Source: Nitrospira sp. (lineage in GTDB: Bacteria > Nitrospirota > Nitrospiria > Nitrospirales > Nitrospiraceae). From it: a stretch of 64,000 bases of DNA. The position numbers were made by a program, and so were the translations under genes. Numbering within the stretch: the stretch's first letter is position 1; every line of letters begins with the position of its first letter. Positions 1 to 64,000 of the stretch are shown here, piece by piece. Location: NCBI GenBank assembly GCA_024331045.1, contig JANDJC010000009.1, positions 1 to 64,000 of the forward strand, read 5' to 3'. The notes beneath the pieces were generated by a model, which was given only the letters and a program-made list of their open reading frames with translations, had not been told where the DNA came from and searched no databases.

Positions 1-1196
1 TTGTTGGTTCGAAATGCTGGAAATTCGACATTTGACATCATGACGAACGCGGGGCTGTCCATCAGGCGGGGGAGTGAATCCCGTCGGACTTTGAGGAGCA
101 GCACGTCTCCTCCGCGGAGAATCCGGTCGTTTAGGTTTTCATGAACGACCTTGCCGTGGTGCCGAATGGCCAGGACGGTTGCACCAAAGTTGTCTCTGAA
201 CCGAATGCCTTTCAGGGATCGGCCGTCGAGCACCGAATAGGGAGCGACAACGGCTTCTAGCAACTGAGTATCCTCGGATACTATATCCTTGTCGTGCCAC
301 TTGATCTCAGGTTTTAGGGCTATACCCACTCGTTCTTGCAACTGTTTGATTTGCGCGACGTTGCATCGAACGAGCAATACGTCCCCCGCCTGCAGCACCA
401 TGGAAGGATCGGGAGACAGGGCTCGGCCTGCTCCTCGTCGAACTTCCAAAATGTCAAGTTCGATGTCCTTGACCAACGGGCAATCGCCGACGGTGGTGCC
501 GACGGACTTGGCTTCGGGAAGCAGAACGATCTCCGTCAAGTATTCGTCCATGCTGAAATGCCGCGTCAGATCCCCGCCAGCTCGGCGGTCCGGGATTAAG
601 CGCAGCCCAACGGCCAGCATGTACACCACGCCTGCGGCAAAGAACACCACACCAAGCGACGTCGTCTCGAACATGGCGAATTCCGGTTGCCCGTACCGCT
701 TGGCAATGGAGCTGACCACGATATTGGTTGAGGTGCCGATCAATGTGCAGACGCCGCCAAACATGGAGGCAAAGGAGAGCGGCATCAATAGTTTGGAGGG
801 ACTCACGCCGAGCGTGGGCGCCATGCCGATCACGACCGGCATCAGCATCGCGACCGCGGCAGTATTGTTGATGAAGGCGGAGATGGATCCCACGGTGAGC
901 ATCATCGTGAGCAGCAAGATCGTGGTGCCGTGTCGGCTGAACCGCATCAACCAGGAGCTGAGGATGTTTAAGGCCCCGCTTTTGAAAAGACCGGCGCTTA
1001 AGACCAACATGGCGCCGACTGTCACCGTCGCGGGGTTACTGAAGCCGGCCAGGCCCTCCTCAGGAGTCAGAATGCCGCCGAGCAGCAGCACGGCTATGAT
1101 GCCGAGCGCCACGACATCCACGGGTAGCTTTTCTGTAACGAACAAGACGACCGCGACGACGGTGACGACAAGCACGAATCCCATTTCAAGAGACAT
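1..1196 (-). CDS. SLC13/DASS-family anion permease with TrkA-C domains (partial, runs off window edge)
   Basis: Manual reverse translation from ATG at 1196: MSLEMGFVLVVTVVAVVLFVTEKLPVDVVALGIIAVLLLGG...INNTAAVAMLMPVVIGMAP...GTSTNIVVSS, then TrkA-C-like repeats; no stop before base 1 (not in ORF track for that reason). Confidence 0.85.
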   Translation of the reverse strand, partial: MSLEMGFVLVVTVVAVVLFVTEKLPVDVVALGIIAVLLLGGILTPEEGLAGFSNPATVTVGAMLVLSAGLFKSGALNILSSWLMRFSRHGTTILLLTMMLTVGSISAFINNTAAVAMLMPVVIGMAPTLGVSPSKLLMPLSFASMFGGVCTLIGTSTNIVVSSIAKRYGQPEFAMFETTSLGVVFFAAGVVYMLAVGLRLIPDRRAGGDLTRHFSMDEYLTEIVLLPEAKSVGTTVGDCPLVKDIELDILEVRRGAGRALSPDPSMVLQAGDVLLVRCNVAQIKQLQERVGIALKPEIKWHDKDIVSEDTQLLEAVVAPYSVLDGRSLKGIRFRDNFGATVLAIRHHGKVVHENLNDRILRGGDVLLLKVRRDSLPRLMDSPAFVMMSNVEFPAFRTN

Positions 1197-1404
1197 GGGA
1201 ATCTTTCCTCAAAGGAAACCGAGATGCTCTTGGTTGGCGAGCTGGAACGGAGAATCGGACTTCGATTCCGTGCGCATGCGTCGCCGTCGGCGTGGAAAAC
1301 GCGTCACATGATAGCGATTGTGGGCAGGCAATATCCATGAGTTCGATGGTTCGCGCGATGTGGCGAGGACGAGTAGGGAGGAATGCCCTTGCGCGGGATG
1401 CCCC

Positions 1405-2637
1405 TCACTCGTACCGCATGGCGTCGATCGGGTTCAGTTTCGACGCCTTGTTGGCCGGATAGAGGCCGAAGAACAGCCCCACGGCGAGCGAAAACAGGAA
1501 GGAAGCGGCCACCGCACGCGAATTGATGATCGTGGGCCACCCGATCATGGCCGTGAGCAGCCGAGCGATACCGACACCCGTCGCGACGCCGAGCAGGCCC
1601 CCCAAGGCCGTCATGATCACGGCTTCGATGAGAAACTGAAACAGGATGTGCGCCCGCGTGGCGCCGACCGCCATGCGCAGGCCGATTTCCCGCGTCCGTT
1701 CCGTGACCGAGACCAGCAGGATGTTCATGATGCCGATGCCGCCCACGACCAACGAGATGGAGGCGATGCTCATCAGCATGAGCATCATGGTCCGACTCGC
1801 CCCGGCGATGGTCTGGGCGATGTCTTCCAAGGTGCGAATCGTAAAGTCATCCTCGTCGGACGGCTGCAACCGGTGTCTGGTTCGCAACAGATCCCGGATG
1901 TCCTCCGTGACGGCCGGAACGTCGGCGTGCGTGTCCGTCTCCACGAGAACGATCCCCACGGTTCCCAGAAAGCTTGTGCCGAAGACCTTGCGTTCGGCGG
2001 TCGAAAAGGGCAGCACGACCAGATCGTCTTGATCCTGGCCGGTGACGGATTGCCCCTTGGAGCCCAGCACACCGATCACGTGAAAGGGGACGTTGCGGAT
2101 GCGGATCTCGGCGCCCACGACGTCTTCTCCCGGCTCGAACAAGTTCCGAACGACGGTCGTTCCCAACACGGCGACCTTGGCCGCCGAGTCCAAGTCCGAC
2201 TGGGTAAAGAACGACCCTTGGATGATCGGCCAGTTGCGCAGGTGGGGGAACAACGGCGTCGTGCCGAAGACGACCGTGCTCCAGTTCTTGTTTTCCCGGA
2301 CGACCTGCAGTACGGATCGGCTTCCGTACAGAACCGCCGTCACGCCGGACACTTTTCTCTCGATGTCCTCGGCGTCGTCAACGGTCAGGGTGGAGGCCGT
2401 ACCCAGACCGCCGCGGATGCCCCCGACCGTCGTCGCGCCGGGGATGACGATGAGGACGTTGGTGCCCAGACTGGCGATCTCCGCCTGGATCGCGGCGGTC
2501 GCGCCCTGCCCCAGGCTCACCATGGCCACGACGGCGCCGATGCCGATGATGACGCCGAGCATGGTCAGCCCGGCCCGCAAGGGATTGCGCCTGAGCACGC
2601 GAAGGGCGGAGAGGATTGTCAGCCAGAGGAAAGACAT
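1405..2637 (-). CDS. MacB-like ABC transporter permease (FtsX domain)
   Basis: MSFLWLTILSALRVLRRNPLRAGLTMLGVIIGIGAVVAMVSLGQGA...; C-terminal SISLVVGGIGIMNILLVSVTERTREIGLRMAVGA; start set at internal ATG 2637. Confidence 0.88.
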   Translation of the reverse strand: MSFLWLTILSALRVLRRNPLRAGLTMLGVIIGIGAVVAMVSLGQGATAAIQAEIASLGTNVLIVIPGATTVGGIRGGLGTASTLTVDDAEDIERKVSGVTAVLYGSRSVLQVVRENKNWSTVVFGTTPLFPHLRNWPIIQGSFFTQSDLDSAAKVAVLGTTVVRNLFEPGEDVVGAEIRIRNVPFHVIGVLGSKGQSVTGQDQDDLVVLPFSTAERKVFGTSFLGTVGIVLVETDTHADVPAVTEDIRDLLRTRHRLQPSDEDDFTIRTLEDIAQTIAGASRTMMLMLMSIASISLVVGGIGIMNILLVSVTERTREIGLRMAVGATRAHILFQFLIEAVIMTALGGLLGVATGVGIARLLTAMIGWPTIINSRAVAASFLFSLAVGLFFGLYPANKASKLNPIDAMRYE

Positions 2638-2740
2638 TGTCCCGTTACCGATTCCGACTCTCGTTGATGCCGTCGCCTCTCCTGAGCCCGGCGCGCCGGA
2701 CCCGATCAATGAACCACGGGCGAACCAGAGGCCCCGCCCA

Positions 2741-4075
2741 TCATCTGACCTTGGGACCGAGCTCGAACCCCGGCGGCAACGTTCGGTTTCGCCCTTCATC
2801 GGGCGTTTCAATGCCGACGACGACCTGGTCGCCTTCCCGTAGTGCACCGTCCACGATTTCCGTATAGAGGGAATCGGCAATGCCGGTCGTCACCGGCACG
2901 CGGCGGACTTGCCCGTCGGCGTCTTTCACCCAGACGGCCGTCGTCTTGCGGTCGATCGGCGCGCCGGGCATCCGAAACCGCAGGGCTCCGTTCGGCACCC
3001 TGAGCGCCCGTTCTTTTTCCTCCGTGACGATCGTGACCGTCGCGGTCATGCCGGGTTTCAGTTTCAGGTGTCGGTTGTCGACCGTGATGACGACGTCGTA
3101 GGTCACGACGTTTTGGACGACGACCGGCGCATGGCGGACCTGTGCGACGGTCCCTTCGAACCATTCTCTGGGGTAGGCGTCCACGCGGAAACGGGCCGGT
3201 TTGCCTTCGACCACGCCGCCGATGTCGGCTTCGCTCACGTTGGCGTTGACCTGCATCCGCGACAAGTCTTGCGCGATCACGAACAACGTCGGGGTTTGAA
3301 AGCTGGCGGCGACGGTTTGGCCGACATCCACATTACGGGAGATGACGATGCCGTCCACCGGAGAATAGATGGTGGTGTAGCCAAGGTCCAGTTCAGCCGC
3401 TGCGAGGGTCGCGTGGGCCTGCTCGAGCTGCGCTTGGGCCGCCTCCACCTGCGCGAGGGCGTCTTGATAGTTGGTGTCGGCCAGGTCGAGTTCGGCCTGC
3501 GAGACGAACTCCTGCTCTCGCAAGGCCGCCATGCGATCGCGATCCCGCTTCCTCTGCGCGGCGAGGTTCTTCGCCTTGGCCAAACCGGCCGATGCGCTTT
3601 TGACTGTCGCACGGGCTTGAGCGAGGCGGGCCAGAAACGGTTGCTGATCGAGCTGGGCCAGCACCTGGCCCTTCGTGACCTCGGAATTAAAGTCCACGAA
3701 CAGTCGAGCGATTTTACCAGAAACTTGACTGCCGACTTGGACGGACATGACTGGATTGACCGTGCCGGTCGCGGTCACCAAAGCGGTGATGGGACCCCGG
3801 TCGACGGGGAGGGTCTTGTAGATGACCGGAGGCGCGGACGACGTCCACCAGTACCAAGCTCCGGCGCCCAGTGCGAGCAGAGCCGTCCCAATTCCGATGA
3901 GCCAGGGAAGGCGGGACATCGGCCCTGTGGGGGGGGCCTCAATTCTGGAACTGTGAGGGGCCAGGTCTCGTTCAGCCGGTGGAAGGGGGGAGGGCAGGGC
4001 GGACGGATTCCGTTCGCGTGCAACCGGTTGGGTTGTCCGGCTATCAGGGGGTGATTCACTCGGCTCGCCGATCAT
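2741..4075 (-). CDS. MacA/HlyD-like periplasmic adaptor (membrane fusion protein)
   Basis: VTATGTVNPVMSVQVGSQVSGKIARLFVDFNSEVTKGQVLAQLD, coiled-coil, SPVDGIVISRNVDVGQTVAASFQTPTLF; ATG 4075 overlaps ATPase stop (ATGA). Confidence 0.88.
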   Translation of the reverse strand: MIGEPSESPPDSRTTQPVARERNPSALPSPLPPAERDLAPHSSRIEAPPTGPMSRLPWLIGIGTALLALGAGAWYWWTSSAPPVIYKTLPVDRGPITALVTATGTVNPVMSVQVGSQVSGKIARLFVDFNSEVTKGQVLAQLDQQPFLARLAQARATVKSASAGLAKAKNLAAQRKRDRDRMAALREQEFVSQAELDLADTNYQDALAQVEAAQAQLEQAHATLAAAELDLGYTTIYSPVDGIVISRNVDVGQTVAASFQTPTLFVIAQDLSRMQVNANVSEADIGGVVEGKPARFRVDAYPREWFEGTVAQVRHAPVVVQNVVTYDVVITVDNRHLKLKPGMTATVTIVTEEKERALRVPNGALRFRMPGAPIDRKTTAVWVKDADGQVRRVPVTTGIADSLYTEIVDGALREGDQVVVGIETPDEGRNRTLPPGFELGPKVR

Positions 4076-6873
4076 GCGGGCAGTTCCCTCTGCGCCAATG
4101 GCGACGGTCGCCGCCTCAACCGATTGACGAACAGCTTGCGTCCTTCCTCGGCCAGAAGCAATCCTGCTCCTCCCATGGTTAATGGACCGAAGATCCACGG
4201 CGGAAGGGAGCTGGTGCCAAACAGGCGATGGCCGATCGGCGTATAGGCCACGAATGCAAAGATAACCAGCTCCGCGAGGATTCCCCAGAGGATGAGCGGA
4301 TTGGAGAACCAGCCGATCCTGGCAACGGAGAGATGGTCAGATCGGCAGGCGAATACGTTGGCGACCTGAGCCAGCACAATGGCCGCCAGGGTGACGGTCG
4401 TGGCCTCACGGTAGAGAGGAGAGGACCAGTCAAGCGGCGTGCCCCACACCCATCCTTGGCTGGTCAGATACAGAAAAAACGCCGTCATCGCCGTGACCGC
4501 TTCGATCACACCCAAAAAGAGGTACGCTCTCAGAAGCAGGGGAAGGTTCAGCATCCGTTCGCGCCGGTCGCGCGGCGGACGATCCATGACGTCGATGTGG
4601 GGCCGCTCCGCACCGAGGCCGAGCGCCGGAATCATGTCGGTGCCGAGATCGACCGCCAGTATTTGGGGAACCGTGAGCGCTAGTGGCCAGCCGGCGAGGC
4701 CATATCCCACAAAGGGGACGATTTCCGGGACGTTGCTTGCCAAGATATAGGTGGAGAACTTGCGGATGTTGTCGTACACCGTCCGGCCTTCTTCGATCGC
4801 ATACACGATCGTCGCGAAGTTGTCGTCGAGCACAATCATGTCGGCCGTTTCTTTGGCAACGTCGGACCCGCTGAGGCCCATGGCCACGCCAATGTCTGCT
4901 CGTTTGAGCGCCGGCGCGTCGTTGACGCCATCGCCTGTGACGGCCACGACTTCACCCATGTCCTTGAGTATGGACACCACTCGAAGTTTGTGGCGCGGCG
5001 CCATGCGCGCAAACAGAGGTGGAGAGCCGACCGGCGATGGCTTCAAGAGCTCACGTAATTGTTCATCGCTCAGATGGTCGAGCTGAGTGCCCTCGATGAC
5101 GGTGGGGGGGACGTTCGCATCCTCGGTCCTCTGGCCCGCCACCAAGCCGATTTCCCTCGCCACGGCCAATGCGGTCAGCGGATGGTCGCCGGTGATCATC
5201 ACGACGCGGACGCCGGCTTGGCGACAGATAGCGACGGCTGCCGGCACTTCTCGCCTTGGTGGGTCCACCATGGCGACCAGACCCAAAAAGGTGAGGTCTC
5301 GCTCAATGGTCTCCACTTCGATCCGTTCGGGTTGGTGAGCGACCTCGCGCATGGCGATCGCCAGCACTCGGTGGGCTTGCTCCGCGAAGGCTCGGCTTTG
5401 ATTGGTGATCGTTGCCCGTTCCTCCTCCGTCAGGGGATGGGACGTTCCGTTCAGGAGGATTGCAGTGCAGAGTGGCAGCACCGATTCGGGAGCGCCCTTG
5501 GTGAAGGCGAGCAGTCGGCCTTCCGACCAATGGAGTGTGCTCATTCGTTTGCGATCAGCATCAAAGGGTAACTCTCCCATGCGGCGGAGAGACGGGCGAT
5601 GGGCCAAGCCATGGTCGATAACGAATTCCAGAAGCGCCACTTCGGTAGGATCGCCAGTCGCTGTCCACCGTCCGTCTGCCCGCCGGATCCGCTTGGCGTT
5701 ATGGCAATGGAGCAGTACGTCGAAAAACCGCCGCCAACGGTGTGCTTCCGCCAAGCTGATCAACCGGCCCGCGGCCACGAAACAGGCTTCCCGCGACTCG
5801 ACCACCATACCGTCCACATAGAAGCGATCGACCTTCATGCGGTTTTCGGTCAAGGTGCCGGTCTTGTCGGTACAGATGACGGTCGTACAGCCGAGTGTTT
5901 CGACAGCGGGCAAATGTTTGATCAGCATGTTCCGCTTCGCCATGCGTTGGCTGCTCATGGCGAGGGCCAAGGTGACGGTCGGCAACAATCCCTCCGGTAC
6001 GTTGGCCACGATGATGCCGATGCCGAAGACGAAGCTGGTCCAGAGACTCAAGCCTGTCCACAGGCCGATCAAGAAGGAGGCGATGCCGATGGTTACAGAC
6101 AGGGCGGCCACCGTTCGCGTCACTTTGGCGATCTCCAGTTGAAGCGGACTGGCACCGGCTTCTGTAGCGGTGGCCAGGGCGGCAACCTTGCCGAATTCCG
6201 AGCGCATGCCGGTGGCGAACACGACGGCTCGCCCATGTCCCGAGAGAATCGTCGTGCCCGCAAACACGAGGTTCGGCAGATCGAGTCGATGGCCATCCGC
6301 GACGGGATCGGCCGTCCGCCGTTTGGGATGTGCCTCGCCCGTCAGGGCGGCGTTGTCTACCCGCATGCCGATCGCTTCGACGAGACGTGCATCCGCCGGC
6401 ACACACTCGCCTTCCTCAAGGATCAGCAGGTCGCCGGGTACGATGTTGCGCCGCTCGATTTCGACTGGTTGTCCATCACGCATCACCCACGCCTTGTCTG
6501 GCAACAGGCGACGGAGCGCTGCGAAAGTTTGTTCCGCCTTGTATTCCTGAATGAAGGCGAAGACGGCGTTGATCACAATGACGGCCACGATGGCCCAGCC
6601 TATCGTGGCCATGCTTTCGTCCGGATTCAGCCAGTCCGCCAGGAACGATAAGCCGGCTGCGATCCACAGGAGGATGGCGAGAAAGTGGGTGAAATGGCGG
6701 TTGAGGTTCCGGAGCAGGGAGCTTCGGCCTGGCTCAAGCAGCATGTTCGGGCCATACTCCTGAAGTCGCCTGCTGGCTTCGTGGGAGGCAAGACCGGCTT
6801 CGGTCGTGGCCAATTGTCGCAGCACCTCCTCCACCGAGAGGCGGTGGATGTCTTCGTGGGTCAGTTCAGACAC
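4072..6873 (-). CDS. P2-type cation-transporting P-type ATPase
   Basis: 933 aa; DKTGTLTENRM phosphorylation motif, MITGDHPLTA, VTGDGVNDAPALKRADIGVAMG; GTG start overlaps USP stop. Confidence 0.93.
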   Translation of the reverse strand: MSELTHEDIHRLSVEEVLRQLATTEAGLASHEASRRLQEYGPNMLLEPGRSSLLRNLNRHFTHFLAILLWIAAGLSFLADWLNPDESMATIGWAIVAVIVINAVFAFIQEYKAEQTFAALRRLLPDKAWVMRDGQPVEIERRNIVPGDLLILEEGECVPADARLVEAIGMRVDNAALTGEAHPKRRTADPVADGHRLDLPNLVFAGTTILSGHGRAVVFATGMRSEFGKVAALATATEAGASPLQLEIAKVTRTVAALSVTIGIASFLIGLWTGLSLWTSFVFGIGIIVANVPEGLLPTVTLALAMSSQRMAKRNMLIKHLPAVETLGCTTVICTDKTGTLTENRMKVDRFYVDGMVVESREACFVAAGRLISLAEAHRWRRFFDVLLHCHNAKRIRRADGRWTATGDPTEVALLEFVIDHGLAHRPSLRRMGELPFDADRKRMSTLHWSEGRLLAFTKGAPESVLPLCTAILLNGTSHPLTEEERATITNQSRAFAEQAHRVLAIAMREVAHQPERIEVETIERDLTFLGLVAMVDPPRREVPAAVAICRQAGVRVVMITGDHPLTALAVAREIGLVAGQRTEDANVPPTVIEGTQLDHLSDEQLRELLKPSPVGSPPLFARMAPRHKLRVVSILKDMGEVVAVTGDGVNDAPALKRADIGVAMGLSGSDVAKETADMIVLDDNFATIVYAIEEGRTVYDNIRKFSTYILASNVPEIVPFVGYGLAGWPLALTVPQILAVDLGTDMIPALGLGAERPHIDVMDRPPRDRRERMLNLPLLLRAYLFLGVIEAVTAMTAFFLYLTSQGWVWGTPLDWSSPLYREATTVTLAAIVLAQVANVFACRSDHLSVARIGWFSNPLILWGILAELVIFAFVAYTPIGHRLFGTSSLPPWIFGPLTMGGAGLLLAEEGRKLFVNRLRRRPSPLAQRELPA

Positions 6874-7771
6874 GCAGGCCTCGAACGATCAATACTGAGC
6901 AGGGGGCGTACTTCAGGACCGTTTCCGAGACGCTTCCCAAGTGGAGTTGCTTCTGGGAGGACAATCCTCGTGAGCCAACGGTCAGGAGGTCAACGTGGTT
7001 GAGTGTCGCCAGCCGAATGATAGCATCGGTGACATGGTCGAACTGCACTTCGGTGGTTACAGCAAAGCCGTCTTTGAGGAAGTCTTCCCGCATCTTGGCG
7101 ACCAGCATCGTCGCCCGTTCAAAGGCCGGCTCGTTGAGTGATGTGATCTGCTGCTCGGTCAGGTAACGAGCCGCCAGATCCGTGACCGGCGAGAGGGCAG
7201 CCGAAAAGATGATAATTGAGGCAGATTCGGGCAGGATGCCGGACCGGAGAAATTTCGCCGCTCGCCGAGAATAGCGCGATTCATCAACTGCCAGAAGGAC
7301 TCGATCAATGGACGTGATCGGCTGTTTGACGGCAAGCACCGCGCAGTCAGCGAGGGCCGCAACCTTACGGGTGACACTGCCGAGGAGAAAGCCTTTGATA
7401 TCACTCACGCCGCGTGTCCCAAGAACGATGAGGTCCATTCGCTCGTGGGCGGCTCGTTGAACGATCGTGGCGGCGGGAGAGCCATGCAGTAAAAGGGACC
7501 GCACCGCCGTGCGTGGGCGCAGGGGCGATTGGCTGAGAGCCACCTCGAGGCGACTCATGGCCCGACGAAGGATCTCGTGCCCGGATTTTTCGAGAGCCGT
7601 TTTGGCGCCCCGATAGGTCGAGGTGTGAGGCGCGCCTACTGGTTTGAGGTGGCGGGTGTCCATAACATGGAGTACTGTGACGGAAGTCAGGGCGCTTCGG
7701 TCAAATGTACCGACCGCGTCGATCGCCCAGTGGGAAAATTCCGATCCATCCACGGCGCAGAGGATCTTCAT
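6866..7771 (-). CDS. Universal stress protein, tandem UspA domains
   Basis: MKILCAVDGSEFSHWAIDAV...LIVLGTRGVSDIKGFLLGSVTRKVAALADCAVLAVK and C-terminal LLTVGSRGLSSQKQLHLGSVSETVLKYAPCSVLIV. Confidence 0.9.
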   Translation of the reverse strand: MKILCAVDGSEFSHWAIDAVGTFDRSALTSVTVLHVMDTRHLKPVGAPHTSTYRGAKTALEKSGHEILRRAMSRLEVALSQSPLRPRTAVRSLLLHGSPAATIVQRAAHERMDLIVLGTRGVSDIKGFLLGSVTRKVAALADCAVLAVKQPITSIDRVLLAVDESRYSRRAAKFLRSGILPESASIIIFSAALSPVTDLAARYLTEQQITSLNEPAFERATMLVAKMREDFLKDGFAVTTEVQFDHVTDAIIRLATLNHVDLLTVGSRGLSSQKQLHLGSVSETVLKYAPCSVLIVRGLRV

Positions 7772-8040
7772 GGCGGTTCCTCCTGGAGGGAGTAGGTTCT
7801 GCTGGGTATTTAACCTGCATTGGCTGTGCCTGTAGGGTTGAGGAGAGCCGTGAGGAAGAGGAGAACCAGCCATCATGCTTGATGTTCCACGAGTTGTGCG
7901 TGGGGGATCACGCAAGAGCCTGGGGCATTTTGCGGCAGCTTGGTGCCATCACTGTAGTTATTTGGGGCAGTCGGATGACGGCAAAAAAAGAGAGAGGACC
8001 GAACCGAGAAACCAGTCCAACATGGGAGGGAGGTGAAATC

Positions 8041-8559
8041 ATGCCGAGAGGAATGCGTGCGACGGAACAGAAAACCCAGGGTGCTACGCGACCGGAGTTC
8101 TCCTCCATCACAGTGGGACAAGTGATGGAGACGAGGGTGCAGTCGGTTCATCTTCGGACCAAGGGCGACGTAATCGCGTCACTGATGATCGAGGGATTTG
8201 GATCCGTGCCCGTCATTGACCAACGGGGCAAGCTGATCGGAATTGTCAGCGAGCATGATCTGCTGGCGGCCCTTGATGAAGGCCGGGAGCTTGGGACCGT
8301 GACAGCCGGAGAGATCATGACAGGCAATCCCTATTCCGTTCCGGCCGAAACCAATCTCTCCACCCTGGTGCATGTCTTGCGGGCCAGTGATTTGGTGCGA
8401 GTGCCGGTCGTCGACAACAAAAATCGGCTGATTGGCATCATTGCACGTCGTGACGTCTTGCGGGCCTACCTGGGGGGTGGCGCGCTGGAAACGAGGAGAG
8501 CCAGCAAGACGAGGAGGACCAGAAGTAGAATAAGAAAGAACAGAAACACACGAACGTGA
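8041..8559 (+). CDS. CBS-domain-pair protein with Arg/Lys-rich C-terminal tail
   Basis: ITVGQVMETRVQSVHLRTKGDVIASLMIEGFGSVPVIDQRGKLIGIVSEHDLL...; tail RRASKTRRTRSRIRKNRNTRT. Confidence 0.88.
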   Translation: MPRGMRATEQKTQGATRPEFSSITVGQVMETRVQSVHLRTKGDVIASLMIEGFGSVPVIDQRGKLIGIVSEHDLLAALDEGRELGTVTAGEIMTGNPYSVPAETNLSTLVHVLRASDLVRVPVVDNKNRLIGIIARRDVLRAYLGGGALETRRASKTRRTRSRIRKNRNTRT

Positions 8560-8568
8560 GGGGGGACC

Positions 8569-9003
8569 ATGAGGCAGACGGAGTTTTTTCTCAAGGCATG
8601 TGATCCTCGGACTTTGACCGTGGGACAGATGATGCAGGACGCGGTGACGCGGTGTACGCCGCACACCGACGCGGCGACGATTGCCTACCTGATGACGCAT
8701 CGGAATTATGGGAGTCTCCCTGTTGTCGATGAAGAGGGTATGCTCATCGGCATTGTCACCGACTATGATCTTTTGCAGGCGATGATCGACGGTCGAGACC
8801 TACGAAAGATCACAGCGGCGGAGATCATGTCAAAAAATCCCCTGGCAGTCACCGAAGACCAAACGTTGGTCCAGGTGGCCGATCTATTTCAGGATCGATA
8901 CATCACCCGTGTGCCGGTGGTGAAGGAGGGCAAACTGGTGGGGATTCTGGCTCGTCGGGATCTGTTGTTCGGCTATCTGCGGGCTTCGCAGTATTGGGCG
9001 TAG
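8569..9003 (+). CDS. CBS-domain-pair protein
   Basis: LTVGQMMQDAVTRCTPHTDAATIAYLMTHRNYGSLPVVDEEGMLIGIVTDYDLLQ...MSKNPLAVTEDQTLVQVADLFQDRYITRVPVVKEGKLVGILARRDLL. Confidence 0.9.
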   Translation: MRQTEFFLKACDPRTLTVGQMMQDAVTRCTPHTDAATIAYLMTHRNYGSLPVVDEEGMLIGIVTDYDLLQAMIDGRDLRKITAAEIMSKNPLAVTEDQTLVQVADLFQDRYITRVPVVKEGKLVGILARRDLLFGYLRASQYWA

Positions 9004-9084
9004 GTACGGAGACGGGAGATGACCCTACGCTCAAGAAGACGGGCAGAAGGGGAAGGATGATGACTGATCCTGGGGGAGGACGAA

Positions 9085-9951
9085 ATGGGCGGTGGTTTCG
9101 GCGTGGAGGCGGCACGTCGAGCTCTCGTGCGAAGGGGAGAGAGGGTGATGGTCTTTGCGCTGATGGCGGCGCTTCCCATCGCCACCCATCCGGCCCAAGC
9201 CGCGCCGCTTCGCGGCCTGTGTGCGGTTCTGCATCCAAGCGATGAACGAATTGAGTGGGAATGTCGAACATTGCGGGCCGGCGAATCCCTCGAACGGCTG
9301 TTTGGGGAGCGATGGGTGGACGTCGCCCGGTTCAACCGTGTTGATCGGCGTCACACCGGTCCTGGCGTCTCCATCAAGGTGCCGAAGCAGGTTGAAGATC
9401 TGGCCGAATTTGAGCCGCTCCCTCTCGTGTATCCTCCGGCGGAAGGAGAGGCGAAGTTCATCCTTATTGATCTGTCTGAGCAATTCCTCGGCGCGTACGA
9501 ATATGGAGCGCTCCGGTTTTCGCTTCCCATCACGTCGGGGGCCCGCGCCGACCCCGATCGGACTCCCACCGGCGAGTTTCGCATCTCTGCTGCCCATCGT
9601 CGCCATCGGTCGAGCCTCTATACCATTGAGGGCACCGAGCGCCCCTATCCGATGAACTACGCGCTTCGGTTCTACACTAGTCGCGCAGGTGTCTCGTACT
9701 GGATTCACGGGCGGGATGTGCCGGGCTATCCCGCCTCGCACGGGTGTATCGGTCTCTATGACGAGCCGATGCAGAAAGAACAGTACGGCATGCCACGCGA
9801 TCCAAAATTGAACGACGCGAAACGGTTGTTCGAATGGGTGCTGGGCAACGAAACGCAGGATGATCGCCTGATCCTGCTTCCCCAAGGACCCCGCGTGCAC
9901 ATCATCGGTCGGCCGCCAGGCGTGTCTCCATTGAAACTGAGACATCGCTAA
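9085..9951 (+). CDS. L,D-transpeptidase (YkuD/ErfK family); mature start possibly at ATG 9148
   Basis: IHGRDVPGYPASHGCIGLYDEPM catalytic His/Cys motif; signal-like MVFALMAALPIATHPAQA. Confidence 0.88.
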   Translation: MGGGFGVEAARRALVRRGERVMVFALMAALPIATHPAQAAPLRGLCAVLHPSDERIEWECRTLRAGESLERLFGERWVDVARFNRVDRRHTGPGVSIKVPKQVEDLAEFEPLPLVYPPAEGEAKFILIDLSEQFLGAYEYGALRFSLPITSGARADPDRTPTGEFRISAAHRRHRSSLYTIEGTERPYPMNYALRFYTSRAGVSYWIHGRDVPGYPASHGCIGLYDEPMQKEQYGMPRDPKLNDAKRLFEWVLGNETQDDRLILLPQGPRVHIIGRPPGVSPLKLRHR

Positions 9952-10334
9952 ATGTGCCGGACGTGTTCGAACTGACGGTGATGTGTTCGGGTGAAATACA
10001 GACCGCGAATCGTTGTAAACGTTGACTTCCAAAGCTTAAAGAAAGACTTTCAACGGAAAGTTATGGCCCCAATTCGCCGAACAAGTTTGACGCGAACTCT
10101 TTGGAGCCTTCCAGCTCTCGCTCTTCCGGCAAAAACATGGACTCTAAGAGTGCATTCCCGGGATAATGGGCAACGTCTTCGTGATGATTTCTTTGAACAT
10201 TGGGTAGGAGCGAGCTGATCGATGGCTCAGATCATTGCGAACTCCCGAAGTTCTTAAAGACTCCGGTGCTAGAGCGTATTGCCCATGCGGATTGGCAATA
10301 CACGGGTAACTGGCGAATCAACGGAGTAGGCACA

Positions 10335-11426
10335 ATGTCGACACCTCATTCGGCGATGACCAGTCGCCGCGTCAGCTTTCTTGCCTTGACCCAGTTCATC
10401 CATCATCATCTGTTGTGGTTTCTCGTCGCCGCTTACACGCTGTCGGCTCTCTGGCCGAACGGTGGCTTAAGGATTCGAAACCTGACGTTCGGTGATATCC
10501 AACTCTTCAACGAGACGGTTCACGTCTCCTTACTCATGATCCTCTTGGCAACCTTGATGTTCAATGCAGGATTGGGCGTCAAGCCATCCCATCTCAGATC
10601 GCTGGGGCAGAAAACAACAGTGTTACTGGCTGGGCTCGCCGCGAATCTCATCATTCCCATGGCCTACATCTTTCTGGTCACCTTGATTATGCAACTGTGG
10701 TATGAGCCGGAGGAGGCGCAACACATTTTGGTCGGGCTGGCCTTAGTCGCGGCCATGCCGATTGCCGGCGCCTCGACCGCCTGGGCACAGAACTCCAATG
10801 GTAATCTGGCCCTGAGTTTGGGATTGGTTCTCGCCTCAACCGTTTTGAGCCCCATCCTGACGCCTATTGCGCTGTACGTATTCGGGGAGATGGCTACGGA
10901 GGAATATGAGACGGTCATCCACAGTCTTGCGGCGTACGGCTCGGGAACATTTTTGGGACTTTGGATCGTGCTGCCCTCTTTGTTGGGCCTAGCCGTGCGC
11001 TTTCTTGCACCTGAAGCCCGACTGACGGCCATTCTTCCTTTTGTCAAACTGGTCAATTCCGTCGTGCTCCTCATGTTGAACTACTCAAACGGATCGGTCT
11101 CGCTCCCTCAAGTCGTTGCGGACCGAGATTACGATTTTCTAGCCGTGACGCTGGCCATCACGACGGGCCTGTGCGTCACAGCCTTTGGGTCCGGCTACGG
11201 GCTCAGTCGACTGTTTAAGGTCGATGAAGCCGAACGGGTTTCGCTGATGTACGGGTTGGGGATGAATAACAACGGAACCGGATTGGTGCTGGCCTCGCTC
11301 GTTCTTGCATCGTATCCACAAGTCATGGTTCCGATCATTTTGTACAACCTTATACAGCATCTGGTGGCTGGGAGTGTGCATGAAGTCATGGGGAGAAAAT
11401 TGGCCGGCAATAGGTCTTCCCAATGA
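10335..11426 (+). CDS. BASS-family (bile acid:Na+ symporter-like) transporter
   Basis: Polytopic; LMFNAGLGVKPSHL, AMPIAGASTAWAQNSNGNLALSLGLVLASTVLSPILTPI, GMNNNGTGLVLAS. Confidence 0.72.
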   Translation: MSTPHSAMTSRRVSFLALTQFIHHHLLWFLVAAYTLSALWPNGGLRIRNLTFGDIQLFNETVHVSLLMILLATLMFNAGLGVKPSHLRSLGQKTTVLLAGLAANLIIPMAYIFLVTLIMQLWYEPEEAQHILVGLALVAAMPIAGASTAWAQNSNGNLALSLGLVLASTVLSPILTPIALYVFGEMATEEYETVIHSLAAYGSGTFLGLWIVLPSLLGLAVRFLAPEARLTAILPFVKLVNSVVLLMLNYSNGSVSLPQVVADRDYDFLAVTLAITTGLCVTAFGSGYGLSRLFKVDEAERVSLMYGLGMNNNGTGLVLASLVLASYPQVMVPIILYNLIQHLVAGSVHEVMGRKLAGNRSSQ

Positions 11427-11914
11427 GAACTATTCGCGAGGGAGCAGATTTTGTAGGGGACTTGTGGTGTGCCGAGGAGAGAAAATGCGCGCAAGGCGAG
11501 GTCAACTCCCGTCTAAAGGCCGGGGCCGCGGGCACGGCCTCATCAAGCAACCGTTTTAAGGAATCCGCTCACTGCACACACCGTCGCTTCCGGTTCTACG
11601 AGGATTGAAAGAACTGCTCGTCCGCATCATCGGTCGGCCGCCGAAACGGTGATGCTCTGACTTCTATCCTGTCAGATGCCCGCTCGTTGTCCTCCCCACG
11701 GCCGGATGCCGTCTGAGGAGGCCTTTGCTTACGACGGCTTCTGTTCGATTGAACTCGCCGCAAGCGGTAGAGTCCGAGTCCAGCCTATGCTACGTTCGCC
11801 TCACGGCGGTGTCCGGCCGAGAGGGGGTTCTCCGTCCACCGGTGCGACCAGACTGTTGAAGAGGCTTCTGGGCGTGTGCCGAACGGAATCTGCCAAAACG
11901 AAAGGAGTCTCGCG

Positions 11915-13375
11915 ATGCAACTGTTGAAGGGTGTTTTGAAATGGTGGCTGGTGCTGTCAGCGATTATGTTTGCGGGAGAGGCTGGGGCGGGGCAAAGGGA
12001 AGACAGGTTGACCGGGCACGAGGTTCCCCCGGTCCCCTTTACACTGGAGGAAGTGCACTCGTGGATTGACCGGTCTCACCCGCTTCTTAAGGGAGCGGGC
12101 GCTGAGAAAACAATCGCACGAGGCAAGCTCCTCAAGGCGCTGGGGGCGTTTGATCCCGTGTTGGTGAACGACATGGAGCTTGAGCGGTTCATTTCGAGCA
12201 GTAATCCGGAAAAGGGCACGCAAACGGTCGGGTACAACGACACGTTGTTTGAGGCTCGTCATCCGTGGGGAGTTCGTGGCAGCGTCGGCTATCGACGGGC
12301 AATCGGCGAGGCGCGGATTCCCGACTTGGCGTTCGGTGAGAATCAGCAACTGGTGGTGGGAGGATTCCTCCCGTTGCTGCGGGGGCTGTTGGTGAACCCT
12401 GAGCGGGCGGAGTTGCAACGATCCGAGTTGGCAGCGCCTCTGGCGGACATCAAGATCGCGCAGACCAGGCAGGATCTGTTTTTGGCCGCTGCTCATCAGT
12501 TTTGGGAGTGGGTCGCGGCCGCTAAAATGCTGGAGGTTGAGCAACAGGCATTGGCCGTAGCGGAAGAGCGGCATCGTCAGATGGATGAACGGGCAAAGGC
12601 GGGTGCCATTGCCCCCATCGACGTCGTCGAGGCGGCGCAAGAGGTGCATCGTCGTCGAGAGGTGGTCATCGCGGCGCGCCGCCGACTTGAGCAGGAACAA
12701 TTCAAGCTCTCACTGTTTCTGTGGGAGAACGGTGCCCCCACCACGCCGCCTCTCGAGCGAGTACCGGAATTTCCTGCGGTGAGTTGGGTTCCGAATCTTG
12801 AAGAGATTCGATGGCACAAACTTGCAGCGGTCAAGGAGCGGCCGGAGGTCAAAGAACTGGAAGTGGAGGCAAAGATCAATCACATCGATCTGGCTCTCGC
12901 TAAGAACAACCTGCTGCCCAACTTGGACCTAGAGGCAGCGCCGGCGCGTGCGCCGGAGAAGTTCGTGCTGGGACTCGGATATCGGTTTGGTGTTGAGCTG
13001 CGGTTTCCGATTTTCCAACGAAGAGGCCGCGGCGAGGTGTTGCAGGCGCAGGGACAGGCGGCGCGGTTGGTAATGGCCAAGGCGTTTCGAGAAAATCAAG
13101 TGGTGGTCGATGTGGACAATGCCCTCTCGGCCATCGAGCGTGCCAAGGAGCGTATTGAGGAAGCCTCGCAAGCCCTTCGCTTGGCCGAAATTGTTGAGGA
13201 AGGGGAACGGTATCGGTTTGGTCTCGGTGCGAGCACGGTGTTGTTCGTTAATCTTCGAGAGCGGAACACTGTTGAGGCAAAAAGACAAGTGATTGTAGCG
13301 AGGGCCGAGTTTCAGAAGGCGGTGGCTTCGTATCAGTGGGCAATCGGAGGGTGGGCCAAGGCGCCGGCGGAATGA
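11915..13375 (+). CDS. TolC-family outer membrane efflux protein
   Basis: Signal peptide MQLLKGVLKWWLVLSAIMFAGEAGA; long coiled-coil repeats; ALSAIERAKERIEEASQALRLAEIVEEGERYRFGLGASTVLFVNLRERNTVEAKRQVIVA. Confidence 0.85.
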   Translation: MQLLKGVLKWWLVLSAIMFAGEAGAGQREDRLTGHEVPPVPFTLEEVHSWIDRSHPLLKGAGAEKTIARGKLLKALGAFDPVLVNDMELERFISSSNPEKGTQTVGYNDTLFEARHPWGVRGSVGYRRAIGEARIPDLAFGENQQLVVGGFLPLLRGLLVNPERAELQRSELAAPLADIKIAQTRQDLFLAAAHQFWEWVAAAKMLEVEQQALAVAEERHRQMDERAKAGAIAPIDVVEAAQEVHRRREVVIAARRRLEQEQFKLSLFLWENGAPTTPPLERVPEFPAVSWVPNLEEIRWHKLAAVKERPEVKELEVEAKINHIDLALAKNNLLPNLDLEAAPARAPEKFVLGLGYRFGVELRFPIFQRRGRGEVLQAQGQAARLVMAKAFRENQVVVDVDNALSAIERAKERIEEASQALRLAEIVEEGERYRFGLGASTVLFVNLRERNTVEAKRQVIVARAEFQKAVASYQWAIGGWAKAPAE

Positions 13376-13518
13376 GGCCGACCGTGACTCGTCCGCGGAG
13401 GCATGGTAGGTTCTCAGTATAGGTTCTCGGTAAATGGATGCCGATCCGGCGGACAAGGATGTCGCGGATGCGCCGCCGGTCGATCGGCCAACAAAGTTCA
13501 TGAGGGGGTTCTGGATTC

Positions 13519-15213
13519 ATGGGACAAGCGCCAGGTGCTGAACATCTGTCCCTCGTTTACGTGCTGAGGTTGTTCGCCCGTTTTCTGCAGCATGAGCGAA
13601 GGATTCTCGTGCTCGTCGTGTCGTATTCGCTGGTGGTCGGACTGTTTTCGCTCGTCGTTCCGCTCACGGTTCAGGAACTGGTCAATACCTTTTCGTTCGC
13701 CATTCAGCCGGTGATGATTGCGACCCTCACGATCATCATGGTACTCGTGTTGCTCTTTGTTGGCGCTTTTCGGGCGTTGCAATACTATGCCGTGGAAGTC
13801 TTGCAGCGCCGTCTGTTCGTACGGACGGCGTTTGCCATGGCTCAAAAGCTCCCGCATATCCGATTTCAAGGGTTTCGTCCCCACCTTTCCAACTCCTTTG
13901 TGGAAACGGTCTTCATGCAACGTGCCTTGGCGACATTGCTGGTGGACCTGGTTCATGTCGTCATCGGCGGCATGATCGGGATGACGATCCTAGTGTTCTA
14001 CCATCCGTACTTTCTGTTGTTTAACGGCGCGATGCTGGCGGGATCCCTCCTCGTGTTTTTTGGCTTGTCACGGGGAGGGCTGCGGACGACCGTTGACATG
14101 TCTCATGCCAAATACGAGATGCTCCACTGGCTTCAGCAGCTCTCACAGAACCTGCTCCATGTCAAGGCTACCGACAGCGAGACGTTGGTGATCCAAAAGA
14201 CGGACGAATTGGCCAAGCGGTACATCGATTGCCGCCGCTCCCGCTTTACCGTACTGTTCCGGCAATTTCTCGCGTCGGTGGGTGGGCAGGCAGTTGCGCA
14301 CAGCAGTGCCCTGGCGCTGGCCGGATGGCTCTTGACCATCGACCAATTAACGATCGGCCAATTGGTGGCGGTGGAAGTCGTGGTGGCCGGCCTGTTAGTG
14401 AACTTCGATGCGGTCGTCAAAAGCGTGGGGCAGGTGTATTTCTTCTTTACGGCCTTGGTCGAACTGGATACGTTTTCATTACTGCCGACTGACCACCGCC
14501 GCCGGCCTCCCACGATGATGGTGACGTTGCCGGATCCCGCTGTCCACGGCATTCGCGTCTCGTGCCGGGAGATGGGCTTGACGGTTGAGGGGATGGCGGT
14601 GTTTGCGAATTTCAATCTGGAGGTGGGGCCCGGCGAGAAAATTGCGATCCATGCGGCGACGACGACGGCGCGCATGGGCCTGGCCAAAATCCTAGCCGGC
14701 TTGGAAATGCCGACCAGCGGCGTCATTACCTATAACGACGTCGATCTCCGGCACCTTGACTTGAGCATCATCAATCGGTGTCGGGGCTTTATGATCGATT
14801 CGCAACTTTCGCTCATCGATGGCACGATCGCGGATAATATTGTGTGGCGGCGTCCCTACGTGTCGTACGAGGACATTCAATGGGCGCTCCGGTTGACCAT
14901 GCTCCGGGAAGAAGTGGGGAGGTTGCCGGAGGGCATCAACTCGGATATCAGGGCGCTGGGCGAGATTCCCGCGCCGACCCACGTGTTGCGCATTCTGCTT
15001 GCGCGGGCAATCGTGGGGAGGCCGCGGTTATTGGTGTGCGATGGTCTGATCCACGACATGCAGCCTTCTCTGCGGGACGCCATTATTCGACGGCTGTGTT
15101 CGAAGGATGAGCCGTGGACAGTCATCTTTGTCTCCAATGATCCGGATTTGACCCCCCATGTTGACCGGTGCCTCTCGCTGGGTGATACCCCTGTTCCCCT
15201 GTTGCCGGGCTAA
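13519..15213 (+). CDS. ABC exporter (fused TMD-NBD, type I secretion-like) with motif-degenerate nucleotide-binding domain
   Basis: ABC_membrane-like N-half; NBD-like C-half GPGEKIAIHAATTTARMGLAKILAGLEMPTSGVITYNDVDLRHLDLSIINRCRGFM... with Walker A, signature and H-loop not canonical. Confidence 0.82.
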   Translation: MGQAPGAEHLSLVYVLRLFARFLQHERRILVLVVSYSLVVGLFSLVVPLTVQELVNTFSFAIQPVMIATLTIIMVLVLLFVGAFRALQYYAVEVLQRRLFVRTAFAMAQKLPHIRFQGFRPHLSNSFVETVFMQRALATLLVDLVHVVIGGMIGMTILVFYHPYFLLFNGAMLAGSLLVFFGLSRGGLRTTVDMSHAKYEMLHWLQQLSQNLLHVKATDSETLVIQKTDELAKRYIDCRRSRFTVLFRQFLASVGGQAVAHSSALALAGWLLTIDQLTIGQLVAVEVVVAGLLVNFDAVVKSVGQVYFFFTALVELDTFSLLPTDHRRRPPTMMVTLPDPAVHGIRVSCREMGLTVEGMAVFANFNLEVGPGEKIAIHAATTTARMGLAKILAGLEMPTSGVITYNDVDLRHLDLSIINRCRGFMIDSQLSLIDGTIADNIVWRRPYVSYEDIQWALRLTMLREEVGRLPEGINSDIRALGEIPAPTHVLRILLARAIVGRPRLLVCDGLIHDMQPSLRDAIIRRLCSKDEPWTVIFVSNDPDLTPHVDRCLSLGDTPVPLLPG

Positions 15214-15257
15214 AGAGTGAGAGAGAAGAATGCCCTCGATCCGACCACAGCGGAGGA

Positions 15258-16685
15258 TCATTTCGCGGTTTTCCAGGTCTTGGGCAATAATGTATCGAGC
15301 AACGTATGGGACCGCTCCTCATAGTCTGGCGGGAACAGATTGAATCGACGCCATAGCTCGTACCAGAGAGGCACGCGATTTAAGATGACCCAGCCCATCA
15401 CTTTCGTTCCCTGTCGCACGTGAGATTGGTCGGGCCAGGGACGACTCTCTGGATCGGGCACGACCCAAAACCGGTAGTTGCCCTTGCCGTCATCCATCTG
15501 ATCGACCACCTTGATGACGCCGTCGTAGGTGCCGGCCATCAATTCGGGCCAGGCGGGCAAGGGGATTGCCGGGATGCCGTAGAATAGAAGCTTGACCTTT
15601 CTACCGACGTTTAAGAGGGGCGCGTCCAATCCATCCGCCGTCATCTCAATGGCTCGATCAAAACTGGTCGGCGCGATCAGCACCAGCACATCGCCCTGGC
15701 GAACAGTCTCTCCCACGCCGACCTTGGCCATCTTAACAACGGTGCCGTCGGCGGGAGCCGTGATCTGGCCAGCCAGGCGACGTTGCTCCGCGTTCGAAAG
15801 GCGCAGGAGGATGTCGGCGAGCTGGTCCTCCACTCTGGCGGCCTCTAGCATCGAGGCGTCGCGGGCGGCTTCTGCCTCAAAGAGGCGCTGCAACATTTCC
15901 GCGTTCACCTGATCCCGACCAAAGTCCAAGGACTTCATGGCCTGTTCCGCCGCCTGAAGACTGGCTTGCGCCGCTTCCAAGTCGGCTCGGCTGGCAATGT
16001 CGGTTTGAATGGCCAATTCCACTTCCCGCTCCGACACCAATCCTCTTTTGGCCAATTGCTTATGCCGTTCCAAGTTCAAATTCGCTGTCATGGCGGCGAT
16101 TTTCGCGGCTTCGACCCGTTGGCGAGCTTCTCGGACTTTGTTTTCCGCTTCCATCACTCGGGCTTCAGCCGAGGGGACGGCGGCGTTTAGCAGATTGCGC
16201 ATCTCGCCGATCCGTTTGTCGAGTTGAGCGACGCGCGCCAGCGCGGCGGTCTTCGTTTTCTCCAGCGCCAGCTTCCGTTGCTCCAGAAACATGAGTAGGC
16301 CTGGCGACATGAAATTGGGATCGGTGTCATCCAGTTCGAGAATCACATCGCCTTGCTTGACTGGCTCACCTTCGAACACGTGCCATTTCTTCAGTCGTCC
16401 GCTGATTTGGGCTTCAATTTCCTGGGGACGTTCGTAAGGTGTGTACGCGGATAGTTGGCCGGTGACCGTCACCGTTTGCGTCCATGGTACGAAGATGATG
16501 GTCAGGAGAAAGCACAAGACCAGCAGGAATGGCAGGCGGGCGGAGAACCGCCACTTACGCGGAAGTTGTGCCGCCTCCCACGATGGCAACTTGGTAGAGA
16601 TGGCCAGCTCGTCGACGGAGAGCTCGTCGTCTGTCTCTCCATGGACAAGGGTGCGAAGCTGCGTGCTCAAGGATGAACGGGCCAC
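15258..16685 (-). CDS. HlyD-family secretion/adaptor protein
   Basis: TVTVTGQLSAYTPYERPQEIEAQISGRLKKWHVFEGEPVKQGDVILELDDTDP...GQITAPADGTVVKMAKVGVGETVRQGDVLVLIAP; GTG start. Confidence 0.85.
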   Translation of the reverse strand: MARSSLSTQLRTLVHGETDDELSVDELAISTKLPSWEAAQLPRKWRFSARLPFLLVLCFLLTIIFVPWTQTVTVTGQLSAYTPYERPQEIEAQISGRLKKWHVFEGEPVKQGDVILELDDTDPNFMSPGLLMFLEQRKLALEKTKTAALARVAQLDKRIGEMRNLLNAAVPSAEARVMEAENKVREARQRVEAAKIAAMTANLNLERHKQLAKRGLVSEREVELAIQTDIASRADLEAAQASLQAAEQAMKSLDFGRDQVNAEMLQRLFEAEAARDASMLEAARVEDQLADILLRLSNAEQRRLAGQITAPADGTVVKMAKVGVGETVRQGDVLVLIAPTSFDRAIEMTADGLDAPLLNVGRKVKLLFYGIPAIPLPAWPELMAGTYDGVIKVVDQMDDGKGNYRFWVVPDPESRPWPDQSHVRQGTKVMGWVILNRVPLWYELWRRFNLFPPDYEERSHTLLDTLLPKTWKTAK

Positions 16686-16939
16686 GTCTCGTCACGCTTT
16701 TTTCTACTCGGCTGCCTCTCACTATACACCATTTTTGTAGAGGGCAACCGCCCCCGGCGCATTGTTGTCCAAAGGAGTGGGAAGGCGCTGACCAACCCGT
16801 GGATTCGCATAACATAAGCAAGGGGCGCGGCGGTTGTGGCAATCGCCCTTGCGCCGCGGCGGCGACTCCGCTATATAGGGGCCGTCCATCTCGCCCCATC
16901 ATTGTTGGTCGCTCACATCGAGAAGAAAGGAACTGCTAT

Positions 16940-17374
16940 ATGAAGCGCGTGAATGGGCTGCCGAACGCCATTGCGTTTATTGGTCTTGTAGGGGTGGTCG
17001 GAGGAGCAACCGGTTGTGTGGCGGAACGATCCGTCCAGCAGACCTCGGCGAGTTTACCGGCCGCGGTGGAGCAGTCCGCTCCGGAGGTGCGGATTCAGGC
17101 CTTGCCGGACACCTTGGAGGGCTGTTTGGCGAGAATTCCGGCCGATTCAAGCCCGGGGGCTCGGTTGCTCGCCGAACAAAATTGCCGGGAAAGCGAGGAA
17201 CTCAGGCAGGGGATTATTGGAACAGCCGTTGCCAAAAGCGGAAACCGTGCCTCGGCGGGCATGGCTGGTGATTCACTGGAAGACTGTCTGGCTCGTATTC
17301 CAGCCGATGCAACGGAAGGGCAACGGATGTTGGCCGAGCTGAGTTGTGAACGCGATCACTCTTCGCAACCCTGA
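16940..17374 (+). CDS. Small putative lipoprotein with two CLARIPAD repeat units
   Basis: MKRVNGLPNAIAFIGLVGVVGGATGC lipobox-like; LEGCLARIPADSSPGARLLAEQNCRE and LEDCLARIPADATEGQRMLAELSCER; aagaaagg upstream. Confidence 0.75.
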   Translation: MKRVNGLPNAIAFIGLVGVVGGATGCVAERSVQQTSASLPAAVEQSAPEVRIQALPDTLEGCLARIPADSSPGARLLAEQNCRESEELRQGIIGTAVAKSGNRASAGMAGDSLEDCLARIPADATEGQRMLAELSCERDHSSQP

Positions 17375-17545
17375 GGGCGGCGGAGATGAAAAGACGATCG
17401 CGGCAGCCTTTCTTCTCACAGGGAGAGCCGGTTTGTCCTTTCAGGGCTTTGAAGGCACGAGCTCACGCTGTAGTCTCTGGACGTTTCCCCAACCTCTCTG
17501 GTGCCGGGACAGGTTTCTCTCTGCCGACAATCCACGATTTGAGCG

Positions 17546-18817
17546 TTACATCGAGCTGGGCCCTTGCTTTGAGCAGGCCACATGAATGGGTGGGGGCGAT
17601 GACGTTAGGGTAGCCACAAGGTTGCCGGTCAGAGGGACCTCTCGCTCGTACAGGGTGAAGTGATAGGGAGCCGGCGACGTGAGACCGTACTTGTCAATCA
17701 GCATTTGGTGTTGCCGCTCGGTCAAAATGTGGTAACGCACCGCGATGGAGAGGGTCTGGTTCTCGCCTTCACGAGGCATTCGATACTCGAACGGGTACTC
17801 GCGGCTTGCCAAGGGCATGAGTCGGTTGTCGTACAGTTCGACGATGGCCGGTTGCCAAAGAATCCATCGCCCCATTGTGTGGGACTGATCTTTCAAAATT
17901 CTTCCACTCTGATCGCGTACTGCAAACTCGACCGTAAAGTGACGATCGGGATCTCCGGTCGGCAGTTTGTGTCCGGCCCCGGCGTTGGTGAGGGTCAAGG
18001 TCACACGGACTCGGTCGCCCGGTTTGGGTTCAGTTGGCTCTGCTGAGATTTTTACGTCGATGGCCCGTTTGAGCATCTCTGGGTCGTGCCCTCCGCGCCA
18101 AAGGTGGCGGCGTCCCGTTCGGACGGGGCCTCCCACCGCGACCGGGCGCTCGATCTCCGGCATGTGGCAAGTCTGGCAGATATAGCCTCGCTCCTTGCTC
18201 CAATACCCATCCTCGAACTCAGTATAGGTACCGCAAGGCCCGCCATTGTAAAATTGCGCCGGCCCTCCTACCACACTATGGCATCGCTGGCAAAGTTGTG
18301 TAGTGCGGAACATCGGATCATATTTCGTCGGATGAGGGGCCTGGGCGTCTTCGTAAGGCCCTAGGATGACCCCCTCACGGACATGGCAGGCCGCGCAGGT
18401 GACTCCTTCTCGCTGATAGTCGGAATCATAGCGCGGATTCGGTTCCTGCACGGCTCGTTCCACTCGGTCGCGCGGGATGGCCTTGATCAACGTCGGCTGT
18501 TGGTTTTCGAGCGGCGTGTGACAGTTCAAACAGACCCAAATTCGTTTGTCCTTAGTCCAATAGGCTTGAAAGAACGGATCATCGTAAGCCTGAGCATGGA
18601 TGCTAGTCCTCCATTCGTTGTAGATGTCGGGATGGCAGGCCCCGCACGATTCGGCCTTCAAACTGGCCAAGCCTTGAGGAACCTCCTGATAAGGAATGGC
18701 GTGGGCATAGTCGGACCGAAGCCCAAAAATCACGACCGGTTTCACTTCGGTGTAATAGACATAGGTCAGGCTGCCCATGACGGCGAGGCCAATCAGCATT
18801 TTGGTGAGCAGCCGCAT
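17546..18817 (-). CDS. Pentaheme c-type cytochrome (cytochrome c554-like)
   Basis: Five CxxCH motifs: CGACH, CLNCH, CAACH, CQRCH, CQTCH; N-terminal signal/anchor MRLLTKMLIGLAVMGSLTYVYY. Confidence 0.88.
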   Translation of the reverse strand: MRLLTKMLIGLAVMGSLTYVYYTEVKPVVIFGLRSDYAHAIPYQEVPQGLASLKAESCGACHPDIYNEWRTSIHAQAYDDPFFQAYWTKDKRIWVCLNCHTPLENQQPTLIKAIPRDRVERAVQEPNPRYDSDYQREGVTCAACHVREGVILGPYEDAQAPHPTKYDPMFRTTQLCQRCHSVVGGPAQFYNGGPCGTYTEFEDGYWSKERGYICQTCHMPEIERPVAVGGPVRTGRRHLWRGGHDPEMLKRAIDVKISAEPTEPKPGDRVRVTLTLTNAGAGHKLPTGDPDRHFTVEFAVRDQSGRILKDQSHTMGRWILWQPAIVELYDNRLMPLASREYPFEYRMPREGENQTLSIAVRYHILTERQHQMLIDKYGLTSPAPYHFTLYEREVPLTGNLVATLTSSPPPIHVACSKQGPSSM

Positions 18818-19083
18818 CGGTGGTCGTCGCTTGTACGAAGCCGTAAGGCGCATCCACATACCAGATCCGTCCCTCCCCCTCTGCCACCGTCATGATATCG
18901 GACCCTGGTTCATTCCCTCAACGTGGAGGTCCACCAGACTGGACGGTTCGCTGATGCAGAGCGTGCATCAACTGGGATGGTGGAACGGCGTGATGGTTGC
19001 TGAAAAGCGGAGAAGGCGAAGAACAAAAGAGATTGCCTCGCGGCTGACCCATTATCGGCAAACAGGCAAGAGGAGGTGTACCT

Positions 19084-21510
19084 TCACGGTTCTGCGATGA
19101 GGGGCTGTCCACTCTCTTCTTCGCCCTCCGTCCAGCGGGCAACGGCTTTGGCCATTTCTTCGAGTCGCCTGGCTGCCCGGCCGAAGACAGTATCGGGCGG
19201 GTAGAGACCATCAAGCCCCCGTTCCCCGGCCGGGATGCCGGTGAGCAGCTCCACCGCTTCGTCGATGGTGTTGACTGCGTAGACCGCAAAACGGCCAGCT
19301 TCGGCCGCCTCTACGACGTCACGGCGAAGGGCCAGATGCGTGATGTTGCGAGCCGGGATGATGACACCTTGTTTGCCTGTGAGGCCTCGGCGTTGGCAAG
19401 ATTCGAAAAATCCCTCGATCTTTTCATTGACCCCACCGATGGGCTGGACTTCTCCCAGTTGGTTGACCGAACCGGTGACGGCGAGCCATTGGCGAACCGG
19501 CAGGTCGGCCAAGCTGGAGAGAATCGCCACCAATTCGGCTACAGCCGCGCTGTCTCCTTCCACCTCCGAATAGGTCTGTTCGAACGTCAAGGAAGCGGTC
19601 ATCGCGAGCGGATGAGAGCCGGCGAATTTCCCGGCCAGGTAGCCGGCCAAGGTCAGCACCCCTTTGCTGTGGATCGTGCCAGCGAGTTCGGCCTCCCGCT
19701 GGATGTCGATCACGCCCTTGGTCCCAACATAGGTTCGAGCCGTGATGCGGGTGGGGCGTCCGAATGAATAATCCCCGAGCTGATGGACAGACAGACCGTT
19801 GACCTGTCCGACCACTTCGCCATCCAGGTCCACCATCAGGGTCCCTTCCTTGATTTCGTCCTGGATCCACTGTTCGACCAGATTCGAGCGGTAACGTTTG
19901 TGGGCGACCGCGGCCTCCACGTCTGATCGCATCACGAAAGAGTGTCCGTTCTTCTTGGCCCAATAGCCTGCCTCGCGGAGGAGGTCACTCACTGAGCTTA
20001 ATTGCAACGACAGCCGATCCCGCCGATTGGCAAACCGGAGCCCCTGTCGGATCACTTCGGCAACGGCTTCGGTGTCAAAATGGGGGAGTCCCTCCTCCCG
20101 GCACAGTTTGGCAATGAAACGGGCATAGAGCCGATCTTCCCGGTCACTGCGCACGACATCGGTGTCGAAGTCCGCCTTGACCTTGAAGAGCTTTCCAAAG
20201 TCCTCCTCATAGGCTTGGAGCAGTGAGTACAGAAGAGGCGGGCCGACCAAGACGACCTTGACATCAACTGGAATTGGATCCGGTTTCAACCCCGTCGTCG
20301 CGAAGCCGTAAAACTCGCCCGGGTCCTCGATTTTCACCTCTCCTGTTTTGATGACGCGCTTTAAGGCGTCCCAGGAGAAGGGCTGGCGGAGCACGTCCAA
20401 GGCATTGATGATCAAATAGCCGCCGTTGGCAAACAAAACGGCCCCAGCCCGAATCTGGGTAAAGTCGGTGTACATGACTCCCATCTGCGCCCGCCGTTCG
20501 ATTTTGCCGATGAGGTTTGCATAGGTCGGATGGGGTTCGTCGATGACGGGTGCCCCGCCATGGGGGTCGTGCTCGACAATCAGATTGACGGCATACCGCG
20601 TCAAATCCGGAGGGCGAACTTCAAATCCGGGGATGGGCAGAGGTGGCTTTTCATGGTGGAGGAAGTCCCTGTAGTGATGGATGATGTCATGGCGGACCCG
20701 TTCCAGATACGTGGCGACCGCCGGTCGATCCTGGTAGGCCTGCCGCAACGTGTCATAGCGCCTCTCCATGACACCGGCGACGACTTGTCGATCGAGGTGG
20801 CGGAGCTGATGCTCGGCTTCTCTGTCCAGGCCGTGTAGGCGGGCATGAAAGTCTCGAATTTCTCCCTCCAGAGCCTTGCGCCGTTCGTCGAGGTCTTGGC
20901 GTTCTTGCTCATTCATGGCATCGAGTTCCGCCTCCGTCATGGGACGGCCGTCTTTGAGCGGAACGATCCCAAAGCCGACGGGAGTCTCTTCGAAGCCAAA
21001 CCCCCGGCTCCGGCCAAGTTCCGTCAACCCCTGAAACAGCGCCTTCTTTTTGTTGTCGATGTCCTCCTGCAAACGGGCTTTGGCATCGAGGTATTTCTTG
21101 CTTTCGAAGGCTAAGGGAATGTCCCGCCGCAGCCCATCAATAAAGTCCGCCATGGCCCGCTGAAACGACGCTCCCTGGCCGGCCGGTAGAGACAGGCAGA
21201 GTGGCCGGGATGGGTCCTGAAAATTATTGACGTAACACCAGTCGGAGGGGGCGGGAGCAGCCCGTGCCAGTTGCTTCACCATCTGCCGCACTAACGTTCC
21301 CTTCCCTGTTCCGGGTGGGCCGCAGACATAGAGGTTAAACCCCGCGCTGTTCATCTTCAGACCGAATTCGAGGGCCTCCACCGCTCGGTCTTGGCCGATG
21401 ATGTCGGTGAGGGGCTCCAGCTCGCCGGTGTGGGCAAACCCCAACTGCGCTGGGTCAACAAGGGGGGCCAGCATCGAAATGGGAATTTTATAATTGTCCA
21501 TCCTGGTCAT
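19084..21510 (-). CDS. Lon-like ATP-dependent protease (LonB/AAA_32 type)
   Basis: GPPGTGKGTLVRQMV Walker A; Lon proteolytic domain SLTFEQTYSEVEGDSAAVAELVAILSSLADLPVRQWLAVTGSVNQLGEVQPIGGVNEKIEGFF. Confidence 0.9.
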   Translation of the reverse strand: MTRMDNYKIPISMLAPLVDPAQLGFAHTGELEPLTDIIGQDRAVEALEFGLKMNSAGFNLYVCGPPGTGKGTLVRQMVKQLARAAPAPSDWCYVNNFQDPSRPLCLSLPAGQGASFQRAMADFIDGLRRDIPLAFESKKYLDAKARLQEDIDNKKKALFQGLTELGRSRGFGFEETPVGFGIVPLKDGRPMTEAELDAMNEQERQDLDERRKALEGEIRDFHARLHGLDREAEHQLRHLDRQVVAGVMERRYDTLRQAYQDRPAVATYLERVRHDIIHHYRDFLHHEKPPLPIPGFEVRPPDLTRYAVNLIVEHDPHGGAPVIDEPHPTYANLIGKIERRAQMGVMYTDFTQIRAGAVLFANGGYLIINALDVLRQPFSWDALKRVIKTGEVKIEDPGEFYGFATTGLKPDPIPVDVKVVLVGPPLLYSLLQAYEEDFGKLFKVKADFDTDVVRSDREDRLYARFIAKLCREEGLPHFDTEAVAEVIRQGLRFANRRDRLSLQLSSVSDLLREAGYWAKKNGHSFVMRSDVEAAVAHKRYRSNLVEQWIQDEIKEGTLMVDLDGEVVGQVNGLSVHQLGDYSFGRPTRITARTYVGTKGVIDIQREAELAGTIHSKGVLTLAGYLAGKFAGSHPLAMTASLTFEQTYSEVEGDSAAVAELVAILSSLADLPVRQWLAVTGSVNQLGEVQPIGGVNEKIEGFFESCQRRGLTGKQGVIIPARNITHLALRRDVVEAAEAGRFAVYAVNTIDEAVELLTGIPAGERGLDGLYPPDTVFGRAARRLEEMAKAVARWTEGEEESGQPLIAEP

Positions 21511-21524
21511 GGCGTGGTGAGGGG

Positions 21525-22082
21525 TCAGACCGACACTTTGGATTCGAGCGGATTCGGCGCCATCACCACCGTGGCCTGGGGGCCCTTCTCCCCCTGTTCT
21601 AGGTTGAACAAGACTTCCATTCCGTCCTCCACTTGATCAAACGACAGCCCTTGGAGGGCATGGGCGTGAAAGTATACTTCTCCCCCGCCGTCCTGAAGGA
21701 TAAAGCCATAGTGCTCGTCGGGAAACAGTTTGCTGATCACACCTCGATAGGGGGGAAGCGGCGGCAGGCGCACTTCCTTGCGAGCCCGTTTCTCTCGGTA
21801 CTTTCGCAATTCCGTCTCGACGGCGGCAAACGCGCTGCGAATGGCTTCTTCGAAGGTCTTTTCCTCTTTGCGGGCCGTGAAGGTGTGACGGCCTGGCAGG
21901 GACACCACCACGAGTGCTTCGGCCACCTTGGCTTGCTTTTTGTGATGGCGATTCTTGGTCAAGGTGACCCGTCCATGGAGCAGATCATCATGGCCCCGTT
22001 GTAAGTCCTGCATGCGGGCTTCGATCTCGGCTTTCCAGCGAGGAGTCATGGCCACGTTACGGCTTTCGATTTCCAATTGCAT
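21525..22082 (-). CDS. HPF/RaiA-like ribosome hibernation protein fused to cold-shock domain
   Basis: N-terminal MQLEIESRNVAMTPRWKAEIEARMQDLQ..ALVVVSLPGRHTFTARKEEKTFEEAIRSAFAAVETELRKYREK; C-terminal RGVISKLFPDEHYGFILQDGGGEVYFHAHAL (CSD-like). Confidence 0.82.
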   Translation of the reverse strand: MQLEIESRNVAMTPRWKAEIEARMQDLQRGHDDLLHGRVTLTKNRHHKKQAKVAEALVVVSLPGRHTFTARKEEKTFEEAIRSAFAAVETELRKYREKRARKEVRLPPLPPYRGVISKLFPDEHYGFILQDGGGEVYFHAHALQGLSFDQVEDGMEVLFNLEQGEKGPQATVVMAPNPLESKVSV

Positions 22083-22540
22083 GGTTTCTCCCTCCTGAGC
22101 TCAGGCGTCCATTGCTCTCAGGAGAAGGCCAGCAAACGGTGTGCCGATGCCACGCTGGTTCTTCCTGATTGCGGTCGGCCGGCTCGATCGACTTTCCAAC
22201 TGATTGAACAGTATCTACTGCTCAGTTAGAGGCGCAGGAATTGATCTGACGCCTTTCACTACAGTCATGACCTGCCTACTGGGGCTGAACGCAACAGAGA
22301 GTGAGGGGGGATCAAGCCAACAGGGGTGAAGCAGAGCGTGGTGAAATGAAAAAAGAAGCTGTGAGGAGAATCTGAACATGCCATACTCAGCGCGGACTGT
22401 TTGGACTGTTTGATTGATGGACAAAGGAGTTTTGTGAAGACCCTGGCCGTCTCGTCTGGTGAAAGCCAGGTGTCGCTACGTCTCAATTCTGCCGGAACAA
22501 GGTTTGCTCTGCCGGAACAAGGTTTGCGTAAGGAGGAACC

Positions 22541-23644
22541 ATGCCAGCGCTCAACAAGGCCCAGTTGCAACAGTACCTTCGACGTCGATTCGGTCCGGAG
22601 ACCGAGTTGCTGGCATATGAAATCATCGGCAAGACAATCATCGGCAAGACCAGGGGCAAGGGAGTCCAAAAACGATACGGCTATGGCTCGCCAGTCAAAT
22701 TAACGTACCGGATCGGTCGTCATGTGCAGTCCGCCGTGCTGGAGACGATGAAGCCTGGTCCGTTCGGCCACGAACACATGGCAGACCGGGCCCAAGCGAT
22801 ATTGTGGGATTATGATTCCTATGGCCGGCTGCCGCGGCACGTGAAGGCCCTTGATGTGGGGGCATTCGATGGGAGGCAGCGTCTGTTCTCTGTTGCCGAC
22901 GCTCGCGAGTTCTTTGTCTTGAACGAATGGGTGGAGGGAACCAGTTATCATCTGGACCTTGAGCGTTTGACGAGGAAGGGGACCTTGCGGCCGTTGGATC
23001 GGCAAAGGACTGTCGCGCTAGCCCGGTATCTCGCCGAGATCCACCAGACCAAACGGCGGGACGAAGACCTCTACAAACGTCGTCTCCGGGAGTTGATCGG
23101 CCATGGCGAATGTATCATGGGGCTCACGGACAGTTACCCCCAACGGTGCGGATTCATCACGGGCGACCTCCTGCGCACGATCGAAGAGTCCTGTAACCGT
23201 TGGCGCTGGCGGTTGCGCGAGAAGGTTCATCGGCTTTCTCAAGTCCATGGGGATTTTCATCCGTATAATGTGCTGTTTCGGGCCGGCACGGATTTTTCTG
23301 TATTGGACCGATCACGTGGTGAGTGGGGTGAACCGGCCGACGATGTGACGGCGATGACGATCAATTATCTCCTGAGTTCGCTGATCCGGTGGGGCAAGCT
23401 CACAGGGCCGTTTGAGGTGCTGTTTCGGCTGTTCTGGGACACCTATATCGAGGCCAGCGGCGATCAGGACGTGACGGGAACGGCCGCGCCGTTCTATGCC
23501 TTTCGCGGCCTGGTGGTGGCGAGCCCCGTGTGGTATCCGGATCTGTCGATGGAAGTGAGACGGAGCCTCTTTCAGTTTATACAACGGGTGCTTGAGTCAC
23601 CGCGCTTTGAGCCGACCCGGGTCAACGAGTACTGTGGTCTGTAG
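22541..23644 (+). CDS. Aminoglycoside-phosphotransferase-like (APH) kinase
   Basis: RLSQVHGDFHPYNVLFRAGTDFSVLDRSRGEWGEPADDVTAMTINYL (Brenner-like HGDFHPYN and downstream DRS/DD). Confidence 0.8.
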   Translation: MPALNKAQLQQYLRRRFGPETELLAYEIIGKTIIGKTRGKGVQKRYGYGSPVKLTYRIGRHVQSAVLETMKPGPFGHEHMADRAQAILWDYDSYGRLPRHVKALDVGAFDGRQRLFSVADAREFFVLNEWVEGTSYHLDLERLTRKGTLRPLDRQRTVALARYLAEIHQTKRRDEDLYKRRLRELIGHGECIMGLTDSYPQRCGFITGDLLRTIEESCNRWRWRLREKVHRLSQVHGDFHPYNVLFRAGTDFSVLDRSRGEWGEPADDVTAMTINYLLSSLIRWGKLTGPFEVLFRLFWDTYIEASGDQDVTGTAAPFYAFRGLVVASPVWYPDLSMEVRRSLFQFIQRVLESPRFEPTRVNEYCGL

Positions 23645-23761
23645 TCTGGCGTCAGTCATCAGGCGATAACGTCAGCCGTGATGCGAATGTTCACGGGATA
23701 GACCGTGTCGAGTGATTGTTCAGCAAGTGGTTCCGGGCTTCCGATCATTCACGATTGGCCA

Positions 23762-24298
23762 ATGACGGCAAACGCATCTTCCAAAGCATATGCGATCTGG
23801 CTCACCGGTCTGCCGGCATCGGGCAAGAGCACGATTGCGGCTGCGTTGAAACCAAAGCTCGAAGCGGCGGGCCATGTTGTCGAGGTGTTGGAATCCGATG
23901 CCGTGAGGCGGATCCTGACTCCGGCGCCCACCTACTCCCGCGAAGAGCGGGACCTGTTTTATCGGGCCTTGGCCTTCATGGGTAGCAGACTGGTTGCTCA
24001 TGGCGTGACGGTCATCTTTGATGCCACGGCCAACCGTCGGGCCTATCGGGATTTTGCCCGAACTCTGATTCCTCGATTCATCGAAGTGGCGGTCGTCTGT
24101 CCCTTGGAGCTGTGCATGCAGCGTGATTACAAGGGAACGTATCAACGGGGCCAGCGGGGCGAATCACTGACCGTGCCGGGACTCCAAGCCCCCTACGAAG
24201 CGCCACCGAATCCGGAAGTGACGACCGACACGACGCGGTTCTCCGCAAAAGAGGCGGCTGAAACGATATTCGAATATGCAAGGAACAAGTTCGGGTAG
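23762..24298 (+). CDS. Adenylylsulfate-kinase-like P-loop kinase (CysC family)
   Basis: AYAIWLTGLPASGKSTIAAALKPKLEAAGHVVEVLESDAVRRILTPAPTYSREERDLFYRALAFMGSRLVAHGVTVIFDATANRRAYRD. Confidence 0.82.
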   Translation: MTANASSKAYAIWLTGLPASGKSTIAAALKPKLEAAGHVVEVLESDAVRRILTPAPTYSREERDLFYRALAFMGSRLVAHGVTVIFDATANRRAYRDFARTLIPRFIEVAVVCPLELCMQRDYKGTYQRGQRGESLTVPGLQAPYEAPPNPEVTTDTTRFSAKEAAETIFEYARNKFG

Positions 24299-24569
24299 CG
24301 GACGGATCTTGCTACGTTCCGATCGAGTTCGCTGCTGGTTTACAGCACGGCAGAAACTATCTTCCTGCATGGTCTCCCCCTGTTCCAACGTTCTCGACTC
24401 TTCGAACGGGTGGGCGGCGCTGGGGATGAGAAATGGTTTCTCCCTTCAGGTTAGCGAAAGCAGGTTAGCGAAGGGTTGATAGGTTCGCCGCCCGCAACCG
24501 TTCGGTTCCCCTATCTGCCGAACAGCTTTCGCTGGGTCACGGTCCCACTCGTGCCCGTCGGCGTCAAAG

Positions 24570-24589
24570 ATGGCCAGTATAATGGCCAT
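24570..24589. promoter_or_regulatory. Perfect 7-bp inverted repeat ATGGCCA-GTATAA-TGGCCAT overlapping a TATAAT hexamer; possible operator/promoter of RelE-like ORF
   Basis: Read directly: atggccagtataatggccat, 25 bp upstream of ATG 24614. Confidence 0.45.
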
Positions 24590-24613
24590 TCACGTAGCTG
24601 GAGGGAGGTCTGT

Positions 24614-24890
24614 ATGCCGCATATCAATGAAGCGGCCGAACGAATTCGGAAGCTTCATCCTTACGTCACGCAGGAGATCAAGCAAGGCGTCAACGATCTC
24701 GTCACGGGGCCTCTTGCCGGTTATGCGCTTCGGCATGAGCTGGCGGGGCTTCGGTCTTATTCGGGTCCGGACGTACATCTATCGGATTCATGATGATGAA
24801 GGCTGTCTGGATATTGTTTGCGCCGGCCCTCGGCGGGGTGTCTATGAGCAGTGGAGGGGGCTGTTGATTGCGCAACGTGAACGGAAGAGA
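24614..24890 (+). pseudogene. RelE/ParE-superfamily toxin-like gene, frameshifted
   Basis: Frame 1 MPHINEAAERIRKLHPYVTQEIKQGVNDLVTGPLAGYALRHELAGLRSY continues in another frame as RVRTYIYRIHDDEGCLDIVCAGPRRGVYEQ after ~24757. Confidence 0.65.
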
Positions 24891-24924
24891 TCGTTCCAGA
24901 TATCACGCCCCCACATCGCTCTTG

Positions 24925-25578
24925 TTATTGGGAGGATGAGTGGAGGTGCCGGAAAAACCAACTCCCTGCCTGTTCCGCCACCTGCTCCAACGTGCCCGGC
25001 TCCTCGAACAGGTGGGTGGCGCCAGGGATGATGACGAGCTTCTTTTCACAAATCAGCAGTTCATACGCCGCCCGATTCATCTCAATGACCGGGAAATCGT
25101 GGCCGCCGACGATCAGGAGGGTCGGTGCCGTGACACGCGAGAGATAGGGCTCGGCGAGGTCCGGCCGTCCGCCCCGAGAGACGATGGCGTGAATGTTCGA
25201 GGGCTCACGAGCTGCGGCTTGCAGTGCCGCGCCCGCGCCGGTGCTGGCGCCCAAATAGCCGATCCTGAGATGACTCGTCCTCCGGTCCGATTCAAGCCAC
25301 GTTTTGGCCAACAGGAGCCGATCCGCCAAGAGGTCGATGTCAAAGACTTTGCGCCGGTCGGATGCTTCCTCTTCTGTGAGCAGATCAAGGAGGAGGGTGG
25401 CGAGCCCCTGTTGCTGAAGATGGCGGGCCACGAAGTTGTTACGCGGGCTGAATCGGCCACTGCCGCTGCCATGCGCGAAGATGACCGCTCCCGGCGAACC
25501 AACCGGCAGACCGAGCAACCCTTCCAAGACGACCGACCCTTGCGCGATTGAGACATGATGGTGGGGCACAGCAGTCAT
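24925..25578 (-). CDS. Alpha/beta hydrolase (dienelactone-hydrolase-like)
   Basis: VIFAHGSGSGRFSPRNNFVARHLQQQGLATLLLDLLTEEE; GYLGASTGAGAAL nucleophile elbow; terminal PGATHLFEEPGTLEQVAE. Confidence 0.83.
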   Translation of the reverse strand: MTAVPHHHVSIAQGSVVLEGLLGLPVGSPGAVIFAHGSGSGRFSPRNNFVARHLQQQGLATLLLDLLTEEEASDRRKVFDIDLLADRLLLAKTWLESDRRTSHLRIGYLGASTGAGAALQAAAREPSNIHAIVSRGGRPDLAEPYLSRVTAPTLLIVGGHDFPVIEMNRAAYELLICEKKLVIIPGATHLFEEPGTLEQVAEQAGSWFFRHLHSSSQ

Positions 25579-25589
25579 GGTTTCCTCCC

Positions 25590-26945
25590 TCAAGGACTTT
25601 CGTGTTGGTGGGCGAGACCCTGGTCCACTGTCCGGGCTAAGGTTTGTAACGCCGGAGCAATCCGGACGGGATGGGGCGGGGCCGTCTCCAGCTTGCGTAA
25701 TGACGGAGGAAGGTGAGCGAGTTGTTCCATGGTGGAGCGGCGCACCTCGTGCAAGTTGGGCGAGGGAGAGAGGCGTCGCCCCCCCTTCATGACATCGTGG
25801 AGAAGAGGAGTTCCCGGCTGAACATCTTCCAGCGTGGTGACGACGTCGTAGTCGAGCAGGCCGTCATCCGTATAAGAGCGATAAACCTGTTTGCGACCGG
25901 GCCATGTCGCCTTGCCCTCCGATCGCTTGCGGCAGGGGCGGCCGGCATATTCTTGCAGCTTGTACGCACAGTCCAAGGACGGGGCGTCGGCGGATGTGGT
26001 CATGGCCGTGCCGACGGCAAAACTGTCAATAGGGGCTCCACTTTCAACCAGTGCCTGCACACGATATTCATCGAGATTACCGCTCGCGAGAATCTGGGCC
26101 TGAGAGAGCCCCCCGCTGTCCAGAATCCGACGAACGGCCCGCGCATGGGCTGTGAGGTCGCCACTGTCCAATCGAACACCCTTCACCGTGATGCCTTTGG
26201 CTTTGAGAGAGGGAGCTATTGAGACGACCAATCGCGCGGCCGCCTCTGTGTCATAGGTGTCGATTAAAAAGATCACATTGTCGGGCTGCGCGTGGGCAAA
26301 GTGCTCAAAGGCCTCCCGTTCGTCATGGTGGGCTTGGACGAACGAATGGGCCATCGTGCCATAGATGGGAATGCCATAGGCCATGCCAGCCAGCACGGTG
26401 GCGGTGCCTGAGAACCCGGCCAAATAGCTGGCCCGTGCCGCGAGGAGACCAGCCTCCGCGCCGTGCGCCCGTCTCAGTCCGAAATCAATGAGAGGTTTCC
26501 CCTTGGCCACCAGAACTGACCGGGCTGCCTTGGAGGCGATCATGGTCTGAAAGTGCAGCAGGTTCATCACACGGCTTTCGATGAGCTGGGCCACTGGCAA
26601 GGGTGCGACGACGCGGAGAATCGGCTCGTGGGGGAAAAACGGCGTTCCCTCCGGCATGGCCGCTACATCGCCGGTGAATTGCAAGGTCTCCAAAAAGTCA
26701 AGCAGTCGGCGATGGAATAGTTTGGTCTGCTCCAGCCACGCCAATTCCTCTTGCGTGACGCGCAGGGTGGCGAGAAAGTCCAGAACCTGTTCAAGGCCGG
26801 CGGCGATCAGAAAATTGCGGTGGGGCGACAGTTTGCGAACAAAAAATTCGAACACGGCCGGTTCGGTCATCTCCCGTTCCAGGTACGCCTGGGCCATGGT
26901 GAGTTCATAGAGGTCGGTGAGCAGGGCGCTTCGGGAGGGGTTCAT
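25590..26945 (-). CDS. pncB: Nicotinate phosphoribosyltransferase
   Basis: ALLTDLYELTMAQAYLEREMTEPAVFEFFVRKLSPHRNFLIAAGLEQVLDFL; FGLRRAHGAEAGLLAARASYLAGFSGTATVLAG; VRLDSGDL. Confidence 0.92.
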   Translation of the reverse strand: MNPSRSALLTDLYELTMAQAYLEREMTEPAVFEFFVRKLSPHRNFLIAAGLEQVLDFLATLRVTQEELAWLEQTKLFHRRLLDFLETLQFTGDVAAMPEGTPFFPHEPILRVVAPLPVAQLIESRVMNLLHFQTMIASKAARSVLVAKGKPLIDFGLRRAHGAEAGLLAARASYLAGFSGTATVLAGMAYGIPIYGTMAHSFVQAHHDEREAFEHFAHAQPDNVIFLIDTYDTEAAARLVVSIAPSLKAKGITVKGVRLDSGDLTAHARAVRRILDSGGLSQAQILASGNLDEYRVQALVESGAPIDSFAVGTAMTTSADAPSLDCAYKLQEYAGRPCRKRSEGKATWPGRKQVYRSYTDDGLLDYDVVTTLEDVQPGTPLLHDVMKGGRRLSPSPNLHEVRRSTMEQLAHLPPSLRKLETAPPHPVRIAPALQTLARTVDQGLAHQHESP

Positions 26946-27532
26946 CGGGTTACATCCTCTAATCGGATGGGGACGGCGCCCAGGCGAATCATCTCTTGCT
27001 CGGCTCGTTCACCGTCATCGGGCCGAACGTTGACGGCTTTGATCGCGTCTGTCAGTACGTAAACGGCGTAGCCGAGGACGAGGGCATCCTTGACCGTGTT
27101 GAGCACACAGTAATCGGTCGCCAATCCCCCGATGAAGAGCCGTCGGGTGCCCAGAGCGTGAAGATGGCGGTGGAGGGCCGTTCCTTGAAATCCGGAATAG
27201 GCGTCCTGGTCCCGATCAATGCCCTTGTAAATGATCACGGCTGAGGGTGGAACCGGAAAATGATCGGGCGGCAATGCGCCCTGCGAGCCGGCCAGACAAT
27301 GAGGCGGCCAAGGGCCGCCTTGCTGCTGAAAAGAACAGTGGTTCCGAGGGTGCCAATCCCTCGTGAGGAAAATCGGGAGCCCCCTTTCATGAAATCGGCG
27401 AACGTACTCCGATAGTATCGGGATGATGGCGTCACTGCCGGCGACACCGAGGGGGCCGCCGGGGAGAAAGTCATTCTGGATGTCAACGAGGATCAAGGCG
27501 TCGTGAGTGTGGAGGGATTCCATACGTGACAT
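26942..27532 (-). CDS. pncA: Nicotinamidase
   Basis: ALILVDIQNDFLPGGPLGVAGSDAIIPILSEYV..TRDWHPRNHCSFQ; IGGLATDYCVLNTVKDAL; stop overlaps pncB start (ATGA). Confidence 0.93.
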   Translation of the reverse strand: MSRMESLHTHDALILVDIQNDFLPGGPLGVAGSDAIIPILSEYVRRFHERGLPIFLTRDWHPRNHCSFQQQGGPWPPHCLAGSQGALPPDHFPVPPSAVIIYKGIDRDQDAYSGFQGTALHRHLHALGTRRLFIGGLATDYCVLNTVKDALVLGYAVYVLTDAIKAVNVRPDDGERAEQEMIRLGAVPIRLEDVTR

Positions 27533-27551
27533 CGTCTTTGAGAGACCCCGG

Positions 27552-27905
27552 TTATGGGCCGCTGTGGGCGAGTAGGCGAATATAGGCCAACACGTCCTGC
27601 ATTTCTCCGTCGGCCAGCCGTCCTCGCCATCCGTGCATCGGGCTGAAGACATTCCCGTGCTCGATGGTCTTCAGCAGATCCTCATCTGATTGGAGGATTG
27701 ATCGAAGGTGGCGAAAATTGGGAGGCGGAACGGGTAAGGTCTCCGACGCCGGCCCGTCCCCTTCACCGTGGTCTCCATGGCAGGAGCGACAGTACCTGGT
27801 GTAAAGGGCTTTCCCCCGTTCTAAATCGGGAGGGTATTCCTGTGCGGAGGAGGGAGGGAGATCTGCCGTCTCAACCACGAGAAGGAACAGGGAAGAAAGG
27901 ATCAT
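27552..27905 (-). CDS. Monoheme cytochrome c, secreted
   Basis: Signal MILSSLFLLVVETADLPPSSAQ; LYTRYCRSCHGDHGEGDGPAS; distal Met SPMHGWRGRLADGEMQDVLAYI. Confidence 0.85.
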   Translation of the reverse strand: MILSSLFLLVVETADLPPSSAQEYPPDLERGKALYTRYCRSCHGDHGEGDGPASETLPVPPPNFRHLRSILQSDEDLLKTIEHGNVFSPMHGWRGRLADGEMQDVLAYIRLLAHSGP

Positions 27906-27965
27906 AGGACGCAGCACCACCTTGTCGGTAGGCGGTGTTCGTGCGAGATTCCCCATGGATAATCG

Positions 27966-28130
27966 CTAACTTTTTTTGCTAGTGTGCGCAATAAATGGGC
28001 TGAAGCGTTGTTCAAGCCTTTTGCTCCCACAGGCTGGGCAGGCGACATCACCCTCTTCGTGTGCCTTGAGGGGCACGACCAGCACCGATTCCTTTCCACA
28101 GTCGAGACACTTGTACTCATACATGGGCAT
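27966..28130 (-). CDS. FmdB-type zinc-ribbon small protein
   Basis: Manual reverse translation (not in ORF track, 54 aa): MPMYEYKCLDCGKESVLVVPLKAHEEGDVACPACGSKRLEQRFSPFIAHTSKKS. Confidence 0.8.
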   Translation of the reverse strand: MPMYEYKCLDCGKESVLVVPLKAHEEGDVACPACGSKRLEQRFSPFIAHTSKKS

Positions 28131-28142
28131 GGCTTTTCCTCC

Positions 28143-29006
28143 TCAGTTGAACACCATCAAGGGGTATGTGCCTTGGTGCAGGAGGGCGTGGGAGACACTT
28201 CCCAACACGAGCCGCGAGACCCCCTTGCGCCCTCGGGATCCCATGAGGATCAGATCCGGCTGCCATGCGTGGGCTTCCTTCAGAATCCCTTCAACCGGCG
28301 TCCCCAATGAGGCAACGACTCTGGTTTCGTGGCCGAGCGGTGTCAATTTGGTGGCGGTCTCGTTGAGAAAGTCTTCGGCATCCCGCAGCGCCTGGCTTTC
28401 CATTTGTTTGGCAGTGGCATCATCGACGGGCCATGGTGGTCTCGTATGGGGCAAGACGGTGAACAGGGTCATGGTGGGCGGATTGCGGAAGGGGCGTCGC
28501 TCAAGAAATTTCACGGCGTGTTCCGCGTCGGGCGGGCCTTGGAGAGGAAGCAGGACTTTGTCCAAGGCTTTCAGCGGACCGCGAAGAATCAACTTGGCGC
28601 TTGGAGCAAATGTCAACACGCGATGGGCCACACTGCCCAACAGCCGTTCCTTGATCGGCCCGAAGCCTCGCGTCCCAAGCAACACGAGGTCTACCCTATA
28701 CTGTTCGGCCAACGCAATGATTTGATCCGCCGGCGATCCGACGACGAGGTGCTTAGTCACCGGCCCGACCTCCATCGGAAGCAGTGACACGATCCGCTCC
28801 AACAGTCTTGTACCCTCCTCCCTCATGGTGCGCTCGGTCGTCTCATAGAATTCCTGCGCGACTTCCGGAATCATGGAAGGATAGGCCGGTGTGGGAACGT
28901 CCAAGACGTGAACGATGTGGAGTTCGTCCGCCCGGCTTAGATACCTTAGCGCACGGACCGCTTCATATGAGTGGTCAGAGCCATCGACCGCAAGCAAGAG
29001 TTTCAT
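28143..29006 (-). CDS. Universal stress protein, tandem UspA domains
   Basis: MKLLLAVDGSDHSYEAVRAL...LVLLGTRGFGPIKERLLGSVAHRVLTFAPSAKLILR and LILMGSRGRKGVSRLVLGSVSHALLHQGTYPLMV. Confidence 0.9.
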   Translation of the reverse strand: MKLLLAVDGSDHSYEAVRALRYLSRADELHIVHVLDVPTPAYPSMIPEVAQEFYETTERTMREEGTRLLERIVSLLPMEVGPVTKHLVVGSPADQIIALAEQYRVDLVLLGTRGFGPIKERLLGSVAHRVLTFAPSAKLILRGPLKALDKVLLPLQGPPDAEHAVKFLERRPFRNPPTMTLFTVLPHTRPPWPVDDATAKQMESQALRDAEDFLNETATKLTPLGHETRVVASLGTPVEGILKEAHAWQPDLILMGSRGRKGVSRLVLGSVSHALLHQGTYPLMVFN

Positions 29007-29309
29007 GGAAAGCCCCTTCCTTTTTGAGGAACCTGTTGGCCACGTCGCCGTCTCTTGCTGCTCGACCAGACCAACTGGGCCAATAGCATCGGGGTGTCGT
29101 CCCCCTGTTCAATCTGGGCTGAGCAAATCCAATGCCGTCACCAAGTCAGCCACCTGCCCTTCCGCTCGCCAAGAACTCCCAGGCCTTGAACGCGAGGCTT
29201 TGAACGCGAGAGCCGCTCAGAGAATGCTAGCTTCCGGCAGGTTTAGTGTCTTGTTTTCGTTATGAGGCGCTGATCACTCCTCTAGCCTCCTTCATCCAAT
29301 GGGGTCTTC

Positions 29310-29339
29310 TGCTACAGTGCAGAGGGCGGTACTGTAGCA
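29310..29339. promoter_or_regulatory. Perfect 9-bp inverted repeat TGCTACAGT-N12-ACTGTAGCA upstream of USP gene
   Basis: Read directly: tgctacagtgcagagggcggtactgtagca in the USP/USP intergenic region. Confidence 0.4.
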
Positions 29340-29544
29340 AGGAGTCCCTTTGTGCAGGGGCCAAAGACGCAATTCGCCCCCCCCGTTCTCACTCGTTTCA
29401 TTGGAGAGCGAACGGAGCAGTCCCGCTCGCATGACGGGAATCGTATCGATAACTATCGTCTATCTTGTTTCCGTTCTGCAAGTGGCACCACCCTTGCTGA
29501 CCTGGGAGTGGCAAAGAGCAAGACAATACACGGGAGCGGAATAC

Positions 29545-30045
29545 ATGGGGCAAGACAACGGTCTCTTCAAGAAAATCCTGGTTCCGGTGGATTTCTCACC
29601 CTGCTCGGATGAGGCATTTCGAGTGGCATGCGAAGTCGCTCGTCTGTGTGGGGCCGCGATCACGGTGTTGCACGTCATTGATACAGGCGCATTGGCTGCG
29701 TTCAACCGACTGGGCCTGGTCGCTGTTCCCTCTGACGCAACGGCCCAGCGGCGGCGATTGCGTCACCATGCTCGCCTCAAGGTGCGTCGATTGCTAGAGT
29801 CTAAGGCGGCCAAGGATGTGGTCGTCACGCGGACGATTGTCGAGGGCTCACCATTCGTGGAGATCGCCAAGTTTGCCCGCACAGAACATGTAGATCTGAT
29901 TGTGATGGGGAGTTACGGGGGGCGGGCTGGCAGCGTGGACAAAATCTTTTTTGGTAGTACAGCGGAAAAAGTCGTTCGCACCGCCGGTTGCCCCGTTCTG
30001 ACAGTGCCTCTGCCACCCACCGGCGGTCAGCCGGTCACGAGCTAA
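29545..30045 (+). CDS. Universal stress protein, single UspA domain
   Basis: LFKKILVPVDFSPCSDEAFRVACEVARLCGAAITVLHV...LIVMGSYGGRAGSVDKIFFGSTAEKVVRTAGCPVLTVPLP. Confidence 0.9.
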   Translation: MGQDNGLFKKILVPVDFSPCSDEAFRVACEVARLCGAAITVLHVIDTGALAAFNRLGLVAVPSDATAQRRRLRHHARLKVRRLLESKAAKDVVVTRTIVEGSPFVEIAKFARTEHVDLIVMGSYGGRAGSVDKIFFGSTAEKVVRTAGCPVLTVPLPPTGGQPVTS

Positions 30046-30072
30046 CGTTTTGGCGATGAGAGGGGAAAAACG

Positions 30073-30528
30073 ATGCCTGCATTACCGAGGTTGTGGGGGA
30101 GAGAAACCCTGGCCGCTGCTCTGCTTGTCACCTTGCTGGGTCTATTCGTGAGGGAAGAGGAAAGGCAAGGGTGGGCGCAGCCCACGCCATCCGACACGGA
30201 GCAAGTGGTCGAGGTCATCATCAAGGATTACAAGTTTAGGACCAAGCAGGGAGCGCTGCGTCTCGGTCTTCCAACGGCGATCATCGTGCGGAACGAAGAC
30301 ACGGAGCGCCATGATTTCGGTTCCACGATGTTTGAAGGACTCGCGACACGAGTTGAACAAAACGGCGTGATTGTCTATGGACGTGGTTTGAACGGTGTCA
30401 TGCTCGATCCCCATCGCAGTGCGGTGGTGCGGTTTGATCTCTCTCGCCCGGGAAAACATGAGTTCCGTTGTTCGCTCCATCCTGCCATGGTCGGAGAGTT
30501 GTTGATTTTGAGCGTTGAGGCGGTCTAA
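30073..30528 (+). CDS. Secreted cupredoxin-like protein
   Basis: IIVRNEDTERHDFGSTMF ... GKHEFRCSLHPAMVGELLILSV: His, Cys, His, Met arrangement of type-1 Cu ligands. Confidence 0.75.
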   Translation: MPALPRLWGRETLAAALLVTLLGLFVREEERQGWAQPTPSDTEQVVEVIIKDYKFRTKQGALRLGLPTAIIVRNEDTERHDFGSTMFEGLATRVEQNGVIVYGRGLNGVMLDPHRSAVVRFDLSRPGKHEFRCSLHPAMVGELLILSVEAV

Positions 30529-30586
30529 GGGAGAGAAGCCCCGCGGTAACAAAGAGGGGGCACTTCGGCTCGCGGAGCGTCGAACC

Positions 30587-31558
30587 ATGAGTATCGAGCA
30601 CATTCTGCTGGCGACGGATTTTTCCAGACAGGCTGAACGGGCGGAAGCCTACGCCTGTGAGTTGGCCGCGGTGTGGGGAGCCAAGCTGACGGTGCTGACA
30701 GTGTTGGAGTTTGGTCCTGGGCTAAACCCTGAGTCCCCGGTTGCTCAACTATACTTGAATGAGCTGAGCAGACAGGCTCAAGATGCTTTAGAGACGGTCC
30801 GCATGCGGATTGCCGCGAGAGGGGTCAGAGGGGTTGTGGTGGAGACCCAGATCGCAAGGGGACTTCCCAGCAAAGAGATCGTAGCAACGGCGGAAGCTCA
30901 GCGTACGGACTGTCTGGTGGTCGGCACGGCCGGAAAGAGCGGGCTTGAACATGTGTTGTTGGGGAGCACAGCCGAGCGGGTGATCCGAACAGCGCCCTGT
31001 CCCGTTCTGGCCGTGCCCACGAAGCGAGCGCATTTCCGGGGAAGCGCCGAGCAGGGTGGGGAAATGCGGCCTTCTCTCAAGAAGATGATGATTCCCGTGG
31101 ATTTTTCTGATTGCTCGCTCGATGCGCTGGAATATGGCGTGGTCATGGCGAGGCCGATGGGCGCCTCCATGACGCTCCTCCATGTCTTGGAGCCGGTGTC
31201 CTATGGGTTAGATTTCACGCTTGTGTCCTCACCTGCGAGACAACGTCGCGCTGTGATCGAAAGGCGGCTTGCTGACATTGCCCAGGCGATCAGGGCGGGA
31301 GGGGTGTCGTGTGATTTCATGGTTCGGGGCGGACTTCCCAATGATTCGATTCTGGAGGCGGCCAAGAGCCTGCCGGCTGATTGGCTGGTGATGGGGACGC
31401 ATGGCCGGCGCGGGCTGGCCCATGCCATGTATGGCAGTGTGGTTGAGTTCGTGCTGAGGCAATCGCCCTGTCCCATTTTGACGGTCAGAAGTCCTAAATT
31501 CCGACCAGGCCATCGCCGCGTGCTGACGACCTCGTCGGTGGGAGAAGGTTCCTCGTGA
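30587..31558 (+). CDS. Universal stress protein, tandem UspA domains
   Basis: MSIEHILLATDFSRQAERAEAYACELAAVWGAKLTVLTV...LVVGTAGKSGLEHVLLGSTAERVIRTAPCPVLAVP; second domain LVMGTHGRRGLAHAMYGSVVEFVLRQSPCPILTVR. Confidence 0.9.
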   Translation: MSIEHILLATDFSRQAERAEAYACELAAVWGAKLTVLTVLEFGPGLNPESPVAQLYLNELSRQAQDALETVRMRIAARGVRGVVVETQIARGLPSKEIVATAEAQRTDCLVVGTAGKSGLEHVLLGSTAERVIRTAPCPVLAVPTKRAHFRGSAEQGGEMRPSLKKMMIPVDFSDCSLDALEYGVVMARPMGASMTLLHVLEPVSYGLDFTLVSSPARQRRAVIERRLADIAQAIRAGGVSCDFMVRGGLPNDSILEAAKSLPADWLVMGTHGRRGLAHAMYGSVVEFVLRQSPCPILTVRSPKFRPGHRRVLTTSSVGEGSS

Positions 31559-31600
31559 AAATCATCAGGCTCTGACGTGATAACCAACAAGGAGTATGCC

Positions 31601-31843
31601 ATGCGCGGGAAGACCAAGAAGACCGGTTCTTCGAAGGCAAAGCCGACAACCGCCGCCCCTGCGTCAACGGCTGTTGCCTCAGTCAAAACGCCAGCTGAAT
31701 TGTCCGAGGATCTGTGGGAGCGGATCGCGAAAAAAGCTTATGAGCTGTGGGAGCAACGGGGGCGTCAGGATGGCAATGATCTCCGCGATTGGCTCGACGC
31801 GGAAGCCATCGTGATGGAAGAAATCCATGAAGCTCGGGAGTGA
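31601..31843 (+). CDS. DUF2934-like small protein
   Basis: LSEDLWERIAKKAYELWEQRGRQDGNDLRDWLDAEAIVMEE. Confidence 0.8.
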   Translation: MRGKTKKTGSSKAKPTTAAPASTAVASVKTPAELSEDLWERIAKKAYELWEQRGRQDGNDLRDWLDAEAIVMEEIHEARE

Positions 31844-33212
31844 ACGGGCTTCGGGGTTCTGGACTCCCCTCCCACCATCGTTGGACGCAGTGATCACGAG
31901 GCTCGAGGCTCTCTCGCTGAAGCCGCACTTTTCCCTCCAGCGACAACGAGCCTTAAGTCGGGCGCTCCAGCCGTATCTCAAGGGAGGGATGGGTCGGGTG
32001 GTGATCCCCCTTCCGCAAGAGACCGAGCTGGCCAGCCAGTTTTTGTTCTGCGACTTTTATCCCGATGACGGGCAGTTGAGCTTGGTCGAGCAGTTGCGCG
32101 ACGTGGTGAGCGAGCATATCCCGGAAGAAGAACGGGCGTGGCTCGATCCCCTAAAACACTCCGCAATGGATCTGTTCGAGTTGGTCTCGCTGGAGACGAC
32201 GACGGGCCAGGTGGCGGTTCGGTCTTTGGGCGACGGCAGAACGATCCATCTGCCCGCTGGAGATTTTATGAAAGATGTCGCGCCTGGCTCTGGTCTGTTG
32301 ACGAGAGCCATTTCTTCCCCCAAGGGTGAGCCTGGTGCGGCCATGTGGGGCGGCTGCGGCCTGATCCTGTTGCCGGACGATGCGGTAACCGTCATGGAGA
32401 TGGTGACCGAATGGCGGCGTGAGCTGGAGATCGAAACCGGCTCCTTCGCGTTGGGCGAATGGCGCGAGTTTGCTAAACGGTACGGCTATCTGTTGCTCTG
32501 GGCCTTTGCGCAGTTGCGCATGGACGCGTTGATGGATGCCGTTGTCCACATCCGTTATCGCTGTCCGGACGGCCAACCCTACCTGTATGCAGTCGCATTG
32601 TACGATCATTCGAGCCGACGCCTCTGTGCCGAGCAGTTGGCAAGGATGAGTGAATTGGTTCCAGAGGAACCAGTGGAACGTACGAAGCAGTCGGCGACGG
32701 GTACCAGGGTGCCCGTCGCCTCAGTATGGGTTCAGCGGGAGCGGGGGGCTTCCGGGCCGGAGACGGTCGTGAGGATCACGCTGACGTCTAGTCAGTTGAT
32801 TGTGGAATGCGATAGCCCTGAGCGGCTGGATCGGCTCAAGCACGAACTCGCCTCCAGCTTGGGGTTCTCTCTTCGCTTTCGTGACGAGACGGTTGAGCCA
32901 CCGGCTCGGAAGTTGTCGGTGGAGGATCTGATGGTCGGTGATCGGCCAGTGGTGGTGACGCTGGACGAGGATCGCCAGATGCTCTCCCGGTTTTTGGAAA
33001 GGGCGTATTTGGAATGGGCGGATCAGCCTCATCCGGCGCTGAAGGGACAAACTCCGCGTCACGCTGCCACTCTCCCGTCGATGCGCCAAACCGTCGAGGC
33101 CTTGATCGACGAAATGAGCGCCTATGATCTGGGGCGTTGGCGCACAGGTCTCCCCGCCTTCGAGTACAACCAGTTGCGGGCCCACGTGGGGTTGGAAGAG
33201 ATAGCGGAATGA
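31827..33212 (+). CDS. Uncharacterised 461-aa protein
   Basis: Long ORF without overlap by a better opposite candidate; C-terminal YLEWADQPHPALKGQTPRHAATLPSMRQTVEALIDEM resembles DUF2384/SEC-C-associated segments. Confidence 0.7.
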   Translation: MKLGSERASGFWTPLPPSLDAVITRLEALSLKPHFSLQRQRALSRALQPYLKGGMGRVVIPLPQETELASQFLFCDFYPDDGQLSLVEQLRDVVSEHIPEEERAWLDPLKHSAMDLFELVSLETTTGQVAVRSLGDGRTIHLPAGDFMKDVAPGSGLLTRAISSPKGEPGAAMWGGCGLILLPDDAVTVMEMVTEWRRELEIETGSFALGEWREFAKRYGYLLLWAFAQLRMDALMDAVVHIRYRCPDGQPYLYAVALYDHSSRRLCAEQLARMSELVPEEPVERTKQSATGTRVPVASVWVQRERGASGPETVVRITLTSSQLIVECDSPERLDRLKHELASSLGFSLRFRDETVEPPARKLSVEDLMVGDRPVVVTLDEDRQMLSRFLERAYLEWADQPHPALKGQTPRHAATLPSMRQTVEALIDEMSAYDLGRWRTGLPAFEYNQLRAHVGLEEIAE

Positions 33213-33355
33213 ACGGCTTACGGGATCCAAAATGGAAACGGATTCGCCCGAGATAAGGCACAATGGTCCTTGCCTCCGACACGCCAGGAGGGATACAACC
33301 AACCGAGAGATGAACCACCTTGTGTGAGAGGACTGGCCAAGGGAGGGTGACGACG

Positions 33356-34606
33356 ATGACGACTGCACAACGGACGATGATAGGGATCTTGGTGGGCGGA
33401 GGGCCAGCGCCTGGAATCAACAGCGTCATCAGCGCCGCCACGATTCGCGGCATTCTTGGCGGATGCGACGTGGTGGGATTTCTGGACGGGTTCAAGTGGC
33501 TCATGGAGGGGAGCACGGGACAGGTGAGACCACTTTCAATCGAGGAAGTGAGCCGGATCCATTTTCAAGGGGGCTCTTGCCTTGGCACCTCGCGGGCGAA
33601 TCCGACGAAGTCGGCGGAGCACTTGGATAACGTCTTATTCGCCCTCTCCACCCTGGGCGTGACGCGCCTGATTACAATCGGCGGCGACGATACAGCGTAC
33701 TCCGCGATGAAACTCGAAGAACGGGCGGGCGGCCGCCTCCAGGTTGTGCATGTGCCAAAGACCATCGACAATGACCTGGATCTGCCATACGGCATTCCGA
33801 CCTTTGGCTTTCAGACGGCTCGCCACATGGGAGTCGAGATCGTCAAGAACCTGATGGTTGATGCCCGTACCACCACGCGCTGGTACTTGGTGGTGACGAT
33901 GGGGCGCAAGGCGGGACACTTGGCGTTGGGCATCGGCAAGGCGGCCGGAGCCACCTTGACGATCATTCCAGAAGAGTTTCGGGGGAGGCCGGTACGGTTG
34001 CGGCGACTCGTGGACGTTTTGCTCGGAGCCATGGTGAAGCGGATGGATCAAGGGCGGGCGGATGGCGTCGCTGTGTTGGCCGAGGGGTTGATTGAGATGC
34101 TCGATCCCCGTGATCTGGGAGGCTTGGACTATGTCGAGCGGGATGAGCATGGGCATCTGCGGTTGAGCGAGGTGGATATCGGGGATGTGTTGCGTCGCGA
34201 GTTGACGAAGCAGCTTAAGAAGCTGGGCCTCTATCTGACGGTGGTGGCGAAGAACGTGGGCTATGAGCTGCGCTGTGCCGACCCGATTCCGTATGACATC
34301 GAATATACCCGCGATCTTGGCTATTGCGCCGCGCAGTTTCTGCTCGACGGCGGAACCTCTGCGATGGTCTCGATTCAAAATGGCCGCTTCACCCCGATTC
34401 CGTTTAAGGACATGGTAGATCCCGCCACCGGTCGAACCAAGGTCAGAATGGTCGATACGGAGTCGCAGTCTTATCGGATCGCCCGGCAATATATGATCCG
34501 GCTGACGGCGGACGATCTCAATGATGCACAGATGGTGAGTCGTTACGCAGCGCTAACGGGCCTCTCCGTTGAGACGTTCCAAGAGTGGTTTGCAAAAACG
34601 GTCTGA
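33356..34606 (+). CDS. 6-phosphofructokinase, PPi-dependent type
   Basis: GILVGGGPAPGINSVISAAT; LITIGGDDTAYSA (GGDD) and HVPKTIDNDLDLPYGIPTFGFQTA. Confidence 0.9.
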   Translation: MTTAQRTMIGILVGGGPAPGINSVISAATIRGILGGCDVVGFLDGFKWLMEGSTGQVRPLSIEEVSRIHFQGGSCLGTSRANPTKSAEHLDNVLFALSTLGVTRLITIGGDDTAYSAMKLEERAGGRLQVVHVPKTIDNDLDLPYGIPTFGFQTARHMGVEIVKNLMVDARTTTRWYLVVTMGRKAGHLALGIGKAAGATLTIIPEEFRGRPVRLRRLVDVLLGAMVKRMDQGRADGVAVLAEGLIEMLDPRDLGGLDYVERDEHGHLRLSEVDIGDVLRRELTKQLKKLGLYLTVVAKNVGYELRCADPIPYDIEYTRDLGYCAAQFLLDGGTSAMVSIQNGRFTPIPFKDMVDPATGRTKVRMVDTESQSYRIARQYMIRLTADDLNDAQMVSRYAALTGLSVETFQEWFAKTV

Positions 34607-34643
34607 ACAGCAGATTGGCCATCAGAGGAGAAGGGAACAGCTC

Positions 34644-35501
34644 ATGAAGGTGTTGGCGGCGACGGATGGGTCAAAGTTTGGTCAGTGGGCGATTGAGTGG
34701 CTGGCACAGCTTCCACTCGTTGTCAATCCGACGTTACGGGTGTTGCACGTCGTCGACGTCGCCGGGCTGCGCGCGCCTTTTTTAGTGCAGCCCTTGATTG
34801 TGGGAACAGAGCGGTACCTTCAGGCCGAGATCAAGCGGCTGGAGGAGCGGGCCAAGGTCGTGAAGGAGGAGGCCAAGGCCAGTCTGGATAAGTCCGGTCT
34901 CAACGGCACGGTGGTTGTCGATCGCGGCGCCGTGGCAGAGACAATTGTGAAGCACGCCAAACGCGGCGCGAAGTTGCTGTCCCTGGGATCTCGGGGGCTG
35001 GATGCTCTGGATCGGTTTATGCTCGGCAGTGTGTCGAATTATGCGATCCACCACGCGCCCTGCTCTGTTTTGGTGGTGAAGGAATCACCTCGTCCCGTGC
35101 GGCTGATTCTCTTGGCCGTTGATGGATCGGGAGCTTCGGAGAAGGCGGTGAAATTTCTCCTTCGACACTTCAATCCTACTCCCGATGGCCCGGGCCGTGA
35201 GCCGGTTTTGGTGATCGTCGCTCATGTCATGCCGTTCCTTAAGTATCCGGAGCTGAGGGAAGCAGGGAAACTCTTGGCCCGGCGGTATGAAGACCAGCTG
35301 ACCAAAGCCGGTTTTCGGGTCGAAGAGGCGATGCGCCTGGGACGGCCGGCCAACGAGATCCTTGCGCTGGCAAAGCGGCGAAAGGTTGACTTGATTGTGA
35401 CGGGCGCCAAGGGACTCGGGGCGCTCAGCCGCGCCCTGCTCGGCAGTGTCTCGACCCGGGTGGTACATCACGCGTCCTGTTCGGTACTAGTCGTGAGATG
35501 A
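34644..35501 (+). CDS. Universal stress protein, tandem UspA domains
   Basis: MKVLAATDGSKFGQWAIEWLAQ...LLSLGSRGLDALDRFMLGSVSNYAIHHAPCSVLVVK; LIVTGAKGLGALSRALLGSVSTRVVHHASCSVLVVR. Confidence 0.9.
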   Translation: MKVLAATDGSKFGQWAIEWLAQLPLVVNPTLRVLHVVDVAGLRAPFLVQPLIVGTERYLQAEIKRLEERAKVVKEEAKASLDKSGLNGTVVVDRGAVAETIVKHAKRGAKLLSLGSRGLDALDRFMLGSVSNYAIHHAPCSVLVVKESPRPVRLILLAVDGSGASEKAVKFLLRHFNPTPDGPGREPVLVIVAHVMPFLKYPELREAGKLLARRYEDQLTKAGFRVEEAMRLGRPANEILALAKRRKVDLIVTGAKGLGALSRALLGSVSTRVVHHASCSVLVVR

Positions 35502-35713
35502 CGTGTGACAGCTAAACACGCCTAGCCTTCATTCGCTCCTCCACTCTCCCTACTCCAAATACCCAAATCCCCAATGAAATGCGCGTTCTCTTAGCACTCC
35601 GATACGGGGAATTCTCAGGGGCGAATCGTCTTGCGGCTTGACGGGCATGAGTCTCGCACCATAAACTGCGCCCTTTGCCATTGAACGATCCGTTCTGAAA
35701 GAAACCGAAAGGG

Positions 35714-36364
35714 GTGACAAAGAGGCATTCCATGGTACCACCGGCGGAGATGAAGCAGGATCCTCTTCCAGATCGGCTCGTCATGGGCTTGTCAAAAATC
35801 AGCTTGGCCATGAAGAGCCGGACCTGGAGGAGGCAAGGGCGCAAGGGGGTCGGTCCACTCCAGATGCAGGTGCTGACCTATCTGAAATCCTGTCCTGGGC
35901 AGGCGGCGACCATTTCAACAATTGCGCGGGAATTGGCGGTCAAACTTCCAACGGCGTCTGAGGTCATCCGGACGTTGGCTGACAAGGGATTGGTTCGTCG
36001 CCGTCAAAGCGAAACCGATCAGCGGGTTGTCAAGGTCTGCTTGACGGCTAAAGGTGCGAAAGCAGGGACGACCGAGAGTGCATGGCCCGAACTGTTGGCC
36101 GCGGCCACCACCCAGCTTACTCCTCAGGAGCAGATCAACTTGTTGACAGCCTTGGTGAAAATGATTTACGGGCTTCAACAGCAAGGGGAAATCCCCGTCG
36201 CCCGCATGTGTGTTTCATGCGCCCATTTCCAACCGAACGAACACAAGGGAACGGCCCAGCCCCATCATTGTCGATTGTTCGACGCGCCGTTCGGTGATCA
36301 GGCTCTTCGCCTTGATTGTCCGGAGTACGTTTCCGCTCAGGCGACCCGGGCAAAGGAAGCGTAA
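35714..36364 (+). CDS. MarR-family winged-helix regulator with C-terminal Cys/His cluster
   Basis: ATISTIARELAVKLPTASEVIRTLADKGLVRRRQSETDQRVVKVCLTAKG; C-terminus MCVSCAHFQPNEHKGTAQPHHCRLFDAPFGDQALRLDCPEY. Confidence 0.8.
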   Translation: MTKRHSMVPPAEMKQDPLPDRLVMGLSKISLAMKSRTWRRQGRKGVGPLQMQVLTYLKSCPGQAATISTIARELAVKLPTASEVIRTLADKGLVRRRQSETDQRVVKVCLTAKGAKAGTTESAWPELLAAATTQLTPQEQINLLTALVKMIYGLQQQGEIPVARMCVSCAHFQPNEHKGTAQPHHCRLFDAPFGDQALRLDCPEYVSAQATRAKEA

Positions 36365-36387
36365 CGTTCTGGGCGGATCCAACTGTG

Positions 36388-36990
36388 CTAAGGCGGGGAG
36401 GGTGGCGATCCCGCGCGTGCTTCTTCGTACAAGATTTGATCGGTTTCGATCTGTGTAAACAGGATGTCCAATGCCTGTTGGAGTGCTGACTCGATGGGAA
36501 TGCGATCCGATGCGGTTACCCAGCGGGCAAACGAGCCCTCCGCCGACCCCTCGGCGGAATAGGCCTTGAGCATACGATCTTCTTTTCGCATCTCCGCTCG
36601 CAAACGGATTTGATAGTGGTACCGCCATTGCCGGGATGTCAGGGCCAGCTTGGCTCTGATCTCCAATGTCAGGTCCGGCCGTTCGTCCACGAGCGAGGCG
36701 AAGGTCCGTCTCTGTCTGGCGTACTGAACAATTGCCTGGCGGAGGTCGGAAGGGGACCATTCCAGCAGCGTGATGCCTGGTCGATGGTCGGCGCCTTCTA
36801 AAGCCAGCACCGTGACAACCACGCGCAACGATTTGGAGATGGCAATCGGCGCCGAAGCTGACGGAAGGGGATGGACATGGATTCGGTGCACACACCCTGC
36901 AGTCAGCAGCAGGAAGAGGGCACCGAGGAAAAGAGCACAATAGCGGTAGCCTGTAGGATGCTGCGCGTGCTGCTTGTTATGATTGATCAT
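36388..36990 (-). CDS. Putative lipoprotein of unknown function
   Basis: Signal/lipobox YRYCALFLGALFLLLTAGC; no other recognised domain. Confidence 0.65.
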   Translation of the reverse strand: MINHNKQHAQHPTGYRYCALFLGALFLLLTAGCVHRIHVHPLPSASAPIAISKSLRVVVTVLALEGADHRPGITLLEWSPSDLRQAIVQYARQRRTFASLVDERPDLTLEIRAKLALTSRQWRYHYQIRLRAEMRKEDRMLKAYSAEGSAEGSFARWVTASDRIPIESALQQALDILFTQIETDQILYEEARAGSPPSPP

Positions 36991-37308
36991 GTCAGCGACG
37001 GGGCGAGCAAAAGTACGTTTGGTTGGCATCGTACTCGTCTGTCAAGGGAATGCCCTATTGGCTTGTCTGTTCATGGAGTGCACCGACTCGCAGCGACGAT
37101 CACCGAGTCTACCACAGGCGATCGACAAAAGCCCTTGAACCGATCGAGACCCCTGAGCTATCTTACCTACCGCCCTATGAAAATCGTTCCGGAGTTTGTT
37201 CCTGCATTCGTGGCATGGCATACGGGGAAGGACACCAGGTCGAGGGGGAAAAGCGCCCGAAGGGAACCGTGGTGTAGCTGAGGCCATTTAAGCCAAGAGG
37301 AGGAGGAC

Positions 37309-37737
37309 ATGAGCAAAAGCCTAAAAGGGACAAAGAGCTACGAGAATCTCAAACATGCGTTTGCCGGCGAATCGCAAGCCAACCGGCGGTATCTCTACTT
37401 TGCACGGCGGGCAGATATCGAGGGGTATCCGGACGTGGGTGGACTCTTTCGCGACACTTCGGAAGCTGAAACCGGCCATGCTTTCGGCCACCTGGACTTC
37501 CTAAAAGAAGTGGGAGACCCCGCCACCGGTAGCCCCATGGGGAGCACGGAGGAAAACCTCAAGTGCGCGATCGAGGGGGAAACCTACGAGTATACGCAGA
37601 TGTATCCCGGCATGGCCAAGACAGCGCGCGAAGAAGGGTTCCCGGAATTGGCCGAATGGTTTGAAACCTTGGCCAAGGCCGAACGGTCTCACGCCAACCG
37701 GTTCTTGAAAGGCCTGGAAAATCTGAAACAGAGCTAG
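37309..37737 (+). CDS. Rubrerythrin family protein (lacks C-terminal rubredoxin domain)
   Basis: [26 protein letters not shown]...[17 protein letters not shown]...[46 protein letters not shown]; strong SD aggaggagga. Confidence 0.92.
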
Positions 37738-37821
37738 GCCTGTGTTGTCAGCCGTCGGCGGCGGCCCCTGGGGGGCTCAAGCCGACGGCTCAACCCCTGT
37801 GCCCTGCGCCCCTGAATCTCC

Positions 37822-39114
37822 ATGAAGGGCCTGAGTCTCATCCACCCCATCGATTCTCACCGGCTCCGTAAAGAAACGCTGCGAATTTATGAAATCTGCG
37901 ACGGGTGCCGCCGGTGCTTCAACCTCTGTCCGTCGTTTAACACGTTGCTCGGCCGGATCGATGACCATGAGGGAGACGTGGCCAAGTTGACGGATGCCGA
38001 CCATCGACGGATCGTGGATGAGTGCTACTATTGCAAGCTCTGTTTCAACCATTGCCCCTACACGCCGCCCCATCAGTATGCAATCGACTTCCCCCATTTG
38101 ATGGTCCTCTGGAAAAAGCACCTGGCGGTGGAACGCGGTGTCCGATGGCGGGATCGGTTGTTGGCCAAGACGGATCTGCTCGGCAAATTGGGCGGCTTGG
38201 TCTCGTCGGTCACCAATAGTCTGCTACGTACTCGGCTGGTGAGGATCATCATTGAAATGGTGGCGGGAGTCCATCGTGACCGGCAGGTGCTCCATTTCGC
38301 TCACGAGACGTTTCCGCGATGGTTCCATCGCCGCCGAGGTTCCGAGAGAGTTGGCGCGCCGGTTCGGAAAGTCGCGCTGTTCTCGTCCTGTCTCGTCAAT
38401 TATCAGGCCACCGATATCGGCAAGGCGACGGTGCAGGTGCTGGAGAAGAACGGCGTCCACGTCGTGGTGCCGGAACAACGTTGTTGCGGGATGCCACATT
38501 TCGAAAACGGAGACACGACGGCGATCCAGGAGGCTGCTCGCGCTAATGTTGCTCGCCTCTACCCATTCATCGAGGAAGGGTACGATGTCGTGGTCCCGAC
38601 GGCCAGTTGCAGTTTGATGCTGAAACGCGAGTATCCTGAGATCCTGTCCGATGAACGGACCAAACAGGTTGCCGAACGGACCTTCGATGTCTGCGAATAT
38701 CTGATGATGATGAAAAAAGCCGGACAGTTGGCGACCGATTTTGTGACCAGTCCCGGGCGCATCGCCTATCAGATTCCCTGCCATTTACGGGATCAAAACA
38801 TCGGCTTCAAATCCAAGGAGTTGCTCGAAACGACGGGCGCGCGAGTGGAAGTGATCGAACAGTGCTCCGGTCACGACGGGTTCTGGTCGGCAAAACAAGA
38901 ATTCTTTCCCCTTTCGATGAAAATTGCGGCCAAAGCTGTGCGCGCGATCGAGCGGGTACCGGCCGATCTAATCGCTTCGGATTGTCCGCTCGCTGGATTA
39001 CAATTGGACCAAGCAGGGGCCTCCGCCCATGTTGGTCGTAAGGCCACGCGGCACCCCATCCAGATCGTTCGCGATGCCTACGGCCTCTTGCCAGACCCGT
39101 CAAGTCAGCCATGA
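37822..39114 (+). CDS. Fe-S/CCG-domain oxidoreductase (HdrD/GlpC-like)
   Basis: CDGCRRCFNLCPSFNTL and CYYCKLCFNHCPYTPP [4Fe-4S] motifs; CCG-type EQRCCGMPHFENGD. Confidence 0.85.
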   Translation: MKGLSLIHPIDSHRLRKETLRIYEICDGCRRCFNLCPSFNTLLGRIDDHEGDVAKLTDADHRRIVDECYYCKLCFNHCPYTPPHQYAIDFPHLMVLWKKHLAVERGVRWRDRLLAKTDLLGKLGGLVSSVTNSLLRTRLVRIIIEMVAGVHRDRQVLHFAHETFPRWFHRRRGSERVGAPVRKVALFSSCLVNYQATDIGKATVQVLEKNGVHVVVPEQRCCGMPHFENGDTTAIQEAARANVARLYPFIEEGYDVVVPTASCSLMLKREYPEILSDERTKQVAERTFDVCEYLMMMKKAGQLATDFVTSPGRIAYQIPCHLRDQNIGFKSKELLETTGARVEVIEQCSGHDGFWSAKQEFFPLSMKIAAKAVRAIERVPADLIASDCPLAGLQLDQAGASAHVGRKATRHPIQIVRDAYGLLPDPSSQP

Positions 39115-39701
39115 AAGCCTTAGCGCAGAGCGACATTTTGTCAATCGAAGACTACGAGCGCCAGCGGAACGCTTTTCGAGCGAGGATCATCGAGCTCAAA
39201 CGCCGACGGCGGATATCTCTCGGTCCGCTGATCACCCTGATCTTTGAAAATCGCGAGACGCTGCATTTTCAGATCCAGGAAATGCTTCGTGTCGAGCGGA
39301 TCACCGATCCGGACAAGGTGCAGGAAGAGTTGGACGTGTACAACGCGCTCCTGCCGGCTCCCGGGGAATTGAGTGCGACCCTGTTGATCGAGATCACCGA
39401 ACAGGCCGAGATGAAAATGTGGCTTGATCGGTTCATCGGGCTCGATCATGGGGAAAAGGTGGCGATCGTCACTAGCAGCGAGCGCGCCTATGGCGACTTT
39501 GAAGGAGGGCGCAGTCAGGAGACAAAAATCAGCGCGGTCCATTTCGTCAGGTTCCGCCCCTCTCCTTCGATGAAGGAGACCTTTGCAGACTTGAGGCAAC
39601 CTGTGTCCTTGCTGGTCGATCACAACGGCTATCGCGAAGAAGTGCCAGTTCCCGGTAGCATGAGAGAAGAATGGCTGGCCGACTTAAACGAGGGGTCTTA
39701 G
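39111..39701 (+). CDS. DUF3501 family protein
   Basis: MKALAQSDILSIEDYERQRNAFRARIIELKRRRRISLGPLITLIFENRETLHFQIQEMLRVERI; ATGA overlap with upstream gene. Confidence 0.8.
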   Translation: MKALAQSDILSIEDYERQRNAFRARIIELKRRRRISLGPLITLIFENRETLHFQIQEMLRVERITDPDKVQEELDVYNALLPAPGELSATLLIEITEQAEMKMWLDRFIGLDHGEKVAIVTSSERAYGDFEGGRSQETKISAVHFVRFRPSPSMKETFADLRQPVSLLVDHNGYREEVPVPGSMREEWLADLNEGS

Positions 39702-39740
39702 TCTCTTAAGAGCGGTGACTGACCACCATCATCTCTTCCT

Positions 39741-40493
39741 ATGGCAACCGCGTACCTCACCAAACGCATTGAGTTCGCCGCCTCGCACCGCTATGTCAAA
39801 CCGGAGTGGGACGAGGCCACGAACCGGGCCGTGTTCGGGGCCTGCTACAACCCGCCCGCCCATGGACACAACTATCTGCTCGAAGTGACGGTGCGGGGCG
39901 AGATCGATCCGGTCACCGGCATGGTCGTCAATCTGTTCGACTTGAAGCGTGTGCTCCTCGACGTGCTGGAAGAATTCGACCACAAGAATCTCAACCTGGA
40001 CATGCCCTATTTCAAGGATCGGATTCCCACCTCGGAAAACTTCGCCCGCTTGCTCTGGACGAAACTGGCGCCCCAACCGGACATCGGGACCCTTCATGCC
40101 GTCCGTCTCTACGAAGACGAAGACCTCTCTGCCGATGTCACGGCGGCGGGCGGGCTTGAGCGGGCATGGGTCACCAGGCGCTACACCTTCACGGCCCTCA
40201 GGGAGAACGGCGAGGGCTACGCCTGGGATCTGCACGTGACCGTGCACGGGCCGATCGATCCCGTTACCGGCATGGTCACCAATATCAGCGATCTGGATCG
40301 ACTCGTGCGCGAGCAGATCGTGCAGCCGTTCGAGAAGCGGGATCTCCGAGAGGTTTTGGGGGTGTCCTCGGTCAGCGGCTCGATGTTGGTCAAAACGATG
40401 TGGGACCGGCTGTCCGGCCGTCTTACAAGTGGAACTCTGGCCGCTATCCGTCTTGACCAAACCCGCGACCTCTCCTTCGAATACGCCGGGTGA
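39741..40493 (+). CDS. Fused double 6-pyruvoyl/6-carboxy-tetrahydropterin synthase-like protein (second domain degenerate)
   Basis: Domain 1 EFAASHRY...GACYNPPAHGHNYLLEVTVRGEIDPVTGMVVNLFDLK...FDHKNLN; domain 2 RYTFTALRENGEGYAWDLHVTVHGPIDPVTGMVTNISDLDRLV. Confidence 0.85.
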   Translation: MATAYLTKRIEFAASHRYVKPEWDEATNRAVFGACYNPPAHGHNYLLEVTVRGEIDPVTGMVVNLFDLKRVLLDVLEEFDHKNLNLDMPYFKDRIPTSENFARLLWTKLAPQPDIGTLHAVRLYEDEDLSADVTAAGGLERAWVTRRYTFTALRENGEGYAWDLHVTVHGPIDPVTGMVTNISDLDRLVREQIVQPFEKRDLREVLGVSSVSGSMLVKTMWDRLSGRLTSGTLAAIRLDQTRDLSFEYAG

Positions 40494-40651
40494 CGCGCGA
40501 TCGGCATCGCCCGCCTGTCTCGCATGCTCTATCCAGTTCATGGAACACCCGTGAGCAGATAGGTCCCATCTCCGCGACGACATGATTTCCGTCCGGGAAA
40601 GAGATATTCTTCATCGGCAACGATTGCGCTCTGTGACCTGACACCGAGTGG

Positions 40652-41221
40652 ATGAGCCTGACCCCCTACCACGCGAAATACCTGGCTCACGAACTGACCA
40701 GGCGTTGCGCCTCCGATAGCATGGAGAAGTTTGCCTCCGTACTCGCCGATGCGCAGGTTGACCTCAATCCTCACCAGGTCGAGGCCGCGTTGTTCGCCTT
40801 CCGCAGTCCCTTCTCGAAGGGGGCCACCCTTGCCGACGAAGTGGGCCTTGGTAAAACGATTGAGGCCGGATGACTGATCGCCCGGAAGTGGGCCGAGCGG
40901 AAGCGGCGCCTCCTGGTCATCCTTCCCGCCAACCTGCGCAAGCAATGGAGCCAGGAGCTTGAGGACAAGTTTTACCTCCCCTCGGTGATCCTCGAGACCC
41001 GCAGTTTCAACGAAGCCATTCGCGCCGGTCACCTGAACCCGTTCCAACAGGATGCCGTCGTCCTCTGTTCCTACCAGTTTGCGCGCTCCAAAGAACCATA
41101 CCTTCGCCAAACCGCCTGGGATCTCGTGGTCATCGACGAGGCTCATCGTCTGCGCAATGTCTATAAGAGCTCGAGCAAGATTGCGCTGGCGATCAAACAA
41201 GCGGTTGTGGGCAGCGATTAA
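40652..41221 (+). pseudogene. SNF2-family helicase, 5' remnant with in-frame TGA and 3' truncation
   Basis: MSLTPYHAKYLAHELTRRC...LNPHQVEAALFAFRSPFSKGATLADEVGLGKTIEAG(*)LIARKWAERKRRLLVILPANLRKQWSQELEDKF...WDLVVIDEAHRLRN, ends before the expected TATP motif. Confidence 0.82.
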
Positions 41222-41966
41222 CGAACCTCCAAAGAGAGATTTTGGGAGTTGGATAAAGACGGTCCCATTTCGTGGGGCAAGGATGGAAATAGCACACTAA
41301 GACTCAAACGCTTCCGCTCGAAAGTCAAGCAGGGCCGCGTGCCTCAAACCCTCTGGTCATACTCAGAAGTCGGACACACACAGGACGCGAAGAAGCAGTT
41401 GATGGAGCATGTAGCCTTCGAGCAAACAGACAACGTGCTGGATACTGTAAAGCCGACGGGTTTGATTCGGCGGATGCTCCAGATTGCCACCCATCCAAAG
41501 GAAGGGGACATCGTCCTCGATTTCTTTGCGGGGAGCGGTTCTACGGGCCATGCCGTCTTGGAGCAAAACCATGCAGACGGTGGAAACCGAAAGTGTATTC
41601 TCGTCCAACTGCCGGAGCCATTGCCCAAGCCTGAGAACACACTCAAGACCATCGCCGACATCTGCAAGGAACGCGTGCGGCGCGTCATCAAGAAGCTCAA
41701 CGAGGAAGATGCTGGAAAGCTTGATCTGGAAGGCGCCAAGCCGAGGGACCGTGGTTTCAAAGTCTTCAAGCTCGCCGAATCCAACTTCACTCCCTGGGAG
41801 GCCGAAGCGCCCAAAGATGCCGAGACCCTGGCCCGGCAACTCGACCTCCACGTGGACTACATCCGCGAGGGCCGCACCGAACTGGACCTTCTCTATGAAA
41901 TCCTGCTCAAAAGCGGCTTCCCGCTCACCACGCCGGTCCAGAAGCTGACGCTTCCCCTCACCCCGG

Positions 41967-41987
41967 CCCTCTCCCAGGAGGAGAGGG
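41967..41987. repeat. REP-like palindrome inside mod coding sequence
   Basis: ccctctcc-cagga-ggagaggg perfect 8-bp stem; encodes LTPALSQEERG in frame. Confidence 0.6.
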
Positions 41988-42136
41988 GGAAAATCGTGTA
42001 CAGCGTGGCGGGTGGTGCGCTTCTCATCTGCCTCGAACGCGAATTGACGATGGACCTGATCCGCGCCATGGCGGAGAAGAAGCCCGAGCGGGTCGTGTGC
42101 CTGGACGCAGGCTTTGCCGGCAACGACCAACTCAAG

Positions 42137-42193
42137 GCCAACGCCGTGCAGATCTTCAAAACCAAAGGCGTGACGAGTTTTAAGACGGTGTGA
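42137..42193 (+). repeat. 57-bp direct repeat, copy 1 (3' end of mod)
   Basis: gccaacgccgtgcagatcttcaaaaccaaaggcgtgacgagttttaagacggtgtga; identical to 44118-44174. Confidence 0.95.
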
Positions 42194-42202
42194 AGGACTT
42201 GG

Positions 42203-42242
42203 TTTTCAGTATTCAGTTTTCAGTTTGAAGTGGTCAGTGTTT
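42203..42242. repeat. Short TTCAGTWTT-type degenerate tandem repeat, AT-rich intergenic
   Basis: tttcagtattcagttttcagtttgaagtggtcagtgttta directly after mod repeat copy 1. Confidence 0.5.
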
Positions 42243-42263
42243 AGAATGAGGCCGACTTAGGCC

Positions 42264-43169
42264 ATGCCTGATGATCGAAGAGACAGGGAGCATCAGTTTG
42301 GCGGGGAATGGACCACCCGGAAGCTAGAGGTGCTGGCCAAGTACTTGAAGAGCTACACGACCGCGTTAAAGAAGACGTCTTTTCAGAAGCTGTACATCGA
42401 TGCGTTTGCCGGCACAGGCTACCGAGAGGCTCGGCGTGAGGAAGAGGAGGACTCGCCACAGAACACCCTTTTCCCCGACATGGCAGAGCCTGAACCGCAG
42501 TCGTTTCTGGATGGCTCTGCTCGTCTGGCACTCAAGATTGAGCCGCAATTCGATCGATACATTTTTATCGAACGTCGCCCTGAGCGCTGTGTCCAGCTTG
42601 AAAGCCTGAAGGCTGAGTTTCCAGGACTTGCCGACAAGATCGACATCCGCCAAGGAGATGCGAACGCCAAGATCCAGGAACTATGCGCAACAGATTGGCG
42701 ATTCAAACGCGCGGTGCTGTTTCTTGACCCCTATGGCATGCAGGTCGAGTGGAGGATGATCGAAGCCATAGCCAAGACGAAGGCTATCGATCTGTGGTTG
42801 CTCTTCCCGCTCGGGATCGGAGTTAATCGTCTGCTGACCAAGTCGGGTGATATTCCAAAATCGTGGCGTCGCCGCCTCGATCTGCTTCTTGGCACTAGAG
42901 ATTGGTACGATGATTTCTATAGGGTCGAGACTATGCCAACACTGTTCGGGGACGACAATGAGCGTGTAGTCAAGGCTACAATGGAAACCATAGGACGGTA
43001 TTTCAACAACCGACTCAAAGGGATCTTTGCCGGTGTTGCAGAAGAGCCGGGCGTGTTGCGTAACTCGGCAAACAATCCGCTCTACCTTCTTTGCTTTGCC
43101 GTCGGTAATGAACCCGGGAAGAAGATAGCCTTGAAGATCGCACAGCATTTACTCAAGGAGGTGCGCTGA
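42264..43169 (+). CDS. tcmP: Three-Cys-motif partner protein TcmP-like, MTase-like fold
   Basis: [56 protein letters not shown]; stop overlaps next start (TGATG). Confidence 0.82.
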
Positions 43170-43912
43170 TGGCACAGGGATCTGGCATAGAATGGACCGA
43201 GTCCACATGGAATCCGGTGACGGGCTGTACGAAGATCAGCCCCGGATGCAAATACTGCTATGCCGAGCGTATGGCTGAGCGTCTCCAGGCCATGGGGCAA
43301 CCCAATTATGTGAATGGGTTCCACCTGACGCTCCAGCCTCACATGCTTGAGCTTCCACTGAAGTGGAAAAAGTCTCAAACGATCTTCGTGAATTCCATGA
43401 GCGATCTCTTCCACGAACAGGTCCCCCTCGACTACATTCAGACCGTGTTCGACGTGATGGGCCGCGCGCACTGGCATCGCTTCCAGGTGCTCACCAAGCG
43501 CGCCGAGCGACTGGCCGCAGTGAGCCCATCGCTTGAATGGACGCCCAATATCTGGATGGGCGTCAGTATCGAGCGCGATGAATACAGACATCGGATCGAT
43601 CATCTTCGGCGGACCGGAGCGGCAATTAAATTTCTCTCGCTGGAGCCGTTGCTCGGCCCCCTGACAGACCTCGATCTGACCGGCATTGACTGGGTCATTG
43701 TCGGAGGCGAGTCCGGCCCTCATGCCCGGCCCATGGATCCGGCGTGGGTCCTTGATATCCGGGACCAATGCCGCCGCGCCGACGTGCCGTTCTTTTTCAA
43801 GCAATGGGGCGGCCCGAACAAGAAACGGGCGGGGCGGCTATTGGAAAATAAAGTATGGAGTGAGATGCCACGTCTGTCTGCGACAAGGAAAGCACTGTCT
43901 GTGCTCGCATGA
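43169..43912 (+). CDS. Three-Cys-motif protein, phage Gp37/Gp68-like (DUF5131)
   Basis: [77 protein letters not shown]. Confidence 0.88.
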
Positions 43913-44117
43913 GAAAGCCAGAGGGCTATCCAGCTTGTACGACAACAGCCGTCCAGTGGCCCTTTGCTTGGGGGAGGGCTCGATGTCGCGCCGGAGCATC
44001 TCGATTTCTTGGCGTTTCGTCATGATCCATCGCTCTACGAGCAATTTGAGCAGCGGGGTATCTTTCGCAACCCCTCCGCTCGTGGGGCTCGGACCGAGTT
44101 TCATCGGCCATTCTCAA

Positions 44118-44174
44118 GCCAACGCCGTGCAGATCTTCAAAACCAAAGGCGTGACGAGTTTTAAGACGGTGTGA
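44118..44174 (+). repeat. 57-bp direct repeat, copy 2 (orphan mod 3' end)
   Basis: Identical to 42137-42193 and located right before DUF4160 gene. Confidence 0.95.
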
Positions 44175-44184
44175 GGGGAGTGAC

Positions 44185-44445
44185 ATGCCGGAAATCTGTC
44201 GCTTTCTTGGTATCATTATTACGATGTACTTCAACGAGCACAATCCGCCGCATTTCCATCCTCGTTATGGGAATCACAAGGCGGAAATCGCCATTGAAAC
44301 GCTCTCAATCATTGCCGGAAGCTTGCCGCCCAGGGTGTTGGGCTTGGTTATGGAATGGGCGGCCTTGCGCCGTCGGGAACTGATGGAAGATTGGGAATTG
44401 GCCCGTCGGCAAGTCGAACTGAAACGCATCGCACCACTGGAGTAA
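44185..44445 (+). CDS. DUF4160 family protein
   Basis: MPEICRFLGIIITMYFNEHNPPHFHPRYGNHKAEIAIETLSIIAGSLPPRVLGLVMEWAALRRRELMEDW. Confidence 0.85.
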   Translation: MPEICRFLGIIITMYFNEHNPPHFHPRYGNHKAEIAIETLSIIAGSLPPRVLGLVMEWAALRRRELMEDWELARRQVELKRIAPLE

Positions 44446-44450
44446 CCGCT

Positions 44451-44735
44451 ATGTTTCTTATCGACGTCGTAGAAGTTGTACCGATGGATGGACATCGGCT
44501 TGAACTGACCTTTATGGACGGACTGAAGGCCGTCGTTGATATAGGCCAGATCATCAAGCGATTCGACGGGGTATTCGCTCCTCTCAAGGACCCCGACTAT
44601 TTCCGCCTGGTCCGCGTCGATCCGGAGATCGGGACAATCGTGTGGCCCAACGGCGCCGACCTGTGCCCGGATGTGCTCTATTCCTATGCATCCGGAAAAC
44701 CGATCATCGTGAATGGCGAGCGGGTCCTGAATTAA
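44451..44735 (+). CDS. DUF2442 family protein
   Basis: MFLIDVVEVVPMDGHRLELTFMDGLKAVVDIGQIIKRFDGVFAPLKDPDYFRLVRVDPEIGTIVWPNGADLCPDVLY. Confidence 0.85.
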   Translation: MFLIDVVEVVPMDGHRLELTFMDGLKAVVDIGQIIKRFDGVFAPLKDPDYFRLVRVDPEIGTIVWPNGADLCPDVLYSYASGKPIIVNGERVLN

Positions 44736-47714
44736 GTGAAACTCCAATTCGACGCGAACCAGCCATTCCAACTCGACGCGGTCGCGGCCGTCACCGACCT
44801 CTTCGACGGCCAACCACGGGGGGCGCCGGAATATGCCGTCATCAACCTTGGCGCGATGGGTGGCCTCTTCGCCGGGCAAGAACGCACGGAGCTGGGCGCG
44901 GGCAATCGCCTGCTCCTAGCGGAGGACAAGCTGCCTCGGAACCTGCGTGCCATCCAGACACGCAACGACATCGAAGTGGCCGATCCCGCCGCCGCGCCCG
45001 AGGCATGGGAGCTGTTCGACGGCCCGGCCAACCAGTCACGACGCTGCCCGCACTTCTCGGTCGAGATGGAGACCGGCACGGGGAAGACCTATGTCTACCT
45101 GCGTACCATCTTCGAGTTGTCGCGGCGCTACGGTTTTCAGAAGTTCATCATCGTCGTGCCGAGCGTGGCCATCCGCGAGGGCGTGCTCAAGAACATCGAG
45201 ATCACCGCCGAGCACTTCCGCGCGCTCTACAACCATCTGCCCTTTGAGCACTTCGTCTACGACGCGAAGAAGGTCAACCGGCTGCGTCAGTTCGCGACCA
45301 GCAACATCCTGCAGATTCTCGTCATCAATATCGACGCCTTCCGCAAGAACTTCACCGGCACGGAAGAAGAGCAGAAGAGCAACGTCATCTACAAGGAGAG
45401 CGACAAGCTCTCCGGCCGCCAGCCGATCGAGTTCGTGCAGGCAGCGCGGCCCATCGTCATCATCGACGAGCCGCAGAGCGTGGACTCGACCGACAAAGCG
45501 CAGGAGGCGATCAAGGCGCTCAACCCGCTCTGCACGCTGCGCTATTCGGCTACGCACCGCAATCCGTACAACTTGGTCTACCGCCTCGATCCGGTTCGCG
45601 CCTTTGAGCTGAAACTGGTCAAGCAGATCGTGGTCGCGAGCGCGGCAGTCGAGGGCGCGGCGAATGACGCCTTCGTGTGCGTCGAACAGATCGACTATAA
45701 GAACGGCATCAAGGCGAAGCTTCGCATCCATGTGCAGACACCCGAAGGACCCAAGGAGAAGGCCGTCACGGTCAAGCAGGGGGCCGATCTCTTCACAGTC
45801 TCCAATGAGCGTGTGACCTACCGTGACGGCTTTCAGGTGATCGAGATCAACGCCGAACCGGAGCATGAGCATGTGCGCTTTTCGAACGGTCGCACGTTGC
45901 GACTTGGCGAGCAGATCGGCGGCCTGCGCGAGGATGTCTGGCGGGCACAAATCAAACACACGGTCAAGAAGCATCTAGAGAAGGAACTTCAGGTGCGTGG
46001 GCGCGGTCTCAAAGTCTTGTCGTTGTTCTTCATCGACCGTGTGGCCAACTACCGTCACTATGATGAAGAAGGCAAGCCGGTGAAGGGAAAGTTCGCCGTG
46101 GCGTTCGAGGCGGCGCTGTCAGAGTTCGCCAAGGATGAACGCTACCAAGAGTTGGAATGGCTGAAGGAACCGGTTGACCGCTTGCACAACGGCTATTTTG
46201 CCCAGGACAAAAAGGGAGTGCTCAAGGATACGCGAGGCGATACCCAGGCCGACGACGAAGTGTACAACCTGATTATGAAGGACAAGGAGCGGTTGCTCTC
46301 ACTGGACGAGCCGCTCCGGTTCATCTTCAGCCACTCCGCCCTGCGAGAGGGCTGGGACAACCCGAACGTCTTCCAAATCTGCACGCTCAATGAGACCCGG
46401 AGTGTGGTGAAGAAGCGTCAGGAGATCGGCCGCGGTCTTCGTCTGCCGGTGGATCAGACCGGTCGGCGTGTCTTCGACGAGTCGGTCAACAAGCTCTACG
46501 TGATGGCCAACGAGAGCTACGAGGACTTCGCCCGCGCGCTGCAGACCGAGTATGAGGAAGACTGCGGTGTGACCTTCGGCAAGGTTCCCTTCACGGCGTT
46601 CGTGAGGCTGACTCGAGTCGTGGACGGCGTGGAGCGACCGATCGGACGGGATGCGGCGGAGGCCGTCCGCGCGGCGTTGGTCGAACAGAAGATGCTCGAT
46701 GCTGACGGTCGCATTCAGCCCGCGTTTGACCCCAAACGGAAGGACTTCGCGCTGGATTTGCCCGAGGCGCACCGTGACCTGACGCCGACCGTCATTGATC
46801 TCTTGTCTGCGTATCAGATCGAGCGGCACATCCGCCGAGAGCGGGATGAAGGGACGAACCGACTCAAGAAGGAGGTCGTACTCAGCCAGGAATTTGAGTC
46901 GCTCTGGAATCGGATCAAGCCCAAGACCACCTATCGAGTCGAATTCGAGACGGATGAACTGGTAAGGCGCGCGGTGGAGGCCATCAAGCGCATGGAGAAG
47001 ATCGAAGCGCCGAAGATCCACGTCGCCGCAGGCCACGTCCAGGTGGCAAAGGGCGGGGTGATCACGACGGCCGTGAGCGTCGCCGAGGAGCAGCCTGTCT
47101 ATGGCGTGCGCGCGCTGCCAGACATCCTCGCCTACCTGCAGAACGAGACCGAGCTGACCCGCTCCACGCTCGTCCGCATCCTCAAGGAGTCCGGTCGTCT
47201 CGCGGACGTATTCCAGAACCCACAGCGGTTCCTCGACCAGGTGGCGGCGATCCTCAAACATGAGCTGCATCGGCTCCTCGTGGACGGCATCAAGTACGAG
47301 CGACTGCCCGGCACCGGTCCGGAGGCCGAGTGGGAGATGGTCCTCTTCAAAAGCGAGGAATTCGTTAACTACTTGAACGCTCTCCAGGTGAACAAGTCGG
47401 TCTACGAATACGTCGTCTACGACTCAGAGGTGGAGCGCGAGTTCGCAAAGAAGCTCGATGAGCGCGAGGACATTAAGCTCTTCGTCAAGCTTCCCGCCTG
47501 GTTCAAAGTGGATACCCCGGTGGGGGAGTACAACCCGGACTGGGCGATTGTGAAACGCGAGGACGAAACGGTCTATCTGGTCAAGGAAACCAAAGGGACG
47601 AGGGATTTCTTAAAGCTCCGCACGATCGAAGCTGACAAAGTCCGTTGTGGTCAAAAGCACTTTGAGACCCTGGGCGTGCCATTTGCCGTTGCGGTGACGG
47701 CTGACGAGGTGTAA
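44736..47714 (+). CDS. res: Type III restriction endonuclease subunit (Res), intact ORF
   Basis: FSVEMETGTGKTYVYLRTIFELSRRYGFQKFIIVVPSVAIREGVLKNIEITAEHF; IIDEPQSVD; SHSALREGWDNPNVFQICTLNETRSVVKKRQEIGRGLRLPV; C-terminal nuclease-like YNPDWAIVKREDETVYLVKETKG; GTG start after DUF2442 TAA. Confidence 0.9.
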   Translation: MKLQFDANQPFQLDAVAAVTDLFDGQPRGAPEYAVINLGAMGGLFAGQERTELGAGNRLLLAEDKLPRNLRAIQTRNDIEVADPAAAPEAWELFDGPANQSRRCPHFSVEMETGTGKTYVYLRTIFELSRRYGFQKFIIVVPSVAIREGVLKNIEITAEHFRALYNHLPFEHFVYDAKKVNRLRQFATSNILQILVINIDAFRKNFTGTEEEQKSNVIYKESDKLSGRQPIEFVQAARPIVIIDEPQSVDSTDKAQEAIKALNPLCTLRYSATHRNPYNLVYRLDPVRAFELKLVKQIVVASAAVEGAANDAFVCVEQIDYKNGIKAKLRIHVQTPEGPKEKAVTVKQGADLFTVSNERVTYRDGFQVIEINAEPEHEHVRFSNGRTLRLGEQIGGLREDVWRAQIKHTVKKHLEKELQVRGRGLKVLSLFFIDRVANYRHYDEEGKPVKGKFAVAFEAALSEFAKDERYQELEWLKEPVDRLHNGYFAQDKKGVLKDTRGDTQADDEVYNLIMKDKERLLSLDEPLRFIFSHSALREGWDNPNVFQICTLNETRSVVKKRQEIGRGLRLPVDQTGRRVFDESVNKLYVMANESYEDFARALQTEYEEDCGVTFGKVPFTAFVRLTRVVDGVERPIGRDAAEAVRAALVEQKMLDADGRIQPAFDPKRKDFALDLPEAHRDLTPTVIDLLSAYQIERHIRRERDEGTNRLKKEVVLSQEFESLWNRIKPKTTYRVEFETDELVRRAVEAIKRMEKIEAPKIHVAAGHVQVAKGGVITTAVSVAEEQPVYGVRALPDILAYLQNETELTRSTLVRILKESGRLADVFQNPQRFLDQVAAILKHELHRLLVDGIKYERLPGTGPEAEWEMVLFKSEEFVNYLNALQVNKSVYEYVVYDSEVEREFAKKLDEREDIKLFVKLPAWFKVDTPVGEYNPDWAIVKREDETVYLVKETKGTRDFLKLRTIEADKVRCGQKHFETLGVPFAVAVTADEV

Positions 47715-47753
47715 AAGAGGTCTGGTTGGCAACCGAGCGGCGCCGGTTGCCGA

Positions 47754-48224
47754 TCAGTGTTTGTGCGAGGAGGCCGCGTTGGTTGGACGCATGTCTCCAC
47801 CCTGGGCGCCGGACGGGGCGAACGATGCGGCATGGGCTTCCTGCCCTGGCAGTTTGATGAAGACCATGATCTTGGTATCGTGATTGATCGTAAAGGTCCC
47901 CGTTCCCTTTAACAGGTTGTCTCCGGCCGGTTGCAGATCCACTTCGACTCGCGAAGTTTTCTCGTATCCACGCTGAATCGTGGCCTTGGCCTTTCCCCCT
48001 TCGGTAGAGACGGCCTTGTCATCATGGTCCGCGACATACAGCATGAGTTCTCCGTCCGTGGCGATCAGTTCGAGGTGGTAGGGTCCTGCCTCCTGGGCCT
48101 GCCCGCCGTGATAGGCCTTCACGGGCTCGATATGTTTCTTCTTTTCTTGTCTATGTGCGTCCGCCGACGTCGAACACATCGTGACGGCGAAGAGGATAAG
48201 GAGGCCGGGCAGATATCTCTTCAT
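47754..48224 (-). CDS. Secreted protein of unknown function, paralogue A
   Basis: Signal peptide; YHGGQAQEAGPYHLELIATDGELMLYVADHDDKAVSTEGGKAKATI. Confidence 0.75.
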   Translation of the reverse strand: MKRYLPGLLILFAVTMCSTSADAHRQEKKKHIEPVKAYHGGQAQEAGPYHLELIATDGELMLYVADHDDKAVSTEGGKAKATIQRGYEKTSRVEVDLQPAGDNLLKGTGTFTINHDTKIMVFIKLPGQEAHAASFAPSGAQGGDMRPTNAASSHKH

Positions 48225-48247
48225 GGCTGCTTCTCCATCGCGGAGCC

Positions 48248-48733
48248 CTAGTGTTTGGGCGGGTGGTGATGGTGATGATGCTCGTCGCTTCCTGAGGCGG
48301 AGCCTCCCTTCGATTGTCCTGTAAAGGCAGTCTTGGGTTTCAGCGGCATGAAGCGGGCCGCGTAGCCGTCTTGATTGGGGAGTTTGAGGAAAACGATCAC
48401 AACCGTGTCAGGTGTCAGGGTGAAGGAGCCGGATCCCTTGAGGACATTACTGCCGATCGGGTGCAAATGCACCTGTGTTCTGGATGACCCCGTCTCGATG
48501 GTGGCCTTGGCCAATCCCCCTTCGACGCTGATCCGATTGTCCGCATGGTCCGTCACGTAAACGGTCAAGTCACCTTCTTTGGCAACCAGTTCGAGATGAT
48601 AGGGACCAGTCATCCGCAACTGCCCTCCGTGCGGAGCATCGACGAATTCAAAATATTCGTCCGTGTGCGCCCATCCCGGCGTTGTGACAACCAACACCAT
48701 CAGTGCCACCAGGCCGGTGATCGTTTGTTTCAT
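48248..48733 (-). CDS. Secreted His-rich protein of unknown function, paralogue B
   Basis: Signal peptide; PHGGQLRMTGPYHLELVAKEGDLTVYVTDHADNRISVEGGLAKATI; C-terminal DEHHHHHHPPKH. Confidence 0.77.
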   Translation of the reverse strand: MKQTITGLVALMVLVVTTPGWAHTDEYFEFVDAPHGGQLRMTGPYHLELVAKEGDLTVYVTDHADNRISVEGGLAKATIETGSSRTQVHLHPIGSNVLKGSGSFTLTPDTVVIVFLKLPNQDGYAARFMPLKPKTAFTGQSKGGSASGSDEHHHHHHPPKH

Positions 48734-48888
48734 CTAAGGATCTCCTCCATTCTCATCAGCTCCTCCAAATCATCATCATAAGCGCATGACCTACAGCCAC
48801 GGTTCTTCCTCGCCTCGGATTGCTTGCGATTTCGTTATCTTATCCGAAGTGAGGGGATTATCAAAGACCTCGTGACGGAATGGAGAGG

Positions 48889-49218
48889 TTACTTGAGGAA
48901 GAGGGTTTTGATGAGCTGAGCTAGCTCGGTTCGTTCGACGATGCCTTCTCGAGTCAAGAGCAACTTCCCGTGGGCAAAAAAATGAGTGGTGGGATAAGTT
49001 TCAAACGAATGAGTGCGTTTGATCTCACGACAACGCCCAGGAATGTGCATCTTAGCCTTGCCGACCTTGATGGAGGGAAATGTGGCGGCAATGTCTTCTA
49101 GGATAGGGTCATAGGCTTGGCAGGGCTCACAGGTGGCCAACCCATAGGCCACGACAGCCCCCGCACTGTCGGTAAATTCCTTGTAATTGTCGTCGCTGAC
49201 GTCGAGGACGGCGCTCAT
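48889..49218 (-). CDS. Thioredoxin-like protein (CEPC active site)
   Basis: MSAVLDVSDDNYKEFTDSAGAVVAYGLATCEPCQAYDPILEDIAATFPSIKVGKAKM...TYPTTHFFAHGKLL. Confidence 0.83.
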   Translation of the reverse strand: MSAVLDVSDDNYKEFTDSAGAVVAYGLATCEPCQAYDPILEDIAATFPSIKVGKAKMHIPGRCREIKRTHSFETYPTTHFFAHGKLLLTREGIVERTELAQLIKTLFLK

Positions 49219-49334
49219 GGAACGCAACGGGAGAATAGCATGGTTTCTTGCCCGTATAAAGGAGCTGCGGCTTTGATTCGCGAGCAGGGACGTTCAGAGT
49301 CACCCCTGAGCGCCCCTGCGCAAAACCCTCTGGG

Positions 49335-49805
49335 TTAATTCAACTTGGCAAGGGCGTCAAGGATTTCCTTGTCATCCCGTGCGGTCTTGATTTCCTGTAC
49401 CTTCACATAGGCCACTTTGCCGTTTTTATCGACGATCACGGTCGCGCGCTTGGAACAATTCAGCGGCTCGAAGTACAGGCCGTAGGACTTGCAGACTGTC
49501 CGATGCATGTCAGCCAACAGCCGGTGCCGAAGCCCCAGTGAGTCAGCCCAGGCCTTGTGGGAGAAGAAACTGTCGCAGCTGATTCCAAACACCTCGGCGT
49601 TGGCCGATTCAAACTTGGGAAAATCGTCGGACAGACATTTGTTTTCTCCGTGGCAGACCGGGCTCCAATCCAGCGGATAGAAGCATAGGACCACGTTTTT
49701 CTTGCCCCGATAGTCACTCAGTTTGACGTCCTTTTGGTCTTGGTCTTTCAGCGTAAAATCCGGCGCCGTGTCGCCGACCTTAATTTCTGGTGCCACATCG
49801 CTCAT
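49335..49805 (-). CDS. Peroxiredoxin (AhpC/TSA family)
   Basis: [79 protein letters not shown]. Confidence 0.9.
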
Positions 49806-49982
49806 CTCCGGCCCTCCTTTTGTGAGCATTATTGTTGTGAGCATCGATGCCTACTGGAAAAGGCGCTCCCCGGCTGACCTTGTACCTTGCGCTTGAAAGG
49901 GTTGTCAACGGGCCGGAAGGCCTAGAACCAAAAGCAATGAAGACGGATCGCCGAATCTTCTGATGTGGCCATACTTTACGTG

Positions 49983-50735
49983 TTAGGCGAATTGCAACTC
50001 TCGAAAGCCGAGCATGCGCCCAACCGGAGCCACGGTCCGGTAATTGACGATCCGAACGGTCCGACCCAGAGTGGGGAGCACCAGATGGGTGCCAATTTTG
50101 GGGGAGTGTCCAAGGCGCAAAAGCTCCCGCGCCGATTCCATGATCAACTCTTTGGCTGTTTGTTCGGGGAGCCCCTTGTGATGCCACGTTTCGAGTTCGT
50201 CCAAGCCGAATTTGCTCAGTCCCAGTGAATAGGACCATACGTGATCCGGTCTCGACGTGTCGTCATGCGTCAGCGTCAGGTGGTCGTCCAGAATGAATTC
50301 GGTGAGGAGGCGGTCCGTCCAGTCTGACGGATTGTGATAGGTCTGAGTGGTGACGTCGTAGGCAGTGCCCTGGGTGAGCAGGGTGAGCCCTCGCGCCAAG
50401 CGCGCGGCAAAGAGCACCATGTCTAGTGCCTCTCGCGGGGTTGTAGCTGAAGGGGCAATGGCCCCCAGAAGTTCGTGTTCCCAGGCCAATTGCTTCATGA
50501 TGTCATTCGCGTGACTAGCCGGCAGCGGCATGACAATGTAGGCTGACCAGGGGCCATGGGTAGCCTGCCAGGATTCCGGCGCGTCGGCTTCGGAACGGAT
50601 GGTCAATGGACCTCCATATGTCTGGTTATACCAGGTGGTGATCTCCTCTGGAGAGGGGGCAGTTCCGCAGTAGCCGATGAAGTAGAGGGGGGGACGTTTG
50701 GCGGACGGTTTGGGTGTCTTCTTGCGGATTCTCAT
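49983..50735 (-). CDS. Hypothetical protein (possible DUF4261-like)
   Basis: 250-aa ORF with coherent composition; THGPWSAYIVMPLPASHANDIMKQLAWEHELLGAIAP; no firm family. Confidence 0.6.
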   Translation of the reverse strand: MRIRKKTPKPSAKRPPLYFIGYCGTAPSPEEITTWYNQTYGGPLTIRSEADAPESWQATHGPWSAYIVMPLPASHANDIMKQLAWEHELLGAIAPSATTPREALDMVLFAARLARGLTLLTQGTAYDVTTQTYHNPSDWTDRLLTEFILDDHLTLTHDDTSRPDHVWSYSLGLSKFGLDELETWHHKGLPEQTAKELIMESARELLRLGHSPKIGTHLVLPTLGRTVRIVNYRTVAPVGRMLGFRELQFA

Positions 50736-50804
50736 CGGTGGTTCCCGTTTTGGTTGCTGTTCCTGACCGCGGGACGGCTTACGCGACGAATGATAAATGA
50801 CATC

Positions 50805-52661
50805 TCACTTGCCCGTCTTTTTGGCCTTGCGTCGGTCTTCAGGATTGAGCAGGCGTTTGCGCAAGCGCAAACTTTTGGGCGTGACCTCGACCAACTCGTC
50901 GGGGCCGATGTACTCCAGGGCAAATTCCAACGTCACTTCTCGGGGCGGCGTGAGGATCAAGGCCTCGTCAGAGCCGGCTGCCCGCATGTTCGTCAAATGT
51001 TTCTCCTTACAGACGTTGATGTCCAAATCCTCGTCCCGGCTGTTCTGGCCGACGATCATTCCCCGATACACCTCGACGCCTGGGCCGATGAAGAGCTCTC
51101 CGCGCTCCTGCGCCATGAACAGGGCGTAGGCCGTGCTGACTCCATCTTCGAATGCACACAGGGAGCCGTGTGGAGCGAGGACCAGATCCTGCGCGTGCGC
51201 CGGTTTATACTCCTTGAAGACGTGATGGAGCACGACCGTCCCCCGCGTTTTGGCCATGAGCACATTTTTGAGCCCCATGAGACCGCGCGTGGGAATGTCA
51301 TATTCCAAATGCAGCTCGCTCGTTCCGGTGTCGGAATGAAGAAGTTTCATGTTTCGCATCTCGCCGCGCCGCTTGCCAATCTCTTCGATGACGACCCCTT
51401 GGTACTGGTCCGGCACCTGGACGGTCAACTCCTCGTAAGGCTCCAAGAGCTGATCTCCTTCCCGACGGAGAATGACTTCCGGCTGAGAGACTTGCAGCTC
51501 GTAGCCTTCCCGTCTCATCTGTTCGATCAAGACGGCCAGATGCAGCTCGCCCCGGCCCGCGACGAGGAAACGATCGGCGCTGTCCGTCTCGTTGACTTGT
51601 AACGAGACATTCGTTTCCAATTCCTTGAACAGCCGTTCTCTTAAGTGACGGGACGTCAAGAATTTGCCTTCCCGTCCCGCGAAGGGGCTGTTGTTCACGG
51701 AAAAGGTCATTTGCACGGTCGGCTCGTCGATCGTGACGCGGGGAAGGGCGATCGGTTGCTCCGCGTCGGCGATGGTATCGCCGATCCCGACATGATCGAG
51801 CCCCGCGACGGCGACGATTTCACCCGCCTCGGCCCGTTCCGTGTCCACCCGCTCCAGACCCGCATAGACCGCGAGATCGGAGACCTTGCCAGGGAGCTTT
51901 GCCCCATGCTTGCCCAAGACCACTACATTCTGACGTCTGGTGATCGATCCCGCTTGAATTTTGCCGATCCCCAATTTGCCTTTGTACGGATCATGGGCAA
52001 GCGCCAGCACCAGGATCTGGAGGGGAGCGTTGCTGGTGATAGCTGGGGCGGGAATGTATTCCAACACTGTGTCGAGGAGCGGTGCGATGTCGAGGCCAGG
52101 CTTGTTGATGTCGAGCGTGGCGGTTCCCTTGAGGGCGGACGTATAGACGATCGGAAAATCCAGTTGTTCGTCCGTGGCGCCTAGCTGTACGAAGAGATCG
52201 AATGTGCGGTTGACGACGTCGTCGATCATGGCGTCAGGACGGTCGATCTTGTTGATGACGACGATGGCTCTGTGGCCGAGCGCCAAGGCTTTGCGCAGCA
52301 CGAACGTCGTCTGCGGCATGGGGCCCTCCTTGGCGTCGATCAACAGCAGGACGCCGTCCACCATACGAAGCGTGCGCTCAACTTCACCACCGAAGTCGGC
52401 GTGGCCCGGCGTATCAACGATGTTGATCTTTACACCCTGGTAGAAAACGCTGGCATTTTTGGCGCGAATCGTGATGCCGCGCTCGCGCTCTTGATCCAAC
52501 GAGTCCAGGATGCGCTCGCCCATCTCGTCGATTTTGCGATGGACCCTCGTGTGCCGGAGAATGGCGTCAACAAGAGTGGTTTTGCCATGATCCACGTGGG
52601 CGATGATGGCGATATTCCGGATGTCGTTCCGGCGATCAGGGACAACGTGTAGTTGGGTCAT
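50805..52661 (-). CDS. typA: Ribosome-associated GTPase TypA/BipA
   Basis: [38 protein letters not shown]-equivalent [39 protein letters not shown]. Confidence 0.95.
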
Positions 52662-52920
52662 GGAAGTGGTGCCTCGGCGGTACGACCAAAAAAAAGACGC
52701 CCACACTATTCGGCGTCTAGGGCAGTATACCCGACGCTCTCGTGCTGAACAAGCGGGCTGCCGGAATGGTCACTCGTCGGAGACGTGTTTCCAAGAGCGA
52801 TGAAGAACGATGCCGTCCGTCGTTGCGGCTTCGGGGTGCAAGCTTGAGTTTTGGAGGGGCGCGTTGTAAGGTGAGTGGGCCACCCTCGGACAGCCGATTC
52901 CTCGGGAGTCTCGATTCCAC

Positions 52921-55365
52921 ATGCCAGGTCATGATCAATTCATAGGGATACCAGGAGGCGCCCGTCCGCGAGGGGGCGGAGCAGGCCGAAGGCCTCATGG
53001 TCGTGGCCGGCGCTGGTGGCAGTTCGTGCTGCTCGGGGTCATGGGCTGCACGATCGCAGGGGGCACGACCGTGGCAGGGGTGATCTGGTACTTCTCCCGT
53101 GATCTCCCGTCGCTTGATCTTCTTCAGAACTACCAGCCCAGTTTGGTGACGACGGTCTACTCGGATGATCGCCAGCCGATTGGTCAGTTTTTTATCGAGC
53201 GCCGCATTTTGACGCCGCTTGCCAAAATTCCCACACATTTGGTTCAGGCGGTCATCGCCACCGAAGACGCCCGCTTCTTCGATCACCCAGGGCTGGACTA
53301 TATCGGCATGATGCGCGCGGCGTGGACGAATCTGCGGCATGGCGGCAAGAAGATTGAAGGAGCCAGTACCATCACGCAACAACTCGCCCGGTCGCTGTTT
53401 CTCTCGTCGGAACGGTCCTATGAGCGCAAGATCCGCGAACTTATTCTGGCGTACAAAATGGAGGCGGTGACGAGCAAGGAGCAGATTCTTGAAACCTATC
53501 TGAACCAAATTTACTTCGGTCAGGGAGCCTACGGCGTGGCGTCCGCGGCTCAATCGTACTTCGGGAAAGATCTTTCCAAATTGACGCTGGCGGAAGCGGC
53601 GTTCCTCGCCGGGCTGCCCAAGTCGCCCAGCCGGTTCTCGCCGTTTACCGCTTACGAGCGGGCTAAAAAACGGCAAGAGCATGTTCTGACACGTATGGTT
53701 GAAGCTGGATTCATTACCGAGGCCGAACGGGAGGCCGCGGCCGCCGAACCGCTCGTTTTTCACCGGCCAAGCAATGAGCACCTGGCTCCCTATTTCGTTG
53801 AATACGTCCGTCAACTCCTGGTGGCGAAATATGGCGAGACCATGGTCTACAAAGGAGGGTTGCAGGTCCATACCACCTTGAACGTCGCAATGCAAAAGGC
53901 GGCGGAAGCGGCGTTCGCATCCGGCGTGCGCGAGCTGGACAAGCGACAGGGGTGGCGAGGTCCCAAACGGACGGTCGATCCGACGACGCTCCAGCCGACC
54001 CAGGTAGCCTCATACGATAAACCCCTTCGTCCGGGGGATATCGTGGAAGGGATCGTGGTAAAAGTGGCCAAGGACCACGTTGTGGTGCAAGTCGGGACGG
54101 AAACGGGCAAACTGGCGTTTGACGACATGGCGTGGGCCAGGCGTGTGCTCAAGGGGTCGGACCCCGCTGTGGATTATGTGATCCTCTCCACCGTCAAGCA
54201 GCTCCTCAAGCCCGGTGATGTCATTGATGTCGGGGTGAAGCGGGTTGGGAGGGATGGCCTTCAGCTCACTCTTGAACAGACGCCGCTGGTCGAAGGGGGG
54301 TTAATCGCGATTGATCCAAAGACCGGGGCGATTCGGGCGATGGTGGGAGGAGTTGATTTTGCGAGAAGTGAGTACAACCGGGCAGTGCAAGCGCATCGGC
54401 AGCCGGGCTCCGCGTTCAAACCGATCATTTATGCGACCGCGATGAATCAGGGATTGAGTCCTGCCACGCAAATTCTTGACGCGCCAGTTGTCTATGAACA
54501 AATGGAAGACGGCAAGATATGGAAACCGGAAAACTATGAACGAAAGTTTCACGGGATGGTCACCTTGCGCGAGGCGCTGGCTCATTCGCACAACCTCGCG
54601 ACCGTCAGGCTCTTAGAAAAGGTAGGCATCAAGAACGTCATTGAATTCGCCCGTTCGGTCGGTCTGACAAGTCCGTTGCCCGCCGATCTCTCGCTAGGAC
54701 TGGGATCCTCATCGGTGGGGTTATTGGAACTCACATCGGTCTACGGAGTCTTTCTCAATCAAGGTGTGCGGGCCGAGCCATTCGCGATCAAATCGGTGGT
54801 GGATCAATTCGGCCAGGTTCTCGAATCGGTCGATCCGGCGCCGCGCCAGGTGATACCGAAAGAGACGGCGTATCTCATCACCAACATGATGGAGGATGTG
54901 GTGCAACGGGGGACGGGACAGGCGGCGCGGGTGCTCACCCGTCCTGTTGCTGGGAAGACCGGAACCACGAACGACTATATCAACGCCTGGTTCATCGGGG
55001 GCGCTCCCAATTTGGTCGCCGGCGTCTATGTGGGCTTTGACGACCGCCGCTCGCTTGGCCATGGCGAAACCGGTGCTCGCGCTGCCCTTCCAATTTGGAT
55101 CGGCTTCATGAAAGAGGCACTCAATCGCCTACCCGTCGTCCCGTTTGAAATTCCAGAGGGCGTGACCTTCGTCAAGATCGATGAAGCGACCGGGTTACTG
55201 GACGAAGAACAGGATGATGAAAAGGAGGGAGGCGGTGTGGTGGAACTCTTCGTGAAAGGCAGTGAGCCGACGCAGGTGGCGCCCCGGCGTCTTGATCCAA
55301 CCGATTTTTATAAGCTGGATCAGATTCCCGAAGGGCAGCCAACCGTTGAGGGAAGCGAGTTGTGA
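52921..55365 (+). CDS. Class A penicillin-binding protein 1A
   Basis: VIATEDARFFDHPGLDYIGMMRAAWTNLRHGGKKIEGASTITQQLARSLFLSSERSYERKIRELILAYKME; RQPGSAFKPIIYATAMNQGL; KTGTTNDYINAWFIG. Confidence 0.95.
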   Translation: MPGHDQFIGIPGGARPRGGGAGRRPHGRGRRWWQFVLLGVMGCTIAGGTTVAGVIWYFSRDLPSLDLLQNYQPSLVTTVYSDDRQPIGQFFIERRILTPLAKIPTHLVQAVIATEDARFFDHPGLDYIGMMRAAWTNLRHGGKKIEGASTITQQLARSLFLSSERSYERKIRELILAYKMEAVTSKEQILETYLNQIYFGQGAYGVASAAQSYFGKDLSKLTLAEAAFLAGLPKSPSRFSPFTAYERAKKRQEHVLTRMVEAGFITEAEREAAAAEPLVFHRPSNEHLAPYFVEYVRQLLVAKYGETMVYKGGLQVHTTLNVAMQKAAEAAFASGVRELDKRQGWRGPKRTVDPTTLQPTQVASYDKPLRPGDIVEGIVVKVAKDHVVVQVGTETGKLAFDDMAWARRVLKGSDPAVDYVILSTVKQLLKPGDVIDVGVKRVGRDGLQLTLEQTPLVEGGLIAIDPKTGAIRAMVGGVDFARSEYNRAVQAHRQPGSAFKPIIYATAMNQGLSPATQILDAPVVYEQMEDGKIWKPENYERKFHGMVTLREALAHSHNLATVRLLEKVGIKNVIEFARSVGLTSPLPADLSLGLGSSSVGLLELTSVYGVFLNQGVRAEPFAIKSVVDQFGQVLESVDPAPRQVIPKETAYLITNMMEDVVQRGTGQAARVLTRPVAGKTGTTNDYINAWFIGGAPNLVAGVYVGFDDRRSLGHGETGARAALPIWIGFMKEALNRLPVVPFEIPEGVTFVKIDEATGLLDEEQDDEKEGGGVVELFVKGSEPTQVAPRRLDPTDFYKLDQIPEGQPTVEGSEL

Positions 55366-55368
55366 AGG

Positions 55369-55584
55369 TTAGGACCGGGAGTCTTTGTATTCCTCGTACC
55401 AGGCCATCTGGATAGCTTCGAGGATCTGTTCGTTGGATTTCTTGGGATCGTCCGAGAATTCAGGCAACGCGACCACCCACGCATGCAAGTCGGTAAACCG
55501 AACGGTCAGGGGGTCGGTGTCGGGGTGTTCTTCAAGGAGCCGCAAGGCAATATCTTCAGCGTTCTGCCAAGAAAGATTCATCAT
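55369..55584 (-). CDS. iscX: IscX (Fe-S cluster assembly protein)
   Basis: MMNLSWQNAEDIALRLLEEHPDTDPLTVRFTDLHAWVVALPEFSDDPKKSNEQILEAIQMAWYEEYKD. Confidence 0.92.
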   Translation of the reverse strand: MMNLSWQNAEDIALRLLEEHPDTDPLTVRFTDLHAWVVALPEFSDDPKKSNEQILEAIQMAWYEEYKDSRS

Positions 55585-55755
55585 TTCCTCCTGTGAATCA
55601 TTCCCCTCTATTTCTAATACGAATATCCTCGCGCACGGATGTGCGCGGCCCGGCATTGCCAGCCAACACCTGTAACCTGATAACCAATCAGCACGTGCAT
55701 CGGCCACCGATGAGGCCGCTATGTTTGCCTGTGGCATCCCTTGCGTAAGCGACGT

Positions 55756-57576
<1,821 letters not shown>

Positions 57577-57580
57577 GCTG

Positions 57581-58303
57581 TTATCCGATGCTTTCGACTA
57601 GGTCATTGACGATGTTTTTGATATAGGTGCGGTTAGACAGGATTTCTCGCATCCGCTTGAGCAACCGGTCCCGCTCGCGCCGGCTCTGCTCATCCGCTTG
57701 TCCTCGGTCCTGAAGGGTGTCCCATTCGCCGAAAAGCCGCAGCAGTTCTTGTTCCAATTCCTGTTGGCGCCGCTCTAACGATTCGCGCTCGTGCTGCAGG
57801 CGCGCCAGGAGTTGTCGCCCCTGTTCAGAAGAGGGAGATCCGGCTCGATAGGCGTCGAGCGTGTCTTGCAACTCGAGAATTTCCTCAAACAGATCGGCGG
57901 GAGGAGAAGTGCGGATCGTTTTGACCGCACCGGCTTCCAGGTCAAGGAGATATTCAGCCCGCTGGATGGGGTCTTTTAACGTTCGATAGGCGGTGTTGAG
58001 CGTAGCCGCATTGGCCAAGCTGATGGCCTGTTCAGCCTCTGATTTGTTCAGATAAAAGTCCGGGTGGAACGCACGGCTCCGCTCATAATAGTTGGCTTCC
58101 AGCACAGAGGGATCGATGGTCAGTCGTCGTGGCAGGCCAAGACAGGTGAAATAGTCCATGTCTTTGGAGACGGGCTGAACCTTTACGCATCGCTCGCAGA
58201 AGTATTCGCCAGCGAGCTCGGACTGGCAGTGCCAGCACATACTCCTAGCCATACGAACGTCGCGAGAACTGCTGGGGGGCTGTTGGTTCATGGGTTTGCC
58301 CAC
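57581..58303 (-). CDS. hscB: Co-chaperone HscB with N-terminal tetracysteine segment
   Basis: MCWHCQSELAGEYFCERCVKVQPVSKDMDYFTCLGLPRRLTIDPSVLEANYYERSRAFHPDFYLNKSEAEQAISLANAATLNTAYRTLKDPIQRAEYLL. Confidence 0.92.
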   Translation of the reverse strand: MGKPMNQQPPSSSRDVRMARSMCWHCQSELAGEYFCERCVKVQPVSKDMDYFTCLGLPRRLTIDPSVLEANYYERSRAFHPDFYLNKSEAEQAISLANAATLNTAYRTLKDPIQRAEYLLDLEAGAVKTIRTSPPADLFEEILELQDTLDAYRAGSPSSEQGRQLLARLQHERESLERRQQELEQELLRLFGEWDTLQDRGQADEQSRRERDRLLKRMREILSNRTYIKNIVNDLVESIG

Positions 58304-58382
58304 ACGAGGGGTGAATAAAGCTGTCTCACGATGCTTCTGTCACGGAAGAGGCACGGTTCCGTCAGTCCGAACAGCCTTCAAT

Positions 58383-58757
58383 TCAGGCAGAAAACGATTC
58401 CCCGCACCCGCAAGTCTTGGCGGCGTTCGGGTTGAGAAACTTGAAGTTGCCGCCCATCAGGTCTTTGTGGTAATCCAGCGTGGTGCCCTGCAAGTAGATG
58501 GCGCTTTTGGCATCAATGATGATCTTGACGCTGTCGAACTCGAACACGTGGTCGTAGGGGCCGATCTTCTCGTCGAAATTGATCGTGTAGCTCAAGCCGG
58601 AACACCCGCCGCCTCTCACTCCAAGGCGCAGTCCTCCCGTTTCGATACCTTGCACATTCATCAGTCGCTTGATCTCTTTCAACGCGGCCTCAGTCACCGT
58701 AATCATGGGTTCTGACGTGGTGGCGGTTGATGGGGTTGGTGTCTCCCTTGGCTCCAT
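58383..58757 (-). CDS. iscA: A-type Fe-S carrier IscA/ErpA-like
   Basis: MITVTEAALKEIKRLMNVQGIETGGLRLGVRGGGCSGLSYTINFDE...KTCGCGESFSA. Confidence 0.93.
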   Translation of the reverse strand: MEPRETPTPSTATTSEPMITVTEAALKEIKRLMNVQGIETGGLRLGVRGGGCSGLSYTINFDEKIGPYDHVFEFDSVKIIIDAKSAIYLQGTTLDYHKDLMGGNFKFLNPNAAKTCGCGESFSA

Positions 58758-58849
58758 GGACGCCCTCCTTCTGAGCTTCTTGCTGAGCTTCTTCCTCCGT
58801 CTCCGTTTCTTCTTTCGTTACTTCCCGCCCTCTGTTCTCGGCGGTACGG

Positions 58850-59254
58850 TTACTGGGATGAGCCGGAGCTGGTTTTGGCCGCCGCCTTCTTCTGGTAGTC
58901 AGCCAGTGCGGCCTTGATCGCGTCCTCGGCCAGCACGGAACAGTGAATCTTGACCGGCGGCAGGTTCAACTCCTGGACGATGTCCGTGTTCTTGATCTGC
59001 TGGGCCTCTTCGAGCGTCTTGCCCTTCAACCATTCGGTGGCGAGGCTGGAACTGGCGATGGCTGAGCCGCAGCCGAACGTTTTGAACTTGGCATCTACAA
59101 TTCGATTGTCCTGTACCTTGATTTGGAGCTTCATGACGTCACCGCATTCCGGCGCGCCGACCATGCCGGTTCCGACGCCTTCTTCGTCCTTGCCAAACGA
59201 TCCCATGTTACGGGGATTGTTGAAGTGGTCAATCACTTTGTCGCTGTAAGCCAT
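58850..59254 (-). CDS. iscU: Fe-S scaffold IscU
   Basis: MAYSDKVIDHFNNPRNMGSF...GAPECGDVMKLQIKV..FKTFGCGSAIASSSLATEWLKGKTLEEA..LPPVKIHCSVLAEDAIKAAL. Confidence 0.95.
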   Translation of the reverse strand: MAYSDKVIDHFNNPRNMGSFGKDEEGVGTGMVGAPECGDVMKLQIKVQDNRIVDAKFKTFGCGSAIASSSLATEWLKGKTLEEAQQIKNTDIVQELNLPPVKIHCSVLAEDAIKAALADYQKKAAAKTSSGSSQ

Positions 59255-59297
59255 GATACGCCTCCTTACGTAACACCTCTTCGCCGCTCCATCGTTT

Positions 59298-60515
59298 TTA
59301 GTGGGCAGCCCATTGCACGGATTTCAAGTCGATGCCTTCCTTCGCCATTTCGTAGAGGGGGGACATTTCTCGCAGTCTGGTCACGACCTCGACGACTTTC
59401 TTAATGGTGTAGTCGATTTCCTCGTCGGTGTTGAAACGGCCTATGCCGAAACGGATGGACGAATGCGCCAGCTCCGTCCCGACGCCCAGCGCGCGCAGCA
59501 CGTAGGATGGTTCCAACGTCGCTGACGTGCAGGCCGAACCGGATGATAGGGCGATGTCCTTCATGCCCATCAGTAGCGATTCGCCCTCTACGTAGGCGAA
59601 CGATATGTTGAGATTGCCTGGCAGTCGTTCGGTGGGATGACCGTTTAAGTAAGTCTCCTCGACGGCATTCATGATGGATGTTTGGAGCCGGTCGCGCATG
59701 GCGGCGATGCGTGGTGCTTCGGTCGCCATTTCGGCTCCGCACAGTTCGCAGGCCTTGCCGAATCCGACAATCAAGGGAACGGGCAGGGTGCCGGACCTCA
59801 TGCCCCGCTCGTGTCCGCCGCCGTCCATCTGGGGCACGAGCCTCACGCGCGGGCTCTTCTTTCTGACGTAGAGGGCACCAACCCCCTTAGGACCGTAAAT
59901 TTTGTGGGCGGAGAAGGACATCAGGTCGATGCCCATAGCCTGGACATCCACTGGAATCTTGCCGACGCCCTGGGTGGCGTCGCAGTGAAACAACACACCC
60001 TTGGCCTTGGCGATCTTGCCGATTTCGTGAACCGGGTTGATCGTGCCAATTTCGTTGTTGGCCAGCATGATAGAAATCAAAATGGTTTTGTCCGTGATCG
60101 CATTTCGCACGTCATCGGGGTTGACCATGCCGTACTTGTCCACCGGCAGATACGTGACCGTCGCCAGGCCCTTCGCCTCGAGCGTCTTGGCCGTGTCGAG
60201 CACAGCCCGGTGTTCTGTGGAGGAGGTGATGATATGGGTCCCCTTCTCTCGATACATTTCCAGCACGCCCTTGAGCGCCAGATTGTCCGATTCAGTGGCC
60301 CCGCTGGTGAAGACGATTTCTTTGGGGTCGGCATTGATCAGTTTGGCGATCTGTTTGCGGGCCTGTTCCACCGCTTCTTCCGCTTCCCACCCGAACACGT
60401 GGTTACGGCTCGCGGCATTGCCGAATTTTTCGGTGAAATAGGGAAGCATCGCCTCCAGGACCCGCGGGTCCACGGGCGTGGTCGAATGGTTATCAAGGAA
60501 AATGGGCAGCTTCAT
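59298..60515 (-). CDS. iscS: Cysteine desulfurase IscS
   Basis: [80 protein letters not shown]. Confidence 0.95.
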
Positions 60516-60985
60516 CGGTTTACTCCTTCGGCTGATGAAGATTGGATCGTGATGAGCGGCGTGCCGCCCATCATGTCCTGCAAAGTCAGATTGTTGAGCA
60601 ACTGGTAAATGCTGTCTTGAATCTTGAGCAGGGGCGTACGAATGTTACAGTGTTCCCGCTGCATGCATATTTCGCCGGTTTTTTCGTGGGAACAATCGGT
60701 GAGGCCCAAGGGCCCCTCGATGCTCTCAAGAATTTGCGCGATGGTAATCTGCTGAGCGCTCCTGGCCAGCAAATACCCTCCCTTGGGGCCGTTATGGCTC
60801 TCAATCATGCCGCTTTTGGAGAGGGTTTGGAGCACCTTGGCCAAGAGCTCCAGCGGGATGTTGTACTCCTCGGCTATTTCCTTGGTATTGACAACCCGTC
60901 CCGGGGTCACATCGCCAAACTGCACAGAGGCAATATGTTGAAGGGCCATGAGCGCGTAGTCGGCTTTTTTGGAAAGCTTCAGCAT
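60512..60985 (-). CDS. iscR: Rrf2-family regulator IscR
   Basis: [21 protein letters not shown]...[40 protein letters not shown]; Cys triad [17 protein letters not shown]. Confidence 0.92.
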
Positions 60986-61012
60986 GGCGATTTCTCTATT
61001 GCCGATCGAGAA

Positions 61013-61039
61013 GATCGGAGACTATAATGGTCTCCGATC
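61013..61039. promoter_or_regulatory. IscR type-1-like operator: perfect 10-bp inverted repeat GATCGGAGAC-TATAATG-GTCTCCGATC
   Basis: Core GACT-ATAAT-GGTC fits yyGACTrwwwyAGTCrr with one mismatch; between divergent iscR and ferredoxin. Confidence 0.7.
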
Positions 61040-61136
61040 AAAAAAGTCGCACATAAACTAACATGGCAGTCTCGGAACTGTCAATAATTCTCAACTTGGG
61101 CTACGAAAACAGAAAGACAAGAAGAAAGGATCAATC

Positions 61137-61553
61137 ATGGGAGGAATCAACCCCTACATTAAAGAGGCTGATTATAAGCTGCCCACCACCACTTATACGG
61201 TTACCTTCATTCAACCCGGTGGGGGCGTGACTAAGGTGACGGTGGATCCGGCGAAGATCCCCTATGGTTCGACCGGCTTACCTGGTAGCATCCTCGATAT
61301 CGCATTGGGCAACGGAGTGGAGCTGGAGCACGTCTGCGGAGGGGTTTGCGCCTGTTCGACCTGCCACGTGATTGTCAAGCAGGGATTGGCCAGTTGCAAC
61401 GAAGGGACGGATGATGAGTTCGATCAGCTTGAAGAAGCTCCGATGACAACCTTGCAGTCCCGACTCGGATGTCAATGTGTGCCAGACGGTACTCAGGATG
61501 TCGTGGTTGAAATTCCCGCTGTGAACAAGAATCTTGTCCGCGAAGGCCATTGA
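61137..61553 (+). CDS. fdx: Isc-type [2Fe-2S] ferredoxin
   Basis: ELEHVCGGVCACSTCHVIVKQGLASCNEGTDDEFDQLEEAPMTTLQSRLGCQCVPDG. Confidence 0.92.
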   Translation: MGGINPYIKEADYKLPTTTYTVTFIQPGGGVTKVTVDPAKIPYGSTGLPGSILDIALGNGVELEHVCGGVCACSTCHVIVKQGLASCNEGTDDEFDQLEEAPMTTLQSRLGCQCVPDGTQDVVVEIPAVNKNLVREGH

Positions 61554-61673
61554 ACTAGCCAGGAAGACAATCCCTGCTCTAGGAGAAACGGCGCGGGGGC
61601 AAGAACTGCTGCTGGGGGTGGCTCACGGGGGTTCTCTTTCTCCCCCGCGGTTGGTGTTCTACGCTGTGATTCC

Positions 61674-62372
61674 CTATCCGTAGACCTCCACGCGAATCTC
61701 TTTCCGTTCGTATCCCGCTTCCATCAAATATTGCCGAAGAGGCTGCACGAACGGCTTCGTTCCGCAGAGCAACGGCTGAGCGTTGTGATGGCTCCGGAGC
61801 CAGGGAGGCAACACGTCAATGACCTGGGCGACGGCTGTTTCTTCGGTGGGTGCTACCAGGGGAAAGTAGTGAAAGGATGAACAGGTGATGGCCAGAGTTA
61901 GCAGCTCGACATGGTACAGCAGTTCGTCTTCGGCCGGCCCCACCGCGATGAGGAAAACCGGCGTGGGGTCATCTGCGGCCTTCAATGCTTTGAGCATGCA
62001 ATGGATCGGAACAAGGCCCGTATAGCGAGCAATAGAGAGGAGTGCACGATCTGATCGCGGAGGGAGCAGGAACTTTCCATAAGGACCCGACAAAGAAACG
62101 ATGTCGCCGACTCGGAGCTGGTACAGATAGTTGGAGCCTAAGCCTTGTGGCACCCGGTCGAAGACCAGGGTCAATGTTCCCGCAGGTGAGGCCGGCTCTG
62201 CCATGGAATAGGCGCGAGTGAGCGGCGGGTGAGGACCGACCGGTAATTTGAGGGAGACCCATTGACCGGGCGAGAAATCCAGTTTGTGTTGAGGAAGCAG
62301 AACGAGCTGACGGACGTTGGGGGTAAGATCCGTTGTGGAAAGCACAGTGGCTGGTTGGATGGGTTCTGCCAT
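61674..62372 (-). CDS. Ferredoxin-NADP reductase-like FAD/NAD-binding oxidoreductase
   Basis: FSPGQWVSLKLPVGPHPPLTRAYSMAEPAS; GDIVSLSGPYGKFLLP; PLLCGTKPFVQPLRQYLMEAGYERKEIRVEVYG. Confidence 0.83.
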   Translation of the reverse strand: MAEPIQPATVLSTTDLTPNVRQLVLLPQHKLDFSPGQWVSLKLPVGPHPPLTRAYSMAEPASPAGTLTLVFDRVPQGLGSNYLYQLRVGDIVSLSGPYGKFLLPPRSDRALLSIARYTGLVPIHCMLKALKAADDPTPVFLIAVGPAEDELLYHVELLTLAITCSSFHYFPLVAPTEETAVAQVIDVLPPWLRSHHNAQPLLCGTKPFVQPLRQYLMEAGYERKEIRVEVYG

Positions 62373-62510
62373 GATACGACAGGGATGTTCCTCTTATCAG
62401 AGGAACGGGCGCAAAGAAAAGCGGGGGAGTGTGTCCGTGCTGTACAGGCTGTTTCCCTCCGTGCTATAGACGTGGTCGAACGACTGGTGCGACTGCCAAG
62501 GGATCACCGG

Positions 62511-63932
62511 ATGACGCAGGTTCGAGTTCGATTTGCTCCCAGCCCGACAGGGTACCTCCATATTGGTGGGGTCCGGACGGCGCTGTTCAATTGGCTCTTC
62601 GCCCGTCAGCAAGGGGGCACGTTTATTTTGCGCATCGAGGATACGGACCAAAGCCGCTCAACGGAGGAATCAATTCAGGCCATTCTGGAAGGCATGCAAT
62701 GGGTCGGACTCGATTGGGATGAGGGACCGTTTCGCCAAACCGAGCGGATGGAGCTCTATCGGACCAACGCCTTGAAACTCCTGGAAAAGGGGCAGGCGTA
62801 CTGGTGCGTGTGCAAGCCGGAAGAACTGGAGGCTCGGCGCAAGGAGGCGGAGGCGAAAGGGTTGTCCCCTCGGTACGATGGCCGCTGTCGTGAGCGGGAC
62901 ATTACACGGCCTCCCGCCGATGCGGCCTTGCGGTTTAAGGCTCCCCAAACAGGCCAAACCGTGGTGGAGGATCTGATCAAGGGCACGGTCGTGTTTGACA
63001 ATGCAGTGCTGGACGACCTCGTCATTCTGCGATCCAACGGATACCCGACCTACAATTTCTCGGTTGTCGTTGATGATGCGCTGATGGGAATTACCCATGT
63101 TGTGCGCGGCGATGACCATCTCACGAACACACCGCGCCAAATTCCGATCTTTCAAGCGCTGGGCTTTCCTGTTCCCCGGTTCGGTCATTTGCCGATGATT
63201 CTTGGCGCGGACAAGACAAGGTTGTCGAAGCGGCACGGGGCGACGTCCATCATGGCCTACAAAGAAATGGGCTATCTGCCGGAAGCAGTGATCAATTACC
63301 TCGCCAGACTTGGATGGTCTTACGGTGATCAAGAGATCTTCACTCGCGAAGAGCTGATCCAGAAGTTTTCATGGGACCATGTGCAGAAATCGGCGGCGGT
63401 CTTTAATCCGGACAAGATGCTCTGGATGAATGCCGAATACATCAGAACCAGCCCACCCGCCCGTGTGGCTGCCCTCTTGATCCCGTTTTTGGAACAAGCC
63501 GGCTTGGGAGAGGAGGTCAAAGAAGTCTCGGCCGAGTGGTTGGCGCAGCTCGTGGTTCTGGTTAGGGAACGGACCAAAACCCTGGTAGAAATGGTCGAAT
63601 GGGTCAAACCCTATTTTGGGCCGTCGGTCACTTACGATGAAGAGGCGGCAAAGAAATTTCTCACTCCGGCCATTGTGCCACTCCTCAATCGCTTGATCGA
63701 GCGATTCTCCGCCTTTGCTCAGTTTTCCAAAGCTGAGTGGGAACAGTCGTTCAAACGCTTCGTTCAAGAGGAAGGGATCAAGATGGGACAACTGGCCCAG
63801 CCGGTTCGGGTCGCCCTTACTGGTCGTGCTGCCAGTCCGGGGCTGTTCGAGGTGATGGAAGTGTTGGGCAAAGAACGGATCCTATGGCGGCTTCAGCAGG
63901 GAGTGGAGCGGGCGCAACGAGGCCAGACTTGA
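62511..63932 (+). CDS. gltX: Glutamyl-tRNA synthetase
   Basis: MTQVRVRFAPSPTGYLHIGGVRTALFNWLFARQQGGTFILRIEDTDQSRSTEESIQAILEGMQWVGLDWDEGP; DKTRLSKRHGATSIMAYKEMGYLPEAVINYL. Confidence 0.96.
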   Translation: MTQVRVRFAPSPTGYLHIGGVRTALFNWLFARQQGGTFILRIEDTDQSRSTEESIQAILEGMQWVGLDWDEGPFRQTERMELYRTNALKLLEKGQAYWCVCKPEELEARRKEAEAKGLSPRYDGRCRERDITRPPADAALRFKAPQTGQTVVEDLIKGTVVFDNAVLDDLVILRSNGYPTYNFSVVVDDALMGITHVVRGDDHLTNTPRQIPIFQALGFPVPRFGHLPMILGADKTRLSKRHGATSIMAYKEMGYLPEAVINYLARLGWSYGDQEIFTREELIQKFSWDHVQKSAAVFNPDKMLWMNAEYIRTSPPARVAALLIPFLEQAGLGEEVKEVSAEWLAQLVVLVRERTKTLVEMVEWVKPYFGPSVTYDEEAAKKFLTPAIVPLLNRLIERFSAFAQFSKAEWEQSFKRFVQEEGIKMGQLAQPVRVALTGRAASPGLFEVMEVLGKERILWRLQQGVERAQRGQT

Positions 63933-63968
63933 CGGATCACGGCCTCCTATATTACGGTGAGCCTCGGT

Positions 63969-64000
63969 TGGGGGATCGTCTAGCGGTAGGACGTCAGACT
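63969..64000 (+). tRNA. 5' part of a tRNA (probably tRNA-Gln), truncated by window end before the anticodon is visible
   Basis: TGGGGGATCGTCTAGCGGTAGGACGTCAGACT: acceptor 5' strand, D-arm TCTAGCGGTAGGAC, start of anticodon stem. Confidence 0.7.

Follow-up and report, generated by a model that had tools for sequence, protein, structure and literature searches.

ATP-driven transport is the defining property of ABC exporters; the question whether their membrane domains can also act as secondary transporters has hitherto been addressed with engineered MsbA and LmrA truncations. The described systems closest to the locus reported here are the exporters HlyB, PrtD and LssB/LapB, in which a six-helix membrane domain is joined to a C-terminal nucleotide-binding domain (NBD) and HlyD and TolC genes lie beside the exporter gene. 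Degenerate motif residues in an exporter NBD are known from the heterodimers TAP, TmrAB and MsRv1273c/72c, all of which keep one working composite site. The NBD has also been dispensed with entirely: the NBD-less membrane domain of MsbA (MsbA-MD) performs proton-coupled drug transport, and that of LmrA (LmrA-MD) does likewise (PMC4979069). The SecA_DEAD-associated HlyD modules have T1SS-type adaptor genes but no evident ABC motor, and combine a SecA-like ATPase with HlyD/M50-like proteins (Kamneva et al. 2015, PMC4452313). For T1SS-like exporters that are fully degenerate or naturally NBD-less, we found no description in the open-access literature.

Here we analyse an exporter gene, P0001, from a window of 64,000 nucleotides of a Nitrospira genome (assembly GCA_024331045.1, contig JANDJC010000009.1, positions 1 to 64,000), together with its homologues. 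The P0001 family shares the domain order and the gene neighbours of HlyB, PrtD and LssB/LapB, but lacks their catalytic ATPase motifs and the N-terminal C39 or C39-like domain, is separated from canonical exporters at 98–99% SH-aLRT, and in three relatives has no NBD at all. With TAP, TmrAB and MsRv1273c/72c it has degenerate motif residues in common, whereas P0001 has lost every motif rather than those of one site and has no linked canonical partner. The NBD-less members resemble MsbA-MD and LmrA-MD in being a membrane domain alone; those constructs, however, were engineered from another exporter family that is not tripartite, and their function was shown in the laboratory, while the copies described here are known from genes, lost the NBD naturally and are linked to HlyD and TolC. 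What the P0001 loci share with the SecA_DEAD-associated modules is adaptor genes that lack an evident ABC motor; they differ in that no SecA-like gene is among their recurring typed neighbours.

Results

An exporter fold without catalytic motifs

The reading frame of P0001 is complete, as originally predicted, and starts 143 bases past the end of a TolC-family gene (Table 1). Its best sequence match by phmmer is AaPrtD (5l22, 1.9e-17), HlyB NBDs are matched at about 4e-12, and NCBIfam ABC-exporter models match it as well. The ABC_tran model (PF00005), in contrast, gives only 17.9 bits against a gathering cut-off of 25, so that P0001 is not among the 38 PF00005 matches of its own genome; a paralogue in the same genome scores 37.1 and a basal member of the family (L116) 51.7. 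The AlphaFold model has the architecture of an exporter, a six-helix membrane domain fused to a C-terminal NBD fold, with PDB matches to HlyB, PrtD and PCAT1, and most NBD blocks are modelled with a pLDDT of 83–92. A fold search ranked the HlyB/D complexes 7sgr and 8dck highest among solved structures (E about 1e-19), followed by ComA, PCAT1, Atm1 and TmrAB; how the domains are placed relative to each other is uncertain in the model, hence whole-chain TM-scores of about 0.5. The resemblance to an exporter NBD, first noticed by eye, is thus borne out by both the phmmer matches and the predicted structure.

None of the motifs of a functional NBD (Walker A, the Walker B glutamate, LSGGQ and the H-loop histidine) is present in P0001. 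When it is aligned with canonical exporters of the same genus, its Walker A stretch lies on GRSGSGKS with the loss of all three P-loop glycines and the changes K to R and S to M, P484–H488 lies on LSGGQ, the DE of Walker B reads DG, and the H-loop histidine has become N540. The original prediction that all four had been replaced was right on each.

It had also placed the gene between TolC and HlyD. Both genes are indeed there, but HlyD is encoded on the minus strand, so that it runs towards the ABC gene and is not in the same transcript, a point that the prediction had missed. This layout (TolC> ABC> <HlyD) is common to nine close relatives. Because other relatives mostly carry the three genes on one strand, as HlyD-TolC-ABC or TolC-ABC-HlyD, the convergent arrangement is derived.

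Table 1. Positions of P0001, its domains and motifs, its neighbours in the window, and the NBD-less homologues
Feature	Position	Strand	Basis and remarks
P0001, type-I-secretion-like ABC half-exporter with non-catalytic NBD	13519..15213	+	ATG start; 564 aa; AlphaFold pLDDT 74.6; best PDB match 7sgr
P0001 membrane domain, residues about 12–320, six long helices	13552..14478	+	DSSP of the model; the part kept alone in NBD-less homologues
P0001 TM4-TM5 loop, residues 210–224, position of coupling helix 2	14146..14190	+	Identity 0.62 among NBD-bearing homologues, 0.22 between NBD-less and NBD-bearing
P0001 pseudo-NBD, residues about 345–555	14551..15183	+	PF00005 score below cut-off, phmmer, alignment; family dN/dS about 0.05
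P0001 Walker A position, residues 379–386, AATTTARM (canonical GxxGxGKS)	14653..14676	+	Alignment
P0001 signature position, residues 484–488, PAPTH (canonical LSGGQ)	14968..14982	+	Alignment
P0001 Walker B, residues 505–509, LVCDG	15031..15045	+	Asp508 kept; catalytic Glu replaced by Gly509, Gly in 86/86
P0001 H-loop position, residue 540, Asn for His	15136..15138	+	His in 0/86; Asp541 invariant, 86/86
TolC-family outer-membrane channel (OEP)	11915..13375 (start codon 11915; ORF from 11876)	+	PF02321, 4.3e-35; co-directional with the ABC gene
HlyD-family periplasmic adaptor	15258..16685	-	PF13437, 1e-10; TIGR01843, 3.9e-24; convergent with the ABC gene
Stand-alone ABC-exporter membrane domains	L081:4444-5454, L082:7707-8744, L177:5852-6862		After HlyD and TolC, before DabB/DabA

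Motif loss is order-wide and the degenerate domain is under selection

Homologues of P0001 turned up at 37–81% identity when the proteins of 60 relatives were searched, and every full-length one has lost the same motifs; the orthologue itself is present, at 68–81% identity and with the same changes, in ten other genomes. The family was detected by profile search in 77 of 296 genomes of the phylum, all of them from two families of the order to which the window belongs. A search for homologues sharing the losses had been proposed with the original prediction; across that order, a membrane-domain search found a homologue in 162 of 237 genomes. Canonical motifs in close relatives would have pointed to local decay; among 86 full-length homologues, which include near relatives and so do not represent 86 independent events, the position of the catalytic glutamate is glycine throughout, and neither LSGGQ nor the H-loop histidine is found in any. 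The replacement residues G509, H512 and D541 are each fixed in 86/86. Other positions vary more, with K in 70, R in 14 and G in 2 at the Walker A lysine, and the Walker B aspartate kept in 79. GK[ST] even survives in about ten members, most of which belong to other genera of the family and some of which come from loci with tandem copies (for example GTSTGKTT in L116 and HTSTGKST in L119). Read from these alignments, motif loss is graded across the family, and P0001 stands at the far end.

The degenerate domain is nevertheless constrained: median pairwise dN/dS (NG86, 132 pairs) is 0.053 for the NBD, with a maximum of 0.24, and 0.075 for the membrane domain, and P0001 against its nearest relatives gives about 0.06–0.09. 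The pseudo-NBD is under purifying selection, though not as an ordinary ATPase, and the loss of its motifs is ancient and order-wide, not a local decay. The original picture of a pseudo-ATPase exporter tied to TolC and HlyD is well supported; it did not anticipate that the family spans the order or has members without an NBD.

A few split or frame-shifted copies of the pseudo-ABC gene were also seen (L050:6873-8657, L079:3040-4465 and L120:7382-9478), with a stop or a change of frame between or within the domains, and may reflect decay or assembly errors.

Some homologues have no NBD

In three species of one genus of a sister family, whose genomes are 95–100% complete, the protein ends directly after the membrane domain (G057/L081, 337 aa; G055/L082, 346 aa; G407/L177, 337 aa, the last 92% identical to that of L081). 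A tblastn search found no NBD remnant at these loci, where DabB and then DabA come next. Upstream lie LysR, HlyD and TolC genes; HlyD and TolC are intact in L081 and L082, and in L177 the upstream genes were recognised as HlyD- and TolC-sized reading frames of high identity to those of L081. The dN/dS of the NBD-less membrane domains is 0.21–0.28 versus 0.09–0.18 for neighbouring genes, indicating selection that is purifying but somewhat relaxed.

Over most of the membrane domain, NBD-less and NBD-bearing proteins are about as similar to each other as NBD-bearing proteins are among themselves. The sharp exception is residues 210–224, where identity between the two groups collapses (Table 1), and there are weaker dips, for instance at residues 105–119 (0.38 versus 0.57). 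The AlphaFold model places these two stretches at the loops TM4-TM5 and TM2-TM3 or adjacent to them, and it is at these loops that the coupling helices of type IV exporters contact the NBD. Since it is the NBD-docking loop that diverged in the NBD-less copies, loss of the NBD relaxed mainly that loop. The docking loop is kept wherever the pseudo-NBD is kept, a pattern which argues that the pseudo-NBD is an accessory still touching the membrane domain. The membrane domain itself stays conserved without an NBD, save at the docking loop, and for this reason the comparison points to it as the functional unit, with hydrolysis by an NBD of its own being dispensable in the NBD-less species.

Neighbouring genes

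Of 84 homologous loci, 66 have both HlyD and TolC next to the ABC gene, supplying the adaptor and channel of a T1SS, and 17 hold an orphan ABC copy with neither. Seven of these orphans (L043, L050, L117, L118, L119, L128 and L131) are directly adjoined by a PAS histidine kinase and a sigma-54 response regulator. The genome of the window has a second, 56% identical copy (G000:C67, L031), which follows three tandem TolC genes and precedes HlyD; the same arrangement of three TolC-family genes ahead of one pseudo-ABC and one HlyD (L031:2050-8791 in this genome) is seen in most of L033–L041 and L066–L078. Several other genera have a second, diverged pseudo-ABC gene in tandem with the first (L113, L115, L116, L120, L134, L139 and L143), both copies being degenerate; the pair sits behind HlyD-TolC and suggests a heterodimer of two pseudo-ATPases. 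In many genera a four-helix-bundle sensory protein follows the operon, and in others a LysR regulator is near.

Pfam typing of the recurring neighbours brought up neither a canonical ABC gene nor a C39 peptidase or an RTX-type substrate gene, and none of the recurring neighbours of the homologous loci is a conserved candidate for a secreted substrate. A canonical ABC partner inside the locus was accordingly rejected, as was a role in anti-phage defence, for which PADLOC gave no match. No viral relatives were found.

Relatives on plasmids of other phyla

The spread of the family outside the phylum was taken from plasmid records alone, where tblastn at 1e-15 returned 21 records, from Persicobacter, Aureibacter and Riemerella (Bacteroidota) and from Sphingomonadales; with a less degenerate query, hundreds of records in the same collection match canonical exporters. 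HlyD and TolC directly follow the gene in all annotated cases inspected. These cross-phylum links rest on 24–29% identity. The plasmid-borne NBDs are degenerate to varying degree, that of Riemerella having kept Walker A and the glutamate and lost the signature and the histidine. Trees of the whole protein, the membrane domain and the NBD all recover the split between canonical and pseudo-exporters noted above; they are quick trees with long branches, and the whole-protein tree, though not the domain trees, included can_L155, a sequence in the wrong frame with an extreme branch. In the NBD-only tree the Riemerella NBD falls beside canonical ones, and NBD decay may have occurred more than once within one membrane-domain family.

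Discussion

We think it fairly probable that P0001 is the inner-membrane component of a tripartite system (ABC/HlyD/TolC) resembling type I secretion that has given up its ATPase, its conduit being gradient-driven or gated and its NBD serving as a non-catalytic clamp. Two membrane domains would dimerise as in HlyB and PrtD, as homodimers or, where tandem paralogues occur, as heterodimers, and the dimer would dock HlyD and TolC to give a trans-envelope path without ATP hydrolysis of its own. Export would then be secondary-active, driven by an ion or proton gradient, or else the substrate's own gradient would drive it through a gated passive conduit. Proton or ion drive is plausible because the NBD-less membrane domains of MsbA and LmrA transport drugs coupled to protons. 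The pseudo-NBD would act on the coupling helices as a non-catalytic clamp or regulatory platform, possibly still sensing nucleotide in members with GK[ST]; the persistence of K/R and of the Walker B aspartate in most members, and of GK[ST] in about ten, leaves room for nucleotide binding. Other points that weigh against this reading are the orphan copies without HlyD and TolC, the somewhat relaxed selection on the NBD-less membrane domains, the low identity behind the cross-phylum links, and the origin of the MsbA-MD result in a truncation engineered from a different exporter family. Considered as a whole, the exporter probably works without burning ATP, and a gradient-driven transporter is at least as likely as the regulated channel or scaffold with TolC of the original prediction. 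More tentatively, and as a possibility we would not put at even chances, the lineage may have switched its energy source, the motor having decayed to a clamp and been deleted in some species to leave an ion-gradient-driven ABC-fold exporter feeding HlyD/TolC directly.

Instead, the pseudo-ATPase might form a TAP- or TmrAB-like heterodimer with a canonical half-exporter whose gene lies outside the locus. Heterodimers with a degenerate site have ample precedent among type I exporters (PMC7756269), the searched genomes do encode canonical exporters of the MsbA type, and the tandem second copies of some genera suggest heterodimers; yet those second copies are degenerate too, no canonical ABC gene recurs in the locus, and a long LssB-type T1SS exporter is missing from some genomes that have the pseudo-ABC, G009 (95% complete) being one. 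In P0001-type proteins, moreover, Walker A and signature, the two halves of every composite site, are both lost, and the NBD-less species have lost the conservation at coupling helix 2 that such pairing would need. The earlier suggestion of energising by a partner is weakened by the lack of a canonical ABC in the locus, the degenerate tandem partners and the three species without an NBD, and we regard it as unlikely. We judge it just as unlikely that the protein is no transporter but a membrane scaffold or sensor reporting envelope or transport state to regulators, as the kinase and sigma-54 regulator beside orphan copies, the sensory protein after the operon and the nearby LysR genes could be taken to mean; the constant partners in the subfamily of the window are TolC and HlyD, which make sense only around a conduit, and the trans-membrane path with its strongly conserved helices is kept even without the NBD.

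Hydrolysis by an unconventional ATPase, through the novel fixed residues D508, H512, D541 and K/R385, would agree with the low dN/dS of the NBD, the invariance of G509, H512 and D541, and the presence of K/R385 in 84/86. We consider it a poor candidate, for in P0001 the P-loop glycines, catalytic glutamate, signature and H-loop are all gone together and three relatives dispense with the entire NBD. Pseudogenisation or an assembly error confined to this genome was rejected on the order-wide conservation and the dN/dS, and we give it almost no weight: the assembly is incomplete, in 109 contigs, and a few homologues are frameshifted or split (L050, L079 and the first copy in L120), but the reading frame of P0001 is intact, it is constrained relative to its nearest relatives, and its changes recur in ten other genomes.

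The gradient-driven or gated exporter that we favour belongs to a natural, vertically conserved series that runs from a near-complete Walker A through lost motifs to no NBD; the membrane domain is the same throughout, and HlyD/TolC usually accompany it. This series makes the question of secondary transport testable in real proteins. In Bacteroidota, Sphingomonadales and the phylum of the window, genes carrying the annotation "ABC transporter ATP-binding protein" or "type I secretion" may in some cases not encode ATPases.

A link to DabAB inorganic-carbon transport or pH homeostasis is possible, but because DabA is absent from most loci the DabAB association is no more than a lead, as is that with LysR. 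DabA (PF10070) lies beside the pseudo-ABC/HlyD/TolC operon in two phyla, at L042, L081 and L082 and on a Sphingobium plasmid (L170:1362-8156).
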